From positions 62,001 to 126,000 of the forward strand of contig JAFDVZ010000016.1 of the NCBI GenBank assembly GCA_018268715.1: a stretch of DNA of 64,000 bases, read 5' to 3'. A program made the translations under genes and the position numbers. Of this stretch, positions 1 to 64,000 are shown one piece after another (the stretch's first letter is position 1; each line of letters opens with the position of its first letter). The notes under the pieces were generated by a model that saw only the letters and a list, made by a program, of their open reading frames with translations, did no database searches and was not told the origin of the DNA. This DNA comes from Acidobacteriota bacterium (GTDB taxonomy: Bacteria; Acidobacteriota; Terriglobia; Bryobacterales; Bryobacteraceae).

Positions 1-424
1 TCGCTGTCGTCAGGGAGCCGATGCTCTGAATGCCGCCCAGCGCGTTCAGGCCCGGGGGGATGTCGTCGTCAAACACGATATCCACGCCCGGCGTGCTTTG
101 AGGCGCGCCGATCGTGGCCAGTCCGCCGAACGCAATCCGGAGGTCGGAACTGCCGACGTCGTTCCAGGCTTTGGCGGCCATGCGGATCTGGCTGATCAAG
201 CCCGGCAGCGAATCGCCCGTGGCCAGTTGCGTCGGCGTTTGGTCGGAGATGAAGTAATACAGCGTCTTACTTTTGAGCGCCGTAAGGTCGTACTTTTCGG
301 GAATCGGAACAAACGGGCCGGTGCGGCTGGTGAAGTGGATGAAGTGATAGTAGCCCGACGCGGCCGAAGACAACAGCAGCAGGCTTGCCGCCACCGTGGT
401 CAATCTGCGCGTCGTGGTCTTCAT
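1..424 (-). CDS. Secreted protein, N-terminal part, cut by the window edge
   Basis: The gene starts at the ATG at 424 and runs off the left edge, leaving about 141 codons. The product begins with a signal peptide (MKTTTRRL, then a hydrophobic stretch ending near SAASG) followed by a mixed alpha/beta region. The segment with KAWNDVG and LRIAFGG resembles the start of a matrixin-like (M10-type) metalloprotease fold, but any HExxH motif would lie outside the window, so the family is only a guess. The start is one base after the stop of the gene at 426-983, so the two are translationally coupled in one operon. Confidence 0.6.
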   Translation of the reverse strand, partial: MKTTTRRLTTVAASLLLLSSAASGYYHFIHFTSRTGPFVPIPEKYDLTALKSKTLYYFISDQTPTQLATGDSLPGLISQIRMAAKAWNDVGSSDLRIAFGGLATIGAPQSTPGVDIVFDDDIPPGLNALGGIQSIGSLTTA

Positions 425-425
425 G

Positions 426-983
426 CTACTTGCTCGCCAGTCCGTAGCTTTGCATCGTCGTGCGGAACGCCGCCAGGGGAAGACGGAATCCGCTGTCGGT
501 CACCGGAGTCCCGGCGCTGTCCACCATCGGCTCGGCCGACGCGTTGCGGTAGAGAATGGTGGCGCCGGATGCGTCGACCTTCTCCGTCAACAGCCCTTGC
601 GACAGTCCCATGATCTGCGTCAAACCGGTCCGGCTGGTCCACAGGAAGAAGACATACTCGATGTTGGGCTCGAGCGTAGGCGCGCCGGGGAATGTCTGCC
701 GGATGTTGCCCACCGTGCCGCCCGGAACCGCCAGATCCATGCGGACGCCGTCCAACCCCTTCCAGCGCTCCACGATCTGGAGCGTGTAATGGGTGTAGAT
801 CATGCCGCCGCGGCCCGCCGTGCCCCGGTAACTCGTTGAGGAGCTGATGACTTTGGCTCGTACGATGTCGGTGCTCTTCTGCACCAGGTCATCCGTTGTC
901 AGCTTCTCGAGTGTGGCCCCGCTTACACTCCCGAGGGACGTCGCGATGAGCGCGAAAATCCCAAGGGTGTGACGAGGCGTCAT
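426..983 (-). CDS. Secreted protein of unknown function (185 aa)
   Basis: The protein opens with a signal peptide (MTPRHTLGIFALIATSLGSVSGA) and continues as a beta-rich domain with the segments VDLVQ-type helix near residue 30, YTLQIVERWKG and YVFFLW. I do not recognise a named family. It is the upstream member of a two-gene operon with the partial secreted protein ending at the window edge (TAG-C-ATG junction). The pairing suggests the two exported products act together, for example as protease and partner, but nothing in the sequence proves this. Confidence 0.65.
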   Translation of the reverse strand: MTPRHTLGIFALIATSLGSVSGATLEKLTTDDLVQKSTDIVRAKVISSSTSYRGTAGRGGMIYTHYTLQIVERWKGLDGVRMDLAVPGGTVGNIRQTFPGAPTLEPNIEYVFFLWTSRTGLTQIMGLSQGLLTEKVDASGATILYRNASAEPMVDSAGTPVTDSGFRLPLAAFRTTMQSYGLASK

Positions 984-1118
984 GTCGATTTCGTGACATG
1001 CACGTCGCTGGCCATTTGAAATTATTGAGCGGATTGGGGCTTAGCGGCTGGCGTTGGGCTAGAGTGTGGAATCGCGACACGCAAGTTGGGACACATTGTT
1101 CCACTTTGGGTTTCCACG

Positions 1119-3008
1119 TTACCCTCGTTTGCCGCGCCGGACCACCAGAATCGGGACATTCAGCGCGTGCCGCACCGCGTCGATCGTACGTCCGAAGATC
1201 AGGTCCTTGATCGCGCCGTGGCCGTGCGCGCCCATCACGATCAGGTCCGGCGAGTTCGCCTTGGCCCACTCGACGATGGTCGCCCGCGGGCTCTTGCCGG
1301 TCGTGATCACCAGGTGCGCGTCAATGGACTGTTTCCTCAGGCTTTCCGCGATCGCCTCGAAATAGTCCCGGCCGGCCTCGACCTCCGCGGTCGACGACAA
1401 CGAGCCGTACAGTTGGCTCGGAACATCCTCTTCTATATGGAGTAGGTGGAGTTCCGACCCGTGGGCCTTGGCCAGGGCGGCGGCGTGCGCCACCGTCTCG
1501 CGGTCGCCGTCGGAATGGTCGAGCGGCAGCAGGATGCGGCGGTAGGCGGGGGCGGACCAGTCGTCGGGCACGCCGGCGGGCAGCGCCACGTGGCCTCGGC
1601 GGAGCTCGCGCAGCATCCGGGGCAGCACGGGCTCGAAGGTGATCCACAACAGAAGCGCCCCCAGGAAGAGAAGGATCGGCGCGAGACCCGCCGCGAGCCA
1701 GATCCGGTACGCGCCGGCCGCTTCCATCCACTCCGAGAGCTCCATGCTGACCAGCCGTACGTTCAGCAGCACGATGACGGCGGCGATCACCCAGGAAATG
1801 GCGGCCCAGACGCGCGTGTTGGCCAGCTCGCCCATGCGTTTCCGGTCGCTCGTAAACTGAACCAGCGGAATCACCGCGAACGGCAACTGGAGCGAAAGCA
1901 CTACCTGGCTTAGAATCAATAACTTATAGGTTCCCTTGTCCCCGGCGAAGTAAATCGTCAGGGCGGCCGGAATCACCGCCAGCGTCCGCGTGATGAACCG
2001 TCGCAGCCAGGGGCGCATGCGCAGATTCAGGAACCCTTCCATCACAATCTGTCCCGCAAGCGTTCCAGTTAACGTTGAAGATTGCCCTGCACACAGCAAA
2101 GCGACCGAAAAAAGGATGCTTGCGGCGGTGGTTCCGAGCAGCGGCGCCAGCAGCAGGTGGGCCTGCTGGATCTCGGTGACGATCAGACCGCGCTGGAAAA
2201 ACACCGTCGCGGCCAGGATCAGGATGGCGGCGTTCACGATCATCGCCCCGTTCAGCGCGATCACGGAATCGATCAAATTGTAGCGGCAAGCGCTGCGTTT
2301 TTCGGCCAAAGAGGCCCCAAAACGGCGCGTTTGCACCAGCGCCGAATGCAGGTACAAGTTGTGCGGCATTACTGTGGCGCCCAGGATTCCGATGGCTACA
2401 TAGAGGCTGCTCGAGTCCAGACGCGGCACAAGACCGGTAAAAATCGACGAAATAACGGGTCTAGCAATCGTTAACTCGATCAAAAAACAGCACGTAATTA
2501 CCGTTACCAGAGCCAGTACGAAGCTCTCGATGAAGCGAATCCCCAGCCGGGTGAACAGCAGAATCAGCAGCGTGTCGGCGGCCGTGATCGCGACGCCTGC
2601 CAGTAAAGGTATGTGGAACAACAGGTTAAAGCCGATGGCCGCGCCCAGCACCTCGGCCAGGTCGCACGCCGCGATCGCCACCTCGCACAACAGCCATAAA
2701 GATGTGGAAACAAACGGCGGATAGGATTCGCGGCAGGCCTGCGCGAGGTCGCGGCGGGTGACGATGCCGAGGCGGGCGCTGAGGGTCTGCAGCAGGATCG
2801 CCATCAGGTTCGACATCGCCAGCACCCACAACAGCTGGTAGCCGAATCGGGCGCCGCCCTCCAGGTCGGTGGCCCAGTTGCCCGGATCCATGTAGCCGAC
2901 GCTGATCAGATAGGCGGGACCCGCGAACGCGAACATGCGCTTCAGCAGCGAGGGGGCTGCTGTCTGGACGCTCGAGTGGACCTCGGGAAGGGAAGCGCTT
3001 GCCGACAT
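1119..3008 (-). CDS. Nramp-family divalent metal transporter fused to a C-terminal UspA domain
   Basis: Residues about 25-480 form an Nramp (MntH) transporter: the metal-binding DPGN motif sits in the first membrane helix (GYMDPGNWATD), and the sixth-helix signature appears as MPHNLYLHS. It probably imports Mn2+ or Fe2+ with protons across the inner membrane. Residues about 487-627 are a universal stress protein domain starting YRRILLPLDHS and ending with the nucleotide-binding pattern GAHGHG...FGRT, that is G-x2-G-x9-G, so it likely binds ATP. Stand-alone MntH is about 410-440 residues; the extra 150 are the UspA part. The fusion suggests transport gated by nucleotide or stress signals. The domain calls are firm; the regulatory role is inferred. 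Confidence 0.92.
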   Translation of the reverse strand: MSASASLPEVHSSVQTAAPSLLKRMFAFAGPAYLISVGYMDPGNWATDLEGGARFGYQLLWVLAMSNLMAILLQTLSARLGIVTRRDLAQACRESYPPFVSTSLWLLCEVAIAACDLAEVLGAAIGFNLLFHIPLLAGVAITAADTLLILLFTRLGIRFIESFVLALVTVITCCFLIELTIARPVISSIFTGLVPRLDSSSLYVAIGILGATVMPHNLYLHSALVQTRRFGASLAEKRSACRYNLIDSVIALNGAMIVNAAILILAATVFFQRGLIVTEIQQAHLLLAPLLGTTAASILFSVALLCAGQSSTLTGTLAGQIVMEGFLNLRMRPWLRRFITRTLAVIPAALTIYFAGDKGTYKLLILSQVVLSLQLPFAVIPLVQFTSDRKRMGELANTRVWAAISWVIAAVIVLLNVRLVSMELSEWMEAAGAYRIWLAAGLAPILLFLGALLLWITFEPVLPRMLRELRRGHVALPAGVPDDWSAPAYRRILLPLDHSDGDRETVAHAAALAKAHGSELHLLHIEEDVPSQLYGSLSSTAEVEAGRDYFEAIAESLRKQSIDAHLVITTGKSPRATIVEWAKANSPDLIVMGAHGHGAIKDLIFGRTIDAVRHALNVPILVVRRGKRG

Positions 3009-3119
3009 CGGATCGTTAATCGACGTTTGTCGAAACCCTTAACTGTAGTTTACCCCATCGTGGGAGGCAGGATGGCGGAGAGTGGCGGATCTCTCCGGTT
3101 GGAGGGTAGGAAGAATCGG

Positions 3120-3338
3120 CTAGGCGTCGATCATGTCGTCGTGGCCGCGGCGTCCCATCGATTCCGGCGAATTGATGGTGATGGTCCGCGCTTCCTGACA
3201 GGAAGCCGCGTGAGCCGCCAGTTCCGTACGCGACATCGACGTGCCGCAATGGGGGCAAGGTGTGGACAGCATCTGGCCGGGCCGCTGCTGCTTGCGCAGG
3301 GGGTGGACCAGATGAGCCGCGATGGTTGTGGTCTTCAT
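3120..3338 (-). CDS. Small zinc-finger protein (72 aa), unknown function
   Basis: A short frame on the minus strand with a clear C-x2-C ... H-x4-C motif (CPHCG, then AAHAASC), the pattern of a single small zinc finger. The ATG at 3338 is used; a GTG lies one codon upstream at 3341. There is no strong Shine-Dalgarno sequence. It lies between the hydrolase gene and the Nramp gene, all on the minus strand. The zinc motif is the main support; an overlapping frame in another register lacks any motif. It could still be spurious. Confidence 0.45.
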   Translation of the reverse strand: MKTTTIAAHLVHPLRKQQRPGQMLSTPCPHCGTSMSRTELAAHAASCQEARTITINSPESMGRRGHDDMIDA

Positions 3339-3386
3339 CACAATCCAGTGCCCGGTGGAAGGGGATTATTCTCAAAGAATTTTGCC

Positions 3387-3971
3387 CTAGGCGGCGCGGA
3401 AAAACGATTCGAACTCGGCGGCCGCCCGTTCAGCGACCTCGACCAGACCGCCGCTCCTGCGGGATAGCTCATGGCCTGCGCCGGGAATCTCGACGATCCG
3501 TGTCCGGGCCGGGATCCGGGCGATGGCAGCGGTCATTTCCTCGTTTGACCCGAACGGGTCCCGGGCGCCGTGGATGAACAGGCACGGCGTTCGCAGGGCG
3601 GGGAAATGGGCCGTGCGGAGTTCGGCGGGTTTGCGGGGCGGATGAAGGGGGTAGGACAGCAGCAGCAGGCCGGTGATCAGCCCAGGGAATTCCGAGGCAA
3701 GGATGGTGGACTGCCGGCCGCCGTAGGAGTGCCCGCCCAGGAACAGGCGATCGCCGGGGGCTTGCTTGGCCTCGACCAACGCCCGCAGGTCGGCCCGATC
3801 GCGCTCGGCGTCACCCGGGCGCGGCGGTCCGCCGGGACGCAGGCGGCGAAACGCCAGATCGATCCGCTCCGCCTCGACGCCGGCGGCGGAGAGGGCGGCC
3901 TCGACGGCGACGAGCAGCGGCGCGTTGCGGTTGGAGCCCGCTCCATGGGAAAGCAGTATTCGATCGGCCAT
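3387..3971 (-). CDS. Alpha/beta hydrolase of the KANL3/Tex30-like type (194 aa)
   Basis: A compact alpha/beta hydrolase: the oxyanion-side motif LSHGAGSN is at residues 7-13, the nucleophile elbow GGHSYGG puts the catalytic serine at 82, the acid is likely D138 in GARDPFG, and the base H167 in GAGHELS. The length matches bacterial members of the Tex30/KANL3 (dienelactone-hydrolase-like) group, whose substrates are mostly unknown. It is cytoplasmic, with no signal peptide. The ATG at 3971 is supported by a -10-like TAGACT only six bases upstream and no Shine-Dalgarno, consistent with a leaderless transcript. Confidence 0.85.
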   Translation of the reverse strand: MADRILLSHGAGSNRNAPLLVAVEAALSAAGVEAERIDLAFRRLRPGGPPRPGDAERDRADLRALVEAKQAPGDRLFLGGHSYGGRQSTILASEFPGLITGLLLLSYPLHPPRKPAELRTAHFPALRTPCLFIHGARDPFGSNEEMTAAIARIPARTRIVEIPGAGHELSRRSGGLVEVAERAAAEFESFFRAA

Positions 3972-3983
3972 CCCGACAGTCTA
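3972..3983 (-). promoter_or_regulatory. Candidate leaderless promoter -10 (TAGACT) for the hydrolase gene
   Basis: On the minus strand TAGACT (3983-3978) is followed by six bases and then the ATG at 3971. Initiation about seven bases after the -10 would start the mRNA at the start codon. No convincing -35 is seen. Confidence 0.4.
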
Positions 3984-4241
3984 CTGCCGGCTCGCCCCGA
4001 CTTTCGTACGTCCCCAGTCAGTCTTTCGGCCAGCCCGACGCGCCATGCAGAGAATTGTTGCCACTTTATGACAGTCTTGAGTATCATTCGTGTATCGTCT
4101 CGCAGTTCACATTGGGGCCAGCCTACCTGGCTCTTGGGGTCATGTGTTTTCAACTGCGTCCCAGGCAGTCCATGTCGACGCGGCGCGTTCTCGAATCCGA
4201 TATTGCTAAGTCATAGTTAATGAAGGGGGAAAGGCAAGCCT

Positions 4242-7200
4242 ATGGTGGCTGTTTTTCATATTAGGAGAGCTGCGGCTGTAGCGGCTCTATTGGCCCTTTT
4301 CGGACTGGCCGCGCTGGCGCAAACCGCCAACGGGCGTCTGGAAGGCTCCGTACAGGACGCAACGGGCGCTGTTATTCCGGGCGCGACGGTGAGCCTGGTC
4401 AACGTCAGAACCGATTCTAAGTCGCAATTCACGACCGACGCCTCGGGTAACTTTCTGTTCGCCGTGCCCGCCGGGCTGTACAGCCTGTCGGTAGAAGCCA
4501 ACGGCTTCCGCAAGGCGGTTGTCAACAACATCGAAATGACGGTGGGCGCGATCATCGCCCAAAACGTCAAGCTGGAGATCGGCGCCACGACGGAAAGCGT
4601 ACAGGTGGAAGCGAGTTCGGTGACGGTGCAGACCACCGAGTCGCAACTGGCGCGGGCGGTGACGATGAAGGAAGTCGATACGCTGCCTCAGTTGAGCCGC
4701 ACGCCGATTACCCTCGCCGGCATTGTCGGCGCGGGCATCCAGATCAATTCCGGCGACCCGAGTTTCTCGCGCGTGAACGGACTCCGCCAGGGCGCAAACA
4801 ACGCGAAGCTGGACGGCATCGACGTGAACGACTCCGTGGTGCCCCGCCTGGGGCTGTCGATGACGGCCAACAATACGGACTCGATCGGCGAACTTCGCAC
4901 GGTGACGGGCGCCGGGAAAGCCGAGTACGGACGTAGCGCCGGCGCGCAGGTGGAATTGATCACCCGCTCGGGCAGCAACGACTGGCACGGCAACCTGTTC
5001 GAGTACCTGCGCAACACCGAACTGAACGCGAACGACTTTTTCAATAACTCGTCGGGAACGGCTCGGCCGAAGTTCATCCAGAACATCTACGGCGGATCGG
5101 TGGGCACTAAGATCCTGCGCGACAAGTGGTTCATTTTCGGGAACTTCCAGGGCCGCCGCACCTCTCAGGACACGATTCGCAACCGCACCGTCTATACGCC
5201 CGAAGCCAAACAGGGCATCTTCCGCTATAAGGATTCGACAGGCGCCATCCAGTCCTTCAACATCGTGAACAACGACCCGTTCAAGAAGGGTATGGACCCG
5301 ACGGTGGCGAAGCTGCTGGCGCGCCTCCCAAGCCCGAACAATACCGACACGGGCGACGGCCTGAACACCCAGGGCTTCCGCTTCAACAGCCCGAGCGGCG
5401 GCATGGAAGACCAGTTCACCATCAAAAGCGACTACAACGTCAGCAACACGCACCGCGTGTTCCTGCGCTGGAGCTGGCAGCGGAACTCCTCGCTCGACGC
5501 CCTGAACTCCGCCGATTCCACCTATCCGGGCGAGCCGAGCGGCACCCAGGGCGGACATCGCTGGGGCTATTCGATCGGCGATGACTGGACCCTCAAGCCC
5601 AATCTCATCAATGAGTTCCGGTTCGGTCACCAGATGGCGACGGTGGCCTTCTTGCGGCCTGGGCGCCCGACCGGGACGGCGGTGTACCTGAACCTGCCCT
5701 ACAATCCGGACTTCAACGGGTTCGGACAGGGGCGTTCGTCGCCGGTGAACGACGTTACAGAAAACCTGACTTGGCTCAAGGGCAAGCACACCTTCAAGAT
5801 GGGCGCGAGCATCCGGCACACGCTCCAGCACGGCTATAACGAATCGGGCATTTACCCGACGGTGACCACATCGGTGGCCAACGGCAGCATCGTGGCTTCG
5901 AACATCGGGCCCTCCGGCCTCGCGAGCAGCGTGCGGTCGACCTTCGAGCAGATGTACAACGACGTTCTGGGCCGCGTGGATCAGGTTACGCAGACCTACT
6001 ACAGCGACCTGGCGAAGTTCCAGAGCGGGCCGCTGGTGCGCGATTTCGTCCTCAACGAGGGCGGTTTCTTCTTCCAGGACGACTTCAAGGTCAGCCGCAA
6101 GCTGACGCTGAACCTGGGCGTTCGCTACGAGTACTTCCTGCGTCCGAATGAAATCAACGGCTTGCAGGGCTACCTCGACAAGGCCCAGTCGATCGCCAAC
6201 GGTGCCGCCGTCACCGACGCCTCCGTTGTGAAGGGCAACAACTGGTTCGGCACGGACTGGAACAACTTCGCGCCGCGCTTCGGTTTCGCCTATGACGTCA
6301 CCGGCGACGGGCGCACGGCCATCCGCGGCAACTGGGGCATGTTCTACGACCGCACGATGGGCTCCGTGGTGAACTCGATCGACGGGGCCACTCCGGGCTT
6401 CTCGCAGTCGGTGCCGGTGCTGACGCCCAGCGGTTCGGAAGTTCGCATTTCGGATGGCAGCCTGGTGATGCCGGCCGTTCCCGGGGCGCCCAGCCTGACT
6501 CCGGCAGCTACGCGCGCCATCAGCCTCTACGTGCCGAATCCGAACCTGCGGAGCGGCTACGTGATGAGCTACAGCCTGAACGTGCAGCGCGAGATTTTCC
6601 GCAACACGGTGCTCGAAGTGGGCTACGTGGCCAATCGCGGCGTGAAGCTGTACATGAACCGCGACATCAACCAGCCGCGCATCTACGGAGACTTCCTGAA
6701 CTCCTTCAAGGAGCTGCAGGCCTATCAGTTGAATTCGTCGGCGACTCCGTCGGCGGGCAACATCCTGGTGAAGATGTTCAACACGCCGGCGGCGGCCATC
6801 AGCGCCCTGGGCGCGACCACCGTGTCGCAGGGTCTGGTGGGTACGGCGGCGAACACCATCGACCGCTCCTCTTCGAACTACAACCGCTATGCGGCGGCCG
6901 GTCTTTCCCAGACGTTCCTGCGGCCGTTCCCGCAGTTTAACCAGGTCCGCCTGGGCGTGAACGACGGGCGTTCCTACTACGATTCGCTGCAGTTGAGCCT
7001 GCGGCGTTCGATGGGCGCGCTGCGCGTATCGGCGTACTACACCTTCGGCAAAGCCGAGGACAACATCGGCGGCTACAGCGCCACTTCGTCGTCGGCCGAG
7101 GGCAACGGCTATGCGCCGCCCATCGACAGTCTGAACCTCCGCCTGATGCGCGGCATCGCGGATTTCGACCGCAAGCATGTGTTCAACTCGCAGACCATTT

Positions 7201-7745
7201 ACGCGCTTCCCTTCGGCCGCAACAAGCGTTGGGGCTCGAATTGGAACCGCGCGGTGGATTCGCTGGCCGGCGGTTGGGAGTTGGGCGGCATCTGGATCTG
7301 GCAGTCCGGTTCTCCGTACACGGTGCTGTCGCAACGCTACACGGCGGGATACAACTCGCAGTACACCTGGATGAATTACACGGGCTCCCGGGGAACCGTC
7401 GGCTCCGTGTCGCGCCAGGGCAACGGCGTGTATTTCCTGCAGGCTTCGGAACTGGCGAAGTTTACGTTCCCGGGCGCCGGCGAGGTCGGCAACCAGGGTC
7501 GCAACCAGTTCTATGGGCCGCGTTTCTTCGACGTCGACATGTCGATGGTGAAGAAGTTCGCGGTCACCGAGAAGTCGGCCTTCGCGTTCCGCGCGGAAGC
7601 TTACAACCTGTTCAACAACACGAACTTCAGCGGTCTGCAGACGAACGTGAACAACGCTTCGACGTTCGGCAAGTTCTCGAGCACGACGGGCCTTCAGGCC
7701 TCGAGCGCCCGCACCATGCAGATGTCGCTGCGGTTCGACTTCTAG
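4242..7745 (+). CDS. Oar-like TonB-dependent outer membrane receptor with carboxypeptidase-regulatory N-terminal domain
   Basis: An outer membrane protein of 1167 residues. After a signal peptide (ends near LAALAQ), residues about 28-115 form a carboxypeptidase-regulatory-like beta-sandwich (GRLEGSVQDATGAVIPGATV), a typical N-terminal extension in Acidobacteriota and Bacteroidota receptors. A plug-like region follows (about 125-240, including the NGLRQGANNAKLDGIDVND stretch), then a long beta-barrel. The C-terminus ends in phenylalanine (SLRFDF), the barrel-assembly signal. Such receptors import large ligands, often oligosaccharides or metal chelates, powered by TonB; the ligand is not evident. 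A purine-rich Shine-Dalgarno (AAGGGGGAAAGG) precedes the ATG. It is monocistronic, with a terminator directly downstream. Confidence 0.93.
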   Translation: MVAVFHIRRAAAVAALLALFGLAALAQTANGRLEGSVQDATGAVIPGATVSLVNVRTDSKSQFTTDASGNFLFAVPAGLYSLSVEANGFRKAVVNNIEMTVGAIIAQNVKLEIGATTESVQVEASSVTVQTTESQLARAVTMKEVDTLPQLSRTPITLAGIVGAGIQINSGDPSFSRVNGLRQGANNAKLDGIDVNDSVVPRLGLSMTANNTDSIGELRTVTGAGKAEYGRSAGAQVELITRSGSNDWHGNLFEYLRNTELNANDFFNNSSGTARPKFIQNIYGGSVGTKILRDKWFIFGNFQGRRTSQDTIRNRTVYTPEAKQGIFRYKDSTGAIQSFNIVNNDPFKKGMDPTVAKLLARLPSPNNTDTGDGLNTQGFRFNSPSGGMEDQFTIKSDYNVSNTHRVFLRWSWQRNSSLDALNSADSTYPGEPSGTQGGHRWGYSIGDDWTLKPNLINEFRFGHQMATVAFLRPGRPTGTAVYLNLPYNPDFNGFGQGRSSPVNDVTENLTWLKGKHTFKMGASIRHTLQHGYNESGIYPTVTTSVANGSIVASNIGPSGLASSVRSTFEQMYNDVLGRVDQVTQTYYSDLAKFQSGPLVRDFVLNEGGFFFQDDFKVSRKLTLNLGVRYEYFLRPNEINGLQGYLDKAQSIANGAAVTDASVVKGNNWFGTDWNNFAPRFGFAYDVTGDGRTAIRGNWGMFYDRTMGSVVNSIDGATPGFSQSVPVLTPSGSEVRISDGSLVMPAVPGAPSLTPAATRAISLYVPNPNLRSGYVMSYSLNVQREIFRNTVLEVGYVANRGVKLYMNRDINQPRIYGDFLNSFKELQAYQLNSSATPSAGNILVKMFNTPAAAISALGATTVSQGLVGTAANTIDRSSSNYNRYAAAGLSQTFLRPFPQFNQVRLGVNDGRSYYDSLQLSLRRSMGALRVSAYYTFGKAEDNIGGYSATSSSAEGNGYAPPIDSLNLRLMRGIADFDRKHVFNSQTIYALPFGRNKRWGSNWNRAVDSLAGGWELGGIWIWQSGSPYTVLSQRYTAGYNSQYTWMNYTGSRGTVGSVSRQGNGVYFLQASELAKFTFPGAGEVGNQGRNQFYGPRFFDVDMSMVKKFAVTEKSAFAFRAEAYNLFNNTNFSGLQTNVNNASTFGKFSSTTGLQASSARTMQMSLRFDF

Positions 7746-7762
7746 CTTAGGTCCTCGATCCA

Positions 7763-7808
7763 GGGAGGCAGGTTTATTCCGAAGCCTGTCTCCCTCCTCT
7801 TCTTTTCA
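7763..7808 (+). terminator. Rho-independent terminator after the TonB receptor gene
   Basis: An inverted repeat GGGAGGCAGG / CCTGTCTCCC (7763-7772 and 7785-7794; one G-T pair) with a 12-base loop is followed by the pyrimidine-rich run TCCTCTTCTTTT. It lies 18 bases after the stop codon. Confidence 0.75.
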
Positions 7809-7856
7809 ATATTCTCCAGTAACGATAATCCGGCCGGACGCGCCTAATCGTGCAAG

Positions 7857-8561
7857 GTGATACCGCGCGCCCTGGTCCGTCTGGCGATTCTCGGGTTCGT
7901 TCCGTCGATTTTCATGATGACGGGAACCCGGGCGCAGACCTCCGCCGCCGACGATGGCCTGGAGGTGGAACGAATCTTCGGCGTCATGCCGAATTACGGG
8001 ACTGTGAACTATCCCACGTCCCGGACGCCCGCCTTGACGGTGAAGCAGAAGTGGCTGCTCGCCTGGCGCGAAACCGTCGATCCGTTCAACTTCGCCAACG
8101 CCGCCATCGGCGCCGGACTCTCGCAGATGGGCGACCAGACGCCGAGCTATGGCGAGGGGATGGGCAACTACGGCAAGCGCTACGCCGCGGCGGTGGCCGA
8201 TCTTTCCACACAAAACATGTTCAGCGCCGGCGTGTTGGCCTCGGTGTTGCGCCAGGATCCCCGCTATTTCCGAAAAGGACCCGAATACAGCCCGTTGTAC
8301 CGTGTGGGATACTCGCTGAGCCGGGTGGTGGTGGCGCGACAGGATTCGGGCCGCGCGACGTTCAACACGGCGGGAATTGGCGGCATGGCCCTGGGGATCG
8401 CCGCGTCGAACCTGTACTATCCGCGGGCGAGCGTGAAATGGGAAGTGATGAGCGGACGGGTGGTCACCAGCCTCACGAGCAACGTGATTGGCAACCTGAC
8501 GTCCGAATTCTGGCCCGACCTTCAGAAGTTTCTACATCGTCACCACGTTCCGCTGACGTGA
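7857..8561 (+). CDS. Secreted protein of unknown function (234 aa)
   Basis: Begins with GTG at 7857 (an in-frame stop lies four codons upstream and no other start precedes the signal peptide MIPRALVRLAILGFVPSIFMM...RAQ). The mature part contains SAKQ-less helical segments and glycine-rich membrane-like stretches (NAAIGAGLSQMG, GIGGMALGIAASNLYYPR, VIGNLTSEFWPDLQ). Proteins of this type recur in Acidobacteriota without a known role; the pattern suggests an envelope or outer-membrane-associated protein. The 3' end overlaps the convergent lipoprotein gene by 22 bases. Confidence 0.75.
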   Translation: MIPRALVRLAILGFVPSIFMMTGTRAQTSAADDGLEVERIFGVMPNYGTVNYPTSRTPALTVKQKWLLAWRETVDPFNFANAAIGAGLSQMGDQTPSYGEGMGNYGKRYAAAVADLSTQNMFSAGVLASVLRQDPRYFRKGPEYSPLYRVGYSLSRVVVARQDSGRATFNTAGIGGMALGIAASNLYYPRASVKWEVMSGRVVTSLTSNVIGNLTSEFWPDLQKFLHRHHVPLT

Positions 8562-8920
8562 GTTTCGCACCCATTCCTTAACAACGAAAATTCCCGGATG
8601 ACGGCGCCGCCGGATTCGAGGCGGGCGATGTACTGTCCACAAGGGAGCGGCCGCGCCACCGAGGAGACGGCGACGTCTCGAAGCAGCGTTACCGGCGCGC
8701 TTGAGATGAGGCGACCGGACACGTCGACCACGTTCACGCGGTCCGGCGCCGTCGAGGCGAGGCCCTCCGCGTCCATGACGAGGACGGGTTCCGGATCCGT
8801 GGTGGTCGAAATGTCGCCGCCTCGCGAGTTACGCAAGATCAGACGATCATGTGTGCGGGGAGGTGAGCAGTGTAAGGACAATAACACTGCAGCGGCGAGG
8901 ACAACGCCTTTAGCGCGCAT
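8540..8920 (-). CDS. Small lipoprotein of unknown function (126 aa)
   Basis: The N-terminus MRAKGVVLAAAVLLSLHC is a lipoprotein signal with the lipobox LSLHC (acylated cysteine at 18). The rest is beta-rich, with VNVVDVSGRLISS and CGQYIARLESGG resembling a short carbohydrate-binding-like or C-terminal sorting-type beta-sandwich. Function unknown. It is convergent with, and overlaps by 22 bases, the secreted-protein gene before it. Confidence 0.65.
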   Translation of the reverse strand: MRAKGVVLAAAVLLSLHCSPPRTHDRLILRNSRGGDISTTTDPEPVLVMDAEGLASTAPDRVNVVDVSGRLISSAPVTLLRDVAVSSVARPLPCGQYIARLESGGAVIREFSLLRNGCETHVSGTW

Positions 8921-9010
8921 TAAGGGCCCTAGTGGGCGGCGCTGGAAATTTCTCTCACCCTTTTTCCGGCTTGGGATAAATTTTCCGGACGGTTATATGA
9001 TGTCTCCAGT

Positions 9011-10162
9011 ATGCGATTTCCCATTGCGATCCCAGTGATCCTGACGGCGGGCGCGATCCTGGCGATTTCGGCCGGCCGCGGGCCGGAAATCCCGTTCGAG
9101 CGCAAGACCATCGACCTCGGAATCAGCGAAACGTGCGCGATCGGCGATTTCAACCACGACGGCCGCCCCGACATCTTCTCGGGCGACGCCTGGTACGAGA
9201 ATCCGACCTGGAAGAAGCACACGGTGCGCGATTTGAAAGAGTACGGCACGTACCTGGCTTCGTTGACCGACCTGGCGCTCGATGTGGACGGCGACGGCTA
9301 CACCGACATCGTGAGCGCGGGTTGGCATCCCAAGCAGGTGTGGTGGTCGCGCAATCCGGGCAAGGACGGCGCGATGTGGAAAGACACGGTGATCGATGAG
9401 GGCTACAACGTCGAGTTCGCGTTCCTGGTGGATCTGGACAACGACGGGAAGGCTCGGGAAGTGCTGCCGCAGTTCGGGCAGAGTTCGGCCGCCACGGTGT
9501 GGTATGAGGCGAAGAACGGCAAGTTCGAAAAGCATGTGGCGAGCCGTTCGGGCTACGGGCACGGGATCGGCGCGGGCGACGTGAATCACGACGGCCGCAA
9601 CGACATCGTGACGCCCAAAGGATGGCTGGAGGCGCCGGCCGATCCGCGGCAGTCCGACTGGACGCTGCACGCCGAGTTCTCGCTGGGCGATACCAGCTTC
9701 ATCCATGTGATCGACATTAATGAAGACGGACTGCCGGACCTGCTGACCGGCATGGCGCACAACTACGGCCTGTTCTGGATGGAGCAGCGTCCGGACCACA
9801 CGTGGGTGAAGCACATGATCGACGATTCGTGGTCGCAGCCGCACGCCATTACGCTGGTGGACCTGAACGGCGACGGCAAGGTCGAGGTGGTGACGGGCAA
9901 ACGCTACATGGCGCACGACGGCCACGACCCGGGGGAACGCGAGCCGCTCGGGCTGTACTGGTATGAGTACAAGAAATCCGCTGACGGGAAGGGCGTGGAC
10001 TGGCATCGCCACGTGATCGACTACGGCGGGCGCGCGGGAGCGGGCATGCAGATTCCGGTGGTGGACGTCGACGGCGACGGCGACCTGGACTTCGCCGTGG
10101 GCGGCAAGAGCGGGCTGTTCCTGTTCGAGAATCTGACGAAGTCGCCGAAGCGGGGACGGTAG
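9011..10162 (+). CDS. Secreted FG-GAP/VCBS repeat beta-propeller protein (383 aa)
   Basis: A signal peptide (MRFPIAIPVILTAGAILAISAG) precedes repeated calcium-loop motifs of the FG-GAP/VCBS type: DFNHDGRPDI, DVDGDGYTDI, DLDNDGKAREV, DVNHDGRNDI, DINEDGLPDL, DLNGDGKVEV and DVDGDGDLDF, about seven blades of an integrin-like propeller. Each DxDxDG loop likely binds calcium. These proteins are extracellular or periplasmic and take part in binding or scaffolding; the ligand is unknown. A TATGAT box lies nine bases before the ATG, giving a very short leader. Confidence 0.88.
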   Translation: MRFPIAIPVILTAGAILAISAGRGPEIPFERKTIDLGISETCAIGDFNHDGRPDIFSGDAWYENPTWKKHTVRDLKEYGTYLASLTDLALDVDGDGYTDIVSAGWHPKQVWWSRNPGKDGAMWKDTVIDEGYNVEFAFLVDLDNDGKAREVLPQFGQSSAATVWYEAKNGKFEKHVASRSGYGHGIGAGDVNHDGRNDIVTPKGWLEAPADPRQSDWTLHAEFSLGDTSFIHVIDINEDGLPDLLTGMAHNYGLFWMEQRPDHTWVKHMIDDSWSQPHAITLVDLNGDGKVEVVTGKRYMAHDGHDPGEREPLGLYWYEYKKSADGKGVDWHRHVIDYGGRAGAGMQIPVVDVDGDGDLDFAVGGKSGLFLFENLTKSPKRGR

Positions 10163-10209
10163 GCGGGGCGCGGTCCGGCGGGTATACAATCGGGGCGTTG
10201 GTGTACGAC

Positions 10210-11334
10210 ATGTCCGATGCATCCCTGTACCGCCGGCTGCAACAGGACCTCGACCGCATGCCCGTCGGGTTTCCAGCCACCGAATCGGGCGTCGAGATCC
10301 GGATTCTCGAGCAACTGTTCACAGAAGAGGATGCGCGCATTGCGCTGTCGATGAGCATGGCGGCCGAGCCCGTGGCCGCGATCGGGCGACGGCTGGATCC
10401 GCCCATGGATCTCGAGGTGCTGTCGATGAAACTCGAGGACATGGCGCATCGCGGGCTGATCCGCCGCACCGGTTCGGCCGAGGAGTTGAAGTACGGCAAG
10501 ATGCCGTTCGTCGTCGGCATCTACGAGGGCCAGGTGAACCGCATGTCGGAGCGGCTGGCGGTCGACCTGATCGAGTACTTCGAGCATGGGTTGGGCGAAG
10601 CGGTCCGGCCGAAGAAGACGACGCAGTTGCGCACGGTGCCGGTGAATCAGACGATTCCCGTCGAGCGCGAGGTGGGCCGCTACGACGACCTGCGCCAGTA
10701 TGTACGCTCGACCGACGGGCCGTTCGCGGTGATGAACTGCATCTGCCGGCAGGCGAAGGATCTGGCCGGGGATCCGTGCCGGCAAACCCAGGTGCGGGAG
10801 AATTGCCTGACGCTGGGCGGCGCGGCCAAGGTGATGGTGGACCACGGGCAGGCGCGCTACATCACGCGCGAACGGATGCTCGAACTGATTGATGAGGCGG
10901 ACCTCGAGGGTCTGGTGGTGCAGCCGCAGAATACGCGCGAGCCGATGTTCGTGTGCCTGTGCTGCGGCTGTTGCTGCGTCGCGCTGGGCACGGGCAAACG
11001 GCATGAACGGCCGGTGGAGTTCTTCAATTCGAACTTCTACGTGCGGGTGACGGCGGAGGACTGCGAGGGCTGCGGCGAATGTGTTCACCGCTGCCAGATG
11101 GACGCCGTGACGATGGATGGCGGCGTGGCGTCGATCGAGTTGGCGCGCTGCATCGGGTGTGGGTTGTGCGTTTCCACGTGCACGTCGGGAGCGATGGAGT
11201 TGCAGGCGAAGACGGACGGGCTGACTCCGCCGGGCTCCACCGCGGAGTTGTACGCGAAGATTTACCTCGAGCGGTACGGCGCGCTGGGCTTCGCGCGGGC
11301 GGCGTTGAGGATTGCGACTCGGGCGAAGGTGTGA
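10210..11334 (+). CDS. [4Fe-4S] ferredoxin-domain protein with an N-terminal helical, winged-helix-like region
   Basis: The N-terminal about 100 residues are helical and resemble a winged-helix domain (ARIALSMSMA...IGRRLD...MAHRGLIRR). The middle holds a cysteine cluster (MNCICRQAKDL...DPC...ENC) and a CLCCGCCC run that could bind a further cluster. The C-terminal part has two classical ferredoxin motifs, CEGCGECVHRC and CIGCGLCVSTC, for two [4Fe-4S] clusters. The protein is cytoplasmic and probably transfers electrons; the partner is unknown. Similar proteins are found in many anaerobes and Acidobacteriota without a described function. Start is ambiguous: TTG 10198, GTG 10201 or ATG 10210; TACAAT at 10185-10190 lies ten bases before the GTG. 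Confidence 0.82.
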   Translation: MSDASLYRRLQQDLDRMPVGFPATESGVEIRILEQLFTEEDARIALSMSMAAEPVAAIGRRLDPPMDLEVLSMKLEDMAHRGLIRRTGSAEELKYGKMPFVVGIYEGQVNRMSERLAVDLIEYFEHGLGEAVRPKKTTQLRTVPVNQTIPVEREVGRYDDLRQYVRSTDGPFAVMNCICRQAKDLAGDPCRQTQVRENCLTLGGAAKVMVDHGQARYITRERMLELIDEADLEGLVVQPQNTREPMFVCLCCGCCCVALGTGKRHERPVEFFNSNFYVRVTAEDCEGCGECVHRCQMDAVTMDGGVASIELARCIGCGLCVSTCTSGAMELQAKTDGLTPPGSTAELYAKIYLERYGALGFARAALRIATRAKV

Positions 11335-11624
11335 GGGCTCGGTTCAGTCGGAGCGCCAGTTCGGCCAGCGTCCCGGCGAGGCACGGGGCGGCGGCGGTCG
11401 CGCGGCTCCACGGGAGGGCTTTCATGGCCTCCGCGCGACGACCTTAGATGTCGACCGCCAGGGCATCCGTCTGCGTGGCCATTGCGCCGCTAGCGCGGTC
11501 AGCACGCCAAGGGCGATGGGAGCGCAGGTCGACGACGAGCCTCCGGCGGTTGCGGCCAGGGCGATGTAGCGTTCCGTGCCGAGTCTGCGGAACGAGCCGG
11601 CGGTGAGTTCTTGGCGCGCGCCCG
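11335..11624. other. Intergenic stretch, no convincing gene
   Basis: The 290 bases between the ferredoxin gene and the convergent lipoprotein gene hold only short frames. One minus-strand frame, after the lipoprotein stop in another register, reads LGTERYIALAATAGG and has a coding-like hydrophobic stretch, but it has no start of its own. I see no terminator or repeat. Confidence 0.4.
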
Positions 11625-12158
11625 CTAGGGCTTCGCTTCGAAGCCGACCATGGTCATGATGACGCCCAGGTCCCGGATATCCTGCGCGCTGGCGGGCAGG
11701 AACTTGTCGAGCGCGAACTCGACGTTCACTACGTCCTGGGTCAATAGGCTCGCCGGGACGTCGCGCGAGTAGGTGTACTCGCCCGCTTTCGTGTAGGTCT
11801 CCGGCGGCAGCGCCTGGCCGTTCACCTTCACCGACAGCGTCATCTGCTTCAACTGGTTGAGGATGACGTCCGGGATCACAAACTTGAACTGGAGCGTCGC
11901 GCCCTTCTGCGCAGCGCCGGCGGGAGGCCGGAGCGTCGCCGCGAAGCTGCCCGCGGTCCAGCGCCAGGCGTTCTGCTCGACTCCGTGGAAACCGCGCACC
12001 AACTGCGTCTGCGCTCGCGGATCGGAGGCGTGGACCATGGTGGCGAGGCCGGCCGGTTCCTCCGGCGCCTTCTTCTTTCTACGCTTGCATCCGGCCGGCG
12101 CGAAGGCGAGCGCCGCAATCAACAGCAGGGGGAAGAGGGATAGGACTAATCGCCGCAT
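11625..12158 (-). CDS. Lipoprotein of unknown function (177 aa)
   Basis: The signal sequence MRRLVLSLFPLLLIAALAFAPAGC ends in a lipobox (PAGC), followed by a basic patch (KRRKKK) and a beta-rich domain (LQFKFVIPDVILNQLKQ, LSVKVNGQ, TYSRDVPASLL). It appears to be a periplasm-facing lipoprotein common in this group; no named family recognised. Its start overlaps the end of the molybdopterin oxidoreductase gene by 13 bases, so the two are cotranscribed and possibly functionally linked. Confidence 0.7.
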   Translation of the reverse strand: MRRLVLSLFPLLLIAALAFAPAGCKRRKKKAPEEPAGLATMVHASDPRAQTQLVRGFHGVEQNAWRWTAGSFAATLRPPAGAAQKGATLQFKFVIPDVILNQLKQMTLSVKVNGQALPPETYTKAGEYTYSRDVPASLLTQDVVNVEFALDKFLPASAQDIRDLGVIMTMVGFEAKP

Positions 12159-14194
12159 TTTTCAACTTGTACGAGACAACTATAGAATACCGGGCCGCCG
12201 CCTATGTCGGTGAGACGGTCGCTGGTCAGCGCGTTCACGCTGCGGCGGTCCTGGGCGCTCCTGGCCCAGCGGACGGCCGGGGCTCGCACGACGCCCTGCC
12301 GGACTCCGCCGTTCACTTCGGCCTTCAACAGGAGGCTGCCGCGCTCGTTGAACACGCGCACCGGGTCGCCATCGGCGATGCCGCGCGGGGCCGCGTCGCT
12401 CGAGTGCATCTGGAGAACCGAGGTCTGGCGGTCGACCGAGGCGCGATGGCCGAACGTCGAGTTCATGCTGTCGTCGTTTTTCGACGAGATCATTTCGAGC
12501 GGGAAGCGGCTGACCAGCGACTCCTCACCCAGTCGCGATTCCACCGGCGGGGCGTAATCGGCGGAGGGCAGCTCGCAACGGCCCGACGGCGTGCCGAAGG
12601 CGCCCGTGGCGAAGGGCAGGAAGGGCTGACCCTCCGGGCTGACGTTCAGGCGTACGGATCCCTCGCGATCGAGCCGCTCGAGCGTCACGCCTTCAAGGAA
12701 CGGATGGCCGGAGGCGAGCGTCGTGCGGATCATGTCGTCGTCGGTGTCGCGGAAGCAGGGCTCGTCGAAGCCCATCCTCGCCGCCAGCAGGCGGAAGATC
12801 TCGACGGTGGATTTGCATTCGCCGGGCGCGGGCAGGGCGGGACGCGCCAGTTGGACGTAGTAGTGGCCGTAGGCGCGGTAGAGGTCGGTGTGTTCAAGGA
12901 ACGTGGTGACCGGCAGCACGATGTCGGCCCAATCCGCCGTGTCGGTCTGGAACTGCTCGAGCACGACGGTAAACAGATCCTCGCGAGCCATGCCTCGCAG
13001 CACCAGGTTCTGGTTCGGCGCGATGCCCACGGGGTTCGACGCGTACACCACCATCGCCTTCACGGGCGGGTTGTTGAGCTCGGTCAGGGCCTTGCCCAAC
13101 TCCGACATGTTCACCAGTCGGGCCGTGCGTCCGATGGGGGAGCGGAGTTGCAGCTCGGGCATCTCAAGGCCGGCGCCGTTGAACTGGAAGGCCTGCGACG
13201 TGGATAGCTGAAGTCCTCCGCCCGCTTCCTTCCACGATCCGGTGAGCGCGGGCAGGGCGGTGACGGCGCGCACTGCCGCACCACCGCGTTCGCTGCGCTG
13301 CACGCCGTAGTTCAGGCGGATGGCGGCCGGACGGGTGGTGGCGTACTCGCGGGCCAGCGCGACGATGTCGTCGGCGGCGATGCCGGTGAGCGCGGCGGCG
13401 CGTTCCGGGGGATACTCGGCGGCGCGCTGGCGGAAGGCGTCAAGGCCCGCGGCGTGCGCGTCCAGGTAGGCCTGATCCTGAAGGCCGTCGGAGAGGATGA
13501 CGTGCGCCATGGCGAGGGCCAGCGCCTGGTCGCTGCCGGGATAGATGGCGTAGTGGCGGTCGGCGAGTTTGGCGACGCGAGTGGCGACGGGGTCGATCAC
13601 GTACAGGCGCGCTCCCTTGCGGCGAGCCTCCGTGATGAAGGGCCACAGGTGGACGTTCGTGCCCATGATGTTCGCGCCCCAGGCGATGATCAGCTTCGAG
13701 TGGGCGAACTGTTCGGGCTCGGTTCCATAGCGGAAGCCGAGCGTTTCGTTCAGCGCGACTCCGCCCGCCGAGGAGCAGATGGTGCGGTCGAGCCGCGACG
13801 CTCCCAGGCGATGGAAGAAACGGCGGTCCATGCCGGAGCCGTTCAGCAGGCCCATGGTGCCCGCGTAGCTGTAGGGCAGGATGGACTCCGGCCCGTGCTC
13901 GCTCGAGACGGCGGCCAGTCGCGAGACGATCGTATCCAGGGCTTCGTCCCACCCGATGCGCTCGAAGCGGCCTTCGCCCTTGCGCCCCGCGCGCTTCATC
14001 GGATACAGCAGGCGATCGGGCGAGTATTCGCGTTCCAGGTACTGGGCCACCTTGCCGCACAGAAAGCCGCGCGTCACCGGGTGGGCGGGGTCGCCGCGCA
14101 GGCGCGAACCGCGGCCATTGTCGACGTTGATCAGCAGGCTGCACGTGTCCGGGCAGTCCAAGGCACAAACCGAGCGACGAATTTCCCCAGTCAT
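12146..14194 (-). CDS. Molybdopterin-dependent oxidoreductase (DMSO reductase superfamily)
   Basis: A large catalytic subunit with an N-terminal [4Fe-4S] motif at C10, C14, C18 and C46, then molybdopterin-guanine dinucleotide binding segments (IIAWGANIMGTN, LYVIDPVATRVAKLADRHYAIYPGSD split by loops) and a C-terminal MopB domain (MHSSDAAPRGIADGDPVRV). There is no twin-arginine signal, so it is cytoplasmic. It belongs to the formate-dehydrogenase/polysulfide-reductase-like group annotated as anaerobic dehydrogenase; the substrate is unknown. No electron-transfer subunit is adjacent. The ATG at 14194 is preferred over a GTG at 14245, because CATAAT lies six bases upstream and the cysteine motif follows at once. 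Confidence 0.88.
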   Translation of the reverse strand: MTGEIRRSVCALDCPDTCSLLINVDNGRGSRLRGDPAHPVTRGFLCGKVAQYLEREYSPDRLLYPMKRAGRKGEGRFERIGWDEALDTIVSRLAAVSSEHGPESILPYSYAGTMGLLNGSGMDRRFFHRLGASRLDRTICSSAGGVALNETLGFRYGTEPEQFAHSKLIIAWGANIMGTNVHLWPFITEARRKGARLYVIDPVATRVAKLADRHYAIYPGSDQALALAMAHVILSDGLQDQAYLDAHAAGLDAFRQRAAEYPPERAAALTGIAADDIVALAREYATTRPAAIRLNYGVQRSERGGAAVRAVTALPALTGSWKEAGGGLQLSTSQAFQFNGAGLEMPELQLRSPIGRTARLVNMSELGKALTELNNPPVKAMVVYASNPVGIAPNQNLVLRGMAREDLFTVVLEQFQTDTADWADIVLPVTTFLEHTDLYRAYGHYYVQLARPALPAPGECKSTVEIFRLLAARMGFDEPCFRDTDDDMIRTTLASGHPFLEGVTLERLDREGSVRLNVSPEGQPFLPFATGAFGTPSGRCELPSADYAPPVESRLGEESLVSRFPLEMISSKNDDSMNSTFGHRASVDRQTSVLQMHSSDAAPRGIADGDPVRVFNERGSLLLKAEVNGGVRQGVVRAPAVRWARSAQDRRSVNALTSDRLTDIGGGPVFYSCLVQVEKCGD

Positions 14195-14206
14195 CCCACT
14201 ATTATG
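14195..14206 (-). promoter_or_regulatory. Candidate leaderless promoter -10 (CATAAT) for the molybdopterin oxidoreductase
   Basis: CATAAT on the minus strand (14206-14201) is followed by AGTGGG and then the ATG at 14194, placing transcription start at the start codon. Confidence 0.45.
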
Positions 14207-14319
14207 GCAGCAGGTCTCCGTAGGGGACGGAGCAAACGGAACCATGGATCTGGGAGCGTGCGAAAGAACTTGACTTCCGACGGTCCGCGACTAGAATAAG
14301 GAAATAATCCTTCACGGGT

Positions 14320-14463
14320 ATGCAACCCTGCGAACATAAGAAGAGCGAGATGTTGACGAGACGCGATGGAGTGGAATACGTCCGGTGTCTCGATTGTGGC
14401 CAGGTTTTCGAAGCCGAAGACCTCGAACCGGTGAGCGTGTACGACGAAGACGATCAATCCTGA
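14320..14463 (+). CDS. Small zinc-ribbon protein (47 aa)
   Basis: ATG at 14320 to TGA at 14461-14463. The short product begins MQPCEHKKSEML and contains YVRCLDCGQVFEAEDLEPV, so it has a C-x2-H ... C-x2-C zinc ribbon, followed by an acidic tail (YDEDDQS). The codon composition matches the neighbours and the frame is intact. The gene faces the same way as the yvcK-like gene, about 150 bases upstream of it. Zinc ribbons of this size usually bind RNA, DNA or a protein partner; no function is known for this one. It is too short for standard ORF cutoffs, so it is easily missed. Confidence 0.65.
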   Translation: MQPCEHKKSEMLTRRDGVEYVRCLDCGQVFEAEDLEPVSVYDEDDQS

Positions 14464-14611
14464 AGATCCAGGCTAACCCCCGCTCCATTTCCTCCGATCG
14501 CGCCATGGGCGTGAACGCCTGATGGCGGCCTCCGTCGTGGTGCGCCCTGACGCTCGCAACCACCGTCCGTTCGTGCGATCCTAACTTCTTGACCAAGAGT
14601 GCAGAGGATAC

Positions 14612-15655
14612 GTGCAACGTTCGCAGAACAGCCCTCTTCGTATCGTAGCTATTGGCGGCGGCACGGGTCTTTCGACGCTTCTGCGGGGCTTGAAGAAATA
14701 CGTTCCGCCCGGCGGCGACCTTGAACCCGCCATCGACATCACCGCGATCGTCACCGTGGCCGATGACGGCGGAAGTTCCGGGCGCCTTCGCCGCGAATTC
14801 GAAATCCTGCCGCCCGGCGATATCCGCAACTGCATGGTGGCGCTGTCGGAAGACGAAGCGCTGCTGTCGCAACTGTTCAGTCACCGTTTCACCTCAGGCC
14901 GGGGCTTAAAGGGACACAGTTTCGGCAACCTGTTTCTGGCCGCGTTGACGTCGCTCACCGGAGACTTCGCGGGCGCGGTTCGCGTGTCGTCGGAGATTCT
15001 CGCCATCGCCGGACGAATCTATCCGGCCACCGAGTCCAACGTAATCCTCGAAGCCGAATTGGCCGATGGATCCGTAGTGGTGGGCGAGAGCAAGATCAGC
15101 AAGAGCAAGGCGACGATACGGCGGATCCGGCTGAACACGGGCCGCTGCAAGCCCATGCGCGAGACGGTGGACGCCATCGCCGCCGCCGACCTCATCAGCT
15201 TCGGTCCTGGATCGCTCTTCACCAGCGTGGTGCCGAACGTCCTGGTGGACGGGATTCCGGAGGCCATCTGCGCGTCTGAAGCCATCAAGGCCTACTTCTG
15301 CAACCTCATGTGGCAGCCGGGCGAGACCACGGGCTTGACGGCCTCCGACCACGTGAAGGCCATCATCGATCACGCCGGACGGCGCGTCATCGATTACGTG
15401 ATCGTCAACACCTCGGAGATTCAGGAATCGCTGTTGCGCAAGTACGCGCGCCGGCGGCAGCGGCCCGTGGCCACCGATCTGGAACGCCTGCGGGCGCTCG
15501 GGGTGGCGGTGATGGAAGCGCCGCTGGCGAGCAAGCAACACCTGGTCCGTCATGACCCGGACATCACGGCGGCCATCGCGGTGCGGCTGGCCGCGGAGGG
15601 CCGCGAGATCCGTCACGCGATTCATCGCGGCGGGAGGTCCCGGCGGATCCGCTGA
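14612..15655 (+). CDS. yvcK: YvcK/CofD-like gluconeogenesis factor
   Basis: Member of the YvcK family: the N-terminal nucleotide-sugar binding motif IGGGTGLSTLL (residues 14-24), TVADDGGSSGRLRREF, PPGDIRNC and SFGPGSLFTSVVPN are all conserved. YvcK proteins bind UDP-GlcNAc and tune peptidoglycan precursor supply and growth on gluconeogenic carbon. Start is GTG at 14612 with AGAGG a few bases upstream. The next gene, glmU, which makes UDP-GlcNAc, begins 18 bases after the stop, which fits the UDP-GlcNAc connection well. Length 347 is slightly above the family's usual 320-330. Confidence 0.9.
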   Translation: MQRSQNSPLRIVAIGGGTGLSTLLRGLKKYVPPGGDLEPAIDITAIVTVADDGGSSGRLRREFEILPPGDIRNCMVALSEDEALLSQLFSHRFTSGRGLKGHSFGNLFLAALTSLTGDFAGAVRVSSEILAIAGRIYPATESNVILEAELADGSVVVGESKISKSKATIRRIRLNTGRCKPMRETVDAIAAADLISFGPGSLFTSVVPNVLVDGIPEAICASEAIKAYFCNLMWQPGETTGLTASDHVKAIIDHAGRRVIDYVIVNTSEIQESLLRKYARRRQRPVATDLERLRALGVAVMEAPLASKQHLVRHDPDITAAIAVRLAAEGREIRHAIHRGGRSRRIR

Positions 15656-15673
15656 TCGCTTTCGAACACATCC

Positions 15674-17053
15674 ATGAATACTACTGTCGTCATACTGGCC
15701 GCGGGCTTGGGCACGCGCATGAAATCGAAACGGGCCAAGGTGCTGCACAAGGCGGGCGGACTGCCGCTGGTGGAGCATGTGGTGAACGCCGCGTTGGGCA
15801 TCGCCGAGCCGGAGCGCATCGTGGTGGTGGTGGGGCATCAGGCCGCCCAGGTGCGCGCCGCGCTCGCGCACACCGGCGTGCGTTTCGTTGAACAGAAAGA
15901 GCAGAAGGGCACCGGGCACGCCTTGCTGATGTGCCGTGACGCGGTTCCGCGGGATGGTCTGCTGGTGGTGGGTTACGGCGATGTCCCGTTGCTCGCCGCC
16001 TCAACATTCCGGCGTCTGGTGGATCTCCAGGCGAATTCGGACATGGCCGCGACGCTGATCACGACGCGGCTCGACGACCCGACCGGATACGGCCGCGTCC
16101 TGATCGACGAAGCCGGCCGAGTCCGCGCCATCGTCGAGCAGAAGGCCGCCACGCCGGAGCAGTTGAAGGTGAACCTGATCAACTCGGGCATCTACTGTTT
16201 CCGCGCGGACCTGCTGTGGCGCTATATCGATCGCATCGAGCCGAACAACCCGGCGCATGAGTATTACCTGACCGACATGGCCGAGATCCTGAACGCCGAG
16301 GGCTACCATCTGGGCAACATGGAGGTGTCCGACGCGAGTGAACTGCTTGGCATCAACACGCGGTTGGAACTTGCCGCAGTGGACCGCATCCTGCGCGAGC
16401 GGAAGGCGCGCCAGTTGATGCTCGATGGCGTCACTATCGAGAAGCCGGAGACGGTGACCATCGATGCGCGGGTCTCCATCGGCCGCGACACCGTCGTCGA
16501 GCCGTTCACGCGCATCCTGGGCGCCACCACGATCGGCGAGGATTGCGTCATCGGCGCGGGCGCTGTGCTCTGCGATGCGACGCTCGCCGATGGCGTGGAG
16601 GTGGCGCCTTACACGCACATTGAAGCGAGCCGCCTGGACGCGGGCGCCCACATCGGGCCATTCGCGCGGCTGCGCATGGGCGCGCATTTGGAGGCTGGCT
16701 CGAGCGTCGGCAACTTCGTCGAACTGAAGAAGTCCGTGCTCGGCTCCGGCTCCAAGGCGCAGCACCTGGCTTATCTGGGCGACTCCACTATCGGCGAGAA
16801 GGTGAACATCGGCGCGGGTACGATCACGTGCAATTACGACGGCAAGAAGAAGTCGCCGACCCGGATCGGAGACCGCGCGTTTGTCGGCAGCAATTCGACG
16901 CTGGTGGCGCCGGTGGAGATTGGGGCGGATAGCTATGTCGGCGCCGGTTCGGTGATCACGGCGGCGGTGCCCGAAGGATCGCTGGCGCTAGGACGCGGCC
17001 GCCAGGTGATCAAGGACGGTTGGGTGGCTCGGCGAAAGGCCGGAGCGGACTGA
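15674..17053 (+). CDS. glmU: Bifunctional UDP-N-acetylglucosamine diphosphorylase / glucosamine-1-phosphate N-acetyltransferase
   Basis: The N-terminal pyrophosphorylase domain starts with VVILAAGLGTRMKSKRAKVLH (motif LAAGxGTRM with the basic pair for UTP binding); the GDVPLL motif holds the metal-binding aspartate. The C-terminal half (from about 250) is a left-handed beta-helix of hexapeptide repeats with the acetyltransferase signature around NFVELKKS, AQHLAYLGD and TITCNYDGKKK. It makes UDP-GlcNAc for peptidoglycan and lipopolysaccharide. Length 459 is typical. It forms an operon with the yvcK-like gene. Confidence 0.96.
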   Translation: MNTTVVILAAGLGTRMKSKRAKVLHKAGGLPLVEHVVNAALGIAEPERIVVVVGHQAAQVRAALAHTGVRFVEQKEQKGTGHALLMCRDAVPRDGLLVVGYGDVPLLAASTFRRLVDLQANSDMAATLITTRLDDPTGYGRVLIDEAGRVRAIVEQKAATPEQLKVNLINSGIYCFRADLLWRYIDRIEPNNPAHEYYLTDMAEILNAEGYHLGNMEVSDASELLGINTRLELAAVDRILRERKARQLMLDGVTIEKPETVTIDARVSIGRDTVVEPFTRILGATTIGEDCVIGAGAVLCDATLADGVEVAPYTHIEASRLDAGAHIGPFARLRMGAHLEAGSSVGNFVELKKSVLGSGSKAQHLAYLGDSTIGEKVNIGAGTITCNYDGKKKSPTRIGDRAFVGSNSTLVAPVEIGADSYVGAGSVITAAVPEGSLALGRGRQVIKDGWVARRKAGAD

Positions 17054-17407
17054 TTACTTCTTCTTCGAATCGGAGGATCGGTCGGGACGCACCAGGATCG
17101 AGAGGGCGACGTCGCCGTCGTCCTCCGGCGCGTACCTGACCGTCACCCGGCTCTTTACTTTCAACTTTCCTTCCACCTTCGTGCCGGCGTTGATCCGGAA
17201 CGAGCGCTTTTCCGGCCGTTTGTTCAGGATGGTGCGGGTCACCGACACCCGGTCGGACGTCAACTCAACGACGTTACCGGAAAAAAAGCCGTCGTTCTCG
17301 GGGGCGGTCTGCGGGCTATCGGCCGACGGTGGGGCGGCGGGGTCCTGCACACAGACCGCCACCGGCGCCGTCAACAGCGCGAGGAGAAGAATTGTCGAGA
17401 AGGCCAC
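17054..17407 (-). CDS. Small secreted protein of unknown function (117 aa)
   Basis: A signal peptide (MAFSTILLLALLTAPVAVCVQ) precedes a proline-rich linker and a small beta-barrel-like domain (SGNVVELTSDRVSVTRTI, GTKVEGKLKVKSRVTVRY) reminiscent of DUF5666-type OB folds that follow the pattern G-x-V-x10-V. The tail is basic (SDSKKK). Start is GTG at 17407. Its stop directly abuts the glmU stop on the opposite strand. It follows truB on the minus strand with a 57-base gap that contains TATCGT seven bases before the start, so it may have its own leaderless promoter. Confidence 0.65.
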   Translation of the reverse strand: MAFSTILLLALLTAPVAVCVQDPAAPPSADSPQTAPENDGFFSGNVVELTSDRVSVTRTILNKRPEKRSFRINAGTKVEGKLKVKSRVTVRYAPEDDGDVALSILVRPDRSSDSKKK

Positions 17408-17464
17408 TGATAATACGATAGTGGACCCGCATGAACGGGCGCTAAAGGAGCGATTAAAATTCGT

Positions 17465-18358
17465 TCATTCCACCGTCTGGAACACTAATACCGGATGGTA
17501 GACGTTCGGCAGTTTCACCTCTCCGATGGCCACCAGATCGCCGTCCGCTGTAACCGCCTTCACATATCGATCGGACTGGCGGAGCCGGAATGGCGACACC
17601 CGGAAGTCCCGTCCCTGCCGGATTTGGCCGGCCGTGAACGTGTCCACCAGCTCCCTGGGAAATGACGGCAGCAGTTCGGCCGCCGGCAGGATCGCTTCGT
17701 CGATGCGCCCTTCGGAAGCCAGGGCCTCGAGCTCCGGCAACGTGTGCGAGCCTTCCACCGTGAACTCTCCAGACGCCGTTCGCCGCAGCGTCTCCAGGTG
17801 CGCTCCGCAGCCGAGCGCCTGCCCCAGGTCGTGCGCGATGCTCCGCAGGTAGGTGCCGGCCGAGCACACGATGCGGACCGCGGCGGTGTCGCCCGTGAAG
17901 CCGAGCAACTCCAGGCTGTAGACCGTCACTTCCACCGGCTCCAGTTCCACCGGCTCATTCCGGCGGGCCAGTTTGTAGGCCGGCGTGCCGCCGATCTTCT
18001 TGGCCGAAACCGGCGGAGGCGTCTGAGGAAACGTTCCGCGAAACCCGCCCAGGGCCTGTTCCAGTTGCGCGATGTCGATGTTAGGCTCCACCTGCGGGCT
18101 GGTCGGCTCGCCCTCGCGATCGTAGGTGTCGGTGGAAAATCCAAACCGGATCACCCCTTCATAGATCTTCTGATCCCGCCCATAGAACTGCGCGAGCCGC
18201 GTCGCGCGCCCGATCACCAGGGGCAGCACGCCCGTGGCCATCGGGTCCAGGGTTCCAAGGTGGCCGATCTTCTTTGTCTTCGCAAGCTTACGCATGCGTG
18301 CCACCACATCATGCGACGTCCAGGTCGCAGGCTTGTCGACTACTAAGGCGCCATCCAC
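17465..18358 (-). CDS. truB: tRNA pseudouridine-55 synthase
   Basis: TruB family: DGALVVDKPATWTSHDVV at the N-terminus and the catalytic motif GHLGTLDPMATGVLPL with the nucleophilic aspartate D38. The Tyr-containing motif YEGVIRFGFSTDTYDREG and the CSAGTYLRSIAHDLG motif are also present. It isomerises U55 in the T-loop of tRNAs. Length 297 is normal; the C-terminal part resembles the PUA-like extension. Start is GTG at 18358, with TACCCT six bases upstream. Confidence 0.95.
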   Translation of the reverse strand: MDGALVVDKPATWTSHDVVARMRKLAKTKKIGHLGTLDPMATGVLPLVIGRATRLAQFYGRDQKIYEGVIRFGFSTDTYDREGEPTSPQVEPNIDIAQLEQALGGFRGTFPQTPPPVSAKKIGGTPAYKLARRNEPVELEPVEVTVYSLELLGFTGDTAAVRIVCSAGTYLRSIAHDLGQALGCGAHLETLRRTASGEFTVEGSHTLPELEALASEGRIDEAILPAAELLPSFPRELVDTFTAGQIRQGRDFRVSPFRLRQSDRYVKAVTADGDLVAIGEVKLPNVYHPVLVFQTVE

Positions 18359-18370
18359 GATTTCAGGGTA
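18359..18370 (-). promoter_or_regulatory. Candidate leaderless promoter -10 (TACCCT) for truB
   Basis: TACCCT (18370-18365, minus strand), then GAAATC, then the GTG start. The spacing matches that seen before several other genes in the window. Confidence 0.4.
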
Positions 18371-18412
18371 ACAAGTCCGGCTGTTCGCGCCGCCGATCTG
18401 CGATTCTGGAGT

Positions 18413-19777
18413 TTGCTACGACTCAGGCGCCTGCGACAGGAAGTGCGGCCGATGCTCGCGCTGGCTGCTCCGCTGGTGGTGGCGGAACTCGGCTGGACCG
18501 CGATGGGCATCGTCGACACGGTGATGGTCGGCCGGTTGCCGGCGAGCGCCGTCTCCATCGGCGCGGTGAGCCTGGGCGGCATGCTCTACTACACCGTCAC
18601 GATATTCGCCGGCGCGATCCTGTTCTCGCTCGATACGGTGGTTTCCCAGGCCTTCGGGGCCGGCCGCCAGGACGAATGCAACCACGCGCTGTGGACTGGT
18701 ATGGGCATGGCCGTTGCGATGTCGCCCATCCTGATGCTGGTGAACGCGGGTCTCGCCGCCGCGCTGCCCCTGGCGGGCGTGAACCCGGCCGTCGCGCCGG
18801 TGGCCTCCAGCTATTTGCGGATCCTGAACTGGGGCACGCCGTTTCTGCTCATCTACTTCGTCACTCGCCGCTACCTCCAGTCGATCTCGCTGCCGCACGC
18901 CGTCATGTTTACGATGCTAAGCGCGAACGTCGTGAATCTGGCCGGCAATGAGGCGCTGATTTACGGGCGTTGGGGAGCGCCGGCGATGGGGACTGACGGT
19001 TCGGCATGGTCCACCGTGATCGCCCGCTTCTTCATCGCGGCGGCCTTTGTGGGATTTCTGTTGTATTACGACCGTTCCCGCCGGCTCGGCGTCGTGGCTT
19101 CGTTTGGCAGGCCGGACATCGCGCTCGCCCGGCGCCTGTTCCGCCTGGGGATGCCCGCCGCCACACACGTGCTGCTCGAGATCTCGGTGTTCGCCGCCGT
19201 CACCGCTTTCATCGCCCAGATGGACGCGGCGTCGCTCGCCTCCCATCAGATTTCGCTGAACGTCGCCAGCCTGACGTTCATGGTCCCGCTGGGCGTCAGT
19301 TCGGCGGCGGCCGTGCGCGTTGGCCAGGCCATCGGACGGCAGGACCCCACCGGAGCCTCGCGCGCCGGCTGGACCGCCATCGCCCTGGGCGTGGCCTTCA
19401 TGGCCTGCGCCGCCGCCGTGCTGATCCTGTTCCCCGCGGCCATCGCGCGCCTTTATTCGGACGACCCGGCGGTGCTCGCCGGCAGCGTGACGTTGCTGAT
19501 GATCGCCGCCGTGTTTCAGATCTTCGATGGCTGCCAGATCGTCGCTTCCGGCGCCTTGCGCGGCGCGGGCGACACGCGCACGCCGATGCTGTGCAACCTG
19601 GCGTTCTACTGGGGCATCGGGCTGCCGGTCGGCTGGTTTCTGGCCTTTCGGGCAGGGAAGGGAGCGGCCGGACTGTGGATCGGCCTGTGCGTTGCGTTGA
19701 TCGCCATCGGATCGGTGCTGCTGACGGCCTGGCGGGCCCGTGTCCGAGACCTGTTCAGGGCAACGTCGAACCCGTAA
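18413..19777 (+). CDS. MATE-family multidrug/cation exporter
   Basis: A protein of about 450 residues with twelve predicted membrane helices in two homologous halves. The N-terminal signature LAAPLVVAELGWTAMGIVDTVMVGRL and the SLDTVVSQAFGAGR segment are typical of MATE transporters of the NorM/DinF type, which export cationic drugs or metabolites using Na+ or H+. The start is uncertain: TTG at 18413 keeps the usual N-terminal amphipathic helix, whereas ATG at 18452 has a better Shine-Dalgarno (AGGAAG). The gene is divergent from truB. Its 3' end overlaps the next minus-strand gene by 23 bases. Confidence 0.9.
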   Translation: MLRLRRLRQEVRPMLALAAPLVVAELGWTAMGIVDTVMVGRLPASAVSIGAVSLGGMLYYTVTIFAGAILFSLDTVVSQAFGAGRQDECNHALWTGMGMAVAMSPILMLVNAGLAAALPLAGVNPAVAPVASSYLRILNWGTPFLLIYFVTRRYLQSISLPHAVMFTMLSANVVNLAGNEALIYGRWGAPAMGTDGSAWSTVIARFFIAAAFVGFLLYYDRSRRLGVVASFGRPDIALARRLFRLGMPAATHVLLEISVFAAVTAFIAQMDAASLASHQISLNVASLTFMVPLGVSSAAAVRVGQAIGRQDPTGASRAGWTAIALGVAFMACAAAVLILFPAAIARLYSDDPAVLAGSVTLLMIAAVFQIFDGCQIVASGALRGAGDTRTPMLCNLAFYWGIGLPVGWFLAFRAGKGAAGLWIGLCVALIAIGSVLLTAWRARVRDLFRATSNP

Positions 19778-21455
19778 AGCCGAACGTCGTGCCGCCGTCG
19801 GGTCCCTTGACCGTGCAGGACAGCCCGTTCAGCGGTCCGCTGGCTGTTTCGTCCGGGAAGCGGAAGGTCACCTGGTAGAGCCCGATCATCCCCGGCGCGA
19901 GCCCCGCAAACAGCGTTTGGGCGGGCGTCTTCAGCGGGGAGAACCGGCACTCGAGCGCATTCACGCCGGGGCGCAGCGAATCGAGCGGCGCGGCTGTCCC
20001 GGTCTCGACGGATCCCTGCACGCGACCCAGGCCCGTCATATACATGTGCACGATCTGGCCGGGCGCGGGCTGTGCGATGACCAGCCCGCTGAAATCGGCC
20101 AGGATCATCTTGATGCCGAGCGGCTGGCTGAAGCCCGGGTCCGCCTTTTCGAAGCCGGGAAAGAGTGGATATACGTTCGTGCGCTGCGTCTGCCGGAATG
20201 GCGACTGCGTTGCATAGTCGAAGGTCACCGTGGCCGCGCCCGCCGGCTGTTCCCAGGGGACCTGGAAGATGAACTGGCGACCGGTGGCGGCAACCATCGG
20301 CGCGACGGCGCCTGCCACCAGGATGCGGCCCTCGACGCCCGGCGGGACCGGTGCGGCGATGCGGGCGATCGATCCCGGCGCGAGCGATGGAACCGTGGCC
20401 CAGGCCGTCACCGGCACAATCGTCCGGCTGTCCGCCACCGCTCCGCTCGCGTAGCGAAGCATGACGATGCGATGAAACGACGTAGCCAGCGCCACGATGT
20501 CCCCCGGCCCGTTCATCGCGCCGTCCGTAGCGAGTTCGCCATCGGCCAGCGGAATGGGCGCGCTGATCCCGCTGCGGGCATCGGCGAGAAACGCCGGGCC
20601 CTCCGTCCCCGAATCGGTGACGCGGTACAGCACCTTCACGCCGTCGTTGCTCACGCCCATGAACTGCGGTAGTTGCGACGACCCCGCGGCCGGAGTAAAC
20701 AGCCGGATGTCGGCTCCTGTGGCGATCGAATGCGCCCCTAGCCCGTATCCGGTGTACTTGCCCGCGCTATCGTACAGGTTCGCCCGATAGACGTAGCTGC
20801 TCCCGTCGTCGCTGATCGCCAGAGGTAGGAACGGCGTCTCCAGGCCGTACGGCAGCGCCGTCCCCGTCGACGCCTCCCAGATCCCGCTCGACGTCAGCAC
20901 CATGCCGCCGGACGATACCGACTGTGTCCCGATGATGATCCCCGGCGGATAACTCACGCTGGCGGCCTGCGTGTCGAATAGGACCGGAGGCCCGACTCGG
21001 TAATTCCATGTCACAGTCTGATTCAGCAGAGCCCACCGTCCGTTACGGCTCAGGTGGAGTTGTCCGGCGCCCAACGGCGCCGAGATACGGCCCTGCAACA
21101 CGGCCTGATAGGGGAGTACGTTGTCGCACACTCCGTTCTGCACGGGCGATGCGCAGACGTTATACATCGTGTAGCCGTACAGACTCCCATCGCCGGACAC
21201 GCGGGCGCCGGTTACGCCCGCATTCGCCGATGAGACGCCCGGCGCCGCCAGCGAGCCCCGCTCGGCCACGAATTCCACGCCGTTGGCGGTCCAGCGGTAC
21301 AGCCGTAACTCGCTGTTGAGTCCGGTCCGTGAGTCGGCTGTCAGAACCAGCGGCGCCGAAAAATAGACCTGAGTCCCGTCGTCGGTGACGGCTAACCCGG
21401 AAAACTGCGCCCAGGCTGGGAGGGCAATTAAGCAGGCCAGGTTCCGAATCGACAC
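19755..21455 (-). CDS. Secreted beta-propeller-like protein with TIGR03437 C-terminal domain (paralog 1)
   Basis: The protein starts with a short signal peptide (SIRNLACLIALPAWAQ), followed by a PD40/WD40-like region with repeated strands (LAVTDDGTQVYFSAP, LHLSRNGRWALLN, LAISDDGSSYVY, MGVSNDGVKVLYRV). The last about 200 residues are the TIGR03437 domain known from Solibacter (SLAPGSIARIAAP, RQFIFQVPWEQPAG, GQIVHMYMTGLGRVQG). Location is extracytoplasmic; function is unknown. GTG at 21455 is chosen because it directly begins the signal peptide and sits five bases after TACAAT; an upstream frame to 21497 has no signal. It is a tandem paralog of the next gene. Confidence 0.85.
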   Translation of the reverse strand: MSIRNLACLIALPAWAQFSGLAVTDDGTQVYFSAPLVLTADSRTGLNSELRLYRWTANGVEFVAERGSLAAPGVSSANAGVTGARVSGDGSLYGYTMYNVCASPVQNGVCDNVLPYQAVLQGRISAPLGAGQLHLSRNGRWALLNQTVTWNYRVGPPVLFDTQAASVSYPPGIIIGTQSVSSGGMVLTSSGIWEASTGTALPYGLETPFLPLAISDDGSSYVYRANLYDSAGKYTGYGLGAHSIATGADIRLFTPAAGSSQLPQFMGVSNDGVKVLYRVTDSGTEGPAFLADARSGISAPIPLADGELATDGAMNGPGDIVALATSFHRIVMLRYASGAVADSRTIVPVTAWATVPSLAPGSIARIAAPVPPGVEGRILVAGAVAPMVAATGRQFIFQVPWEQPAGAATVTFDYATQSPFRQTQRTNVYPLFPGFEKADPGFSQPLGIKMILADFSGLVIAQPAPGQIVHMYMTGLGRVQGSVETGTAAPLDSLRPGVNALECRFSPLKTPAQTLFAGLAPGMIGLYQVTFRFPDETASGPLNGLSCTVKGPDGGTTFGFTGSTLP

Positions 21456-21466
21456 TTCCGATTGTA
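21456..21466 (-). promoter_or_regulatory. TACAAT-N5-GTG leaderless promoter motif
   Basis: TACAAT (21466-21461) followed by CGGAA and the GTG start. The same motif with the same spacing precedes the paralog at 23231. Confidence 0.5.
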
Positions 21467-21524
21467 ACTCCGGGAGCGAGGCCGCTAACTGGCGCATAAC
21501 TCGGCGGGCCGCCGCCGGCGCACT

Positions 21525-23231
21525 TCAGGGCAGCGAGGTCGTGGCCGACACGAACGTAAATCCCGCCCCGCCCTCCGGCCCGGTGAGCGAGCACTCACCG
21601 CCCGTCAGCGGACCGCTCGCCGTCTCATTCGGGAACCGGAACGTCACCTGGTAGATCCCGATCAGCCCCGGCGCCAGCCCGGCGAACAGCGTGTCCGCGG
21701 CGGCCTTATACGGGAAGAACCGGCACTGGAACGTCCCGTTGATCCGCCGCAGCGAATCGAGCGGTGCGGCGACTCCCGTCTCGACGGCGCCCTGCACTCG
21801 CCCGAGCCCTGTCATGTACGTGTGCACGATCTGCCCGGGCGTCGGCTGCGACGTCACCAGCCCGCTGAAATCGGCCTTGATCATCTTGATGCCGAGCAGC
21901 GGATACGTCCCCGCGTCCGCCGTCTCAAACATCGGATTGAAGGGAAACACCGTGGCCGTCTGCATCTGCCGGAACGGCGATTGCGTCGCGTAGTCGAACG
22001 TGATGGTCGCGGAACCGGTCCTCTGCTCCCACGGCGTCTGGACAATCAACTGGTCGCTGGTCGACGCCACCACCGGCGCGGCTGCTCCATCGATCAGGAC
22101 GCGGCCGGTCGAGCCAGGCGGAACCGGCGCCGCCAGCCGCACAATCGAACCCGGCGACAGGTTCGGGATCGAAGAGTAGGCGGTCACCGGCACGATCACC
22201 TGCGAACTGTTCAGCGCCCCATTCAGCAACCCGATCTTCAACAACCGGTGAAACGTAGTGGCCAGCACCACCAGGTCGCCCGGCCCGTTGATCGCCCCCT
22301 CGGAGGCGGACTCTCCCTCCACCAGCGGGATGGCCATGCTGCTGCCCGCCGCCGCGTCCGCCAGGTACGTCGAACCCGCGCCGCGAGCGCCCGACACCCG
22401 GTACAACACCTTGCCGCCGTCGTCGTTGACGCCCATGAACGTCGGCAGAAGCCCCGACCCCGCCGCCGGCGTGTAGATCGCGACATCCTTGCCCGAGGCC
22501 AGATCCCGCGCCGTCAGCGCCACGCCGTTGACCCGCCCCGCCGCATCCGTCAGAAGCGCGTTGTATACCAGGACCTTCCCGTTCCCGCTGATGGCCAGCG
22601 GCACGAACCGCCCGGCGATCCCGAACGGCGTCACTGTCCCGGCGCGCCACATGCCGCCATCGGTCACCACGCTCCCGTCCGACGCCACGGAACCGTACAG
22701 CGCCGCGGCCGAAGGCGGATACGAAACGGAGGCGTTCTGGATATCCCACAGCGCGGGCGGCGATGTGCGAATCGGAGACGCTTGCGGAACCACCAGCGCC
22801 CAGCGCCCATTACGGCTCAACTGGAGCACGCCCTGTCCCGCGGTCGCGTTGATCGTCCCCCGCAACACGGCCTGGCTCTGGATCCCCGCGCACCCGTCCG
22901 ACGTCCCCGGTTGCGCGCAGGCGTTGTACAACGTGTAGCCGTACAGCCCGCCGTCGCCTGAAACCTGCGCCCCTGACGCCCCATCGCTCGACGACGAGCT
23001 GACCGTGGAACCTCCAGGCGCAAGCTCCCCCCGCTCGCCCATCAACTCGACGCCCTTGGCGCTCCAGCGATACACGCGCGACTCCGGCATCGCCGCCGAT
23101 CGCGGATCGCTCCCTAGCATCAGGGGAGAGGAGAAGTAGACCTGCCCGCCATCATCGGTGACGGCCAAACCGGAAAACTGGCCGAAGGCCGGCAGGGCAA
23201 GCGCGCAGACGACAAGACTTCGAAGGTACAC
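21525..23231 (-). CDS. Secreted beta-propeller-like protein with TIGR03437 C-terminal domain (paralog 2)
   Basis: About 568 residues with the same architecture as the gene downstream: signal peptide (YLRSLVVCALALPAFGQ), propeller-like repeats (LAVTDDGGQVYFSSP, LQLSRNGRWALV, LAISGNGKVLVYN, MGVNDDGGKVLYRVSG) and the TIGR03437 domain (NLSPGSIVRLAAP, DQLIVQTPWEQRTG, GQIVHTYMTGLGRVQG). The two products are clearly similar over their whole length, so the pair arose by tandem duplication. The role is unknown. GTG at 23231 is the preferred start, by signal peptide and promoter spacing. Confidence 0.85.
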   Translation of the reverse strand: MYLRSLVVCALALPAFGQFSGLAVTDDGGQVYFSSPLMLGSDPRSAAMPESRVYRWSAKGVELMGERGELAPGGSTVSSSSSDGASGAQVSGDGGLYGYTLYNACAQPGTSDGCAGIQSQAVLRGTINATAGQGVLQLSRNGRWALVVPQASPIRTSPPALWDIQNASVSYPPSAAALYGSVASDGSVVTDGGMWRAGTVTPFGIAGRFVPLAISGNGKVLVYNALLTDAAGRVNGVALTARDLASGKDVAIYTPAAGSGLLPTFMGVNDDGGKVLYRVSGARGAGSTYLADAAAGSSMAIPLVEGESASEGAINGPGDLVVLATTFHRLLKIGLLNGALNSSQVIVPVTAYSSIPNLSPGSIVRLAAPVPPGSTGRVLIDGAAAPVVASTSDQLIVQTPWEQRTGSATITFDYATQSPFRQMQTATVFPFNPMFETADAGTYPLLGIKMIKADFSGLVTSQPTPGQIVHTYMTGLGRVQGAVETGVAAPLDSLRRINGTFQCRFFPYKAAADTLFAGLAPGLIGIYQVTFRFPNETASGPLTGGECSLTGPEGGAGFTFVSATTSLP

Positions 23232-23242
23232 TCCCGATTGTA
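23232..23242 (-). promoter_or_regulatory. TACAAT-N5-GTG leaderless promoter motif
   Basis: TACAAT (23242-23237), CGGGA, then GTG at 23231. The surrounding sequence TATACAATCGG is shared with the region before the ferredoxin gene at 10183-10193. Confidence 0.5.
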
Positions 23243-23261
23243 TACGCCGCCACTCCACGCG

Positions 23262-23777
23262 TCACTCCTTGGACCAGGGCGGAGCGATGCCGTTCATCCT
23301 CGCATAAGCCACTAACTGGCCCATATGTTCATTAGCGTGTACGATGATCCGCAGATACATTCCATCCACGGTCGCATCCCGCCCCGCTATCTTCACCTTC
23401 TTCGAGAGATCTTCCGCCTTCACCAGCGGATGAGCCGTCTTCACCGCCTCCAGCGACCGCTTCAGAATACTGACCACTTCCGCTTTCGACGTCAACGTCT
23501 TCTCCATGTCCGGCTTGATATCGGCCGGCATCTTCGGCCCTGTCACGCTCAACAGGTAGAAGTTAGCCAGCGCGACATGCATGATCACTTCGCTCACTGA
23601 CCGCACGCCTGGCGCGGGCCGCCACGCATACTTCGCCTCCGGAATCGCTTCAGCCAGCGCGACTAACTGCCGCGACACGTGACCCCACTCCGGGTCATAA
23701 CCCTGCCACAGTCCTTCGTTCTGCGATTGAGCCGCCGCCATGGAGCCCATTGTAAGCGCGAGAATCAGGAATTTCAT
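23262..23777 (-). CDS. Secreted DinB-like four-helix protein (171 aa)
   Basis: A signal peptide (MKFLILALTMGSMAAAQ) followed by a DinB/DUF664-like four-helix bundle: the segments EAIPEAKYAWRPAPGVRSVSEVIMHVALANFYLL and IIVHANEHMGQLVAYARMNG carry the histidines that usually form the metal site of this superfamily (IMHVA, VHANEHMGQ). DinB-like enzymes are normally cytoplasmic metal-dependent thiol transferases; the exported form is common in Acidobacteriota and has no known substrate. The ATG overlaps the stop of the acyltransferase gene by four bases (ATGA), so they form one operon. Confidence 0.85.
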   Translation of the reverse strand: MKFLILALTMGSMAAAQSQNEGLWQGYDPEWGHVSRQLVALAEAIPEAKYAWRPAPGVRSVSEVIMHVALANFYLLSVTGPKMPADIKPDMEKTLTSKAEVVSILKRSLEAVKTAHPLVKAEDLSKKVKIAGRDATVDGMYLRIIVHANEHMGQLVAYARMNGIAPPWSKE

Positions 23778-24901
23778 GCCGCCGCCGCGACCTCCTCTCG
23801 AACCTCCGGCAGCCGCCGCGGATATCTCCGGCCATTCAGTAACTCCCCGATCCACGTCGGTCGCACCATCACATCGTAGCTGATCGTCAGCAGCGTCACC
23901 GCCAGCGACAGCACGATCGGTATCTTCACGATGGCGGGCGCGGGCAACGGCCTGAGCCCCACCTGCAGCAACACCACCACCGGCAGATGCATGATGTAGA
24001 GCCAATAGGAAGCGTCCGACATGTACCGCCACCGCGCACTGGGCCGGCTGCAGTAGCGCAGGAACAGCCCGATGCACGCAAAGATCAACAACCAGCACAT
24101 GACAACGTTGCCCGCCGCCCGCGCCAGCGGATGCGTCCGCCCGGATACCAGCCCATACACGAGAAACGCCGGCGCCGCCAGCGCGAGGTGCGCCCAAACT
24201 CCCCGCTCGAACCGGGGCAGCAGGTCGCGACTATGGAACAGCAGCCAGCCGAAGCCGAACGGTATCGTGTAGGCGAGCAGGATTCGCCACTCCGGCATGA
24301 ACCCGTCGACGTCCTTGAGATTCCCCTGCATCAAGGCCAACGGCAGCCAGGAAACAGCGGCGAACAGAAGGGGAGCATAGGACCGTTCCACCGCCCACCG
24401 ATAGGCCCGATGCACGCCCTCCAGGCGATGCTTGCGGAACGCCCACGCCACCGCCGCGCCGATCGCGTACAGCATCAGTAAGTACTCGAGAAACCACAGG
24501 TGCAGCGGATGCAGCCGCGCCAGCACGCCGCCGCTGGTAAACGCCGGCGCCACCTTGTCCGCCCCCTGCTGCAACCACACGACAATCGCCGCCACCAGCG
24601 GAAACATCAGCGTCCAGAACAGCGCAAACGGCAGCAGGATGCGACGCAGCCGGTTCGACGCGAACGCCCGCCCTCCGCGCCGGTTCCACAACAGCGCTCC
24701 GAAAAAGCCCGCCATCACAAAGAACGCGGGCATGCGGAACCCGTGAATAATCCCCAGCGTGAAGTCGAGCGCGTGAGTCGGGTTGGCGTCGATATAGGGC
24801 CAACTCCCATTGCCTGAATACCCGACCACGACGTGCAGATAGATGCCCGCGAGCATCATCGTGGCGCGCATGCTGTCCAGCGCGTGATAGCGGTTGTCCA
24901 C
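23774..24901 (-). CDS. Acyltransferase family 3 membrane protein (375 aa)
   Basis: Typical acyltransferase-3 (OpgC/OafB-like) integral membrane protein with about ten helices. The N-terminal RYHALDSMRATMMLAGIYLHVVV carries the family's early R and the catalytic-type histidine; FRMPAFFVMAGFFGALL is the second conserved block. It probably transfers acyl groups to an envelope glycan. GTG at 24901 gives the normal N-terminus and length; the open frame extends to 25075 but that part looks non-coding. TCCAAT stands five bases before the GTG, as in the TIGR03437 genes. Confidence 0.85.
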   Translation of the reverse strand: MDNRYHALDSMRATMMLAGIYLHVVVGYSGNGSWPYIDANPTHALDFTLGIIHGFRMPAFFVMAGFFGALLWNRRGGRAFASNRLRRILLPFALFWTLMFPLVAAIVVWLQQGADKVAPAFTSGGVLARLHPLHLWFLEYLLMLYAIGAAVAWAFRKHRLEGVHRAYRWAVERSYAPLLFAAVSWLPLALMQGNLKDVDGFMPEWRILLAYTIPFGFGWLLFHSRDLLPRFERGVWAHLALAAPAFLVYGLVSGRTHPLARAAGNVVMCWLLIFACIGLFLRYCSRPSARWRYMSDASYWLYIMHLPVVVLLQVGLRPLPAPAIVKIPIVLSLAVTLLTISYDVMVRPTWIGELLNGRRYPRRLPEVREEVAAAA

Positions 24902-24912
24902 GCCCGATTGGA
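24902..24912 (-). promoter_or_regulatory. TCCAAT-N5-GTG leaderless promoter-like motif
   Basis: TCCAAT (24912-24907), CGGGC, GTG. It differs by one base in the hexamer from the two TACAAT-N5-GTG motifs downstream. It would give the acyltransferase/DinB pair a promoter apart from the ABC array. Confidence 0.35.
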
Positions 24913-25013
24913 CTTGCACGCGCGGCGCCGGGCGCAACTCATTGGATCCACGACCCCGGCCCGCCGCCTCGATTCCATTTCGGCACGGCTCCGTCCCAAA
25001 ACCGAACACCAAG

Positions 25014-26726
25014 TCACTGCGATAACTCGAGCGTCTGCATATGCCACACCGGAGCCTCTTCCCAGGTAATGCCATTCTGCTCCGCGTCGAGCCTCCAGCG
25101 TCTTCTCAGCGCCCACCCATACGCCGCGCCCGCCATCGCGACGCCCCACAGCCCACGCTGCCCGTCGAGCGCCATCCACAACTCGACATGGATCAGCAGG
25201 TACGCGATGGAGAGAAACAGGACCACATAAGTCGCAAAGGTGACTTTCAAGTTCCCCTGGCCTGGCAGGAACGGACAAGTAAAAGGAACCTTCGGGAAAC
25301 CCGCCATCAGGACTTCGAGCGTAGTCAGCGCAATCAGCACGCACATGGCCTCGTGAGTCAGGGCCACCCTCCAGCCCCACAGGAAGCCATAAAACGGCAG
25401 CGACAGCAGGCAAGCCGGCGCGACGCCCGCCAGCGTCATCAGCTTGCGCGCCCCGGTCACATAGTCGATGGCGCGGCCCGTCTCCGTCAGCCGGAAAAGC
25501 CAGTTCGACGGCAACTCCACCGGCACGCTGAACAGCGCCCGCAACCCCAGCAGCACGAAGAACGGCAACACCAGCGGGAACGCGCTCAATTGCGTGTTCG
25601 GCGACATCAACGCCCGCCCTCCCGACCGGTTCACCAGGCTCGCCACCCCGTCCACCAGGTACACCAGCCCCAGCGCCGCATACGCCGCCAGCATCAGCCG
25701 ATGCCCGCGATGCCGCGTCATCGTGCGCCAGACGAAGTGGAACGCCGCGCGCTCGGAAGGCCGGCCCAGCCACGCCCCATCGATCAACGCGGTAACCCGA
25801 GTCCAGCGCCGCCGCCCGCTCTCGCCCACCGCGCCGGACTCCTCGATGGTCCGCCGCATGATCCGCCGGTAGCCCGCCGCATAAAGCAACGCCGCCGTGG
25901 CCACGGCGATGCCCAGCGCCCACATGGCCCGCGCCGCCAGTTCATGGATAAAGGGATGCCGGGTCCCGAGAATCTCCTGGTACAGCCCCAGGAACCAGAA
26001 CGGCGGCAGCCACAAAGCGGGCTGGCGGTTCGCGGGATCGGTCAACCGCGCGAAGGTGGCTATCGGCGGAATGACGAAGAACAGAAACAGCACGCCGAAC
26101 AGCGCCGCCAGTTGCACCCACGCGGAGACGCGCTGGAACACGCGGAACGGCAGCAGGTTCGCGAGCGCCGCGTGGGCCGCCAGCATCGACACAAACGCGA
26201 ACAGGCTCGCCGCGCCAACCGCCAGGAAATGTCCGGCGGTGAATCGGAGCCCCTCGCTCACCCCGCCCGACGTCATCATGGCGATCGGGAAGAAGAAGGA
26301 GGTCGCGAAGTTCAGCGACACGGTGGCGGTCACCAACACCAGCCCCAGCACGGCCAGTTTCGCCGCGATGATCGAGGATCCCCGGATGGGCAGGCTCGTC
26401 AGGATCAGGCAATCGCGGCTGTCCGGAAACACGGACTCCCAGCACAGCACCGCCAGCGCCGCCGTCACGGCCATGGAGATGGAGATCATGAACTCGCGGT
26501 CCGACCACGCCATCGCCTCGCGAATCGCCAGCGGCGTGCGCGCGTTCGTGAACCAGTGCTTCATCATCGTCGTGTAGGCGATGATGACTCCCGTCGCCGC
26601 CAGCAGCGACACCGTGGTGATGGCCGAATCGCGCAGGCTGCCGCCGGCGCTCACCAGGTCCGAATCGAACAGGCGATTCAGGAAATGTTTAATAAGGATG
26701 CGATGCGGGCCGGGTTCTTTTTCCAT
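25014..26726 (-). CDS. ABC exporter permease, large membrane subunit (570 aa)
   Basis: A hydrophobic protein with ten or more predicted membrane segments (for example SLLAATGVIIAYTTM, ISISMAVTAALAVLCW, AALFGVLFLFFVIPP, LVLPFFVLLGLRALF) and an ABC-2-like segment around DCLILTSLPIRGSSIIAAKL, which fits the coupling region of ABC export permeases. It follows an ATP-binding gene with a five-base gap, so the two form an exporter. Substrate unknown. It is twice as long as the other two permeases in the array. Confidence 0.8.
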   Translation of the reverse strand: MEKEPGPHRILIKHFLNRLFDSDLVSAGGSLRDSAITTVSLLAATGVIIAYTTMMKHWFTNARTPLAIREAMAWSDREFMISISMAVTAALAVLCWESVFPDSRDCLILTSLPIRGSSIIAAKLAVLGLVLVTATVSLNFATSFFFPIAMMTSGGVSEGLRFTAGHFLAVGAASLFAFVSMLAAHAALANLLPFRVFQRVSAWVQLAALFGVLFLFFVIPPIATFARLTDPANRQPALWLPPFWFLGLYQEILGTRHPFIHELAARAMWALGIAVATAALLYAAGYRRIMRRTIEESGAVGESGRRRWTRVTALIDGAWLGRPSERAAFHFVWRTMTRHRGHRLMLAAYAALGLVYLVDGVASLVNRSGGRALMSPNTQLSAFPLVLPFFVLLGLRALFSVPVELPSNWLFRLTETGRAIDYVTGARKLMTLAGVAPACLLSLPFYGFLWGWRVALTHEAMCVLIALTTLEVLMAGFPKVPFTCPFLPGQGNLKVTFATYVVLFLSIAYLLIHVELWMALDGQRGLWGVAMAGAAYGWALRRRWRLDAEQNGITWEEAPVWHMQTLELSQ

Positions 26727-26731
26727 GGGGA

Positions 26732-27496
26732 TCAGCCCGTCACCAGCGCCGCCAGTTGGCCCGCCACGCGGTCCACGTCCTGCTCCACGGCCAGTTGGGA
26801 GAAGATATCCTCAAGCGAAGGCGTGTTCATCAGGTCGCGCAGCCGCTCCACGCTGTCATAGGCCGCCACCCGGCCCCGATGCAGAATCACCACCCGCGCG
26901 CACACCTTCTCCACCACCTCCAGCACGTGCGAGCTATATAAGATGACCTTCCCCCTGGCCGCCAGCGCCGGAATCGTGCGGCGCAGCACCATGGCGGAAC
27001 TCACGTCGAGCCCGGAAAACGGCTCGTCCAGCACAATCAGTTCAGGGTTATGCAACAGCGCGGCCGCCAGCAGCACCTTCTGGCGCATGCCCTTGGAATA
27101 GGAACTCAGCCGCACGAAACGGTCGCCGTACAGGCCGAACAGGCGCAGAAACTCCGCGGCCTTCTCGCGGGTCCGCCTGCGAGGAAGGCCCCGCAGGTCG
27201 CCCGTCATTTCCAGGTATTCCTCGCCGGTCAGGTACGAGTACAGGTGCGGCTCTTCGGGCACGTAGCCGACCTTCCGCTTATACGCCACCGGGTCCTCGC
27301 GGATGTCGACGCCCTGGTACAACACCTGCCCCTCGCTCGGCGCAAGCAGGCCGGTGACAATCTTAACGGTGGTGGACTTGCCGGAGCCATTCGGTCCCAG
27401 ATAGCCGGTAACTTCGCCCGGACGAGCCTCAAAACTCACGTCCGTGAGCGCGGCGATTCCCCGGAAACGTTTGGTGACGTTTCGCACTTCGAGCAT
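26732..27496 (-). CDS. ABC transporter ATP-binding protein (third of three)
   Basis: Complete nucleotide-binding domain of 254 residues: Walker A GPNGSGKSTT near residue 35, signature SSYSKGMRQKVLLAAAL, Walker B LIVLDEPFSGLD, and the H-loop in YSSHVLEVVEKV. The LSGGQ-type motif is of the export class (SKGMRQ), as in CcmA/NatA-like drug or lipid exporters. It pairs with the permease directly downstream. Confidence 0.92.
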   Translation of the reverse strand: MLEVRNVTKRFRGIAALTDVSFEARPGEVTGYLGPNGSGKSTTVKIVTGLLAPSEGQVLYQGVDIREDPVAYKRKVGYVPEEPHLYSYLTGEEYLEMTGDLRGLPRRRTREKAAEFLRLFGLYGDRFVRLSSYSKGMRQKVLLAAALLHNPELIVLDEPFSGLDVSSAMVLRRTIPALAARGKVILYSSHVLEVVEKVCARVVILHRGRVAAYDSVERLRDLMNTPSLEDIFSQLAVEQDVDRVAGQLAALVTG

Positions 27497-27522
27497 GGTG
27501 CAGTTATAGACACCAACTCGAG

Positions 27523-28356
27523 CTAATCAGTGCCGTAGTGAATCTCCATTTTTCGCACTCGCATGGCGGCCACCACCAGCACCAGCATGGTGAACAGCAG
27601 CATGCCGGGCACGGCGACGGCGGGCGCCACCGGATCGGCGTTCACCAGCAACATGGAAAACACCGGTCCCACGTCCGGCGGAGCTTCGATGGGGCACAGC
27701 GACTTCAAGTAATAAATGACGCTGAACTTCTGAAGCACGGCCGGAGCGAACGAGTTGATGCTCTCCCATACCAGCACGGCCGCGGCCGGCACAATCGGAT
27801 TCTTCATCAACGCGCCGGCCAGCAGGAATACGCTGCCATAGCCGATGCACCCCAGCACCGTCACGCCCGCGTACGCGGTCAGGTGCCTCCACCCGTTGCC
27901 GTCTCGCAGATAGCTTTCCATCACGCTTTTCGGGAAGTGCGCGTACATCAGCCCCCACTGCACCACCGTGCTGGTGGTGAAGATGGTGACCGCGGCCAGC
28001 AGCCCCGCCAAGTACTTGCCCACCAGCAGCACTTCGCGCCGCACCGGCGACAGGAAGTAGAAGTGCAGGCTGCGGTCGAGCATCTCCCCCCGGAACAGGT
28101 TCATGAAGATGCCGAGACATCCGAAAAACAGCGTCAGCCGCATATCCAGCACCTGGAAGATGCTGGCGAAAACGTTCGTGTCGTGGCCGAAATCGCAGGG
28201 CAATCCCCGTTTCAGCCACACGATGCTGTGTCCGCCGAAGATCACCATGGGCATGCAGGCCAGCAGATACACCCACAGGCCGCGCCGCGAAAAGAAGGTC
28301 TTGCCGATTTCCAGCCGCACAATGGCGGCCACCTGAGTCAGCCACAGCGTCTTCAT
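27523..28356 (-). CDS. ABC-2-type permease (second pair)
   Basis: Six-helix ABC-2-like membrane protein of 277 residues. Its N-terminal cytoplasmic part ([26 protein letters not shown]) and the [35 protein letters not shown] segment are typical of permeases with a coupling helix between the first helices. Its start overlaps the end of the preceding ATPase by four bases (ATGA). Confidence 0.87.
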
Positions 28357-29297
28357 CGCGGTTTATCCTCCGAGCCGATCAGATACTCATAGAGCGAGTT
28401 CACGTCGTCATCGGCCGGAATCACGGACTCGACGGCGATGCCGTTCAGCGCGATCCGGTTCAGCAGCCGGTAGAACTTATCCGGATCCTTGGTCTTGATC
28501 AGCAATCCCCGTCCGTCGTTGTGGATTTTGGCCTCCACCACCGAATCCTGCTCGAAGACCTTCGCCGCCAGCGCCGACGGAGCGTTCGATCGCACCAGGA
28601 TCTGCATGGGCTGCTCCTGGATCTCATCGCGCACGCCGCGGATCTTGCCTTCGGCCACCACATAGCCCGCGCTCAGCAGGATCACCTGGTCTGAGATCAT
28701 GTCCACTTCGTGCAGGATGTGGCTTGAGATGATGATGTGCATCCCCTCTTCGGCCAGCGATCGCAACAGCGCGATCACCTCCGCGCGCACCAGCGGGTCC
28801 AGGCCGTTCAGCGGTTCGTCGAGCACCAGCACCGCCGGCCCGTGACAGGTGGCCTGGGCCAGTTTGATGCGCTGGCGCATGCCCTTGCTGTATCCGGCGA
28901 TCTTGCGGTGCGCGGCCTCCACCAGGTTTACGCGCTCGATGGCGCGCCAGGCGAACTGGTCGGCCTCGGCGTGCGTCGAGCCATAAAGGCGCAGGAACGA
29001 ATAGACGAACTGATAGCCGGTGAAGCCCTTCGGAAATGAATCGAACTGTGTGCAGTAGCCGAGTTGCCGGAACAACTCCTCCGGGTTGTCGGGCGCGACG
29101 CCCAGCACGCGGATGGAGCCGCGGGTGGGCCTCAACAGACCCGTCATCAGGTTCATGAGCGTGGTCTTGCCGGAGCCGTTCGGACCCACCAGGCTGGTGA
29201 TGCCCGGAGGTATCGAAAGCGACACGCGGTTCACGCCCAACACATCGCCGTAGAACTTCGACACGTTGTCGAAAACGATCTCGTGAGGCTCGCTCAT
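28353..29297 (-). CDS. ABC transporter ATP-binding protein (second pair)
   Basis: ATPase of 314 residues: Walker [11 protein letters not shown], signature [16 protein letters not shown], Walker [14 protein letters not shown], then a C-terminal about 80-residue extension ([12 protein letters not shown]...[17 protein letters not shown]) found in exporters of the NatA/LptB-like type that may sense or dimerise. The ATG at 29297 begins the consensus N-terminus ([16 protein letters not shown]); the longer open frame to 29666 is not real. The start overlaps the upstream permease stop (ATGA). Confidence 0.92.
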
Positions 29298-30154
29298 CTC
29301 ACCACCTCGAATGCGCGGACCTTGCGGCTGAGCAGGTACGTGCAAAACGCGCAGATCACGCCGTAGGAGGCCAGCGCGCCCCAGGTGTTGACTCCCAGCG
29401 AAAGGTCCATGCCGAAGAACTCCCCGTAGATCGCCGTCAACAGCTTCGCCGGGTCGAGATAGGATCCCCACGTCACGTCCATGGTGGCGTTCAGAGCGGC
29501 CGCGAATCCCGACGTCACGAAGTTGACTCCCAACAGCAGCGCGCCCGCCACCAGTTTCCAGCGAACCCAGGCCGACAACGCCAGCGCGAGCAACGCCAGG
29601 AACGAGATCCACAACAGGGAGCCGAGCAGGATGCCCGCGGCGAATCCGCGGTGCTCCCAAGCCCACGCCCCACCCGACAGGGACGCCTCCACCCCGAAGA
29701 CCAGCAGGCCCGGAACCCAGGTGATGATCGATAGCAGCAGCAGGATCACACTGGCCTTGCCGGCCACATATTCGGTGCGCGACAACGGCCGGCAGAAGTA
29801 CAGCGGCAGCGCGTTGTTGGCCAGATCCGGCGCGATCAGGTTGGGTCCGAAGAAGGCGGTAAGCAGAAACGCCCCCGCGCTCTGGACGGTCATGAAGACC
29901 ATGAAGAAGGCGCCGTTGACGTCGAACAGACGGTCCTGGTGCAGCTTCATGAACGAGAGCACGCTGAGGTTGTGATTCAGATACAGGCCGATGATCATCG
30001 CCAGCGGATAGAAGAAGCTGAGAATGAACAGCCCGGTGACGATGCGCGAGGCGAAGATGCCGCGCGCCGCGTACCGGCTCAGGATCAGGAATCTCTTGCG
30101 TCGCGATGTCAGCGGGCCTTCGTAGCCCTTGTACGACCTCTTATAGACGGCCAT
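29294..30154 (-). CDS. ABC-2-type permease (first pair)
   Basis: 286-residue membrane protein with about six helices. The N-terminus [26 protein letters not shown] is the basic cytoplasmic lead; [27 protein letters not shown] is the ABC-2 coupling region. It is cotranscribed with the upstream ATPase, overlapping it by 14 bases. Confidence 0.87.
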
Positions 30155-31070
30155 TGGCGACCTCCATGGCCTTCAGGAATATGTCTTCGAGCGAGTCGCG
30201 CCGGTAATTCAGCCGGCGCAACTGTATGTTCCGTGCATCGGCCAGTTTGTATAGGTCGCGGATCTCGATACCCTCCGACAGCACCATCTTCAGGCGGCGT
30301 TCGCCGGCCACGGCGCACTCGCAGCCTAACTGCTCGAGCGCCTCGATGAAGCCGTTGTCCTCGCCATGGGTCTCGAGTTCGACAAATCGCAGGTTCGCCT
30401 TGCGCTCCTCCTCCAGGTTCGAATAGTGCACAATGCGGCCCTGCTTCAGGATCAGGACCTCCTCGCAGGTCTCTTCGATGTCGCGCAGAAGGTGCGAACA
30501 GATCAACAGCCGGACCTCGCTCGACTCCTTCATCTCGCGGATCATGCGGATCATGCGCTGTCGACCGGGCGGGTCCAGCCCGTTGGTGGGCTCGTCGAGA
30601 ATCACCAGCTTCGGTCCGTGAACAATGGCCTGAGCGAGCTTGGCCAGTTGCTTCATGCCGAGCGAATACGTGCCCAGCTTCCGGTAGCGCGCCTCGCCCA
30701 GGCCCACGTAGTAGAGCGCCTCGTGCGCCCGCTCGAGCGCGGCCTCCGATGGCAGGCCCGATAGCTCCGCCATGATGCGGACAAACGCCACCGCCGTCAT
30801 ATTGGCGATAAAGGAGTCGTTTTCGGGCATGAAGCCGACCGTGGCGCGAATGCGATCGAGGCCCGTCCGGATGTCTTCGCCGAGCACGCGCGCCGTGCCT
30901 TGCGAGGGCTTGTGGAAACCGAGAAGGGTGTTAATGAGAGTGGACTTCCCGGCCCCGTTCGGGCCGAGAAGTCCAATGGTGCGTCCCGTCAGGGAGCAGG
31001 TCAGATTGTCCAGTATCTTGCGCTTCGCTAGTTGGACTTCAAGTCCGGCTAGTTCGATCGTTGGCTCCAT
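30141..31070 (-). CDS. ABC transporter ATP-binding protein (first pair)
   Basis: ATPase of 309 residues: Walker [12 protein letters not shown]-loop region VGFMPEND, signature [16 protein letters not shown], Walker [15 protein letters not shown]-loop in [11 protein letters not shown], and a C-terminal extension of about 90 residues ([14 protein letters not shown]...[11 protein letters not shown]). It starts at ATG 31070 with GGAGCAGG upstream, 23 bases after the FecR-like gene. It heads the three-exporter array. Confidence 0.92.
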
Positions 31071-31093
31071 GCCTGCTCCCGTTGAATGAATGG

Positions 31094-33583
31094 CTAGTGT
31101 TTGAGCGCCCGGCCCAGCACGGCGGGCAGGGCCGCGGCGCTGAGATCCAGGCCAAAGAAGCTGCCCGCGCTGGCCACCGTGATCCGGTCGTCCTGGCCGA
31201 TGGCGTAGATCAGCCCGGGTCCCGAGTTATCCACCAGCGCCTGTATCGACGCCTTCTGTTCGGCCGCGCCGGCCAGCGCCCCTAACTGCTCGGCGAAAGG
31301 CTTCAGCGTCGTGCCCACATTGTGGTAAACGAGAGCGGAGAAGTTCAAGTTCCCTCCCACGGGAAGTTGAGACCTGAAATTCTCCGATCGAGCCAGCGTG
31401 TAGCCGGTGGCCCGGTTCTGGATCGCCGAGTTCAGCAGCGTGCGGCTGGGCGCGGCCACCAGGTAGCCGTCGACGTAGGTGTAGTCGATCTCATAGGAGA
31501 CCTTGGCGCTGGTCAGCGTGTAGTAGGTGCGCCCGTTGGCCTGTTCTTTGGCCAGCGTCAGCCTGCAATCCGGACACTTGCTGTTCTTGTTGACCGCCTC
31601 GATCACCTGTTCGATGCCCAACTGGAGCCGGTCCGGGCTGTAAACCTCGATGGCGAACTTCCAACTGGGCAAGGGCAGCAGCGGACCGTCCACGGCGAAG
31701 GTGAACTCGCCGCCCAGCGGCTGTCCCAGTTCCGGCGAAATCTGTATGCCGGTCTCCTGGCGCACCCGCTCGAGACTCTGTTCGAAGTTCGGGTCCTGCT
31801 CGGCCAGGTAGCGGAGCACGTCGCCGATCATCCACTGCGGGCTGCGCAGCACCATCGAGGTGACAAATGCCGCGTTCGGCGACACAAAGTCCAGCGAACC
31901 CATCGGCGCCGGCTCGGCCAGCCATCCCGAGATCCCCGAACGGTGGCCCTGGAATGTCAAAGTCGCCTGATTCTCCGTCTTGCCCGCCACGTCCCTGCGC
32001 TCCACGCTCAGGTAAGCCATTCCGTCGATGCCGGTGAAGGCTTTGGCGGCCCCATTCTGGGGCTTGACCTTCGTGTCGCGAGTGATCTGTTCCATGTTGA
32101 CGCACAGCAGGTATCCCGCGCCACTGTCGTAAGCGTGTTGCGCCGTCGCGAGCAGCCCCCGGTCCGCAACCGCTCTCGGCTTGGCCAGACGCTTGGCGAC
32201 GTTATCGAGCTGTCCCTGGTCCCAGGCCACGGCCAGGACGTTGCCCCGCACGGTGAACCGCATGGGCCCCTTCTGGACGTTCGCGGCGCGGAATTCGGCG
32301 TCCAGGTGCGCCTCGAGGCCGTCCTTCTTCACTTCGGCCAGAATTACGGGCGCGGAGTAGTTCCCGTCCCAGTCTCCGGTCACAAAAACCGCGATTTCGG
32401 CGCCTAAGTAATCGCTAACTGCGCGCAGTTTTTGCACCATTTCGTCCAGTTTTGCGCCGCTATTTTGCTCCTCCCACCACGTTTTGAGCACTGGACTGGC
32501 CTGAATCCGCTGTTTAAACAGCCGATCCGCCTCCGCCAGAGTGGGGCCGAAGTTGGGAAACGCGGCGTACAGCACGGCGTCGCTCGGAACCAGCGGCAAC
32601 AGGGTGGAGGAGTAGCGCAGAGAGGGCGACGGCATGGCGTCTAACCCCTTCTTTATGATGCTAAACTCGCCCAAAAGCGCGAGATAGCGCGCCGAGTCGC
32701 GGCTCCAGGCGACGGCGTCCTGCACCGGCGTTCGCGCCACGCTACTATCTGTGGTGGCCTGCTGGCCGGGCTTCAGAAGCACCGCTTTCGAGCCCTGCGC
32801 GACCGCCACCGATCCCTCGACGACGCTAACTCGCGAGCCCTTCACGCCGCGATCAACCGCGAAAATGGTCCCTTTGACCGAAACCGTGCAATCGGCGGTG
32901 AGCACATCTAAAGTTCCCGTGCGCTGTTTGGCGGCTTGGACGATAATACTGCCGCGATCCAGGTGGATGGCCGCGCCGTGGCCGCTGCGAGTGACCGATA
33001 ACTCGGCGCGGTCATTTAACTCGACCAGCGAGCCGTCGGCGAGCCGGACCATGGCGGTGGAGTCCTTGGCGGTGCGGATGCGCCGGCCCTCGGGAATCTC
33101 GTGGCCCGCGAAGACGGGGGTGACGGCGGTGTCGGTCACCGTATACAGGACGCCGCGGACGCTCGCCACCGACAAACGGCCGTTGCCGGGGAACAGAAGC
33201 TGGTCGACGATCAGCCAGCCCGCGCCAAGAGTTACCACGGCCATGGCGGCGATAGCCCACCACTTCGGAATGGAGTGGGAAGGCGGAGTGACCGGCCGGG
33301 CGAGAGTCCGGCCGTTCGAGCCGCGCGCCTGACCGAGAGCCTGGCGGCAGGCGGGGCATTCGCGGGTGTGGTCCTGGAGCAACAGGGAGCGGCCGGCCGA
33401 CAGGGTCCGGTTCAGGTAGGCCGGAATCAGTGTTTGATAGTCGGAGCAACCGCGGATGCGCTCGGAAGCGGCCGGCGCCTGGGCGAAGAGACGGGCGCGG
33501 ACGCGGGCGGAGGCCTGTTCGAGGCGATCCTCGGGGATGATCTCGTGGGCGATTTCGTTGATGGCCTGATCGAGCTTATTCAT
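31094..33583 (-). CDS. Zinc-finger/FecR membrane anti-sigma-like protein with a large periplasmic domain (829 aa)
   Basis: The N-terminal cytoplasmic part has a ZAS-type anti-sigma zinc motif (C46, H72, C76, C79 in CSDYQ and HTRECPAC). A single membrane helix follows at about 108-130. Residues about 150-270 are a FecR-type beta-domain ([45 protein letters not shown]). The remaining 540 residues form an extracytoplasmic region resembling DUF3352-like sensors ([25 protein letters not shown]...[17 protein letters not shown]). It likely binds and silences the ECF sigma factor encoded just upstream (ATGA overlap) and releases it on an envelope signal. The large sensor part is unusual for FecR proteins, which are usually 300-400 residues. 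Confidence 0.85.
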
Positions 33584-34104
33584 GACACGACTCCTAAGTA
33601 CGACTTGATTTCCTTCTGAAGTTGCTTTCTCGTACGGTGGAGAAGGACGGCGACGTGGACCTGCGACATCCCGAGCAGCCGAGCGATCTCGGGATTCGAA
33701 TAGCCTTCAAAAAAGCGCAGCGCGAACAGTTCCGCCGACCTGGGACTCAGGCTGGCGAGGGCGCGCCGAAGGCCATCACGCAAGTCGCGTTGGTCCCCGG
33801 CTGGACCTGGCGGCGACTCGGCCAGCGGGACAGTCGCTGAATCGCGCCGGGAGCGCACCACGTCGAGCGAGGCGTTGACAGCCGCGCGGCGCAGGTAGCT
33901 TTCGGCGTTCTCAAGCGGCTCCGCGGAACGGTCACGGCGCAGCAGGCGGAGGAACACCGCCTGCAGCACGTCCTCGGCGTCCGCGGCGTTCCCGGTGATC
34001 CGGTAGGCCGTACGGAAGACCAAGCCGTGGCATTCGTCGAACATCCGTTCGATGCCGTCGGGGACCGTCGTCGTTTGATTTTCCTCTCTAACCGCTAGTT
34101 CCAA
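33580..34104 (-). CDS. ECF RNA polymerase sigma factor
   Basis: Region 2 (MFDECHGLVFRTAYRITGNAADAEDVLQAVFLRLLRR) and region 4 (SPRSAELFALRFFEGYSNPEIARLLGMSQVHVAVLLHRTRKQL) are clear. TTG at 34104 is preferred over the GTG at 34128, because AGGAGG lies six bases before the TTG inside the longer frame. It overlaps the FecR-like anti-sigma gene by four bases (ATGA). It probably directs RNA polymerase to its own operon, including the ABC exporters. Confidence 0.92.
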   Translation of the reverse strand: MELAVREENQTTTVPDGIERMFDECHGLVFRTAYRITGNAADAEDVLQAVFLRLLRRDRSAEPLENAESYLRRAAVNASLDVVRSRRDSATVPLAESPPGPAGDQRDLRDGLRRALASLSPRSAELFALRFFEGYSNPEIARLLGMSQVHVAVLLHRTRKQLQKEIKSYLGVVS

Positions 34105-34220
34105 GGGGCGCCTCCTGGTTGCTTTCACCCCTAAAGACAGCGATTGGGCCCCGATATTACAGAGGCCGGGAGATTTCTTCGCTTCGAGCTAATTCTGATG
34201 CAATTTTACAATTCATCGCG

Positions 34221-34276
34221 GTTCGACCCCACCGTCCGGCTCCATGGACGATTTGGGGCGGTGGGGAGAGTCGAAC
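34221..34276. repeat. Imperfect inverted repeat, 14-bp stem with a four-base bulge
   Basis: Left arm GTTCGAC-CCCACCG (34221-34234) pairs with CGGTGGG (34259-34265), then unpaired GAGA, then GTCGAAC (34270-34276). The loop holds a smaller GTCC/GGAC stem (34234-34248). It could be an operator, an RNA structure or a remnant; it does not fold as a tRNA. Confidence 0.55.
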
Positions 34277-34512
34277 GGGAGGGAGGGATGCTCCGCCGGG
34301 TTCCGGATTCAGCGGGCGCCATTGCAGGCCTTTGCAGTTTCCGTGACCATTCACACTAGCAGGAGACACCACGGACGCTAGCAGGGAGTTACTGGCGCGA
34401 CAGAAGAGCGCCGACGGATTGAGCCAACTCGAGCCCTTGGGCCGCCAGTTACTTCACGATTGGGGCGAGCATACTCGGTCATGATAGGATCCTAAGGGCA
34501 TTATTGAGGGGA

Positions 34513-34542
34513 TTGAACATTTTGCGTGACATGCAATATAGA
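34513..34542 (+). promoter_or_regulatory. Sigma-70-like promoter for the AT-hook gene
   Basis: TTGAAC (34513-34518) and TATAGA (34537-34542) with an 18-base spacer, about 70 bases before the TTG start. Confidence 0.45.
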
Positions 34543-34610
34543 TTTTCGATATCATGCAAGCACTGGGTCTTTTGCGAGACAAGCGCAATAAAGACCAAAA
34601 AGGAGACTCC

Positions 34611-34886
34611 TTGAAAGACGTAGACAACATCATTGCTGACCTGGAACAACAGAGAACCGCAATCGAGAAGGCCATCGCGGCGTTGCGTGAGATTGGCGGC
34701 TCCGCCGCGGCTCCGCAACCGAGAAGGCCGGGACGCCCGGTAGGTTCGGGCAAGAAAGCAGCAGCCGCGCCGGCCCCTGCTAAGAAGAGCCGCCGACTGA
34801 GTCCGGAAGGCCGCCGTCGAATCATCGAGGCCTTGAAGAAGCGCTGGGCCGAAAAGAAGGCCGCAGGCAAGAAAGCCGCCAAGTAG
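34611..34886 (+). CDS. Small basic AT-hook-like nucleoid protein (91 aa)
   Basis: TTG at 34611 has AGGAG five bases upstream and gives KDVDNIIADLEQQRTAIEKAIAALREIG, a coiled-coil N-terminus. A linker carries PRRPGRPVGSGKK, an AT-hook-like DNA-binding motif (RPGRP core), followed by an Ala/Lys-rich stretch and the conserved tail SPEGRRRIIEALKKRWAEKK, known from small DNA-binding proteins in many bacteria. It probably acts as an H-NS/HU-like nucleoid or regulatory protein. An upstream ATG at 34554 is in frame but lacks a Shine-Dalgarno sequence. Confidence 0.8.
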   Translation: MKDVDNIIADLEQQRTAIEKAIAALREIGGSAAAPQPRRPGRPVGSGKKAAAAPAPAKKSRRLSPEGRRRIIEALKKRWAEKKAAGKKAAK

Positions 34887-34922
34887 GCAAGCAAACAGCA
34901 TCCGCAGATATTCGAACTTCTA

Positions 34923-34958
34923 AAGGCGGCCGCAGCCTCCGGGCTGACTGGCCGCCTT
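34923..34958 (+). terminator. Terminator-like hairpin after the AT-hook gene
   Basis: AAGGCGGCC (34923-34931) and GGCCGCCTT (34950-34958) form a perfect nine-base stem, followed by ATCCATCTTCC. It lies 37 bases after the stop. Confidence 0.65.
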
Positions 34959-35164
34959 ATCCATCTTCCAGCCAGTTTTCCCCGTCCATGCAGCCATCCC
35001 ACCTTTTGTTTCAAACGGCCGCACCTTACGTTGTTTGAGCATGGCCGGCCCGCCGCGGGGGGCGCCAGACGCCCGCCGAATCCGATAGGCTGGGAGAGTT
35101 AGCGCCCTGTCGCACTGCCGCGCCGCCCCGGCGCCCGATGCCGCAGGCGCTCAGGGAGGCTGCC

Positions 35165-35425
35165 ATGTGTCTCGCAATCCCAGGCAAGATTTTGGACACC
35201 GAAGACGCCGGTTTCAGCCGGACGGCCCGAGTGCAGTTCGGCGGCGTGGTGCGGACCGTGTTTCTCGACCTTGTGCCCGAAGCGGGGGTGGGCGACTACG
35301 TGCTGGTGCATGTCGGCTGCGCCATCAGCCGGATCGACGAAGAGGAAGCGCTAAAGACCTTCGAGTTGCTGGAGCAGATAGGCGCGCTCGAGGAGGAAGG
35401 ACTCTCCCATGAAGCACCTGGATGA
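35165..35425 (+). CDS. hypC: Hydrogenase assembly chaperone HypC
   Basis: Starts with the diagnostic MCLAIPGK; the second-residue cysteine carries the Fe(CN)2CO unit on the way to the [NiFe] site. The 86-residue product also has the [32 protein letters not shown] beta-barrel. ATG at 35165 has AGGGAGG upstream. It overlaps hypD by 17 bases. First gene of hypCDEAB. Confidence 0.95.
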
Positions 35426-36512
35426 GTACCGGGACGCGCGACTGGTTCGCATAACCGCCGGAGAGATCCGCGGATTGGTGACTCGACCCTGGGTGCTGAT
35501 GGAAGTGTGTGGGGGCCAGACACACACGATCATGCGGTATGGCTTGCCGGATCTGCTGCCTCCAGAGGTGGAGTTTGTCCATGGCCCGGGTTGTCCGGTG
35601 TGTGTGACGGCGCTCGAAACCATGGACCGCGCCATGGCGATGGCCGCGCGGCCGGGAGTGATTTTCGCCTGTTACGGCGATATGATGCGCGTGCCCGGCT
35701 CACGGCTGGACCTGTTTCGAGTGAAAGCGGCGGGAGGCGATATCCGGATCGTCTATTCGCCCATGGACGCGCTGAAACTCGCGCGAGATAATCCGCACCG
35801 CGAGGTGGTGTTCTTCGGGGTGGGATTCGAGACCACGGCGCCGGCCAACGCCATGGCCGCGCACGCGGCGCGACGCGACGGAGTTGGGAATTTCTCGATG
35901 TTGGCTTCCCATGTGCTAGTGCCTCCCGCCGTGCGCGCCATCCTTGGGGCGGAAGGGAATCGCGTACAAGGATTGATCGCGCCGGGCCATGTCTGCACGG
36001 TGATGGGATATCGGGAGTACGAAGAACTCAGCGCCGAGTACGGGATTCCCATCGTGGTGGCCGGATTCGAGCCGCTCGACTTACTGGCGGCCACGCTGAT
36101 GCTGGCGCGGCAGCTCGAGCAAGGGCAGGCGCGCCTGGAAAATCAGTATTCGCGTTCGGTGACTCGCGACGGCAACGCCGCGGCGCGCCGGTTGATGGAC
36201 GAGGTGTTTGAAACGGCGGACCGCAAGTGGCGCGGCATTGGACGGTTGCCGTTGAGTGGGCTGCGGATGCGCGGGAGTTACGACGAACAGAACGCCGAGG
36301 TGCGGTTCGAGACAGCCGTGGAAGCGGTGGAGGAACCGTCAGAGTGCATCAGCGCGATGGTGCTGCGGGGCCGCGCCAAGCCCACCGATTGTCCGGCTTT
36401 CGGCGGGCGCTGCACGCCTCGCAACCCGATGGGCGCGCCTATGGTGTCAACCGAAGGAGCCTGCGCCGCCTATTACCATTTCCGACGAACGGAGTCAGAA
36501 GGCGAGTTATGA
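35409..36512 (+). CDS. hypD: Hydrogenase maturation factor HypD
   Basis: HypD has the motifs [16 protein letters not shown] and [16 protein letters not shown], the C-terminal [4Fe-4S]-binding cysteines in [35 protein letters not shown], and the GFETTAP motif. With HypC and HypE it assembles the cyanide and carbonyl ligands on iron. Length 367 is standard. Its stop overlaps the hypE start (ATGA). Confidence 0.96.
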
Positions 36513-37549
36513 ACCGATTCAGTTGTCCCGCGCCTCTTCCTCAGCGTGAGACGGTGGTGATGGGGCATGGCTCCGGGGGAGTGTTGAGCGCCGAGTTGTT
36601 ACGGGAGGTAATTCTCCCGGCATTTTCGAATCCCTTGCTCGATCGGATGGAGGATCAGGCTATCTTTGAGTCGCCCGGCCGGCGTCTGGCGTTCACTACG
36701 GACTCGTTTGTCGTGAAGCCGCTGTTCTTTCCGGGCGGCGACATCGGGTCGCTGGCGGTGCATGGAACGGTGAACGACCTGGCGATGGGCGGGGCGGAGC
36801 CGCGTTATCTGAGCGTTTCCTTAATTTTGGAGGAGGGGCTGGCGATATCCGATTTGCGCCGGATTGTCCGCTCCATGGGCGCGGCGGCGCGGGCGTGCGG
36901 CGCGGCCATCGTGACGGGAGACACCAAGGTGGTGGAGCGGGGCAGCGGCGACGGCGTCTTCATCAACACGGCGGGCATCGGTGTGGCGCGCGACGGGGCG
37001 CGGATGTCGGCGTCGGCCGCCCGGCCTGGAGACGCCGTGATTGTGAGTGGACCGCTGGGCGATCATGGGGTGGCGATACTGACTCAGCGGGAGGGATTGG
37101 AATTGGAGTCGGCCGTGGAGAGCGACTCGGCGCCGTTGCATACATTGGTCCGCGATATGTTGGACGTCACAACGGAGATCCATTGCCTGCGGGATCCGAC
37201 TCGCGGGGGATTGGCCAGCACGTTGAACGAGATTGCCGGGCAGTCCGGCGTGGGCATTGTGCTGGAGGAGGGCAGCATCCGGGTGCGCGATGGGGTGAGA
37301 GGGGCGTGCGAGTTGTTGGGGCTGGATCCCTTGTACGTCGCCAATGAGGGGAAACTGGCGGCGGTTGTGCCCGCGGAACTGGCGGACCGGGTGGTGGAGG
37401 CGATGCGCGCTCATCCGCTGGGCCGGGAGGCCGCGGTGGTGGGCGCGGTGGTGGACCGGGATCGAGGCCGGGTGTTGATGCGGACCGCTTATGGCACGAC
37501 CCGGGTGGTGGGGATGCTGGCGGGCGATCAACTGCCGAGGATTTGTTGA
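36509..37549 (+). CDS. hypE: Hydrogenase maturation carbamoyl dehydratase HypE
   Basis: PurM-like ATP-dependent enzyme that dehydrates the thiocarboxamide on its own C-terminal cysteine to thiocyanate. The required tail PRIC is present and terminates the protein. ATP-site segments [34 protein letters not shown] and [15 protein letters not shown] are conserved. Start ATG at 36509 overlaps hypD. Confidence 0.96.
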
Positions 37550-37550
37550 G

Positions 37551-37799
37551 ATGCACGAGTTTGGAATCGCGCAGTCGATCCTGGAGGCGGTGCGCACGGA
37601 GGCGGCGAAGCATCCGGGCGCGCGGGCGGTTAAGGTGGGGGTCCGGATTGGACCGATGGCGGGCGTGGATCGCGAGTCGCTGAGTTTCTGCTTTCAGGCG
37701 GCGGCGGAGATGGACGGAGACGCGGGGCTGGCGCTGGAGTTGGAAGAAGGGGCGAGCGACGAATTGGATTTGAAGTACATCGAGTTGGAGGAGCCATGA
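37551..37799 (+). CDS. hypA: HypA-like nickel chaperone lacking the zinc domain
   Basis: Starts with MHEFGIAQSILEAV, where the MHE nickel-binding N-terminus and the helices are typical of HypA, and continues with VRIGPMAGVDRESLSFCFQAAA. The normal protein then has a zinc loop with two CxxC pairs before the last strand (GxEL...IEVE). Here the loop is absent: LALELEEGASDELDLKYIELEEP joins the two parts directly, giving 82 residues instead of about 113-118. The frame is intact and both flanks match, so it looks like an in-frame loss rather than a truncation. Whether it still delivers nickel to HypB is unknown. It overlaps hypB (ATGA). Confidence 0.88.
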   Translation: MHEFGIAQSILEAVRTEAAKHPGARAVKVGVRIGPMAGVDRESLSFCFQAAAEMDGDAGLALELEEGASDELDLKYIELEEP

Positions 37800-38464
37800 C
37801 GCGTGTACCGCTGGAGCAGAAGGTTCTGAGTGAGAACGACAGGGCGGCGGCGGAGTTACGAGAGCAGTTCCGCGCGAGTGGGACGTTGTGTCTGAACATT
37901 ATTGGATCGCCGGGGTGCGGGAAGACGGCGCTGCTTGAAAAGACGCTGGCGGCGATGGATCCCTATGCCCGGGTGGCGGTGCTGACGGGGGACATCCAGA
38001 CCGACGCGGATGCGCAGCGGCTGGGCCGGTATGGATTTCCGGCGCGGCAGATTACGACCGGGGGCGCGTGTCACCTGGATGCGCGGATGATCGTGCGTTC
38101 GTTGAGCGGATGGTTGACTGGCGACGTGGACCTGCTGTTTATCGAAAATGTCGGCAACCTGGTGTGTCCGACGAGTTACGACCTGGGAGAGCACGCCAAG
38201 ATCGTGGTGCTGAGCGCGGCCGAGGGCGAGGAAAAGCCGCTGAAGTACCCGGGCATCTTCTATAAGAGCGAGTTGATGGTGTTGAGCAAGGTGGACCTGC
38301 TGCCGTATGTGCCGTTCGATCGCGAGTTGGCCATTCGCAATGCGCGCGCCACGAATCCGGCGATCGAGGTGGTGGAGGTTTCCGCTACTACCGGGCAGGG
38401 CATAGACGGCTGGCTCCAGTGGATCGCTCGACGGCGGAGTGCGGCGGGGTTGCGCGTTAGCTGA
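37796..38464 (+). CDS. hypB: Hydrogenase nickel incorporation GTPase HypB
   Basis: SIMIBI GTPase: Walker A GSPGCGKT (37-44), switch region LTGDIQTDADAQRL, metal-site segment TTGGACHLDA with the conserved Cys-His pair, and the guanine motif SKVDLLPY. It lacks a His-rich N-terminal tail. With HypA it inserts nickel into the hydrogenase large subunit. The 3' end overlaps the convergent zinc-ribbon gene by eight bases. Confidence 0.95.
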   Translation: MTRVPLEQKVLSENDRAAAELREQFRASGTLCLNIIGSPGCGKTALLEKTLAAMDPYARVAVLTGDIQTDADAQRLGRYGFPARQITTGGACHLDARMIVRSLSGWLTGDVDLLFIENVGNLVCPTSYDLGEHAKIVVLSAAEGEEKPLKYPGIFYKSELMVLSKVDLLPYVPFDRELAIRNARATNPAIEVVEVSATTGQGIDGWLQWIARRRSAAGLRVS

Positions 38465-38846
38465 GTTGGATGGAGGGGCCGGCTAGCGCGGCGGATGGCT
38501 CGCCGGCGGGGCGCTCCTGTACGATGTAGCGCAGGAATACATAGAAAACGACGAGCATAACGAGAAACACGGCGGCTTCCACCAGACGACGACGGGTGGA
38601 GGAGCGCAGATGGCGAAGCTTGGGGAGCGAAGACGATCGCCGGTCCCGGCCGCGATGGTGTTTGTGTTTATGCTCGCGTTTCGGCTCGACGGGCCTGGGT
38701 TCTCCGACCAGATCGGATACGTAGAACCGCTTGCGGCAGGTTCGGCATCGATAGGCCCTTTCGCCGCGGAGACGATGCCAGAATCCGCCCATCCCCTGCC
38801 GGTGAGAGCGCCGGACCTCTTCAGCCCCACAATCCGGACACCGAAT
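38457..38846 (-). CDS. Zinc-ribbon membrane protein; first cysteine pair lies upstream of any standard start
   Basis: The frame encodes a zinc ribbon, CPDCGAEEVRRSHRQG...RCRTCRKRFYV, a basic His-rich linker and one C-terminal membrane helix (AAVFLVMLVVFYVFLRYIV). Homologous ribbons start shortly before the first CPxC. Here the first ATG in frame (38792) is after that pair, and between the upstream in-frame stop (38885-38883) and CPDC there is no ATG, GTG or TTG. A non-standard start (ATT at 38846 or ATC at 38873) is possible; the feature is drawn from the ATT. If the ATG at 38792 is used, only half of the ribbon remains. Function unknown. Confidence 0.6.
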   Translation of the reverse strand: MRCPDCGAEEVRRSHRQGMGGFWHRLRGERAYRCRTCRKRFYVSDLVGEPRPVEPKREHKHKHHRGRDRRSSSLPKLRHLRSSTRRRLVEAAVFLVMLVVFYVFLRYIVQERPAGEPSAALAGPSIQLS

Positions 38847-39062
38847 TGACGTGACTTTCTCTGTGTTATCGATACTAGTAGCTTACCTGAAATCGGCGAG
38901 TTCCGAAGGAGGCCCGACTTGGGTCGGCCCAACCCGAACCCGAGGTATCGCCGCCCGAGTGGGGGGATTGCGGCGGTTCGCGCGGACGTCTTAGGTTTAC
39001 ACCCGATTGGCCCCCGCGCTTTCCGGAGCCTACACTTCCAATGGATTCCCTGCGAGACGCCG

Positions 39063-39479
39063 ATGACACATGACACGAATGCTGAATCATCGCGGAGATC
39101 GACGCTGCTGGCGGTGGGTGGTCGATCCGACGATTTTCGCTCCCTGAGAACCATCCTGGAGGCCGGCGACTGGAATGTCCGGGAGGCCGCCTCCTATGAC
39201 GAAGCGGCGAACCTGATGGAGGACGGTCCGCCGGCGGTGATCGCCTGCGACGCGGAGCTTCCGGACGGCGACTGGAAAGACCTGTTTCACCTGGCCGCGG
39301 CGCTCGAGAATCCGCCGCCGGTGGTGGTGGTTTCCCGACACGCCGATGAACGGTTGTGGGCGGAGGTGTTGAACGCCGGCGGCTATGACTTGCTGGCGCG
39401 GCCGTTCGAATCCGCCGAGGTGCTGCGCGTGATGGACATGGCGTCGCGGCATGGGCGGACGTCGGCCGCGGCGGGTTAG
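39063..39479 (+). CDS. Receiver-like (CheY-fold) single-domain protein, partly degenerate
   Basis: A stand-alone receiver-type domain of 138 residues. The acidic pair D23/D24, the likely phospho-acceptor D63 (IACDAELPDGDW) and the serine in VVVSRH are in place, but the conserved lysine of the KPF motif is arginine (LLARPFES). The protein therefore could be phosphorylated weakly or bind a partner without phosphorylation. The ATG at 39063 starts the domain; upstream codons in the same frame are not conserved-looking. Confidence 0.75.
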   Translation: MTHDTNAESSRRSTLLAVGGRSDDFRSLRTILEAGDWNVREAASYDEAANLMEDGPPAVIACDAELPDGDWKDLFHLAAALENPPPVVVVSRHADERLWAEVLNAGGYDLLARPFESAEVLRVMDMASRHGRTSAAAG

Positions 39480-39509
39480 TTTTCAGAGCGGGCGCACGGA
39501 GATCCGGGC

Positions 39510-39522
39510 TACTCTGGAGTGA
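39510..39522 (+). promoter_or_regulatory. Candidate -10 (TACTCT) for the ABC exporter gene
   Basis: TACTCT (39510-39515) is followed by GGAGTGA and the GTG start at 39523. The GGAG could alternatively act as a Shine-Dalgarno sequence, so the leaderless reading is uncertain. Confidence 0.3.
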
Positions 39523-41352
39523 GTGGAAGAAGAGGTAATTGGCAAGGCGTATGACTCCCGGTTGATGCGGCGGCTGCTTGCCTATTCCCGGCCGTATCGC
39601 TCAACCATCGCGATTTCGCTGATTTTCCTGCTGGCCAATTCCGTGGCGCAGATCCTGGGTCCGCTGCTGACCAAGCTGGCGGTGGACCGCTACCTGGTCC
39701 CCACCGGGGCGCCGGCGGATTACTGGTTCAGCGGGTATTTGTCCAACGATCCCTGGATCGGCATCGCGCAGATTTCGGCGGTCTACTTCGCCTCCATATT
39801 CGTTGGATTTTTCTGCGAATTCGGGCAGACCTATCTGATGAATTGGACCGGGCAGCAGGCTATGTTCGACCTGCGGCGCGAGTTGATGCAGCATCTGCAA
39901 CGGCTCGATATTTCCTACTACGACCGGAATCCGGTGGGCCGCATGATTACGAGGGTGACCACCGACGTCGATGTTCTGAACGAGCTTTTTTCTTCCGGGA
40001 TCGTGACCATCATCGGCGACCTGCTGGTGCTGGCGTTCGTGATTCTGGCGATGTTCCGGCTGAGTCCGGGAATGACGGGGCTGCTGCTGGCGGTGCTGCC
40101 GTTCGTGGTGCTGGTGACGGTGATGTTCCGGCGGGCGGTGACCTTGAGTTACCGGCGGATCCGGGTGGCGATCGCGCGGATCAACAGCTATCTGCAGGAG
40201 CATATCAACGGCATCGCGGTGCTGCAGTTGTTTAACCGCGAGGCTCGGAGCCGGGACGAGTTCGAACGCATCAACCGGGACCATATGGAGGCGTTCAAGG
40301 ACTCCATCACCGCCTATGGGTGGTTTTATCCGGCGGTGGAGTTTCTGAGCATGCTGGCGTTGGCCATGCTGCTGGCCTATGGGGGATTCCGCGTGCGCGG
40401 CGGGGCCATGAGCATCGGCGTGGTGGTCGCGTTCTTTCAGTACGGCATGCGGTTCTTCCGGCCCATTCAGGACTTGAGCGAACGGTATAACATCCTGCAG
40501 GGCGCGATGGCGGCGAGCGAGCGCATCTTTAAGCTGCTGGATACGCCGGTGGCGATTACCGCGCCGGAACAGCCGGCCACCGTTCCTGATGGGGCGTCCG
40601 ATATCGAGTTCGACGGCGTTTGGTTCGCTTATAAGGACGAGGACTGGGTGCTGAAGGACGTCAGCTTCCGGATTCGCGCGGGCGAGACCATCGCCGTGGT
40701 GGGGCATACGGGAGCGGGCAAGACGACGCTCACCAACCTGCTGCTGCGCTTCTATGATGTCCAGAGGGGGGCCATCCGGGTGGGCGGCGTGGATGTCCGC
40801 GAGTTGAACTTGCAGCAGTTGCGGCGACACTTCGGGATTGTGTTGCAGGATCCGTACCTGTTCACCGGGACGCTGGCGGGGAATATGCGGCTGGGGACCG
40901 AGGGGATCTCGGACCGGGATCTCCACGAGGCTGCGGCGCGGGTGAACCTGATCGAGTTTATACAGTCGCTGCCGGAGGGGTTTGACCAGCCCGTGCGGGA
41001 GCGCGGGGCGGGGTATTCGACGGGCCAGAAACAACTGGTCAGCTTCGCCCGGGCGCTGGCGCACGATCCGCGGATTCTGATTCTGGACGAGGCGACGTCG
41101 AGCGTGGATACGGAGACGGAGTTCCGCATCCGCGATGCGCTGGCCAAGCTGGTGGAAGGGCGCACTTCGATCGTCATCGCGCATCGGCTGTCGACGATCC
41201 AGCGCGCCGATCGCATCTTCGTCATGCACAAGGGGCGGCTGCGGGAGAGCGGCACGCACCAGGAACTGCTGGCGCAGCGCGGCATTTACTACAAGCTGTA
41301 CCAGTTGCAGTACAAGGATCAGGAGACCGGCGCGCGGGTGGAGAGCCGCTGA
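39523..41352 (+). CDS. ABC exporter, fused membrane and ATPase domains (MsbA/MdlB-like)
   Basis: 609 residues: six membrane helices (residues about 15-320, with the ABC transporter type 1 features SYYDRNPVGRMITRVTTDVDVLNELFSSG), then a nucleotide-binding domain: Walker A GHTGAGKTT, Q-loop IVLQDPYLFTG, signature YSTGQKQLVSFARAL (instead of LSGGQ), Walker B ILILDEATSSVD, H-loop IAHRLST. It works as a homodimer or heterodimer, exporting lipids or drugs. The serine-threonine signature variant STGQKQ is typical of the MdlB/TmrB-like group. Start is GTG at 39523. It overlaps the convergent ABC-F gene by 34 bases. Confidence 0.92.
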   Translation: MEEEVIGKAYDSRLMRRLLAYSRPYRSTIAISLIFLLANSVAQILGPLLTKLAVDRYLVPTGAPADYWFSGYLSNDPWIGIAQISAVYFASIFVGFFCEFGQTYLMNWTGQQAMFDLRRELMQHLQRLDISYYDRNPVGRMITRVTTDVDVLNELFSSGIVTIIGDLLVLAFVILAMFRLSPGMTGLLLAVLPFVVLVTVMFRRAVTLSYRRIRVAIARINSYLQEHINGIAVLQLFNREARSRDEFERINRDHMEAFKDSITAYGWFYPAVEFLSMLALAMLLAYGGFRVRGGAMSIGVVVAFFQYGMRFFRPIQDLSERYNILQGAMAASERIFKLLDTPVAITAPEQPATVPDGASDIEFDGVWFAYKDEDWVLKDVSFRIRAGETIAVVGHTGAGKTTLTNLLLRFYDVQRGAIRVGGVDVRELNLQQLRRHFGIVLQDPYLFTGTLAGNMRLGTEGISDRDLHEAAARVNLIEFIQSLPEGFDQPVRERGAGYSTGQKQLVSFARALAHDPRILILDEATSSVDTETEFRIRDALAKLVEGRTSIVIAHRLSTIQRADRIFVMHKGRLRESGTHQELLAQRGIYYKLYQLQYKDQETGARVESR

Positions 41353-42938
41353 TCGGGCGCGAGGTGGATGACGGCGGCGCCGGGGCTGAGGGCTTCGACG
41401 AAGGCTCGGTCGTGCGAGACGAGGATCAGGGCGCCGGGGTAGCGGGCCAGAGCGTGCTCCAGGGCTTCCTGCGCCTCGATTTCCAGGTGGTTGGTGGGTT
41501 CGTCGAGCAGGAGCAGGTTCGCGCCGCTTGAGAGAATGCGGGCCAGGGCGACTTTGGTGCGCTCGCCGCCGCTGAGCTCGCGCAGGGGGCTGTTGAGGCG
41601 GTCCGGACGGAGCTTCAGGCAGGCTAGCAGGGTGCGGGCGTTGGCGCTGGCGCCGCAGAGGTCGAGCGGGGTGCGGTCCATGTCTCTGGATGCCGGCGTT
41701 TGGGCGACGGCGGCGGGGAGGACGTTCGCGCCTAGGCGGACTTCGCCGGCGTCGGACGGCTCGGCTCCGGTGAGAATGCGGAGCAGGGTGGACTTGCCGG
41801 AGCCGTTCGGGCCTTGGATGATCAGGCGCTCGCCGCGGCGCAGGGCGAAGGTGAGGTCGCGGAACAGGGTCCTGCCGGCGTAGGACTTGGCGAGGCCGAG
41901 GGCTTGGAGGGCGATGTCGCCGCCGCGGGCCACGTTGTCGAAGCTGAGGCCGTCGATGGGCTGCTCCCGCCAGGGTTTGTCGATCCGTTTGTCCTCGCTG
42001 ACGCGCTCGCGCAGGATGCGGCCGGTGCGGGCTACGCGGGCGGCTTTGGCGGCGTAGAAGGGCTTGCCGGCGCGGACGCCTTCGGGAGTGGCGGCCACGC
42101 GGACGGCGAGTTGGGCGCGGCGGTCGGCGGCTTGCTCGACGGCGGCGCGGCGGCGTTCGAAGGCTTCGTAAGCCTGCCAGGCCTGGCGTTCAAGGATCGC
42201 GCGCGAGGCGCGGTATTCCTGATAGCCGGTGTCGAAGAGGCGGACTTTGGCGCGCTCGATTTCGACGATGCGGGTGGCGGCGCGGGTTAGCAGCGTGCGG
42301 TCGTGCGAGGTGAAGACGCAGGCGGTGGGGCGGTCCGAGAGTTCCGCTTCAAGCCACTGGCGGGCGGCGGCGTCCAGGTGATTGGTGGGCTCGTCGAGGA
42401 TGAGGAGGTCGGAGTCGGCGGCGAGGGCTCGGGCCAGGGCGGCGCGGGTGCGCTCGCCTCCCGAGAGCGTGCGGATGTCGCGGGTTAGGGCGGCGTCGTC
42501 GTAGCCGAGTCCGGCCAGGATGCGGGTGGTCGAGGCTTCGGCGCGGTAGCCGCCTGCCTGCTGGTATTCGTCGATGCGGGCGGCGTAATCGTTGGCCGCG
42601 GCGGGGTCGTCCAGATGCTGTTCGAGCGCGAGGAGCGAGGCGCGGAGGCTGGCCAGGGCGGGCTGGGCTTCGAAGACGAAGTCGAACAGGGGTGTGGCGA
42701 CGCTAGCGGCCACTTCCTGATCGGCTACGGCGATGCGCAGCGGCCGGCGTCGGACGATGGTTCCGGCGACGGGGTCGAGGGCGCCGGCGATCAGTTGGAG
42801 CAGGGTGGTTTTGCCCGCACCGTTGGGGCCTACGACGGCCAGACGGTCCGACGGGTTGATGGAAAACGACACGGCTTCAAAGAGCCGGCAGTCGGAAGAA
42901 TACTCAAAGGAAACAGCGCACAGGCTGAGTAAAGACAT
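41319..42938 (-). CDS. ABC-F family ATPase
   Basis: Two nucleotide-binding domains and no membrane segments. First domain: GPNGAGKTT, LSGGERTRAALARAL, LLILDEPTNHLD. Second: GPNGSGKST, LSGGERTKVALARIL, LLLLDEPTNHLE. Between them lies a charged linker (residues about 235-330) that would contact the ribosomal tRNA site. ABC-F proteins rescue or tune ribosomes, and several give antibiotic resistance by ejecting the drug. GAGGTG lies just upstream of the ATG at 42938. The specific subgroup cannot be told by eye. Confidence 0.9.
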   Translation of the reverse strand: MSLLSLCAVSFEYSSDCRLFEAVSFSINPSDRLAVVGPNGAGKTTLLQLIAGALDPVAGTIVRRRPLRIAVADQEVAASVATPLFDFVFEAQPALASLRASLLALEQHLDDPAAANDYAARIDEYQQAGGYRAEASTTRILAGLGYDDAALTRDIRTLSGGERTRAALARALAADSDLLILDEPTNHLDAAARQWLEAELSDRPTACVFTSHDRTLLTRAATRIVEIERAKVRLFDTGYQEYRASRAILERQAWQAYEAFERRRAAVEQAADRRAQLAVRVAATPEGVRAGKPFYAAKAARVARTGRILRERVSEDKRIDKPWREQPIDGLSFDNVARGGDIALQALGLAKSYAGRTLFRDLTFALRRGERLIIQGPNGSGKSTLLRILTGAEPSDAGEVRLGANVLPAAVAQTPASRDMDRTPLDLCGASANARTLLACLKLRPDRLNSPLRELSGGERTKVALARILSSGANLLLLDEPTNHLEIEAQEALEHALARYPGALILVSHDRAFVEALSPGAAVIHLAPDQRLSTRAPVS

Positions 42939-43052
42939 AACACCTCACGCACCGCACTGGCATTCAGTTGGGGCCGATGTTGTCTTTACGCCTTCATTAG
43001 AGTCGCGCGGAGGCGACGTCCACAGCTTAGCACGCGGGCCGGACGCGCGTGG

Positions 43053-43412
43053 CTACTTTTCGCGGCGGAGGTCGAGCTTGGCGGTCCGATGCTCGCCGTC
43101 ATGGTCGGCCATGGCTTCTCCCGACAGGTGATCGTCGCCGTCGAGAGTCAGGGTGACGCCGATCAGACCGTGCTCGCCCGCGTCGACCTTGAAGGTGACG
43201 CGCTTGTCCTCCACTTTGCCGTCGCGGATGGGATAACGCTCGCCGCCGTCGGGCCCGGCCGTGCCGGTGACGGTGGTTCCTTCCTGCTTCAGATCGAGCA
43301 GGGCGGGGTGGGGTTCCTCACCGGTAGTCATCGTGCCGGACCATTTCCCAGTGATGTCTCCGGCTAACAGTGTTACGGCGGAGAATAGCAGTGCGAGGAG
43401 CAGGTGCTTCAT
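43053..43412 (-). CDS. Small secreted lipocalin-like protein (119 aa)
   Basis: A signal peptide (MKHLLLALLFSAVTLLAG) and a single beta-sandwich or barrel domain starting DITGKWSGTMTTGEEPHPALLDLKQEGTTVTGT, a pattern frequent in exported Acidobacteriota proteins (GxWxG followed by LxLxQxGxxVTG). Function unknown. The ATG at 43412 has TATGTT six bases upstream, and the gene is divergent from the MpaB-like gene, so the two share the 71-base regulatory gap. Confidence 0.75.
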   Translation of the reverse strand: MKHLLLALLFSAVTLLAGDITGKWSGTMTTGEEPHPALLDLKQEGTTVTGTAGPDGGERYPIRDGKVEDKRVTFKVDAGEHGLIGVTLTLDGDDHLSGEAMADHDGEHRTAKLDLRREK

Positions 43413-43424
43413 GCCGCTAACATA
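43413..43424 (-). promoter_or_regulatory. Candidate leaderless promoter -10 (TATGTT)
   Basis: TATGTT (43424-43419, minus strand), AGCGGC, ATG at 43412. On the other strand TACAAT (43469-43474) precedes the ATG at 43484 by nine bases. Confidence 0.4.
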
Positions 43425-43483
43425 CGCGAATATCCGAGAAGTTGTTCCCGAGTTAGCGGATTTTCGCGTACAATGTCACCACT

Positions 43484-44629
43484 ATGGGCGCGGCTCAAAC
43501 CCCTGGGACTCGCTGGAGCAACGCCTTCCTTGACTCGATGAGGCAGCAGACCGATCCTGCGGCGGACCACGTCGTGGCGGAGTTGTTTCGCGCGGGTCAG
43601 GTGGGGGCCGTCAATCAACTGATGCGTGCGCTGGTGGACAACGACGGGTTGCCGGCGGACTCGTTGCCGCCCGTGGTGCTCGACTATCTGCGCGATAGCG
43701 GTCGCCTTCCGGAGTGGGCCGACGCGGCGCTGATCGCGGCCGGCGAGCGCGTGTTCTGGCGGTATGGTCCGGCGGCGATCGCCATTCTGCATTGCTACTC
43801 GCTGCCGTATTGCTACGCCGGGGCGAAGGGCGTGAAGGTGCTGGCGCTGACGGCTCGGCTTTCGTCGAATCCGACGCGACGCATCATCGAGACCGCCCAG
43901 ATGATGGTGGACGTGCTGCGTCCGGGCGGGCTGGGGGCGTTGGGCACGGGAATACGGTCAGCCCAGAAGGTCCGGCTGATGCATGCCGCGGTTCGATTGC
44001 TGATCGGGCAGTCCGGCCTGTGGCGCGCGGAGTGGGATTTGCCGGTGAACCAGGAAGACATGGCGGGAACGCTGATGGCGTTTTCCTGGACCACGATCGA
44101 CGGCCTGCGGCGGCTGGGCTACCCGGTGAGCGATCCGGAGGCGGAGGCGTACCTGCACTGCTGGAAGATCACGGGGCACGTTCTCGGCATCCGCGAGGAT
44201 GTGCTGCCGGTGGATTTCGGCGATGCGGGGGCTCTCTCTCGGCGCATCCCGGAGCGCCAGTTTGCGGCCTGTGACGAGGGCCGCCTGATGAACGATGCGC
44301 TGGTGAAGATGCTGCAGCATTATCTGCCCGGCGACCTGTTCGACCGCGTGCCGGCGATCCTGATGCGGTTCTTTCTGGGCGATGCGACGTGCGATATCCT
44401 CGGGGTGGATACGGTGCGGGAGGGTCGGCTGGTGATGGCTCCCGTGGAGGCGCTGGCGCGCATGAAGGGCTCGCTGATACAGGGCTCGACTGAGATTGCT
44501 CGCGTCCATGAGTTGTTCGGGCGGGCGCTGATCGGGGCTATCATGCTGGCGGCCCGGGGAGGCGCGCGGCCTCCTTTCACCATTCCTACGGAGTTACTGG
44601 AGACATGGGGAATCAATTGGCTGCCCTGA
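43484..44629 (+). CDS. MpaB/Lcp-like oxygenase family protein (DUF2236)
   Basis: A helical 381-residue protein with the features of the DUF2236 oxygenase family: LPEWADAALIAAGERVFWRYGPAAIAIL near the N-terminus, the conserved helix VRLMHAAVRLLIG whose histidine may bind haem, and GTLMAFSWTTIDGLRRLG. Members include the latex clearing protein (haem b rubber oxygenase) and fungal MpaB, which cleaves lipid side chains. There is no clear signal peptide. Substrate unknown. A TACAAT box sits nine bases before the ATG. The end overlaps the next gene by 25 bases. Confidence 0.85.
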   Translation: MGAAQTPGTRWSNAFLDSMRQQTDPAADHVVAELFRAGQVGAVNQLMRALVDNDGLPADSLPPVVLDYLRDSGRLPEWADAALIAAGERVFWRYGPAAIAILHCYSLPYCYAGAKGVKVLALTARLSSNPTRRIIETAQMMVDVLRPGGLGALGTGIRSAQKVRLMHAAVRLLIGQSGLWRAEWDLPVNQEDMAGTLMAFSWTTIDGLRRLGYPVSDPEAEAYLHCWKITGHVLGIREDVLPVDFGDAGALSRRIPERQFAACDEGRLMNDALVKMLQHYLPGDLFDRVPAILMRFFLGDATCDILGVDTVREGRLVMAPVEALARMKGSLIQGSTEIARVHELFGRALIGAIMLAARGGARPPFTIPTELLETWGINWLP

Positions 44630-46176
44630 CGCGGGCGGCGGCATGTATTGCTTTGTGCGCCGGCGGATTGCTGGCGCAGTCGAACCTGGATGAGACCGTT
44701 CAGCGGACCCTTCGCGAGTTCGATGTGCCGGGGATCGCCGTGGGCGTCATTCAGGACGGCAAGGTGATCGTGGCGAAGGGGTATGGCGTGCGGAAGTTGG
44801 GCGATCCTGCGGCGGTGACGCCTCGCACGCTGTTCGGCATTGCGTCGAACACCAAGGCCTTCACTTCAGCCGCGCTGGCGATTCTTGTCGATGAGAAGAA
44901 GATCAGTTGGGATCAGCGCGTGGTGGACATCGTCCCGTCGTTCCAGATGTCGGATCCCTATGTCACGCGCGAGATGCGGGTGCGCGACCTGCTGGTGCAT
45001 CGCAGCGGGCTGGGGTTGGGAGCGGGCGACCTGATGCTGTTTCCCGAAAGCGATCTTTCGGCCGCCGACCTGTTGCGGCGGTTGCGCTATGTGCCGCTGG
45101 CTACGAGTTTCCGTAGCAAGTACGCTTACGACAACATCCTGTACGTGGCGGCGGGGGCGGTGATTGAGCAGGCCTCGGGCAAGAGTTGGGGAGCGTTTCT
45201 GAAGGAACGGATCTTTGAGCCCTTGGGGATGCGGCGGACTTACGCGCATGTGACCGATGTCTCGGCGGGGGAGGATCTGGCCTTCCCGCATGCGCCGGAT
45301 AACGGGAAGTTGAAGGTGGTGGCGCATACCAGGCTGGACCCGGCGGCGCCGGCGGGGGCCATACAGTCGAGCGTCGAGGACATGCTCAAGTGGGTGGCGG
45401 CGCAACTGGCCGAGGGGCAGTACGCGGGCGGGCGGCTGTTTTCGGCCGAGCAGTCCCGCGAGATGTGGACACCGCATATCTTCGTGCCCATCTCGGCTGC
45501 GGCGCCGCCCGAACTGGCCGCGTTGAAACCGAACTTCCAGACGTATGCGCTGGGTTGGGGCGTTTCCGATTACCGCGGGCGCAAGGTGGTGAGCCACACC
45601 GGCGGGTTGAACGGCATGGTGACGCGCGTGACGATGATCCCCGATTTGAAGCTGGGCGTGGTGGTGTTCACCAACCAGGAGAATGGCGCGGCGTTCCAGG
45701 CGGTGACGATGACGATCCTGGATCATTACCTGGGGGCGCCCGCCACCGATTGGGTCACCGCCTATTCGACGGTCCGGAAGCGGCAGTTGAGCGACGCGCG
45801 GGCGGGTGTGGCGAAGGCCGCCGCGGCGCGCGCCGCCGACAGCAGGACGTCGCTTGCGTTGGCGAAATACGCCGGCCGGTATCGCGATCCGTGGTACGGC
45901 GACGTCGTTGTCGAAGAACGCAACGGCGGCCTTTGGATGCGCTTCAGCCATTCGCCGCAACTGGCCGGGCCCATGGAGCACTTCCAGTACGACACGTTCA
46001 TCGTGCGGTGGGCCGACCGGACGCTCGACGCGGACGCCTACGTTACGTTTTCGTTAAGCGCCGATGGGTCGATTGAGCGGGTGAAGATGAAGGCCATCTC
46101 GCCGACGACGGATTTCAGCTACGATTTCCACGACTTGGCGCTCACTCCGGCGCCGAAGGACGCGCCGGCCTACTAG
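44605..46176 (+). CDS. Serine hydrolase of the beta-lactamase class C/penicillin-binding fold (523 aa)
   Basis: A secreted enzyme with a signal peptide (MGNQLAALTRAAACIALCAGGLLAQ). The catalytic motif SxxK is S81-N-T-K84, the YxN motif is Y175-D-N177, and the HTGG motif lies in VVSHTGGLNGM. The C-terminal about 120 residues form a DUF3471-like domain (YAGRYRDPWYGDVVVEERNGGLWMRFSHSPQL). Likely a D-aminopeptidase, esterase or carboxypeptidase of the periplasm; a true beta-lactamase is less likely. GGAG sits before the ATG. It overlaps the oxygenase gene by 25 bases, suggesting an operon. Confidence 0.9.
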   Translation: MGNQLAALTRAAACIALCAGGLLAQSNLDETVQRTLREFDVPGIAVGVIQDGKVIVAKGYGVRKLGDPAAVTPRTLFGIASNTKAFTSAALAILVDEKKISWDQRVVDIVPSFQMSDPYVTREMRVRDLLVHRSGLGLGAGDLMLFPESDLSAADLLRRLRYVPLATSFRSKYAYDNILYVAAGAVIEQASGKSWGAFLKERIFEPLGMRRTYAHVTDVSAGEDLAFPHAPDNGKLKVVAHTRLDPAAPAGAIQSSVEDMLKWVAAQLAEGQYAGGRLFSAEQSREMWTPHIFVPISAAAPPELAALKPNFQTYALGWGVSDYRGRKVVSHTGGLNGMVTRVTMIPDLKLGVVVFTNQENGAAFQAVTMTILDHYLGAPATDWVTAYSTVRKRQLSDARAGVAKAAAARAADSRTSLALAKYAGRYRDPWYGDVVVEERNGGLWMRFSHSPQLAGPMEHFQYDTFIVRWADRTLDADAYVTFSLSADGSIERVKMKAISPTTDFSYDFHDLALTPAPKDAPAY

Positions 46177-47900
<1,724 letters not shown>

Positions 47901-47908
<8 letters not shown>

Positions 47909-48473
47909 CCGTCTGTATCTGTCCTGCTGGATTCGCGGCTTCGGCGCGATGTCAATGCTGCGGCATTACGAGAAGGTGCTTCAGTTGTTCCCGTTCTCGA
48001 AGCTGAAGCGCACCGATTCGGCGTTTCGCGTGTATGCGATCGAGTACAGCGAACCGCCGCTGATCGAGGTTCCGGTGGCCGCGCCGGTGAATCCGACGTC
48101 GGTGATCGACAGCGCCAAGGAGTTCCAGAACGCCGACGCCTGCTATGAACTGGACGCGGCGTGGGATCTGTGGACGCTCGATCCGGAGTGGAAGCTGGCG
48201 CCGTCCCGGGTGTTGATCTCCTGTTACGGGCCGGAGTTCAGCCGGGAGACCGATGAGCATTTGCGGATCGAATTCGGGCTCGATGAGCAGTTCCTGCCGG
48301 GGCCGGGTGGGCCGGATGGAATGCCCATGATTCGGGCGAACATCCAGAGCCTGTTGCGGCTGGTGCACGATCTGGACGATCGGCTGCGGGTGGACCGGCG
48401 GCAGTTGTGGTCCGAATCGGGCGAGAACTTCGCCGAGCGGCTGGAGGCGGCGCTGCGGCAGTTCAAGGAATAG
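47901..48473 (+). CDS. Conserved hypothetical cytoplasmic protein (190 aa)
   Basis: The product begins MADRLYLSCWIRGFGAMSMLRHYEKVLQLFPFSKLKR and contains ACYELDAAWDLW, PSRVLISCYGPEF and LRIEFGLDEQFLP, suggesting a compact alpha/beta protein. I do not recognise the family. It has no signal peptide or membrane segment. The ATG overlaps the previous gene by eight bases. Operon position after thiC is the only functional clue. Confidence 0.75.
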
Positions 48474-48543
48474 CTCGCGCTGGCGCCGGATGCACTACCC
48501 TGTAAGTTGAGCCGGCTTCGCGCCGGCGGGAGACGTTCCCTCC

Positions 48544-49014
48544 GTGTCCACTGACAGCCATCGTAATGAACGCGGCGTCTCGAGCGCCGTTTATACGCTC
48601 GCCGCGCTGGCCATCATCGCCGCCGGCGTATACGGATATATTCAATACTCGACCAAACACCAGGCCCAACTGCTCGAACTGTCGCCGGAAGCCAAACAGT
48701 ACGTCCGCAATTTGAAGCTTACCGACGTCGAGATCAAGGCCCACGAAAGCTATCTGAAGCAGATGGTGGTGGCCATCGAGGGCAAGATCACCAATGCGGG
48801 CGAGCGGGCCGTCCAGGTGGTGGAAATCATCTGCGTTTTCTACGATCCCTATAACCAGGTGGTGCTGCGACAGCGCGTGCCCATCGTCAGCGCCCGCATG
48901 GGCGGCCTGAAAGCGGGCGAAACGAAAGTCTTCCGGTTGCCCTTCGACGAACTGCCGGAAAGCTGGAATCACCAGTTGCCGAGCCTGGTGATCGCGGGGA
49001 TCCAATTCCAGTGA
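48544..49014 (+). CDS. Membrane-anchored FxLYD-like protein (156 aa)
   Basis: A short cytoplasmic N-terminus (STDSHRNERG), one membrane helix (VYTLAALAIIAAGVYGYIQ) and an extracytoplasmic beta-domain (LKQMVVAIEGKITNAGERAVQVVEIICVFYDPYNQVVLRQRVPIV...LKAGETKVFRLPF) resembling the FxLYD/DUF2393 family of exported beta-sandwiches. Function unknown. GTG start at 48544. The leader has a GCCGGC/GCCGGC hairpin at about 48511-48527. The stop overlaps the next start (GTGA). Confidence 0.72.
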   Translation: MSTDSHRNERGVSSAVYTLAALAIIAAGVYGYIQYSTKHQAQLLELSPEAKQYVRNLKLTDVEIKAHESYLKQMVVAIEGKITNAGERAVQVVEIICVFYDPYNQVVLRQRVPIVSARMGGLKAGETKVFRLPFDELPESWNHQLPSLVIAGIQFQ

Positions 49015-50252
49015 GATCCGCACTCTTGATGATGGTTCTCGCCGTCGCGGCCGCCGCGGCCTCGCATCGCTTTGAAGTGAAGCAGAGCGGCGAGGCGGTG
49101 GCTGAATTGACGCTTTCATCGCCGGGCGCGGATTGGTCCAAGGCTGGTCACGAAGCCGCCATGGCGGACGTCCGCGTGGATGATGGAGCGCCGTTCCAGG
49201 TGATGCTCTATGCCGGGGACGCCGCCCGCAAATACGGCGTGTTTCTGGGACGTCTGGAGGCCGGCGCGCATCGGCTCACGATCGCGCGCAACGCGGCGTA
49301 CTCAGCGGCCGGCGCCGAGGTGAAGGTTCACGGCGTTCAGGTGCGTGGAGGCGTCGACGACGAAGTCATCGCCCGCGCCCCGGTGCTGTACGCCCGCAAG
49401 AACACCATTGGAAAGTTCAGCGACGTCCCGATGATCGTGTATGCGGAGCGCCTGGACGGCGTCCTCCAATACACGGTGATTTTCACCAATGAGGACGGCG
49501 GAACCTCGACGCGCGCGTTGATGGCGCGCTGGGGCCGGACCACCGACATCGAATACGTCTATCGGTTGGACACCCGCTCGGGCGAGGCCATCATACAAGG
49601 AAAGGGGCACAAGGACATCGCCTACAAAGGAAAGCTGGAGGGGCGGCATCCGCTGCTAATTCCGGTGACCGATAACAACATGGTGGGCGACGATGGTGTT
49701 TCCGAGGTCCGCTACCAGATCGCGCCCGTGCTGGTGGATCTCGCCTCGCATTCGCGCGAGCATGTGATGGATGAGGATCCACTGACCTACCAGGTGATGG
49801 CCAGGGAACTGGAGCGCGAGGGCAAACTGCGGCCTTTCGGCCAGGTGGAGGGCCATAACATCAGCGATGTCCGCAACTACGCCTATGTGGAGGCCAAGGT
49901 CCGGGTGCGGGGGGCGGGCGTCGTGACCATGCTGCGGTTGAAGGGCGATCCGGTGTGGCGTGTGTCCTCGCTCGGCCGCTACGATTACGCCGTCGATCGA
50001 GATGGTTGGATTCGCACGACGGTGGAGCTGCCGCCCGGCACGCGCGCGGCCGACATCGGCGAAATCGGATTCACCTGCGTCGAGGTTCCCGGCGAAGACC
50101 GGAAACTGCCGCTGACCGGCGATTGCCGGGTGGACGCGGTCAGCAAGTTCTTCCTGCTGGATCGCGATTTCCGCCCCGGTCCGAACATCTGGACCCTGCG
50201 CGAACCCGCCCCGCTTCCGGCCGGCATCGTCAGAACCTGGACCGTCCGTTAG
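49011..50252 (+). CDS. Secreted protein of unknown function (413 aa)
   Basis: A signal peptide (RSALLMMVLAVAAAAA) is followed by a beta-rich N-terminal domain (VAELTLSSPGADWSKAG, DVRVDDGAPFQVMLYAGDAARKYGVFLGRLEAGAHRLTI) and a large C-terminal part with FTNEDGGTSTRALMARWGRTTDIEYVYRLD. It could be a carbohydrate-binding or glycan-processing envelope protein, but no catalytic motif is evident. GTG start overlaps the preceding gene by four bases. Confidence 0.75.
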   Translation: MRSALLMMVLAVAAAAASHRFEVKQSGEAVAELTLSSPGADWSKAGHEAAMADVRVDDGAPFQVMLYAGDAARKYGVFLGRLEAGAHRLTIARNAAYSAAGAEVKVHGVQVRGGVDDEVIARAPVLYARKNTIGKFSDVPMIVYAERLDGVLQYTVIFTNEDGGTSTRALMARWGRTTDIEYVYRLDTRSGEAIIQGKGHKDIAYKGKLEGRHPLLIPVTDNNMVGDDGVSEVRYQIAPVLVDLASHSREHVMDEDPLTYQVMARELEREGKLRPFGQVEGHNISDVRNYAYVEAKVRVRGAGVVTMLRLKGDPVWRVSSLGRYDYAVDRDGWIRTTVELPPGTRAADIGEIGFTCVEVPGEDRKLPLTGDCRVDAVSKFFLLDRDFRPGPNIWTLREPAPLPAGIVRTWTVR

Positions 50253-51073
50253 AGCTTGCCGAGCCAGGCTTCGTAGGCTTCAAGCACGGTCGCTCCCTTA
50301 TAGGAAACGATGCGCGCGGTGGGCTGCTGCGGCGGTTGCGGGAAGTATTCGATGGTCATTTCCACTGGTCCTTGGATTTTCCAGGGCGAGTAGGTCCCGG
50401 CGCTGCGGACCGCCTTGATCGCGCCATCCAGGATCAGCCGAGTGGCCTGCTCGTGCGACAGGCTGACGGTGGATCCGCGGCCCGCCAGCCGTTTCACTTC
50501 CACCGTCACCGCCCTGGGCTGCAGTTCGAGCATCTCCGCGCAGGCGGCGCGGTCGCCCGACAGCATGATCACGGGAATGCCGAATTGTCCGGCGATGGCC
50601 GCCACCTGCCCGAGTTCGCCCACCTCCTTGCCGTTGATCGTCAGCCGCCGCACCGCGAAGCTCTGCGTGTGCGCCAGCACGGCGTCCTTCGCGCCCGCCT
50701 TGGCGTGCTGCCCGATGAAAATGACGCCGTCGTAGAGGCGATCCGACAGGTAGTAATTCGCCGGAGTGGGCCTGCCCTGAAGCAGCCGGGCCGGACTGTG
50801 GATCTCGTCGATGGACAGCGTGCGGCTGCCGTCGTGGCCGTCCCAGACCACGATCTCCGATGCGCCGGCCGCCACGGCCCCGTCCACCGCGGCGTTCACC
50901 TCTCCGGTGAGGATTTTTCTGGACTCCAGGTAGCGGCGTTGTCCGGGCAGCAGTTGCTCATCCGGATCGTTCACGCCTCCGACGCCTTCCAGATCCGTGA
51001 CGATCAGGATCCGTGCGCCTTGCGCAAGCCCCAGGGAAGCGAAGAGCACGAGTCCGAAAATGATGCGTTTCAT
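50249..51073 (-). CDS. Secreted M55-family D-aminopeptidase-like protein
   Basis: M55 (DppA-type) zinc peptidase: after a signal peptide (MKRIIFGLVLFASLGLAQG) the first metal motif TDLEGVGG (D27, E29) appears, then VVWDGHDG and IFIGQHAKAGAKDAVLAHT with further conserved metal and catalytic histidines. The family cleaves D-alanyl peptides and may recycle peptidoglycan fragments. Here it is exported. ATG at 51073 begins the signal peptide and has TACTCT seven bases upstream. It overlaps the convergent secreted-protein gene by four bases. Confidence 0.88.
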   Translation of the reverse strand: MKRIIFGLVLFASLGLAQGARILIVTDLEGVGGVNDPDEQLLPGQRRYLESRKILTGEVNAAVDGAVAAGASEIVVWDGHDGSRTLSIDEIHSPARLLQGRPTPANYYLSDRLYDGVIFIGQHAKAGAKDAVLAHTQSFAVRRLTINGKEVGELGQVAAIAGQFGIPVIMLSGDRAACAEMLELQPRAVTVEVKRLAGRGSTVSLSHEQATRLILDGAIKAVRSAGTYSPWKIQGPVEMTIEYFPQPPQQPTARIVSYKGATVLEAYEAWLGKL

Positions 51074-51086
51074 GTGTCGCAGAGTA
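51074..51086 (-). promoter_or_regulatory. Candidate leaderless promoter -10 (TACTCT)
   Basis: TACTCT (51086-51081, minus strand), then GCGACAC and the ATG at 51073. Confidence 0.4.
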
Positions 51087-51248
51087 GCACTTCCCAACGG
51101 CGGGCGGACCCGGCAATATTTACATGTCCGGTATGACGAGTTTTCTGCCCGGATCGGCGCGCAGTGCGTCGATGGCGGCGAGTGGGCCTTTTTTCAATAG
51201 GTTGCGAGTTGTGCTGGCGTGGTCCGTCAGGTGCATTGGAACAGGTCA

Positions 51249-51770
51249 ATGACGCGAGAAGAATTCGGTAGCGCATATCAGAGCGGGTTCAAGGTGACGG
51301 TCAGGTTTCTGATTTCGCGAGGGCTTTCCTACGATTCCGCCCACGAGACGGCGCAGGCGGCCTGGGCTCGGGGCTGGGAGCGCCTGGGCCAACTCCGCGA
51401 TTCGAATATGGTGCTGACCTGGATGAATAGCATCGCGCTGAACATACACCGGAGCTTCATCCGGCGGGAGCCGTTGTCGCAGACGTTGCCGGAACTGTCG
51501 ACGGCGCCGAAGGTGAACCTGGCCGCCATCGACGTCCGCCGCGCGCTCAAGCGATGCAAGAAGAACGACCGGATCGTGCTGGAGCGGCATTACCTGGAAG
51601 GCTACAAGGTGCAGGAGATCGCCCACCAGCAGGGTTGCACGGAAACGGCCATCCGGATCCGGCTGCTGCGGGCTCGCCGATCCATGGGCAAACGCATGGG
51701 ACGGAAGATTCCCGCGCCGTCGCACCGCCCGGTCGCGCCCATCTCGGTTCCGATGTCGAACGCGGCCTGA
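51249..51770 (+). CDS. ECF-type sigma factor (173 aa)
   Basis: A sigma-70-like protein: region 2-like helices (FGSAYQSGFKVTVRFLISRGLSYDSAHETAQAAWARGWERLGQLRDSNMVLTWM) and region 4 (CKKNDRIVLERHYLEGYKVQEIAHQQGCTETAIRIRLLRARRSMGKRM). The ATG at 51249 is preferred over the GTG at 51219. No anti-sigma gene is adjacent, so regulation is by another route. It is convergent with dnaE2. Confidence 0.85.
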   Translation: MTREEFGSAYQSGFKVTVRFLISRGLSYDSAHETAQAAWARGWERLGQLRDSNMVLTWMNSIALNIHRSFIRREPLSQTLPELSTAPKVNLAAIDVRRALKRCKKNDRIVLERHYLEGYKVQEIAHQQGCTETAIRIRLLRARRSMGKRMGRKIPAPSHRPVAPISVPMSNAA

Positions 51771-51782
51771 CGCGCGCGCGAT

Positions 51783-54700
51783 TTACGCGAAGTCCTTGGA
51801 GCGGATTTCCGGATCGCCGAACTGTAGCGGTTCGACGATCTGCGCGCGTACGGAGATGACGTTCTGCTGGTTTTGCAGGATTCCATCCACCACCAGGTAG
51901 GCTGACCGCACGATCTTCAACTTGTCCCGATCGAAGACGTCGGGCGTGACGATGGCGTTGGCAATTCCGGTTTCATCCTCGAGGCTCAGGAACACGAAGC
52001 CCTTGGCGGTGCCCGGGCGCTGCCGGCAGATGACGGAGCCCGCGATGCGCACCCATTGGCCGTCGCGCACCCGCTTCAACTCCTCGGCGGAGGTTACGTT
52101 CATGGCGTCCAACTGGGGGCGGCGCAGCGCCATCGGATGATTGCCGACGGTCAGGCCGGAGCCGCGGTAATCGGCGTTGATCCGCTCCTCAAGGCTCATC
52201 GGAGCGAGCGGCGCTTCTTCGGCGCCCGCGGCGTTGGCGTTCTCCAGCAACGGTCCGGCCGGCCGCATCGCCGCTTCCGCGTGCCAAAGCGCGTCCCGGC
52301 GGTGGGATTTGCGCCCTTTCTCAATGAGGTTCATCGCGCCGATCTCCGCCAGGCTACGCAGTTCGTCCTTGCTCAGTTCAGGGACTCTGCGCGCCAGGTC
52401 GGATATGTGAGCGAACGGACGCGCCGCGACGATCGCATCGGCCGCCGCCTTTCTGAGTCCCCGGACATAATTCAGCCCGAGGCGTAATTCGAGATCGGGA
52501 GTCACCGAACATTCCCATCCCGAGACGGTGATGTCCACGGGCAGCACTCGCAACCCGTGACGTTGCGCGTCCTTCACCAGCGTGGCGGGATGGTAGAAAC
52601 CCATCGGCTGATTGTTGAGCAGCGCGGCGGTGAACGCGGCCAGGTAGTGGCATTTGAGATAGGCGCTGGCGTAAGCGATCAGCGCGAAACTCGCCGCGTG
52701 CGATTCCGGGAATCCGTACAGGGCGAACGACGTGATGGCCTGTATGATGGTGTCCTGCACAACGCCGGAGATCCCCTGGGCGTTCATGCCGGCGCGCAGT
52801 TTCACCTCGATGTCCCGCATGCGCGCCTCGGATCGCTTGAACCCGAAGGCGCGCCGCAACTCCTCGGCCTGGCCGCCCGAAAATCCCGCCGCGATCATCG
52901 CGATCTTCAGCAATTGCTCCTGAAACAGCGGCACGCCCAGCGTTCTCCGCAGCACGGGTTCGAGCGAGGGATGCAGGCATTCCACCGGCTCCAAGCCCTG
53001 CCGCCGCTTGAGGTAGGGGTTCAGCATCTTGCCGACGATGGGACCGGGGCGGATGATGGCCACCTGCACCACAATGTCGTAGAAGTGGTCGGGCTTCATG
53101 CGCGGCAGGCACGACATCTGCGCGCGGCTCTCCACCTGGAACATGCCCACCGTGTCGGCGCGCTGCAACGCGTCGTAGACTTTCGCATCGTTGGCCGGCA
53201 GTTGGGCCAGGTCGACCTCTTCCTTATATACGTCGCCGATGATGCGGATCGAATCCTTGAGAACCGCCATCATCCCCAGCCCCAGCAGGTCCACTTTGAT
53301 CAGCCCGAGATCGGCGCAATCCTCCTTGTCCCATTGGATGACGTAGCGGCCCGGCATGGTGGCTGGTTCAATGGGGACCACTTCGTCGAGATGCCCCTGG
53401 CAGATCACCAATCCGCCGGAATGCTGCCCCAGATGGCGCGGCAGGTCCTGGATCGCCGAAAACAATTCGAGGAACTTTTGTATCGGCTTGCGATCCGTGT
53501 CGAAACCCGCCTCCCGGAACACGGTTTCGGCGTTGGCGTTCGGATCCTTCCAGCCCCAGTGCGGCACTACGCTTGCGAGCTTCGCCAGTTCGTATTCGCT
53601 GAAGCCGAGCACTTTCCCCACGTCGCGCGCCGCCGAGCGTCCGCGATAGGTGATGACGTTGGCCGTCATCGCCGCGCCCCGCGAGCCGTAGCGCTGATAG
53701 ACGTATTGAATGGCGCTTTCGCGGTCGTCGCCGCTCGGCAGGTCGAGGTCGATGTCGGGCCACTCGCCACGCTCCTCCGACAGGAAGCGTTCAAACAGCA
53801 ACTCCATTCCCACCGGGTCCACCGCCGTGATGCCGAGCGAATAGCAGACCGCGCTGTTGGCGGCCGACCCGCGCCCTTGCACCAGAATGCCCTTGCGCCG
53901 GCAGAATTCGACAATGTCCCACACGATGAGGAAATAGCCGGCCAGCCCGAGCTTCTCGATCAGCGTCAGTTCCCGCTCAATCTGGTTGCGCGCGCGATCG
54001 TGATAAGGGCGGTAGCGGCGCCGCGCTCCTTCATCGGTGCGCTGTCGCAGGAAGGAGTCCATCGTTTCGCCCGGCGCGACCGGATAGGGCGGGAAGCGGT
54101 AGCCCAGGTCGGCCAGCGTGAAGTCGAGCCGCGAGGATAACTCCACCGTATTGGCGATGGCGCTGGGATAATCGCTGAACAGGCGGATCATCTCGTCCGC
54201 GCTCTTTAAATGGCGTTCGCCGTTGAGCGCGAGCAATCGTCCCGCTTCGGCGATCGTCGTGTGATGGTGAACGCAGGTGAGCACGTCGAACAACTCGCGG
54301 TCGGCGCGCGTGGCGTGCCGGACTCCGTTGGTCGCAAGCAACGGCAGCCCGTGCGATTCGGACAGCGCGACGACGGCCTGGTTGCGAGCCTCCTCCTCGC
54401 GCGACAGGTGTCGTTGCAGCTCTGCGTACACGTTGCCGCTTCCGTAAATATCGGTGAGTTGCGCGATGCAGTCGGGGCCGGCGCCGCGGGCGAGCGCGTC
54501 GGCCAGCGGTCCTTCAGCGCCGCCCGTCAGGCATACCAGCCCTTGGGAGAACTGCCTCAATTCCTCCTCGCTCGCGCGCGCTTCTCCCTTGGGTGCGCGC
54601 AGCTTCATGGCGGTGATCAGCCGGCAGAGATTCTGATATCCGGTGCGGTTTTCGGCGAGAACCGTAAGGCGCGCGCCGGTCCCGATCGTGATCTCCGCCC

Positions 54701-54890
54701 CCAGGTGCGCGCGTACGCCCAGCTTCCTGGCGGCCAAGTAGAATCGCGGCGCTCCGGCGACATTATCGACGTCGGCCAGCGCCATGGCCGGCCCGTCCAG
54801 CTTGGCGCAAATGGTCGCCAACTCCTCGGGCAGGGAAGCGCCTTCCAGGAAGCTGAACGCCGATCGTGTGTGGAGTTCGACGTATTTCAA
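51783..54890 (-). CDS. dnaE2: Error-prone DNA polymerase III alpha subunit (ImuC/DnaE2)
   Basis: 1035-residue DnaE2: PHP domain at the N-terminus (YVELHTRSAFSFLEGAS; the usual H-x-H is H-x-R, so it is probably inactive as an exonuclease), the polymerase catalytic aspartates in PDIDLDLPSGDD, the YGFPESHAASFALIAYASAYLK motif, and a C-terminal OB domain (WVRIAGSVICRQRPGTAKGFVFLSLEDETG). With ImuA and ImuB it carries out damage-induced mutagenesis. TTG at 54890 is the start; it overlaps the imuB stop (TTGA). The longer open frame to 55028 is not coding. Confidence 0.94.
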   Translation of the reverse strand: MKYVELHTRSAFSFLEGASLPEELATICAKLDGPAMALADVDNVAGAPRFYLAARKLGVRAHLGAEITIGTGARLTVLAENRTGYQNLCRLITAMKLRAPKGEARASEEELRQFSQGLVCLTGGAEGPLADALARGAGPDCIAQLTDIYGSGNVYAELQRHLSREEEARNQAVVALSESHGLPLLATNGVRHATRADRELFDVLTCVHHHTTIAEAGRLLALNGERHLKSADEMIRLFSDYPSAIANTVELSSRLDFTLADLGYRFPPYPVAPGETMDSFLRQRTDEGARRRYRPYHDRARNQIERELTLIEKLGLAGYFLIVWDIVEFCRRKGILVQGRGSAANSAVCYSLGITAVDPVGMELLFERFLSEERGEWPDIDLDLPSGDDRESAIQYVYQRYGSRGAAMTANVITYRGRSAARDVGKVLGFSEYELAKLASVVPHWGWKDPNANAETVFREAGFDTDRKPIQKFLELFSAIQDLPRHLGQHSGGLVICQGHLDEVVPIEPATMPGRYVIQWDKEDCADLGLIKVDLLGLGMMAVLKDSIRIIGDVYKEEVDLAQLPANDAKVYDALQRADTVGMFQVESRAQMSCLPRMKPDHFYDIVVQVAIIRPGPIVGKMLNPYLKRRQGLEPVECLHPSLEPVLRRTLGVPLFQEQLLKIAMIAAGFSGGQAEELRRAFGFKRSEARMRDIEVKLRAGMNAQGISGVVQDTIIQAITSFALYGFPESHAASFALIAYASAYLKCHYLAAFTAALLNNQPMGFYHPATLVKDAQRHGLRVLPVDITVSGWECSVTPDLELRLGLNYVRGLRKAAADAIVAARPFAHISDLARRVPELSKDELRSLAEIGAMNLIEKGRKSHRRDALWHAEAAMRPAGPLLENANAAGAEEAPLAPMSLEERINADYRGSGLTVGNHPMALRRPQLDAMNVTSAEELKRVRDGQWVRIAGSVICRQRPGTAKGFVFLSLEDETGIANAIVTPDVFDRDKLKIVRSAYLVVDGILQNQQNVISVRAQIVEPLQFGDPEIRSKDFA

Positions 54891-56170
54891 TCGTAGGCGC
54901 CCTCCACAAACCACGCCTCCGCCGGGCGCTTCAAATAAATCCGGTACAGCCCGCCGTTGTTCAACCCGATGTCCCAATCGTCGCGATCCCATGGGTCGGG
55001 GGTCCACCAATCCCCGGAACTTCTCCACGGCCCCGCGGCTTCAAGCACCGTCCCGTAGACGCCGGGCGCGAAGATCCGCGCCGGACGCTGGCTGTGCAAC
55101 TCCACGCGCGCCTGCAACGCCGGCGAAAAATACCGGAACGCCAGTCGCGACGCGCGTACCACCTGCTCCCGCGGACCCGGCGGCGCGGGATTCACGGGCG
55201 TCATCTCCCAGGCCCCCGGCCGGTGCGTGTCCAACAATCGCGGGCTTCCGGCGTTCGCCTCCCCCACCATGCCTCGAATTTTGGCGAGCGTCAGTTCTAA
55301 CTTCTCGGGCTCGGGCGACGGCGGAACATACAGCCCATGCTGCACAATCCGCGGCTCCACGGGCTCCACCGCCAGCGTCACGGCGATCACCGGCGCGCCC
55401 GGCGGATGCGCCTCCAGGTCCAGTTGCATCAGCTTGAGCATCATCCTGGCGTCGCGCGTCGGGAAGGGAAGCTTCAACGTCCGCGGATGCGATTCCCGGC
55501 TCGCCAGATCGAGCGTGACTCGCAACTCCGTGGTCGCCATCGATTGCGAAGTCAACCGCGCGATTAACTCATTCGTCAAACGGGACAGGATAAACAGCAA
55601 CGGTTCGAGCAGCGATACTTCGTGCTCGAGTTCGAAGCGGTCCTCGTAACTGACGCCGAGCGTCGCGGGCTTGAGCGGCCGCTCGATCGCCCCGCGCGCA
55701 AGCTGTTGCAGATACGCCGCCGCCGGTCCAAGCCGCGCGGTAATGCCGTCATTGGGCAGAACGCTGAAATCCTCGAGCGTGCGCACGCCCCAGCGGTCCA
55801 GAATCTCCCGGGTGTCCGGGGCGATGGGCAGCGTCTCGATGCGAAACTCGCCGATGTATTTCGATTCCGATCCGCGCGGGATGATGGTCACTCCCTGCAG
55901 ATTGCGCGCCGCCAGCAACGCCGTGTCGGGATTCGCCGCGATGCCGATATTGCCCACCAGCCCGTATTCGGACGCCCGCCGGGATAACTCGCTGGCGATC
56001 TGATGCGGTGGGCCGATGAGTTTCCGCAGCGGACTCGCCGGAATGACCACCGTATCGGGCGATGTGATCTCCACCAAGGGCGAGAACAAGCGGGCCAGCG
56101 CCGCCAGATCCGCCGTCGTTTGCGGGCCGGCGTTCGGAATATGAATCGCTGCGTACATGCAGGGTGTCAC
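54887..56170 (-). CDS. imuB: ImuB, catalytically inactive Y-family polymerase-like mutasome protein
   Basis: Y-family-like protein of 427 residues: MYAAIHIPN at the start, thumb/little-finger region (ILDRWGVRTLEDFSVLPNDGITARLGPAAAYLQQLARG) with helix-hairpin-helix character, and LEHEVSLLEPLLFILSRLTNELIARL. It links ImuA and DnaE2 to the beta clamp. It lacks the catalytic carboxylates of an active Y polymerase, as is usual for ImuB. The GTG at 56170 overlaps the imuA stop by four bases; an ATG at 56158 is a plausible alternative. Confidence 0.9.
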   Translation of the reverse strand: MTPCMYAAIHIPNAGPQTTADLAALARLFSPLVEITSPDTVVIPASPLRKLIGPPHQIASELSRRASEYGLVGNIGIAANPDTALLAARNLQGVTIIPRGSESKYIGEFRIETLPIAPDTREILDRWGVRTLEDFSVLPNDGITARLGPAAAYLQQLARGAIERPLKPATLGVSYEDRFELEHEVSLLEPLLFILSRLTNELIARLTSQSMATTELRVTLDLASRESHPRTLKLPFPTRDARMMLKLMQLDLEAHPPGAPVIAVTLAVEPVEPRIVQHGLYVPPSPEPEKLELTLAKIRGMVGEANAGSPRLLDTHRPGAWEMTPVNPAPPGPREQVVRASRLAFRYFSPALQARVELHSQRPARIFAPGVYGTVLEAAGPWRSSGDWWTPDPWDRDDWDIGLNNGGLYRIYLKRPAEAWFVEGAYD

Positions 56171-56838
56171 CCCCCTGTGGCGGCGGCCGCCGAAAACCCG
56201 GCCGGCGACGGCCGCGGCGGTTTTCGCACGTGCGCCTGAAATCGCGCGACGTCCAGGCGGGAGAACGGCCGCAGGCCTGTAAAACCGGCCTCTTCACGGC
56301 GCATCTCGAGCACCAGCGACGCGCAGGCCTTGGCCGATGGCTCGGTTTCGAGAACCACAAAGACCGATGGCGTCTTCTCCACCGCCCGGCTGAATCGATA
56401 CCACCAGGACAGCGGAATCTTCTGTGTCGCCCGCCGCGACAGATCGCAGAAATCGAGCGCGATAACTCCGAACCCGCCGCTATGCACCAGAAGATCGGCG
56501 GCTTTTACGGCATGTTCGATGTCGCCGTTGCAGCGAATCCACACCAGCGCCCGCAGGTTCACGCCCGCCGCTTCGGCCGAAACAGGATCAAACGAATTTG
56601 TTGTATCCACCACGGCGCAAAATTCTCCGAGCCGTGTGGCCTCGGCCAGAATCGAATGGAGCAGGCTGGTGCGGCCGGACGATGCGGACCCCACGATTTC
56701 GGTGATTCGTCCCCGTGGGCACCCTTCGATAACGTGGTCCAGGCTCCGGATGCCGGTGTTCAGATACTCCGTTATATCCTCTTGACGCCATTGGAGTTGC
56801 GAGAGGATCTGAGAAGGAAGAGCGGCTGCGGTTCCCAT
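56167..56838 (-). CDS. imuA: ImuA, RecA-like mutasome accessory protein
   Basis: RecA/SulA-like fold of 223 residues. The Walker A position reads GSASSGRTS (residues 50-58), with arginine where the P-loop lysine would be. Further RecA-like segments are EFCAVVDTTNSFDP and FGVIALDFCDL. First gene of imuA-imuB-dnaE2. A direct repeat resembling a LexA box lies directly before the ATG. Confidence 0.88.
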   Translation of the reverse strand: MGTAAALPSQILSQLQWRQEDITEYLNTGIRSLDHVIEGCPRGRITEIVGSASSGRTSLLHSILAEATRLGEFCAVVDTTNSFDPVSAEAAGVNLRALVWIRCNGDIEHAVKAADLLVHSGGFGVIALDFCDLSRRATQKIPLSWWYRFSRAVEKTPSVFVVLETEPSAKACASLVLEMRREEAGFTGLRPFSRLDVARFQAHVRKPPRPSPAGFSAAAATGG

Positions 56839-56841
56839 TGT

Positions 56842-56856
56842 GTTCGCCTTTTATTC
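56842..56856 (-). promoter_or_regulatory. Candidate LexA (SOS) operator, direct repeat GTTC-N7-ATTC
   Basis: On the plus strand GTTC (56842-56845), seven bases, ATTC (56853-56856); on the minus strand GAAT-N7-GAAC, ending four bases before the imuA ATG. This is one base from the direct-repeat LexA box GTTC-N7-GTTC known from Alphaproteobacteria. Its place at the imuA start fits repression of the SOS mutasome. Confidence 0.5.
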
Positions 56857-57242
56857 GCCTGTTAATCCACAGTGTGTATGAGGCTGGGATTTTTGTCAAT
56901 GGGGGAATCGAGGCTGTATTCGGGTGAGACGAATCGGCGTCCAGTTGCGTCTAATATACAAAGCGCCGCGGCTGTGTAAACCGGCGCCGAACTGGAACGT
57001 CACCAATGTAAGAACTGCAAAAATGTGACGTTACGTGGAACCAGAAGACCGGTTGTTCACGTACTTATAAATGGCATGACGAATGCTAACCAACAAACGA
57101 GCGCTCGAGGAATCCAGGCTGCTCCGCTATCGCGCCACTCAGCTGTTTCTTCTAAGTAGCACCTCACTGACCGACCTCCAAACACCCCGCCCAGCCGGTT
57201 TCCTCGAAGCGCCGCATTGGTTGCGGCGCTTCTCCATGTGTG
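56857..57242. other. Intergenic region between imuA and argS
   Basis: About 390 bases. It should contain the rest of the imuA promoter on the minus strand. A plus-strand frame at 57083-57304 has no recognisable motif and is rejected. The right end holds a perfect hairpin (57206-57232) and a small palindrome CATGTG-TGT-CACATG (57235-57249) that runs over the argS stop codon. Confidence 0.5.
57206..57232 (-). terminator. Perfect ten-base hairpin after argS
   Basis: GAAGCGCCGC (57206-57215), loop ATTGGTT, GCGGCGCTTC (57223-57232). For argS it lies ten bases past the stop. There is no clear T-tract on either strand, so it may end transcription inefficiently, act bidirectionally or protect the 3' end. 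Confidence 0.5.
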
Positions 57243-59195
<1,953 letters not shown>

Positions 59196-59255
59196 GTTAC
59201 AACCAGTATCGCAACCGGGCTGGCGCCCACGCCAATGATCTAAAATGGAGGGACG

Positions 59256-60152
59256 TTGTCATTCCGCTCATTCCTGAGGCGCACCCGACTCACGCTCGAC
59301 ATGATCAAGTTCGAGCATAGTGTCTTCGCGCTCCCATTCGCCCTCACCGGCGCTCTGCTCGCCTGGCGGGACAGCGGATTCTCCACCCATCGCGTAGGCT
59401 GGCGCATCCTGTGGATCGTCATCGCCATGGTCGGCGCCCGCTCCGCCGCCATGGCCTTCAACCGCATCCTCGACGCCGACATCGACAGCCGCAACCCGCG
59501 CACCCGCATGCGCCACATCCCCGCCGGACTGCTGGGCCGGGCCTTCGCCTGGGGCTTTGTCGCCGTCGCGGCGCTGGTCTTCCTGATCGCCGCGCGCGCC
59601 CTGAACCCGCTCTGTTTCCAACTCGCGCCCATCGCCCTCGCCGTCGTCTTTTTCTACTCGTTCACCAAGCGATTCACCGCGTTTTCGCACGTCGTGCTCG
59701 GCTTCGCGCTCGGCATCGCCCCCGCCGCCGCCTGGATCGCCATGCGCGACACGCTCGATCCGCGCATCCTGCTGCTCACCGCCGCGGTCACCTTCTGGAC
59801 CGCCGGTTTCGACATCATCTACTCGTGCCAGGACTACGAATTCGACCTGCGCGAGGGGCTGTTCAGCCTGCCCCGCCGCTTCGGCATATCTGGCGCTCTG
59901 TGGATCGCGCGTCTGCTGCACGTCGCCATGATCGGCTGTCTCATCGCGCTGACGATCTCATTCCATCTGGGCGTGCTCGCGCTCGCTGGCGTCGCCGCGG
60001 TGGTGCTGCTGCTGCTCTACGAACACCGGCTCGTCAAGGCCGACGACCTGTCGCGCGTCGACGCCGCGTTCTTCACCGTGAACGGCTACGTCAGCGTGCT
60101 GTTCTTTCTGTTCTTCGCAAGCGACATCTTCCTGTTGCGGATAGGTTCCTAA
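59256..60152 (+). CDS. UbiA-family prenyltransferase, probably MqnP of the futalosine menaquinone pathway
   Basis: A polytopic membrane protein of 298 residues. The two aspartate-rich motifs of UbiA enzymes are visible: NRILDADIDSRNPRTR (NxxxDxxxD) and CQDYEFDLREG (DxxxD), which bind the Mg-prenyl diphosphate. Its gene is directly followed by mqnE, so it most likely prenylates the futalosine-pathway naphthoate (the MqnP role) rather than 4-hydroxybenzoate. Start is TTG at 59256 with GGAGGG upstream. Confidence 0.9.
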   Translation: MSFRSFLRRTRLTLDMIKFEHSVFALPFALTGALLAWRDSGFSTHRVGWRILWIVIAMVGARSAAMAFNRILDADIDSRNPRTRMRHIPAGLLGRAFAWGFVAVAALVFLIAARALNPLCFQLAPIALAVVFFYSFTKRFTAFSHVVLGFALGIAPAAAWIAMRDTLDPRILLLTAAVTFWTAGFDIIYSCQDYEFDLREGLFSLPRRFGISGALWIARLLHVAMIGCLIALTISFHLGVLALAGVAAVVLLLLYEHRLVKADDLSRVDAAFFTVNGYVSVLFFLFFASDIFLLRIGS

Positions 60153-60157
60153 CGACT

Positions 60158-61276
60158 ATGCAGCTACACATTGAGGATTCCCGGCTGAAGGCCGTTCTCG
60201 AAAAGGTGGAGGCGGGCCAGCGCCTGTCCTTCGACGACGGCCTGCTGCTGTACTCCACGCCGGACCTGCTGGCGGTCGGCTACATGGCCAATCTCGTGCG
60301 CGAGCGCCTCCACGGCGCCCGGACCTACTTCAATGTGAACCGCCACATCAACCCGACCGACGTGTGCGTCGCCAGTTGCCGGCTGTGCGCCTTCGGCAAG
60401 CGCGCCAAGGATCCCAAGGCCTACACCATGTCGCTCGACCAGGTGTGGACCCGCGCCGCCGAAGGCTGGTCGGAATCCATCACGGAGTTCCACATCGTCG
60501 GCGGACTGCATCCGGAACTCACCCTCGACTGGTATTGCGAAATGCTGCGCGGCCTCAAGGACCGCTTCCCCGGCGTGCACCTCAAGGCGTTCACCATGGT
60601 GGAAGTGGCTTACTTCGCCCACCGCGCTAAGATCAGCCATCGCGAAGTCCTGCGGAAGTTGATCGACGCGGGCGTCGACTCGATGCCCGGCGGCGGCGCC
60701 GAGATCTTCTCCGAGCGTGTTCGCCGCATCATCTGCGATCACAAAATCGACGGCGGCGAATGGCTGCAGGTGGCGAAACTGGCCCACCAGATGGGCCTCA
60801 AGTCGAACTGCACGATGCTTTACGGCCACCTGGAAGACGATTCCGACAGCGTCGATCACCTGATCAAACTGCGCGAGGTGCAGGACGAAACGGGCGGCTT
60901 TGTGACCTTCATCCCGCTCGCCTTCCATCCCGACAACACGCCGCTGCAGCACATCCCGAAGACCACCGGGTTCAACGATCTCCGCCAGATCGCCGTCTCG
61001 CGGCTGATGCTCGACAACATCCCGCACATCAAGGCGTATTGGGTGATGATGACGCCGCAGGTGGCCCAGATCGCTCAGCGATTCGGAGCCAACGACATCG
61101 ACGGAACCGTCGTTGAGGAACGTATCTATCACGACGCCGGCTCCACCGTCGTCCAGGGCCTGCGCCGCGCCGAACTCCTGCGCCTGATTCGCGAAGCCGG
61201 CCGCGAGCCCGTGGAGCGGGACACCGCCTACCGTCCGGTGCAGCGGACGGAAAACGCCTTCACCGTGCTCGTCTAA
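60158..61276 (+). CDS. mqnE: Aminofutalosine synthase MqnE (radical SAM)
   Basis: Radical SAM enzyme of 372 residues with the cluster motif CVASCRLCAF (C-x3-C-x2-C) and the family segments NRHINPTDVCVASC, EFHIVGGLHPELTLDWY, GVDSMPGGGAEIFSERVRR and NCTMLYGHLEDDSDSVDHL. It makes aminofutalosine from 3-(1-carboxyvinyloxy)benzoate and SAM in the alternative menaquinone pathway. ATG at 60158 is five bases after the prenyltransferase stop, so they are cotranscribed. Confidence 0.94.
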   Translation: MQLHIEDSRLKAVLEKVEAGQRLSFDDGLLLYSTPDLLAVGYMANLVRERLHGARTYFNVNRHINPTDVCVASCRLCAFGKRAKDPKAYTMSLDQVWTRAAEGWSESITEFHIVGGLHPELTLDWYCEMLRGLKDRFPGVHLKAFTMVEVAYFAHRAKISHREVLRKLIDAGVDSMPGGGAEIFSERVRRIICDHKIDGGEWLQVAKLAHQMGLKSNCTMLYGHLEDDSDSVDHLIKLREVQDETGGFVTFIPLAFHPDNTPLQHIPKTTGFNDLRQIAVSRLMLDNIPHIKAYWVMMTPQVAQIAQRFGANDIDGTVVEERIYHDAGSTVVQGLRRAELLRLIREAGREPVERDTAYRPVQRTENAFTVLV

Positions 61277-61387
61277 GGCGACGCCTTCGTCCCCGCCGGA
61301 CTGAACGTACCGGTACTCCTAAGGTCCTGGCCTAATACCATCGAGTCAGCTCGATCGCACAAAGCCAAGGTTACACTGGATAAGCCT

Positions 61388-62299
61388 GTGAAGCACTCAC
61401 TCACACTAGCTGTCCTGTTAACCCTGCCGGCGGCGATCGCGCAGAACGCGACCTTACCCGTGCAGCCGCTCGGTCCCGACGACTTAGTGGTTCTCACCGT
61501 GGCGAACTCGCAGGAGTTATCGCACCAGTTTCGAGTGTCACCCGACGGCAAACTCCATCTTCCGCAACTCGCCGCTCCGATTCCGGCCAACCGGCGCTAT
61601 CCGCAGGACGTGCAGGAGGACATCCGCAAGGCCCTCATCGAGCAGCGCCTGTTCGTCAACCCCACCGTCAGCCTGGCGGTGGCCGAATACGCCAGCCGGC
61701 CTGTCACCGTCATGGGCGCCGTACGCCGCCCCACCACGTTTCAGGCCACGGCCCAAACCACTCTGCTGGAAGCTCTCGCCAAGGCGGAAGGCATGGCGCC
61801 GGAAGCCGGGGAGACCGTCATGGTCACTCGTCCGGGCATCGGGGGAGCCGAACCGGAAATCACAAAAGTTCCGGTACGTTTATTACTCGAGGACGGTCCA
61901 CTCACTCAGAACATCCGGCTGTACGGCGGCGAACAGGTACGCGTTCCGGAAGCCCCGCGCGTCTATGTATTAGGCAACGTCAAGCGGAACTGCGTCATCC
62001 CGGTCAAGGATTTGCGCGAAACCACGTTGCTGCGAGTGCTGACTCAGGCCGAGGGCCTGGCTAACTTCTCCGCGAGCGAAGGCGTGATCTACCGCCGCCG
62101 GAGCGATGGCGACGGGCGGGAAAGCATCGTGGTCGACGTCAAACGCATCTTAAAGGGAAAGTCGCCCGATGTCCAACTCCAACCCTACGACGTACTATAC
62201 ATACCCGAAGCAAAGGGACGCCGCCTGACCGCTGAAGTCATCGATCGCATGGCGGGATTCGGCGTTTCCACCGTGAGTGGATATCTCATCTTCAAGTAA
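61388..62299 (+). CDS. Polysaccharide export outer-membrane-type protein (Wza-like, SLBB)
   Basis: A signal peptide (KHSLTLAVLLTLPAAIAQ) is followed by the polysaccharide export domain (LGPDDLVVLTVANSQELSHQFRVSPDGKLHLPQL...VQEDIRKALIEQRLFVNPTVSLAVAEYASRPVTVMGAVRRPTTFQA) and an SLBB-type region (RVYVLGNVKRNCVIPVKDLRETTLLRVLTQAEGL). It resembles a short Wza-family protein without a lipobox. It opens an exopolysaccharide locus with the chain-length/kinase gene. Start is GTG at 61388; a TACACT box lies ten bases upstream. Confidence 0.88.
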   Translation: MKHSLTLAVLLTLPAAIAQNATLPVQPLGPDDLVVLTVANSQELSHQFRVSPDGKLHLPQLAAPIPANRRYPQDVQEDIRKALIEQRLFVNPTVSLAVAEYASRPVTVMGAVRRPTTFQATAQTTLLEALAKAEGMAPEAGETVMVTRPGIGGAEPEITKVPVRLLLEDGPLTQNIRLYGGEQVRVPEAPRVYVLGNVKRNCVIPVKDLRETTLLRVLTQAEGLANFSASEGVIYRRRSDGDGRESIVVDVKRILKGKSPDVQLQPYDVLYIPEAKGRRLTAEVIDRMAGFGVSTVSGYLIFK

Positions 62300-62321
62300 G
62301 GAGCAAGTCGCTGGTACAAGT

Positions 62322-64000
62322 ATGAGTCGAAGGATGGCATCCATGGCAGTGGTTCAAGGAGAGGTGGCGCCAGTCGCGGTAAGTGAACTATCCGTGTACC
62401 CCCATCGCGGGGTGACCGTCGCGCCGAAGCCCGCGGCGACGCTCGGCGACTATCTCGACGCCATCTACCGCCGCCGCTGGTGGATCCTCGCCCTGGTCGT
62501 GTTATCGGTGGGGGCTGCTTTCGCCGTCACCAAACGCCTTCCCAGGATGTATGACGGAATGGCGACCCTCGACATCGAACGCATGACTCCCTCCGGCCTG
62601 GTGGGCCCCGAGTTATCCACCCAGGTGGCGCCGGACATGGACCAGGTGGTCGCCACCCACATGCGTATGATCCAGTCCGACGCCGTGCTTCGGCCCATCG
62701 CCGTCAAATACGACCTGTTTGAGCCGGGCGCCTCCGAACGCCGCGGCCCCGTGCGTCTGAAGAATCTCAAGATCACCCGTCCGCCCAGCACCTATCTCAT
62801 CCAGATCTCTTTCCGCGCGCCCAAGCCGGAACTGGCGGCGAATGTCGCCAACGCCATCGCCCGCAACTATCTCGCCCAGCTCCAGCAGTTGCAGAGAACG
62901 CAGTGGGAAACGCTCTCCGTCGCCACTCGCCGGCAGTTGGCCGAGCTGAAGGACAAGATGGAGAGCTCCAACGAAGCGCTGCTGGTCTTCCAGCGCCAGA
63001 TCGGCATGGTCGATCCGGAGGACAAGACCAATGTGCTCGCCGCGCGGCTCATCCAGTTGAATACGGAGTTCGCCAAGGCGCAGAGCGATCGCGCCGCCAA
63101 GGAGGCGGTCTACGACACGCTGGTTTCCGGAAGCCCCGAAGCCGCCGAAGCCTCCACTCAGGGCGAGCAGGTGAAACGGCTGCTCGAGCGCCGCAGCGAA
63201 GCCCAGCAGAAGTTTGCCGACGTCAAGACGATCTATGGCGACCGGAACGCCGAATACAAGCGTGCGGCCGCGCAGTTGCAGGACATCGACGCGCAGATTC
63301 GCGTCGCCTACAACAAGGTGATCAAGCGCGCCGAAGCGGAATTGCGCGAAACGCGCCTGCGCGAATCGAACCTCAGCGCCGCCTACTCCAAGACCAAGCA
63401 GGAGGCCGACGCCGTCAGCGCCCGCGCCGTCGAATACCGTCTCCTGCGCCAGCGCGCCGATTCCGATCGCATCATTTACGACGAGTTATCCCGCAAGGTG
63501 GGCGAGGCCGAGATCAACTCCGGATTGCGCGCCGCTCCGGTGCGCATCGCTGATCTCGCCTCGCCCGACTCGCATCCGGCCAGTCCCAGCGCCGCGCTGA
63601 ACTGCGCCATCGCGCTGCTCGGCTCGTTGCTGATCGGATGTGTCGCCGCCGTCATCCACGATGTCCGCCGCGAACGGTTCCGCACGGCCGACGATATTCG
63701 CGCCGCCTGCGGCGCCGAAGTGGTTACCGTGTTGCCCACCGTGCGATCCTGGCGCGGCCGCAACGATACGCTCGCCGAAGGACACTATCAACGGCCCGAC
63801 GCCGACGTGTTGCGGTTCCGCGAGCAGATCAAGCGTCTCCGCAACGCCTTCAATCAGGCCATGGGATCGGACCTGCCGCGCGTCATCGTGGTGGTCAGCC
63901 CGTCGCGCCGCGACGGCCGTTCCCGCATCGCCTCGGAGTTCGGACTCGCCTACTCGGCGCTGGGCCAGCGCACGCTGATCATGGATGCGGACCTTCGCAA
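62322..64000 (+). CDS. Wzz-type chain-length regulator fused to a BY-kinase-like ATPase, cut by the window end
   Basis: An open frame of about 560 codons runs off the right edge. After a cytoplasmic N-terminus comes a first membrane helix (WWILALVVLSVGAAFAV), a long periplasmic region with coiled coil (TRRQLAELKDKMESSNEALLVFQRQIGM; AEAELRETRLRESNLSAAY), a second helix (CAIALLGSLLIGCVAAVI) and the start of a tyrosine-kinase domain. The Walker A' motif LIMDADLR is present, but the Walker A position reads RRDGRSRIA, with arginine for the P-loop lysine. It sets polysaccharide length with the Wza-like protein upstream. Start: ATG at 62322, 62334 or 62343, all in frame. Confidence 0.87.
   Translation, partial: MSRRMASMAVVQGEVAPVAVSELSVYPHRGVTVAPKPAATLGDYLDAIYRRRWWILALVVLSVGAAFAVTKRLPRMYDGMATLDIERMTPSGLVGPELSTQVAPDMDQVVATHMRMIQSDAVLRPIAVKYDLFEPGASERRGPVRLKNLKITRPPSTYLIQISFRAPKPELAANVANAIARNYLAQLQQLQRTQWETLSVATRRQLAELKDKMESSNEALLVFQRQIGMVDPEDKTNVLAARLIQLNTEFAKAQSDRAAKEAVYDTLVSGSPEAAEASTQGEQVKRLLERRSEAQQKFADVKTIYGDRNAEYKRAAAQLQDIDAQIRVAYNKVIKRAEAELRETRLRESNLSAAYSKTKQEADAVSARAVEYRLLRQRADSDRIIYDELSRKVGEAEINSGLRAAPVRIADLASPDSHPASPSAALNCAIALLGSLLIGCVAAVIHDVRRERFRTADDIRAACGAEVVTVLPTVRSWRGRNDTLAEGHYQRPDADVLRFREQIKRLRNAFNQAMGSDLPRVIVVVSPSRRDGRSRIASEFGLAYSALGQRTLIMDADLR

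Follow-up and report, generated by a model that had tools for sequence, protein, structure and literature searches.

A HypA cut in-frame to its nickel-binding domain and the repeated loss of the zinc-binding domain among its relatives

The hyp operon and its short HypA

The window, by which we mean the whole stretch of 64,000 nucleotides analysed here, carries a hyp operon in the order hypC-D-E-A-B, in which hypA is unusually short:

35165 to 35425, forward strand: hypC (Pfam and NCBIfam matches)
35409 to 36512, forward strand: hypD (Pfam and NCBIfam matches)
36512 to 37549, forward strand: hypE (Pfam and NCBIfam matches; start approximate)
37551 to 37799, forward strand: hypA, 82 aa, nickel-binding domain only, zinc-binding domain (ZBD) absent
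37796 to 38464, forward strand: hypB, a GTPase of 222 aa, overlapping hypA by 4 nt

The end of hypE at 37549 lies 1 nt upstream of hypA, and the hypA stop and hypB start overlap in the ATGA at 37796-37799. An earlier note on this DNA, made from the letters alone, had described the flanking hyp genes as intact and properly overlapping, a description upheld by this overlap and by the Pfam and NCBIfam matches, in which hypC, hypD, hypE and hypB are all intact. Convergent with hypB, on the reverse strand at 38457-38792, is a frame whose small product has a single CxxC and a stretch that looks hydrophobic; by sequence it is unrelated to the HypA zinc domain.

Translation of 37551-37799 gives a protein that opens with MHEFGIA, and hence with the M1-H2-E3 nickel motif, and closes with DELDLKYIELEEP, its last strand aligning with the C-terminal strand of full-length relatives. 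There is no CxxC anywhere in its 82 residues, both CxxC pairs of the ZBD having gone. The Pfam HypA profile PF01155 recognises it at 48.1 bits (cut-off 28.9; E 1.3e-12), but the match covers no more than positions 1-66 of the 112 in the model. Against the curated equivalog TIGR00100 of NCBIfam it reaches 34.7 bits, below the cut-off of 88.1; this shortfall is expected with one third of the model absent, and it means that annotation pipelines may miss short forms. Translation, profile match and alignment thus agree with the earlier note, which had seen an MHE N-terminus and final strand kept, the CxxC segment missing and 82 residues remaining. With the MHE motif, nickel-domain sequence and fold, hyp neighbours and common descent with full-length HypA all present, and only the CxxC-Xn-CxxC zinc domain and the equivalog score wanting, the protein has every feature of HypA but the zinc domain, and is filed here as a ZBD-less HypA-derived variant rather than as canonical HypA.

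The host genome (7.63 Mb, 99.8% complete) encodes HypF and three [NiFe]-hydrogenase large subunits, the latter on contigs other than the window's and each with the C-terminal nickel ligands DPCxxCxxH intact. This 99.8%-complete genome holds no second HypA; if its hydrogenases are matured, the 82-aa protein is therefore the only HypA found for the task. The hypCDEAB genes, hypF and the three large subunits all lie on separate contigs of the genome (C7, C4, C23, C38, C2), which leaves the maturation genes without close linkage to the hydrogenases. A second species of the genus (G028) lacks both HypA and [NiFe] large subunits.

Were the zinc domain supplied in trans, HypA would be split rather than reduced, and weak zinc-only matches to PF01155 in the host genome and some relatives could be taken in that sense. 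The match on host contig C2, tried as the missing half, is an FmdB-like ribbon (YEYRCxxCG), as are those in four relatives (G012, G017, G051 and G115); such ribbons lie away from the hyp operon and occur also beside full HypAs. The remaining weak matches of the host genome fall inside unrelated frames, the C2 match being the only one examined there. Given that this match and the four in relatives are all FmdB-like ribbons, HypA does not look split, and we regard a zinc domain in trans as quite improbable.

Recurrence and repeated loss of the zinc-binding domain

HypA is matched in 111 of 200 genomes of the window's family, and at about 31 loci the PF01155 match ends near position 66 or earlier, without CxxC pairs; among these, L067 (at a contig end) and L071 (scrambled after residue 38) were left uncounted, and L192 is short in appearance only, its contig ending there. 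Recurrence in so many genomes places the short form far beyond chance. A scan of genome contigs gave 4 loci, with full-length HypA in all. The short forms fall into two kinds: type A, the window's own, found mostly in hypC-D-E-A-B operons and adjoining a HypB of the window's lineage, and type B, which is taken up below. The window's HypB lineage has 45 members, 20 with short and 25 with full HypA (the 31 'full' rows of the tree described next include 6 outgroup rows). An assembly or sequencing deletion in the host genome is accordingly so improbable as to be negligible: the deletion is in-frame, and at least 20 genomes of the lineage are short, three related genera in the same state included.

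In a tree of HypB, HypD and HypE, which is independent of HypA, short forms are scattered among full ones. Short HypA requires 6 state changes on the best tree and 6-7 in the bootstraps, well-supported branches forcing at least 5; no bootstrap tree has a single origin. Forcing the short forms into one group lowers the log-likelihood by 176 units (p-AU 1.7e-52), and one origin is rejected. The window's short HypA groups with those of G146, G045 and G020 in one clade of four genera (support 100/99), so that its loss of the ZBD, common to all four, is old. A tree of HypA itself, built on nickel-domain columns, places all 45 lineage members, short and full alike, on one side of a branch (support 97), which argues that the short HypAs are not foreign replacements. 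We read the state changes as losses because homologous zinc domains are unlikely to have been regained anew at one site, although some could be regains of the ZBD by recombination. The linkers that stand in place of the ZBD vary in length among short HypAs, as expected of independent deletions. Both forms can be found within a genus: in g20, G019 is full and G086 short, with a net in-frame loss of 33 codons, and g41 is likewise mixed (G041 and G186 short; G152 and G178 full). The recurrence that the earlier note had proposed looking for is thus present, in 20 of the 45 lineage members and convergently; its refuting condition, full-length close relatives together with reads showing an assembly deletion, does not hold, for full-length relatives do exist within the HypB lineage but the window's nearest relatives are short.

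Elsewhere in the phylum, short HypAs occur in other families in G506, beside an intact HypB, and in G484, with type B in G273 and G574. In two further phyla, verified short forms number 1 in 89 HypA-bearing genomes (G705, in the phylum of G596; L040, 'Opitutia bacterium') and 1 in 72 (G1049, in the phylum of G595; L039, 'Bdellovibrio sp.'), both counts being lower bounds, with partial matches opened in part. On these counts the short HypA is rare elsewhere and common in the window's family. Several of the outlying loci have features of their own. In G1049 (L202) the ZBD-less HypA sits in a complete hypF-C-D-E-A-B operon; in G705 (L195/L204), which has no HypB match, its neighbour is a group-3-like large subunit. 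At L198 of G484 (6283-7237) the HypB frame next to the ZBD-less HypA contains an in-frame TGA; G484 also has a second hypA-hypB pair, in which HypA is full. Two divergent HypAs (L072 in G194, L073 in G171) have an aberrant zinc domain, where CECGC or CVCGH stands instead of the first CxxC; both adjoin a large subunit, and neither genome has a HypB match.

Selection, fold and partners of the short HypA

Between the closer short hypA copies dN/dS is 0.12-0.33, and between the window's copy and those at L047 and L060 it is 0.17-0.22, with synonymous sites near saturation; the nickel-binding part of the short HypA is under purifying selection. In an alignment of the 20 short HypAs of the window's HypB lineage, H2 and E3 are invariant (20/20) and D40 is present in 19/20, these three residues being the nickel-site ligands of H. 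pylori HypA (PMC7055735). It might be held that the gene is decaying, HypA being unneeded and the zinc domain the first part to go: high nickel can bypass HypA and HypB under laboratory conditions (PMC12134894), and in G484, a genome of another family, the HypB frame next to the short HypA has an in-frame stop. The low dN/dS runs counter to this, however, as do the sharing of the loss by four genera with frame, MHE and last strand intact and the soundness of hypB and the remaining operon, and we consider decay improbable. The earlier note had wavered between a zinc-free minimal nickel chaperone and a degenerating one; purifying selection, the conservation of H2, E3 and D40 and the spread of the form over four genera disfavour the second, and the first appears to have been the right guess, with the chaperone function itself predicted from sequence.

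AlphaFold2, given the single 82-aa sequence without an alignment, produced a best model of five with pLDDT 83.9, the one model of the five above 80, in which helix, strand, helix, strand and strand follow in order; the top Foldseek matches of this model are HypA structures. The fold search succeeded where a PDB sequence search with the short protein had returned nothing useful. As the ZBD is inserted ahead of the final nickel-domain strand, its excision leaves a closed domain, and as the full-length HypAs of the window's lineage have no conserved His in their zinc domain, the deletion removes no conserved nickel ligand.

The window's HypB keeps hydrophobic residues V4 and L6 in the HypA-docking tail, aligned with Y4 and L6 of A. 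fulgidus, and its nickel site C92/H93/C124 (residue roles in docking and nickel binding from PMC3287977). A compensating HypB residue was sought and rejected: residue 153 is G in 19/20 members with short HypA and 5/25 with full, and residue 89 is A in 16/20 and 5/25, but while several columns differ by HypA form there are only 4 independent contrasts, none significant. A tie to one class of hydrogenase was likewise rejected, the excess of group-1-type large subunits alongside short HypA (14/20, compared with 4/17 for full) vanishing after control for descent. With descent controlled, neither a HypB change nor a hydrogenase class accounts for which lineages dropped the ZBD.

Taken as a whole, these observations make it probable that the window protein is a genuine HypA, cut in-frame to its nickel domain, which would still bind nickel and serve HypB and the hydrogenases, the ZBD being dispensable and repeatedly lost. 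In-frame excision of the inserted ZBD would have left the nickel-binding domain alone; nickel would be bound by the N-terminal Met-His-Glu together with Asp40, exchanged with the co-encoded HypB GTPase upon docking, and passed to the host's [NiFe]-hydrogenase large subunits for their maturation. The most economical model makes of the zinc domain an accessory module that may tune stability or partner choice. That the short HypA merely positions HypB or the large subunit, with HypB inserting nickel directly, strikes us as unlikely: a pure adaptor would not need nickel ligands, yet all 20 aligned short forms keep H2 and E3, and type-B relatives have lost HypB yet kept MHE.

HypA without HypB, and comparison with known systems

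Type-B operons run large subunit-hypA-hypF-C-D-E, with hypB absent (L050, L053, L055, L057, L058, L062 and L064; also L061, L065, L066, L200 and L201), and the large subunits retain their C-terminal nickel-binding cysteines. In 8 of the 10 type-B genomes of the window's family, HypB was found neither by a protein search nor above the TIGR00073 cut-off of 121, one of the eight having a HypB fragment of 28 bits; in the other two, G043 and G035, HypB adjoins a second, full HypA. Outside the family, HypB matches reach only about 32 bits in G273 and G574, and G705 has none. Several type-B genomes are fragmented, so that a missing HypB is weak evidence in any one of them, the agreement of eight being stronger. 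Of the leads in this analysis, the most unusual is that zinc domain and HypB are missing together, and it concerns the relatives, not the window. This double absence, seen in type B and in the Verrucomicrobiota case alike, implies that a zinc-less HypA may insert nickel without HypB. We therefore advance, tentatively and with a little less than even confidence, a broader reading in which the nickel-binding domain is a complete minimal [NiFe]-hydrogenase chaperone, the ZBD is an accessory lost many times, and type B and the Verrucomicrobiota case insert nickel without the HypB GTPase. Such a simpler nickel-insertion route, as the HypB-less type B suggests, could help heterologous production of hydrogenases.

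According to one review, every HypA carries both a nickel site and a zinc site, and the zinc cysteines are important for the activity of hydrogenase and urease (PMC7055735); a review of 2025 counts the zinc domain among the parts of HypA (PMC12134894). Among the open-access papers searched, none mentions a HypA without zinc, subscription papers lying outside the search. Naturally ZBD-less HypAs contradict the universal zinc site of the former review (PMC7055735), and HypA seems able to do its job without the zinc domain. Counting against our preferred reading of the window protein as a working nickel-domain HypA, zinc-cysteine mutants of H. pylori have 9-60% of wild-type hydrogenase activity (PMC7055735), from which it would follow that the zinc domain helps there and is not absolutely required. 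Two further points weigh on the same side: the fold model was built from a lone sequence, with one model in five above 80, and HypB has no compensating change that holds up once descent is controlled. Candidate roles of the zinc site are stability, pH or nickel sensing and partner choice, and natural losses bear on the choice among them: being repeated and under selection, and with full and short pairs in the same genus, they make the role of the zinc domain directly testable.

Set beside known systems, the window HypA shares with the HypAs of H. pylori (6G81) and T. kodakarensis (3A43, 5AUN, 5YXY) the MHE motif, Asp40, the nickel-domain fold and adjacency to or overlap with hypB; it differs from them in having no CxxC...CxxC ZBD, in its length (82 aa against about 113-120) and in falling below the TIGR00100 cut-off. 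Full-length HypAs of its own HypB lineage (for example L141 in G019, L154 in G092 and L164 in G152) have the same operon type and HypB lineage, and retain, unlike the window HypA, both CxxC pairs. Type-B HypAs resemble that of the window in that the ZBD is gone and MHE and the last strand are kept, but form a separate clade, have no hypB in the operon and come from genomes that mostly lack HypB.
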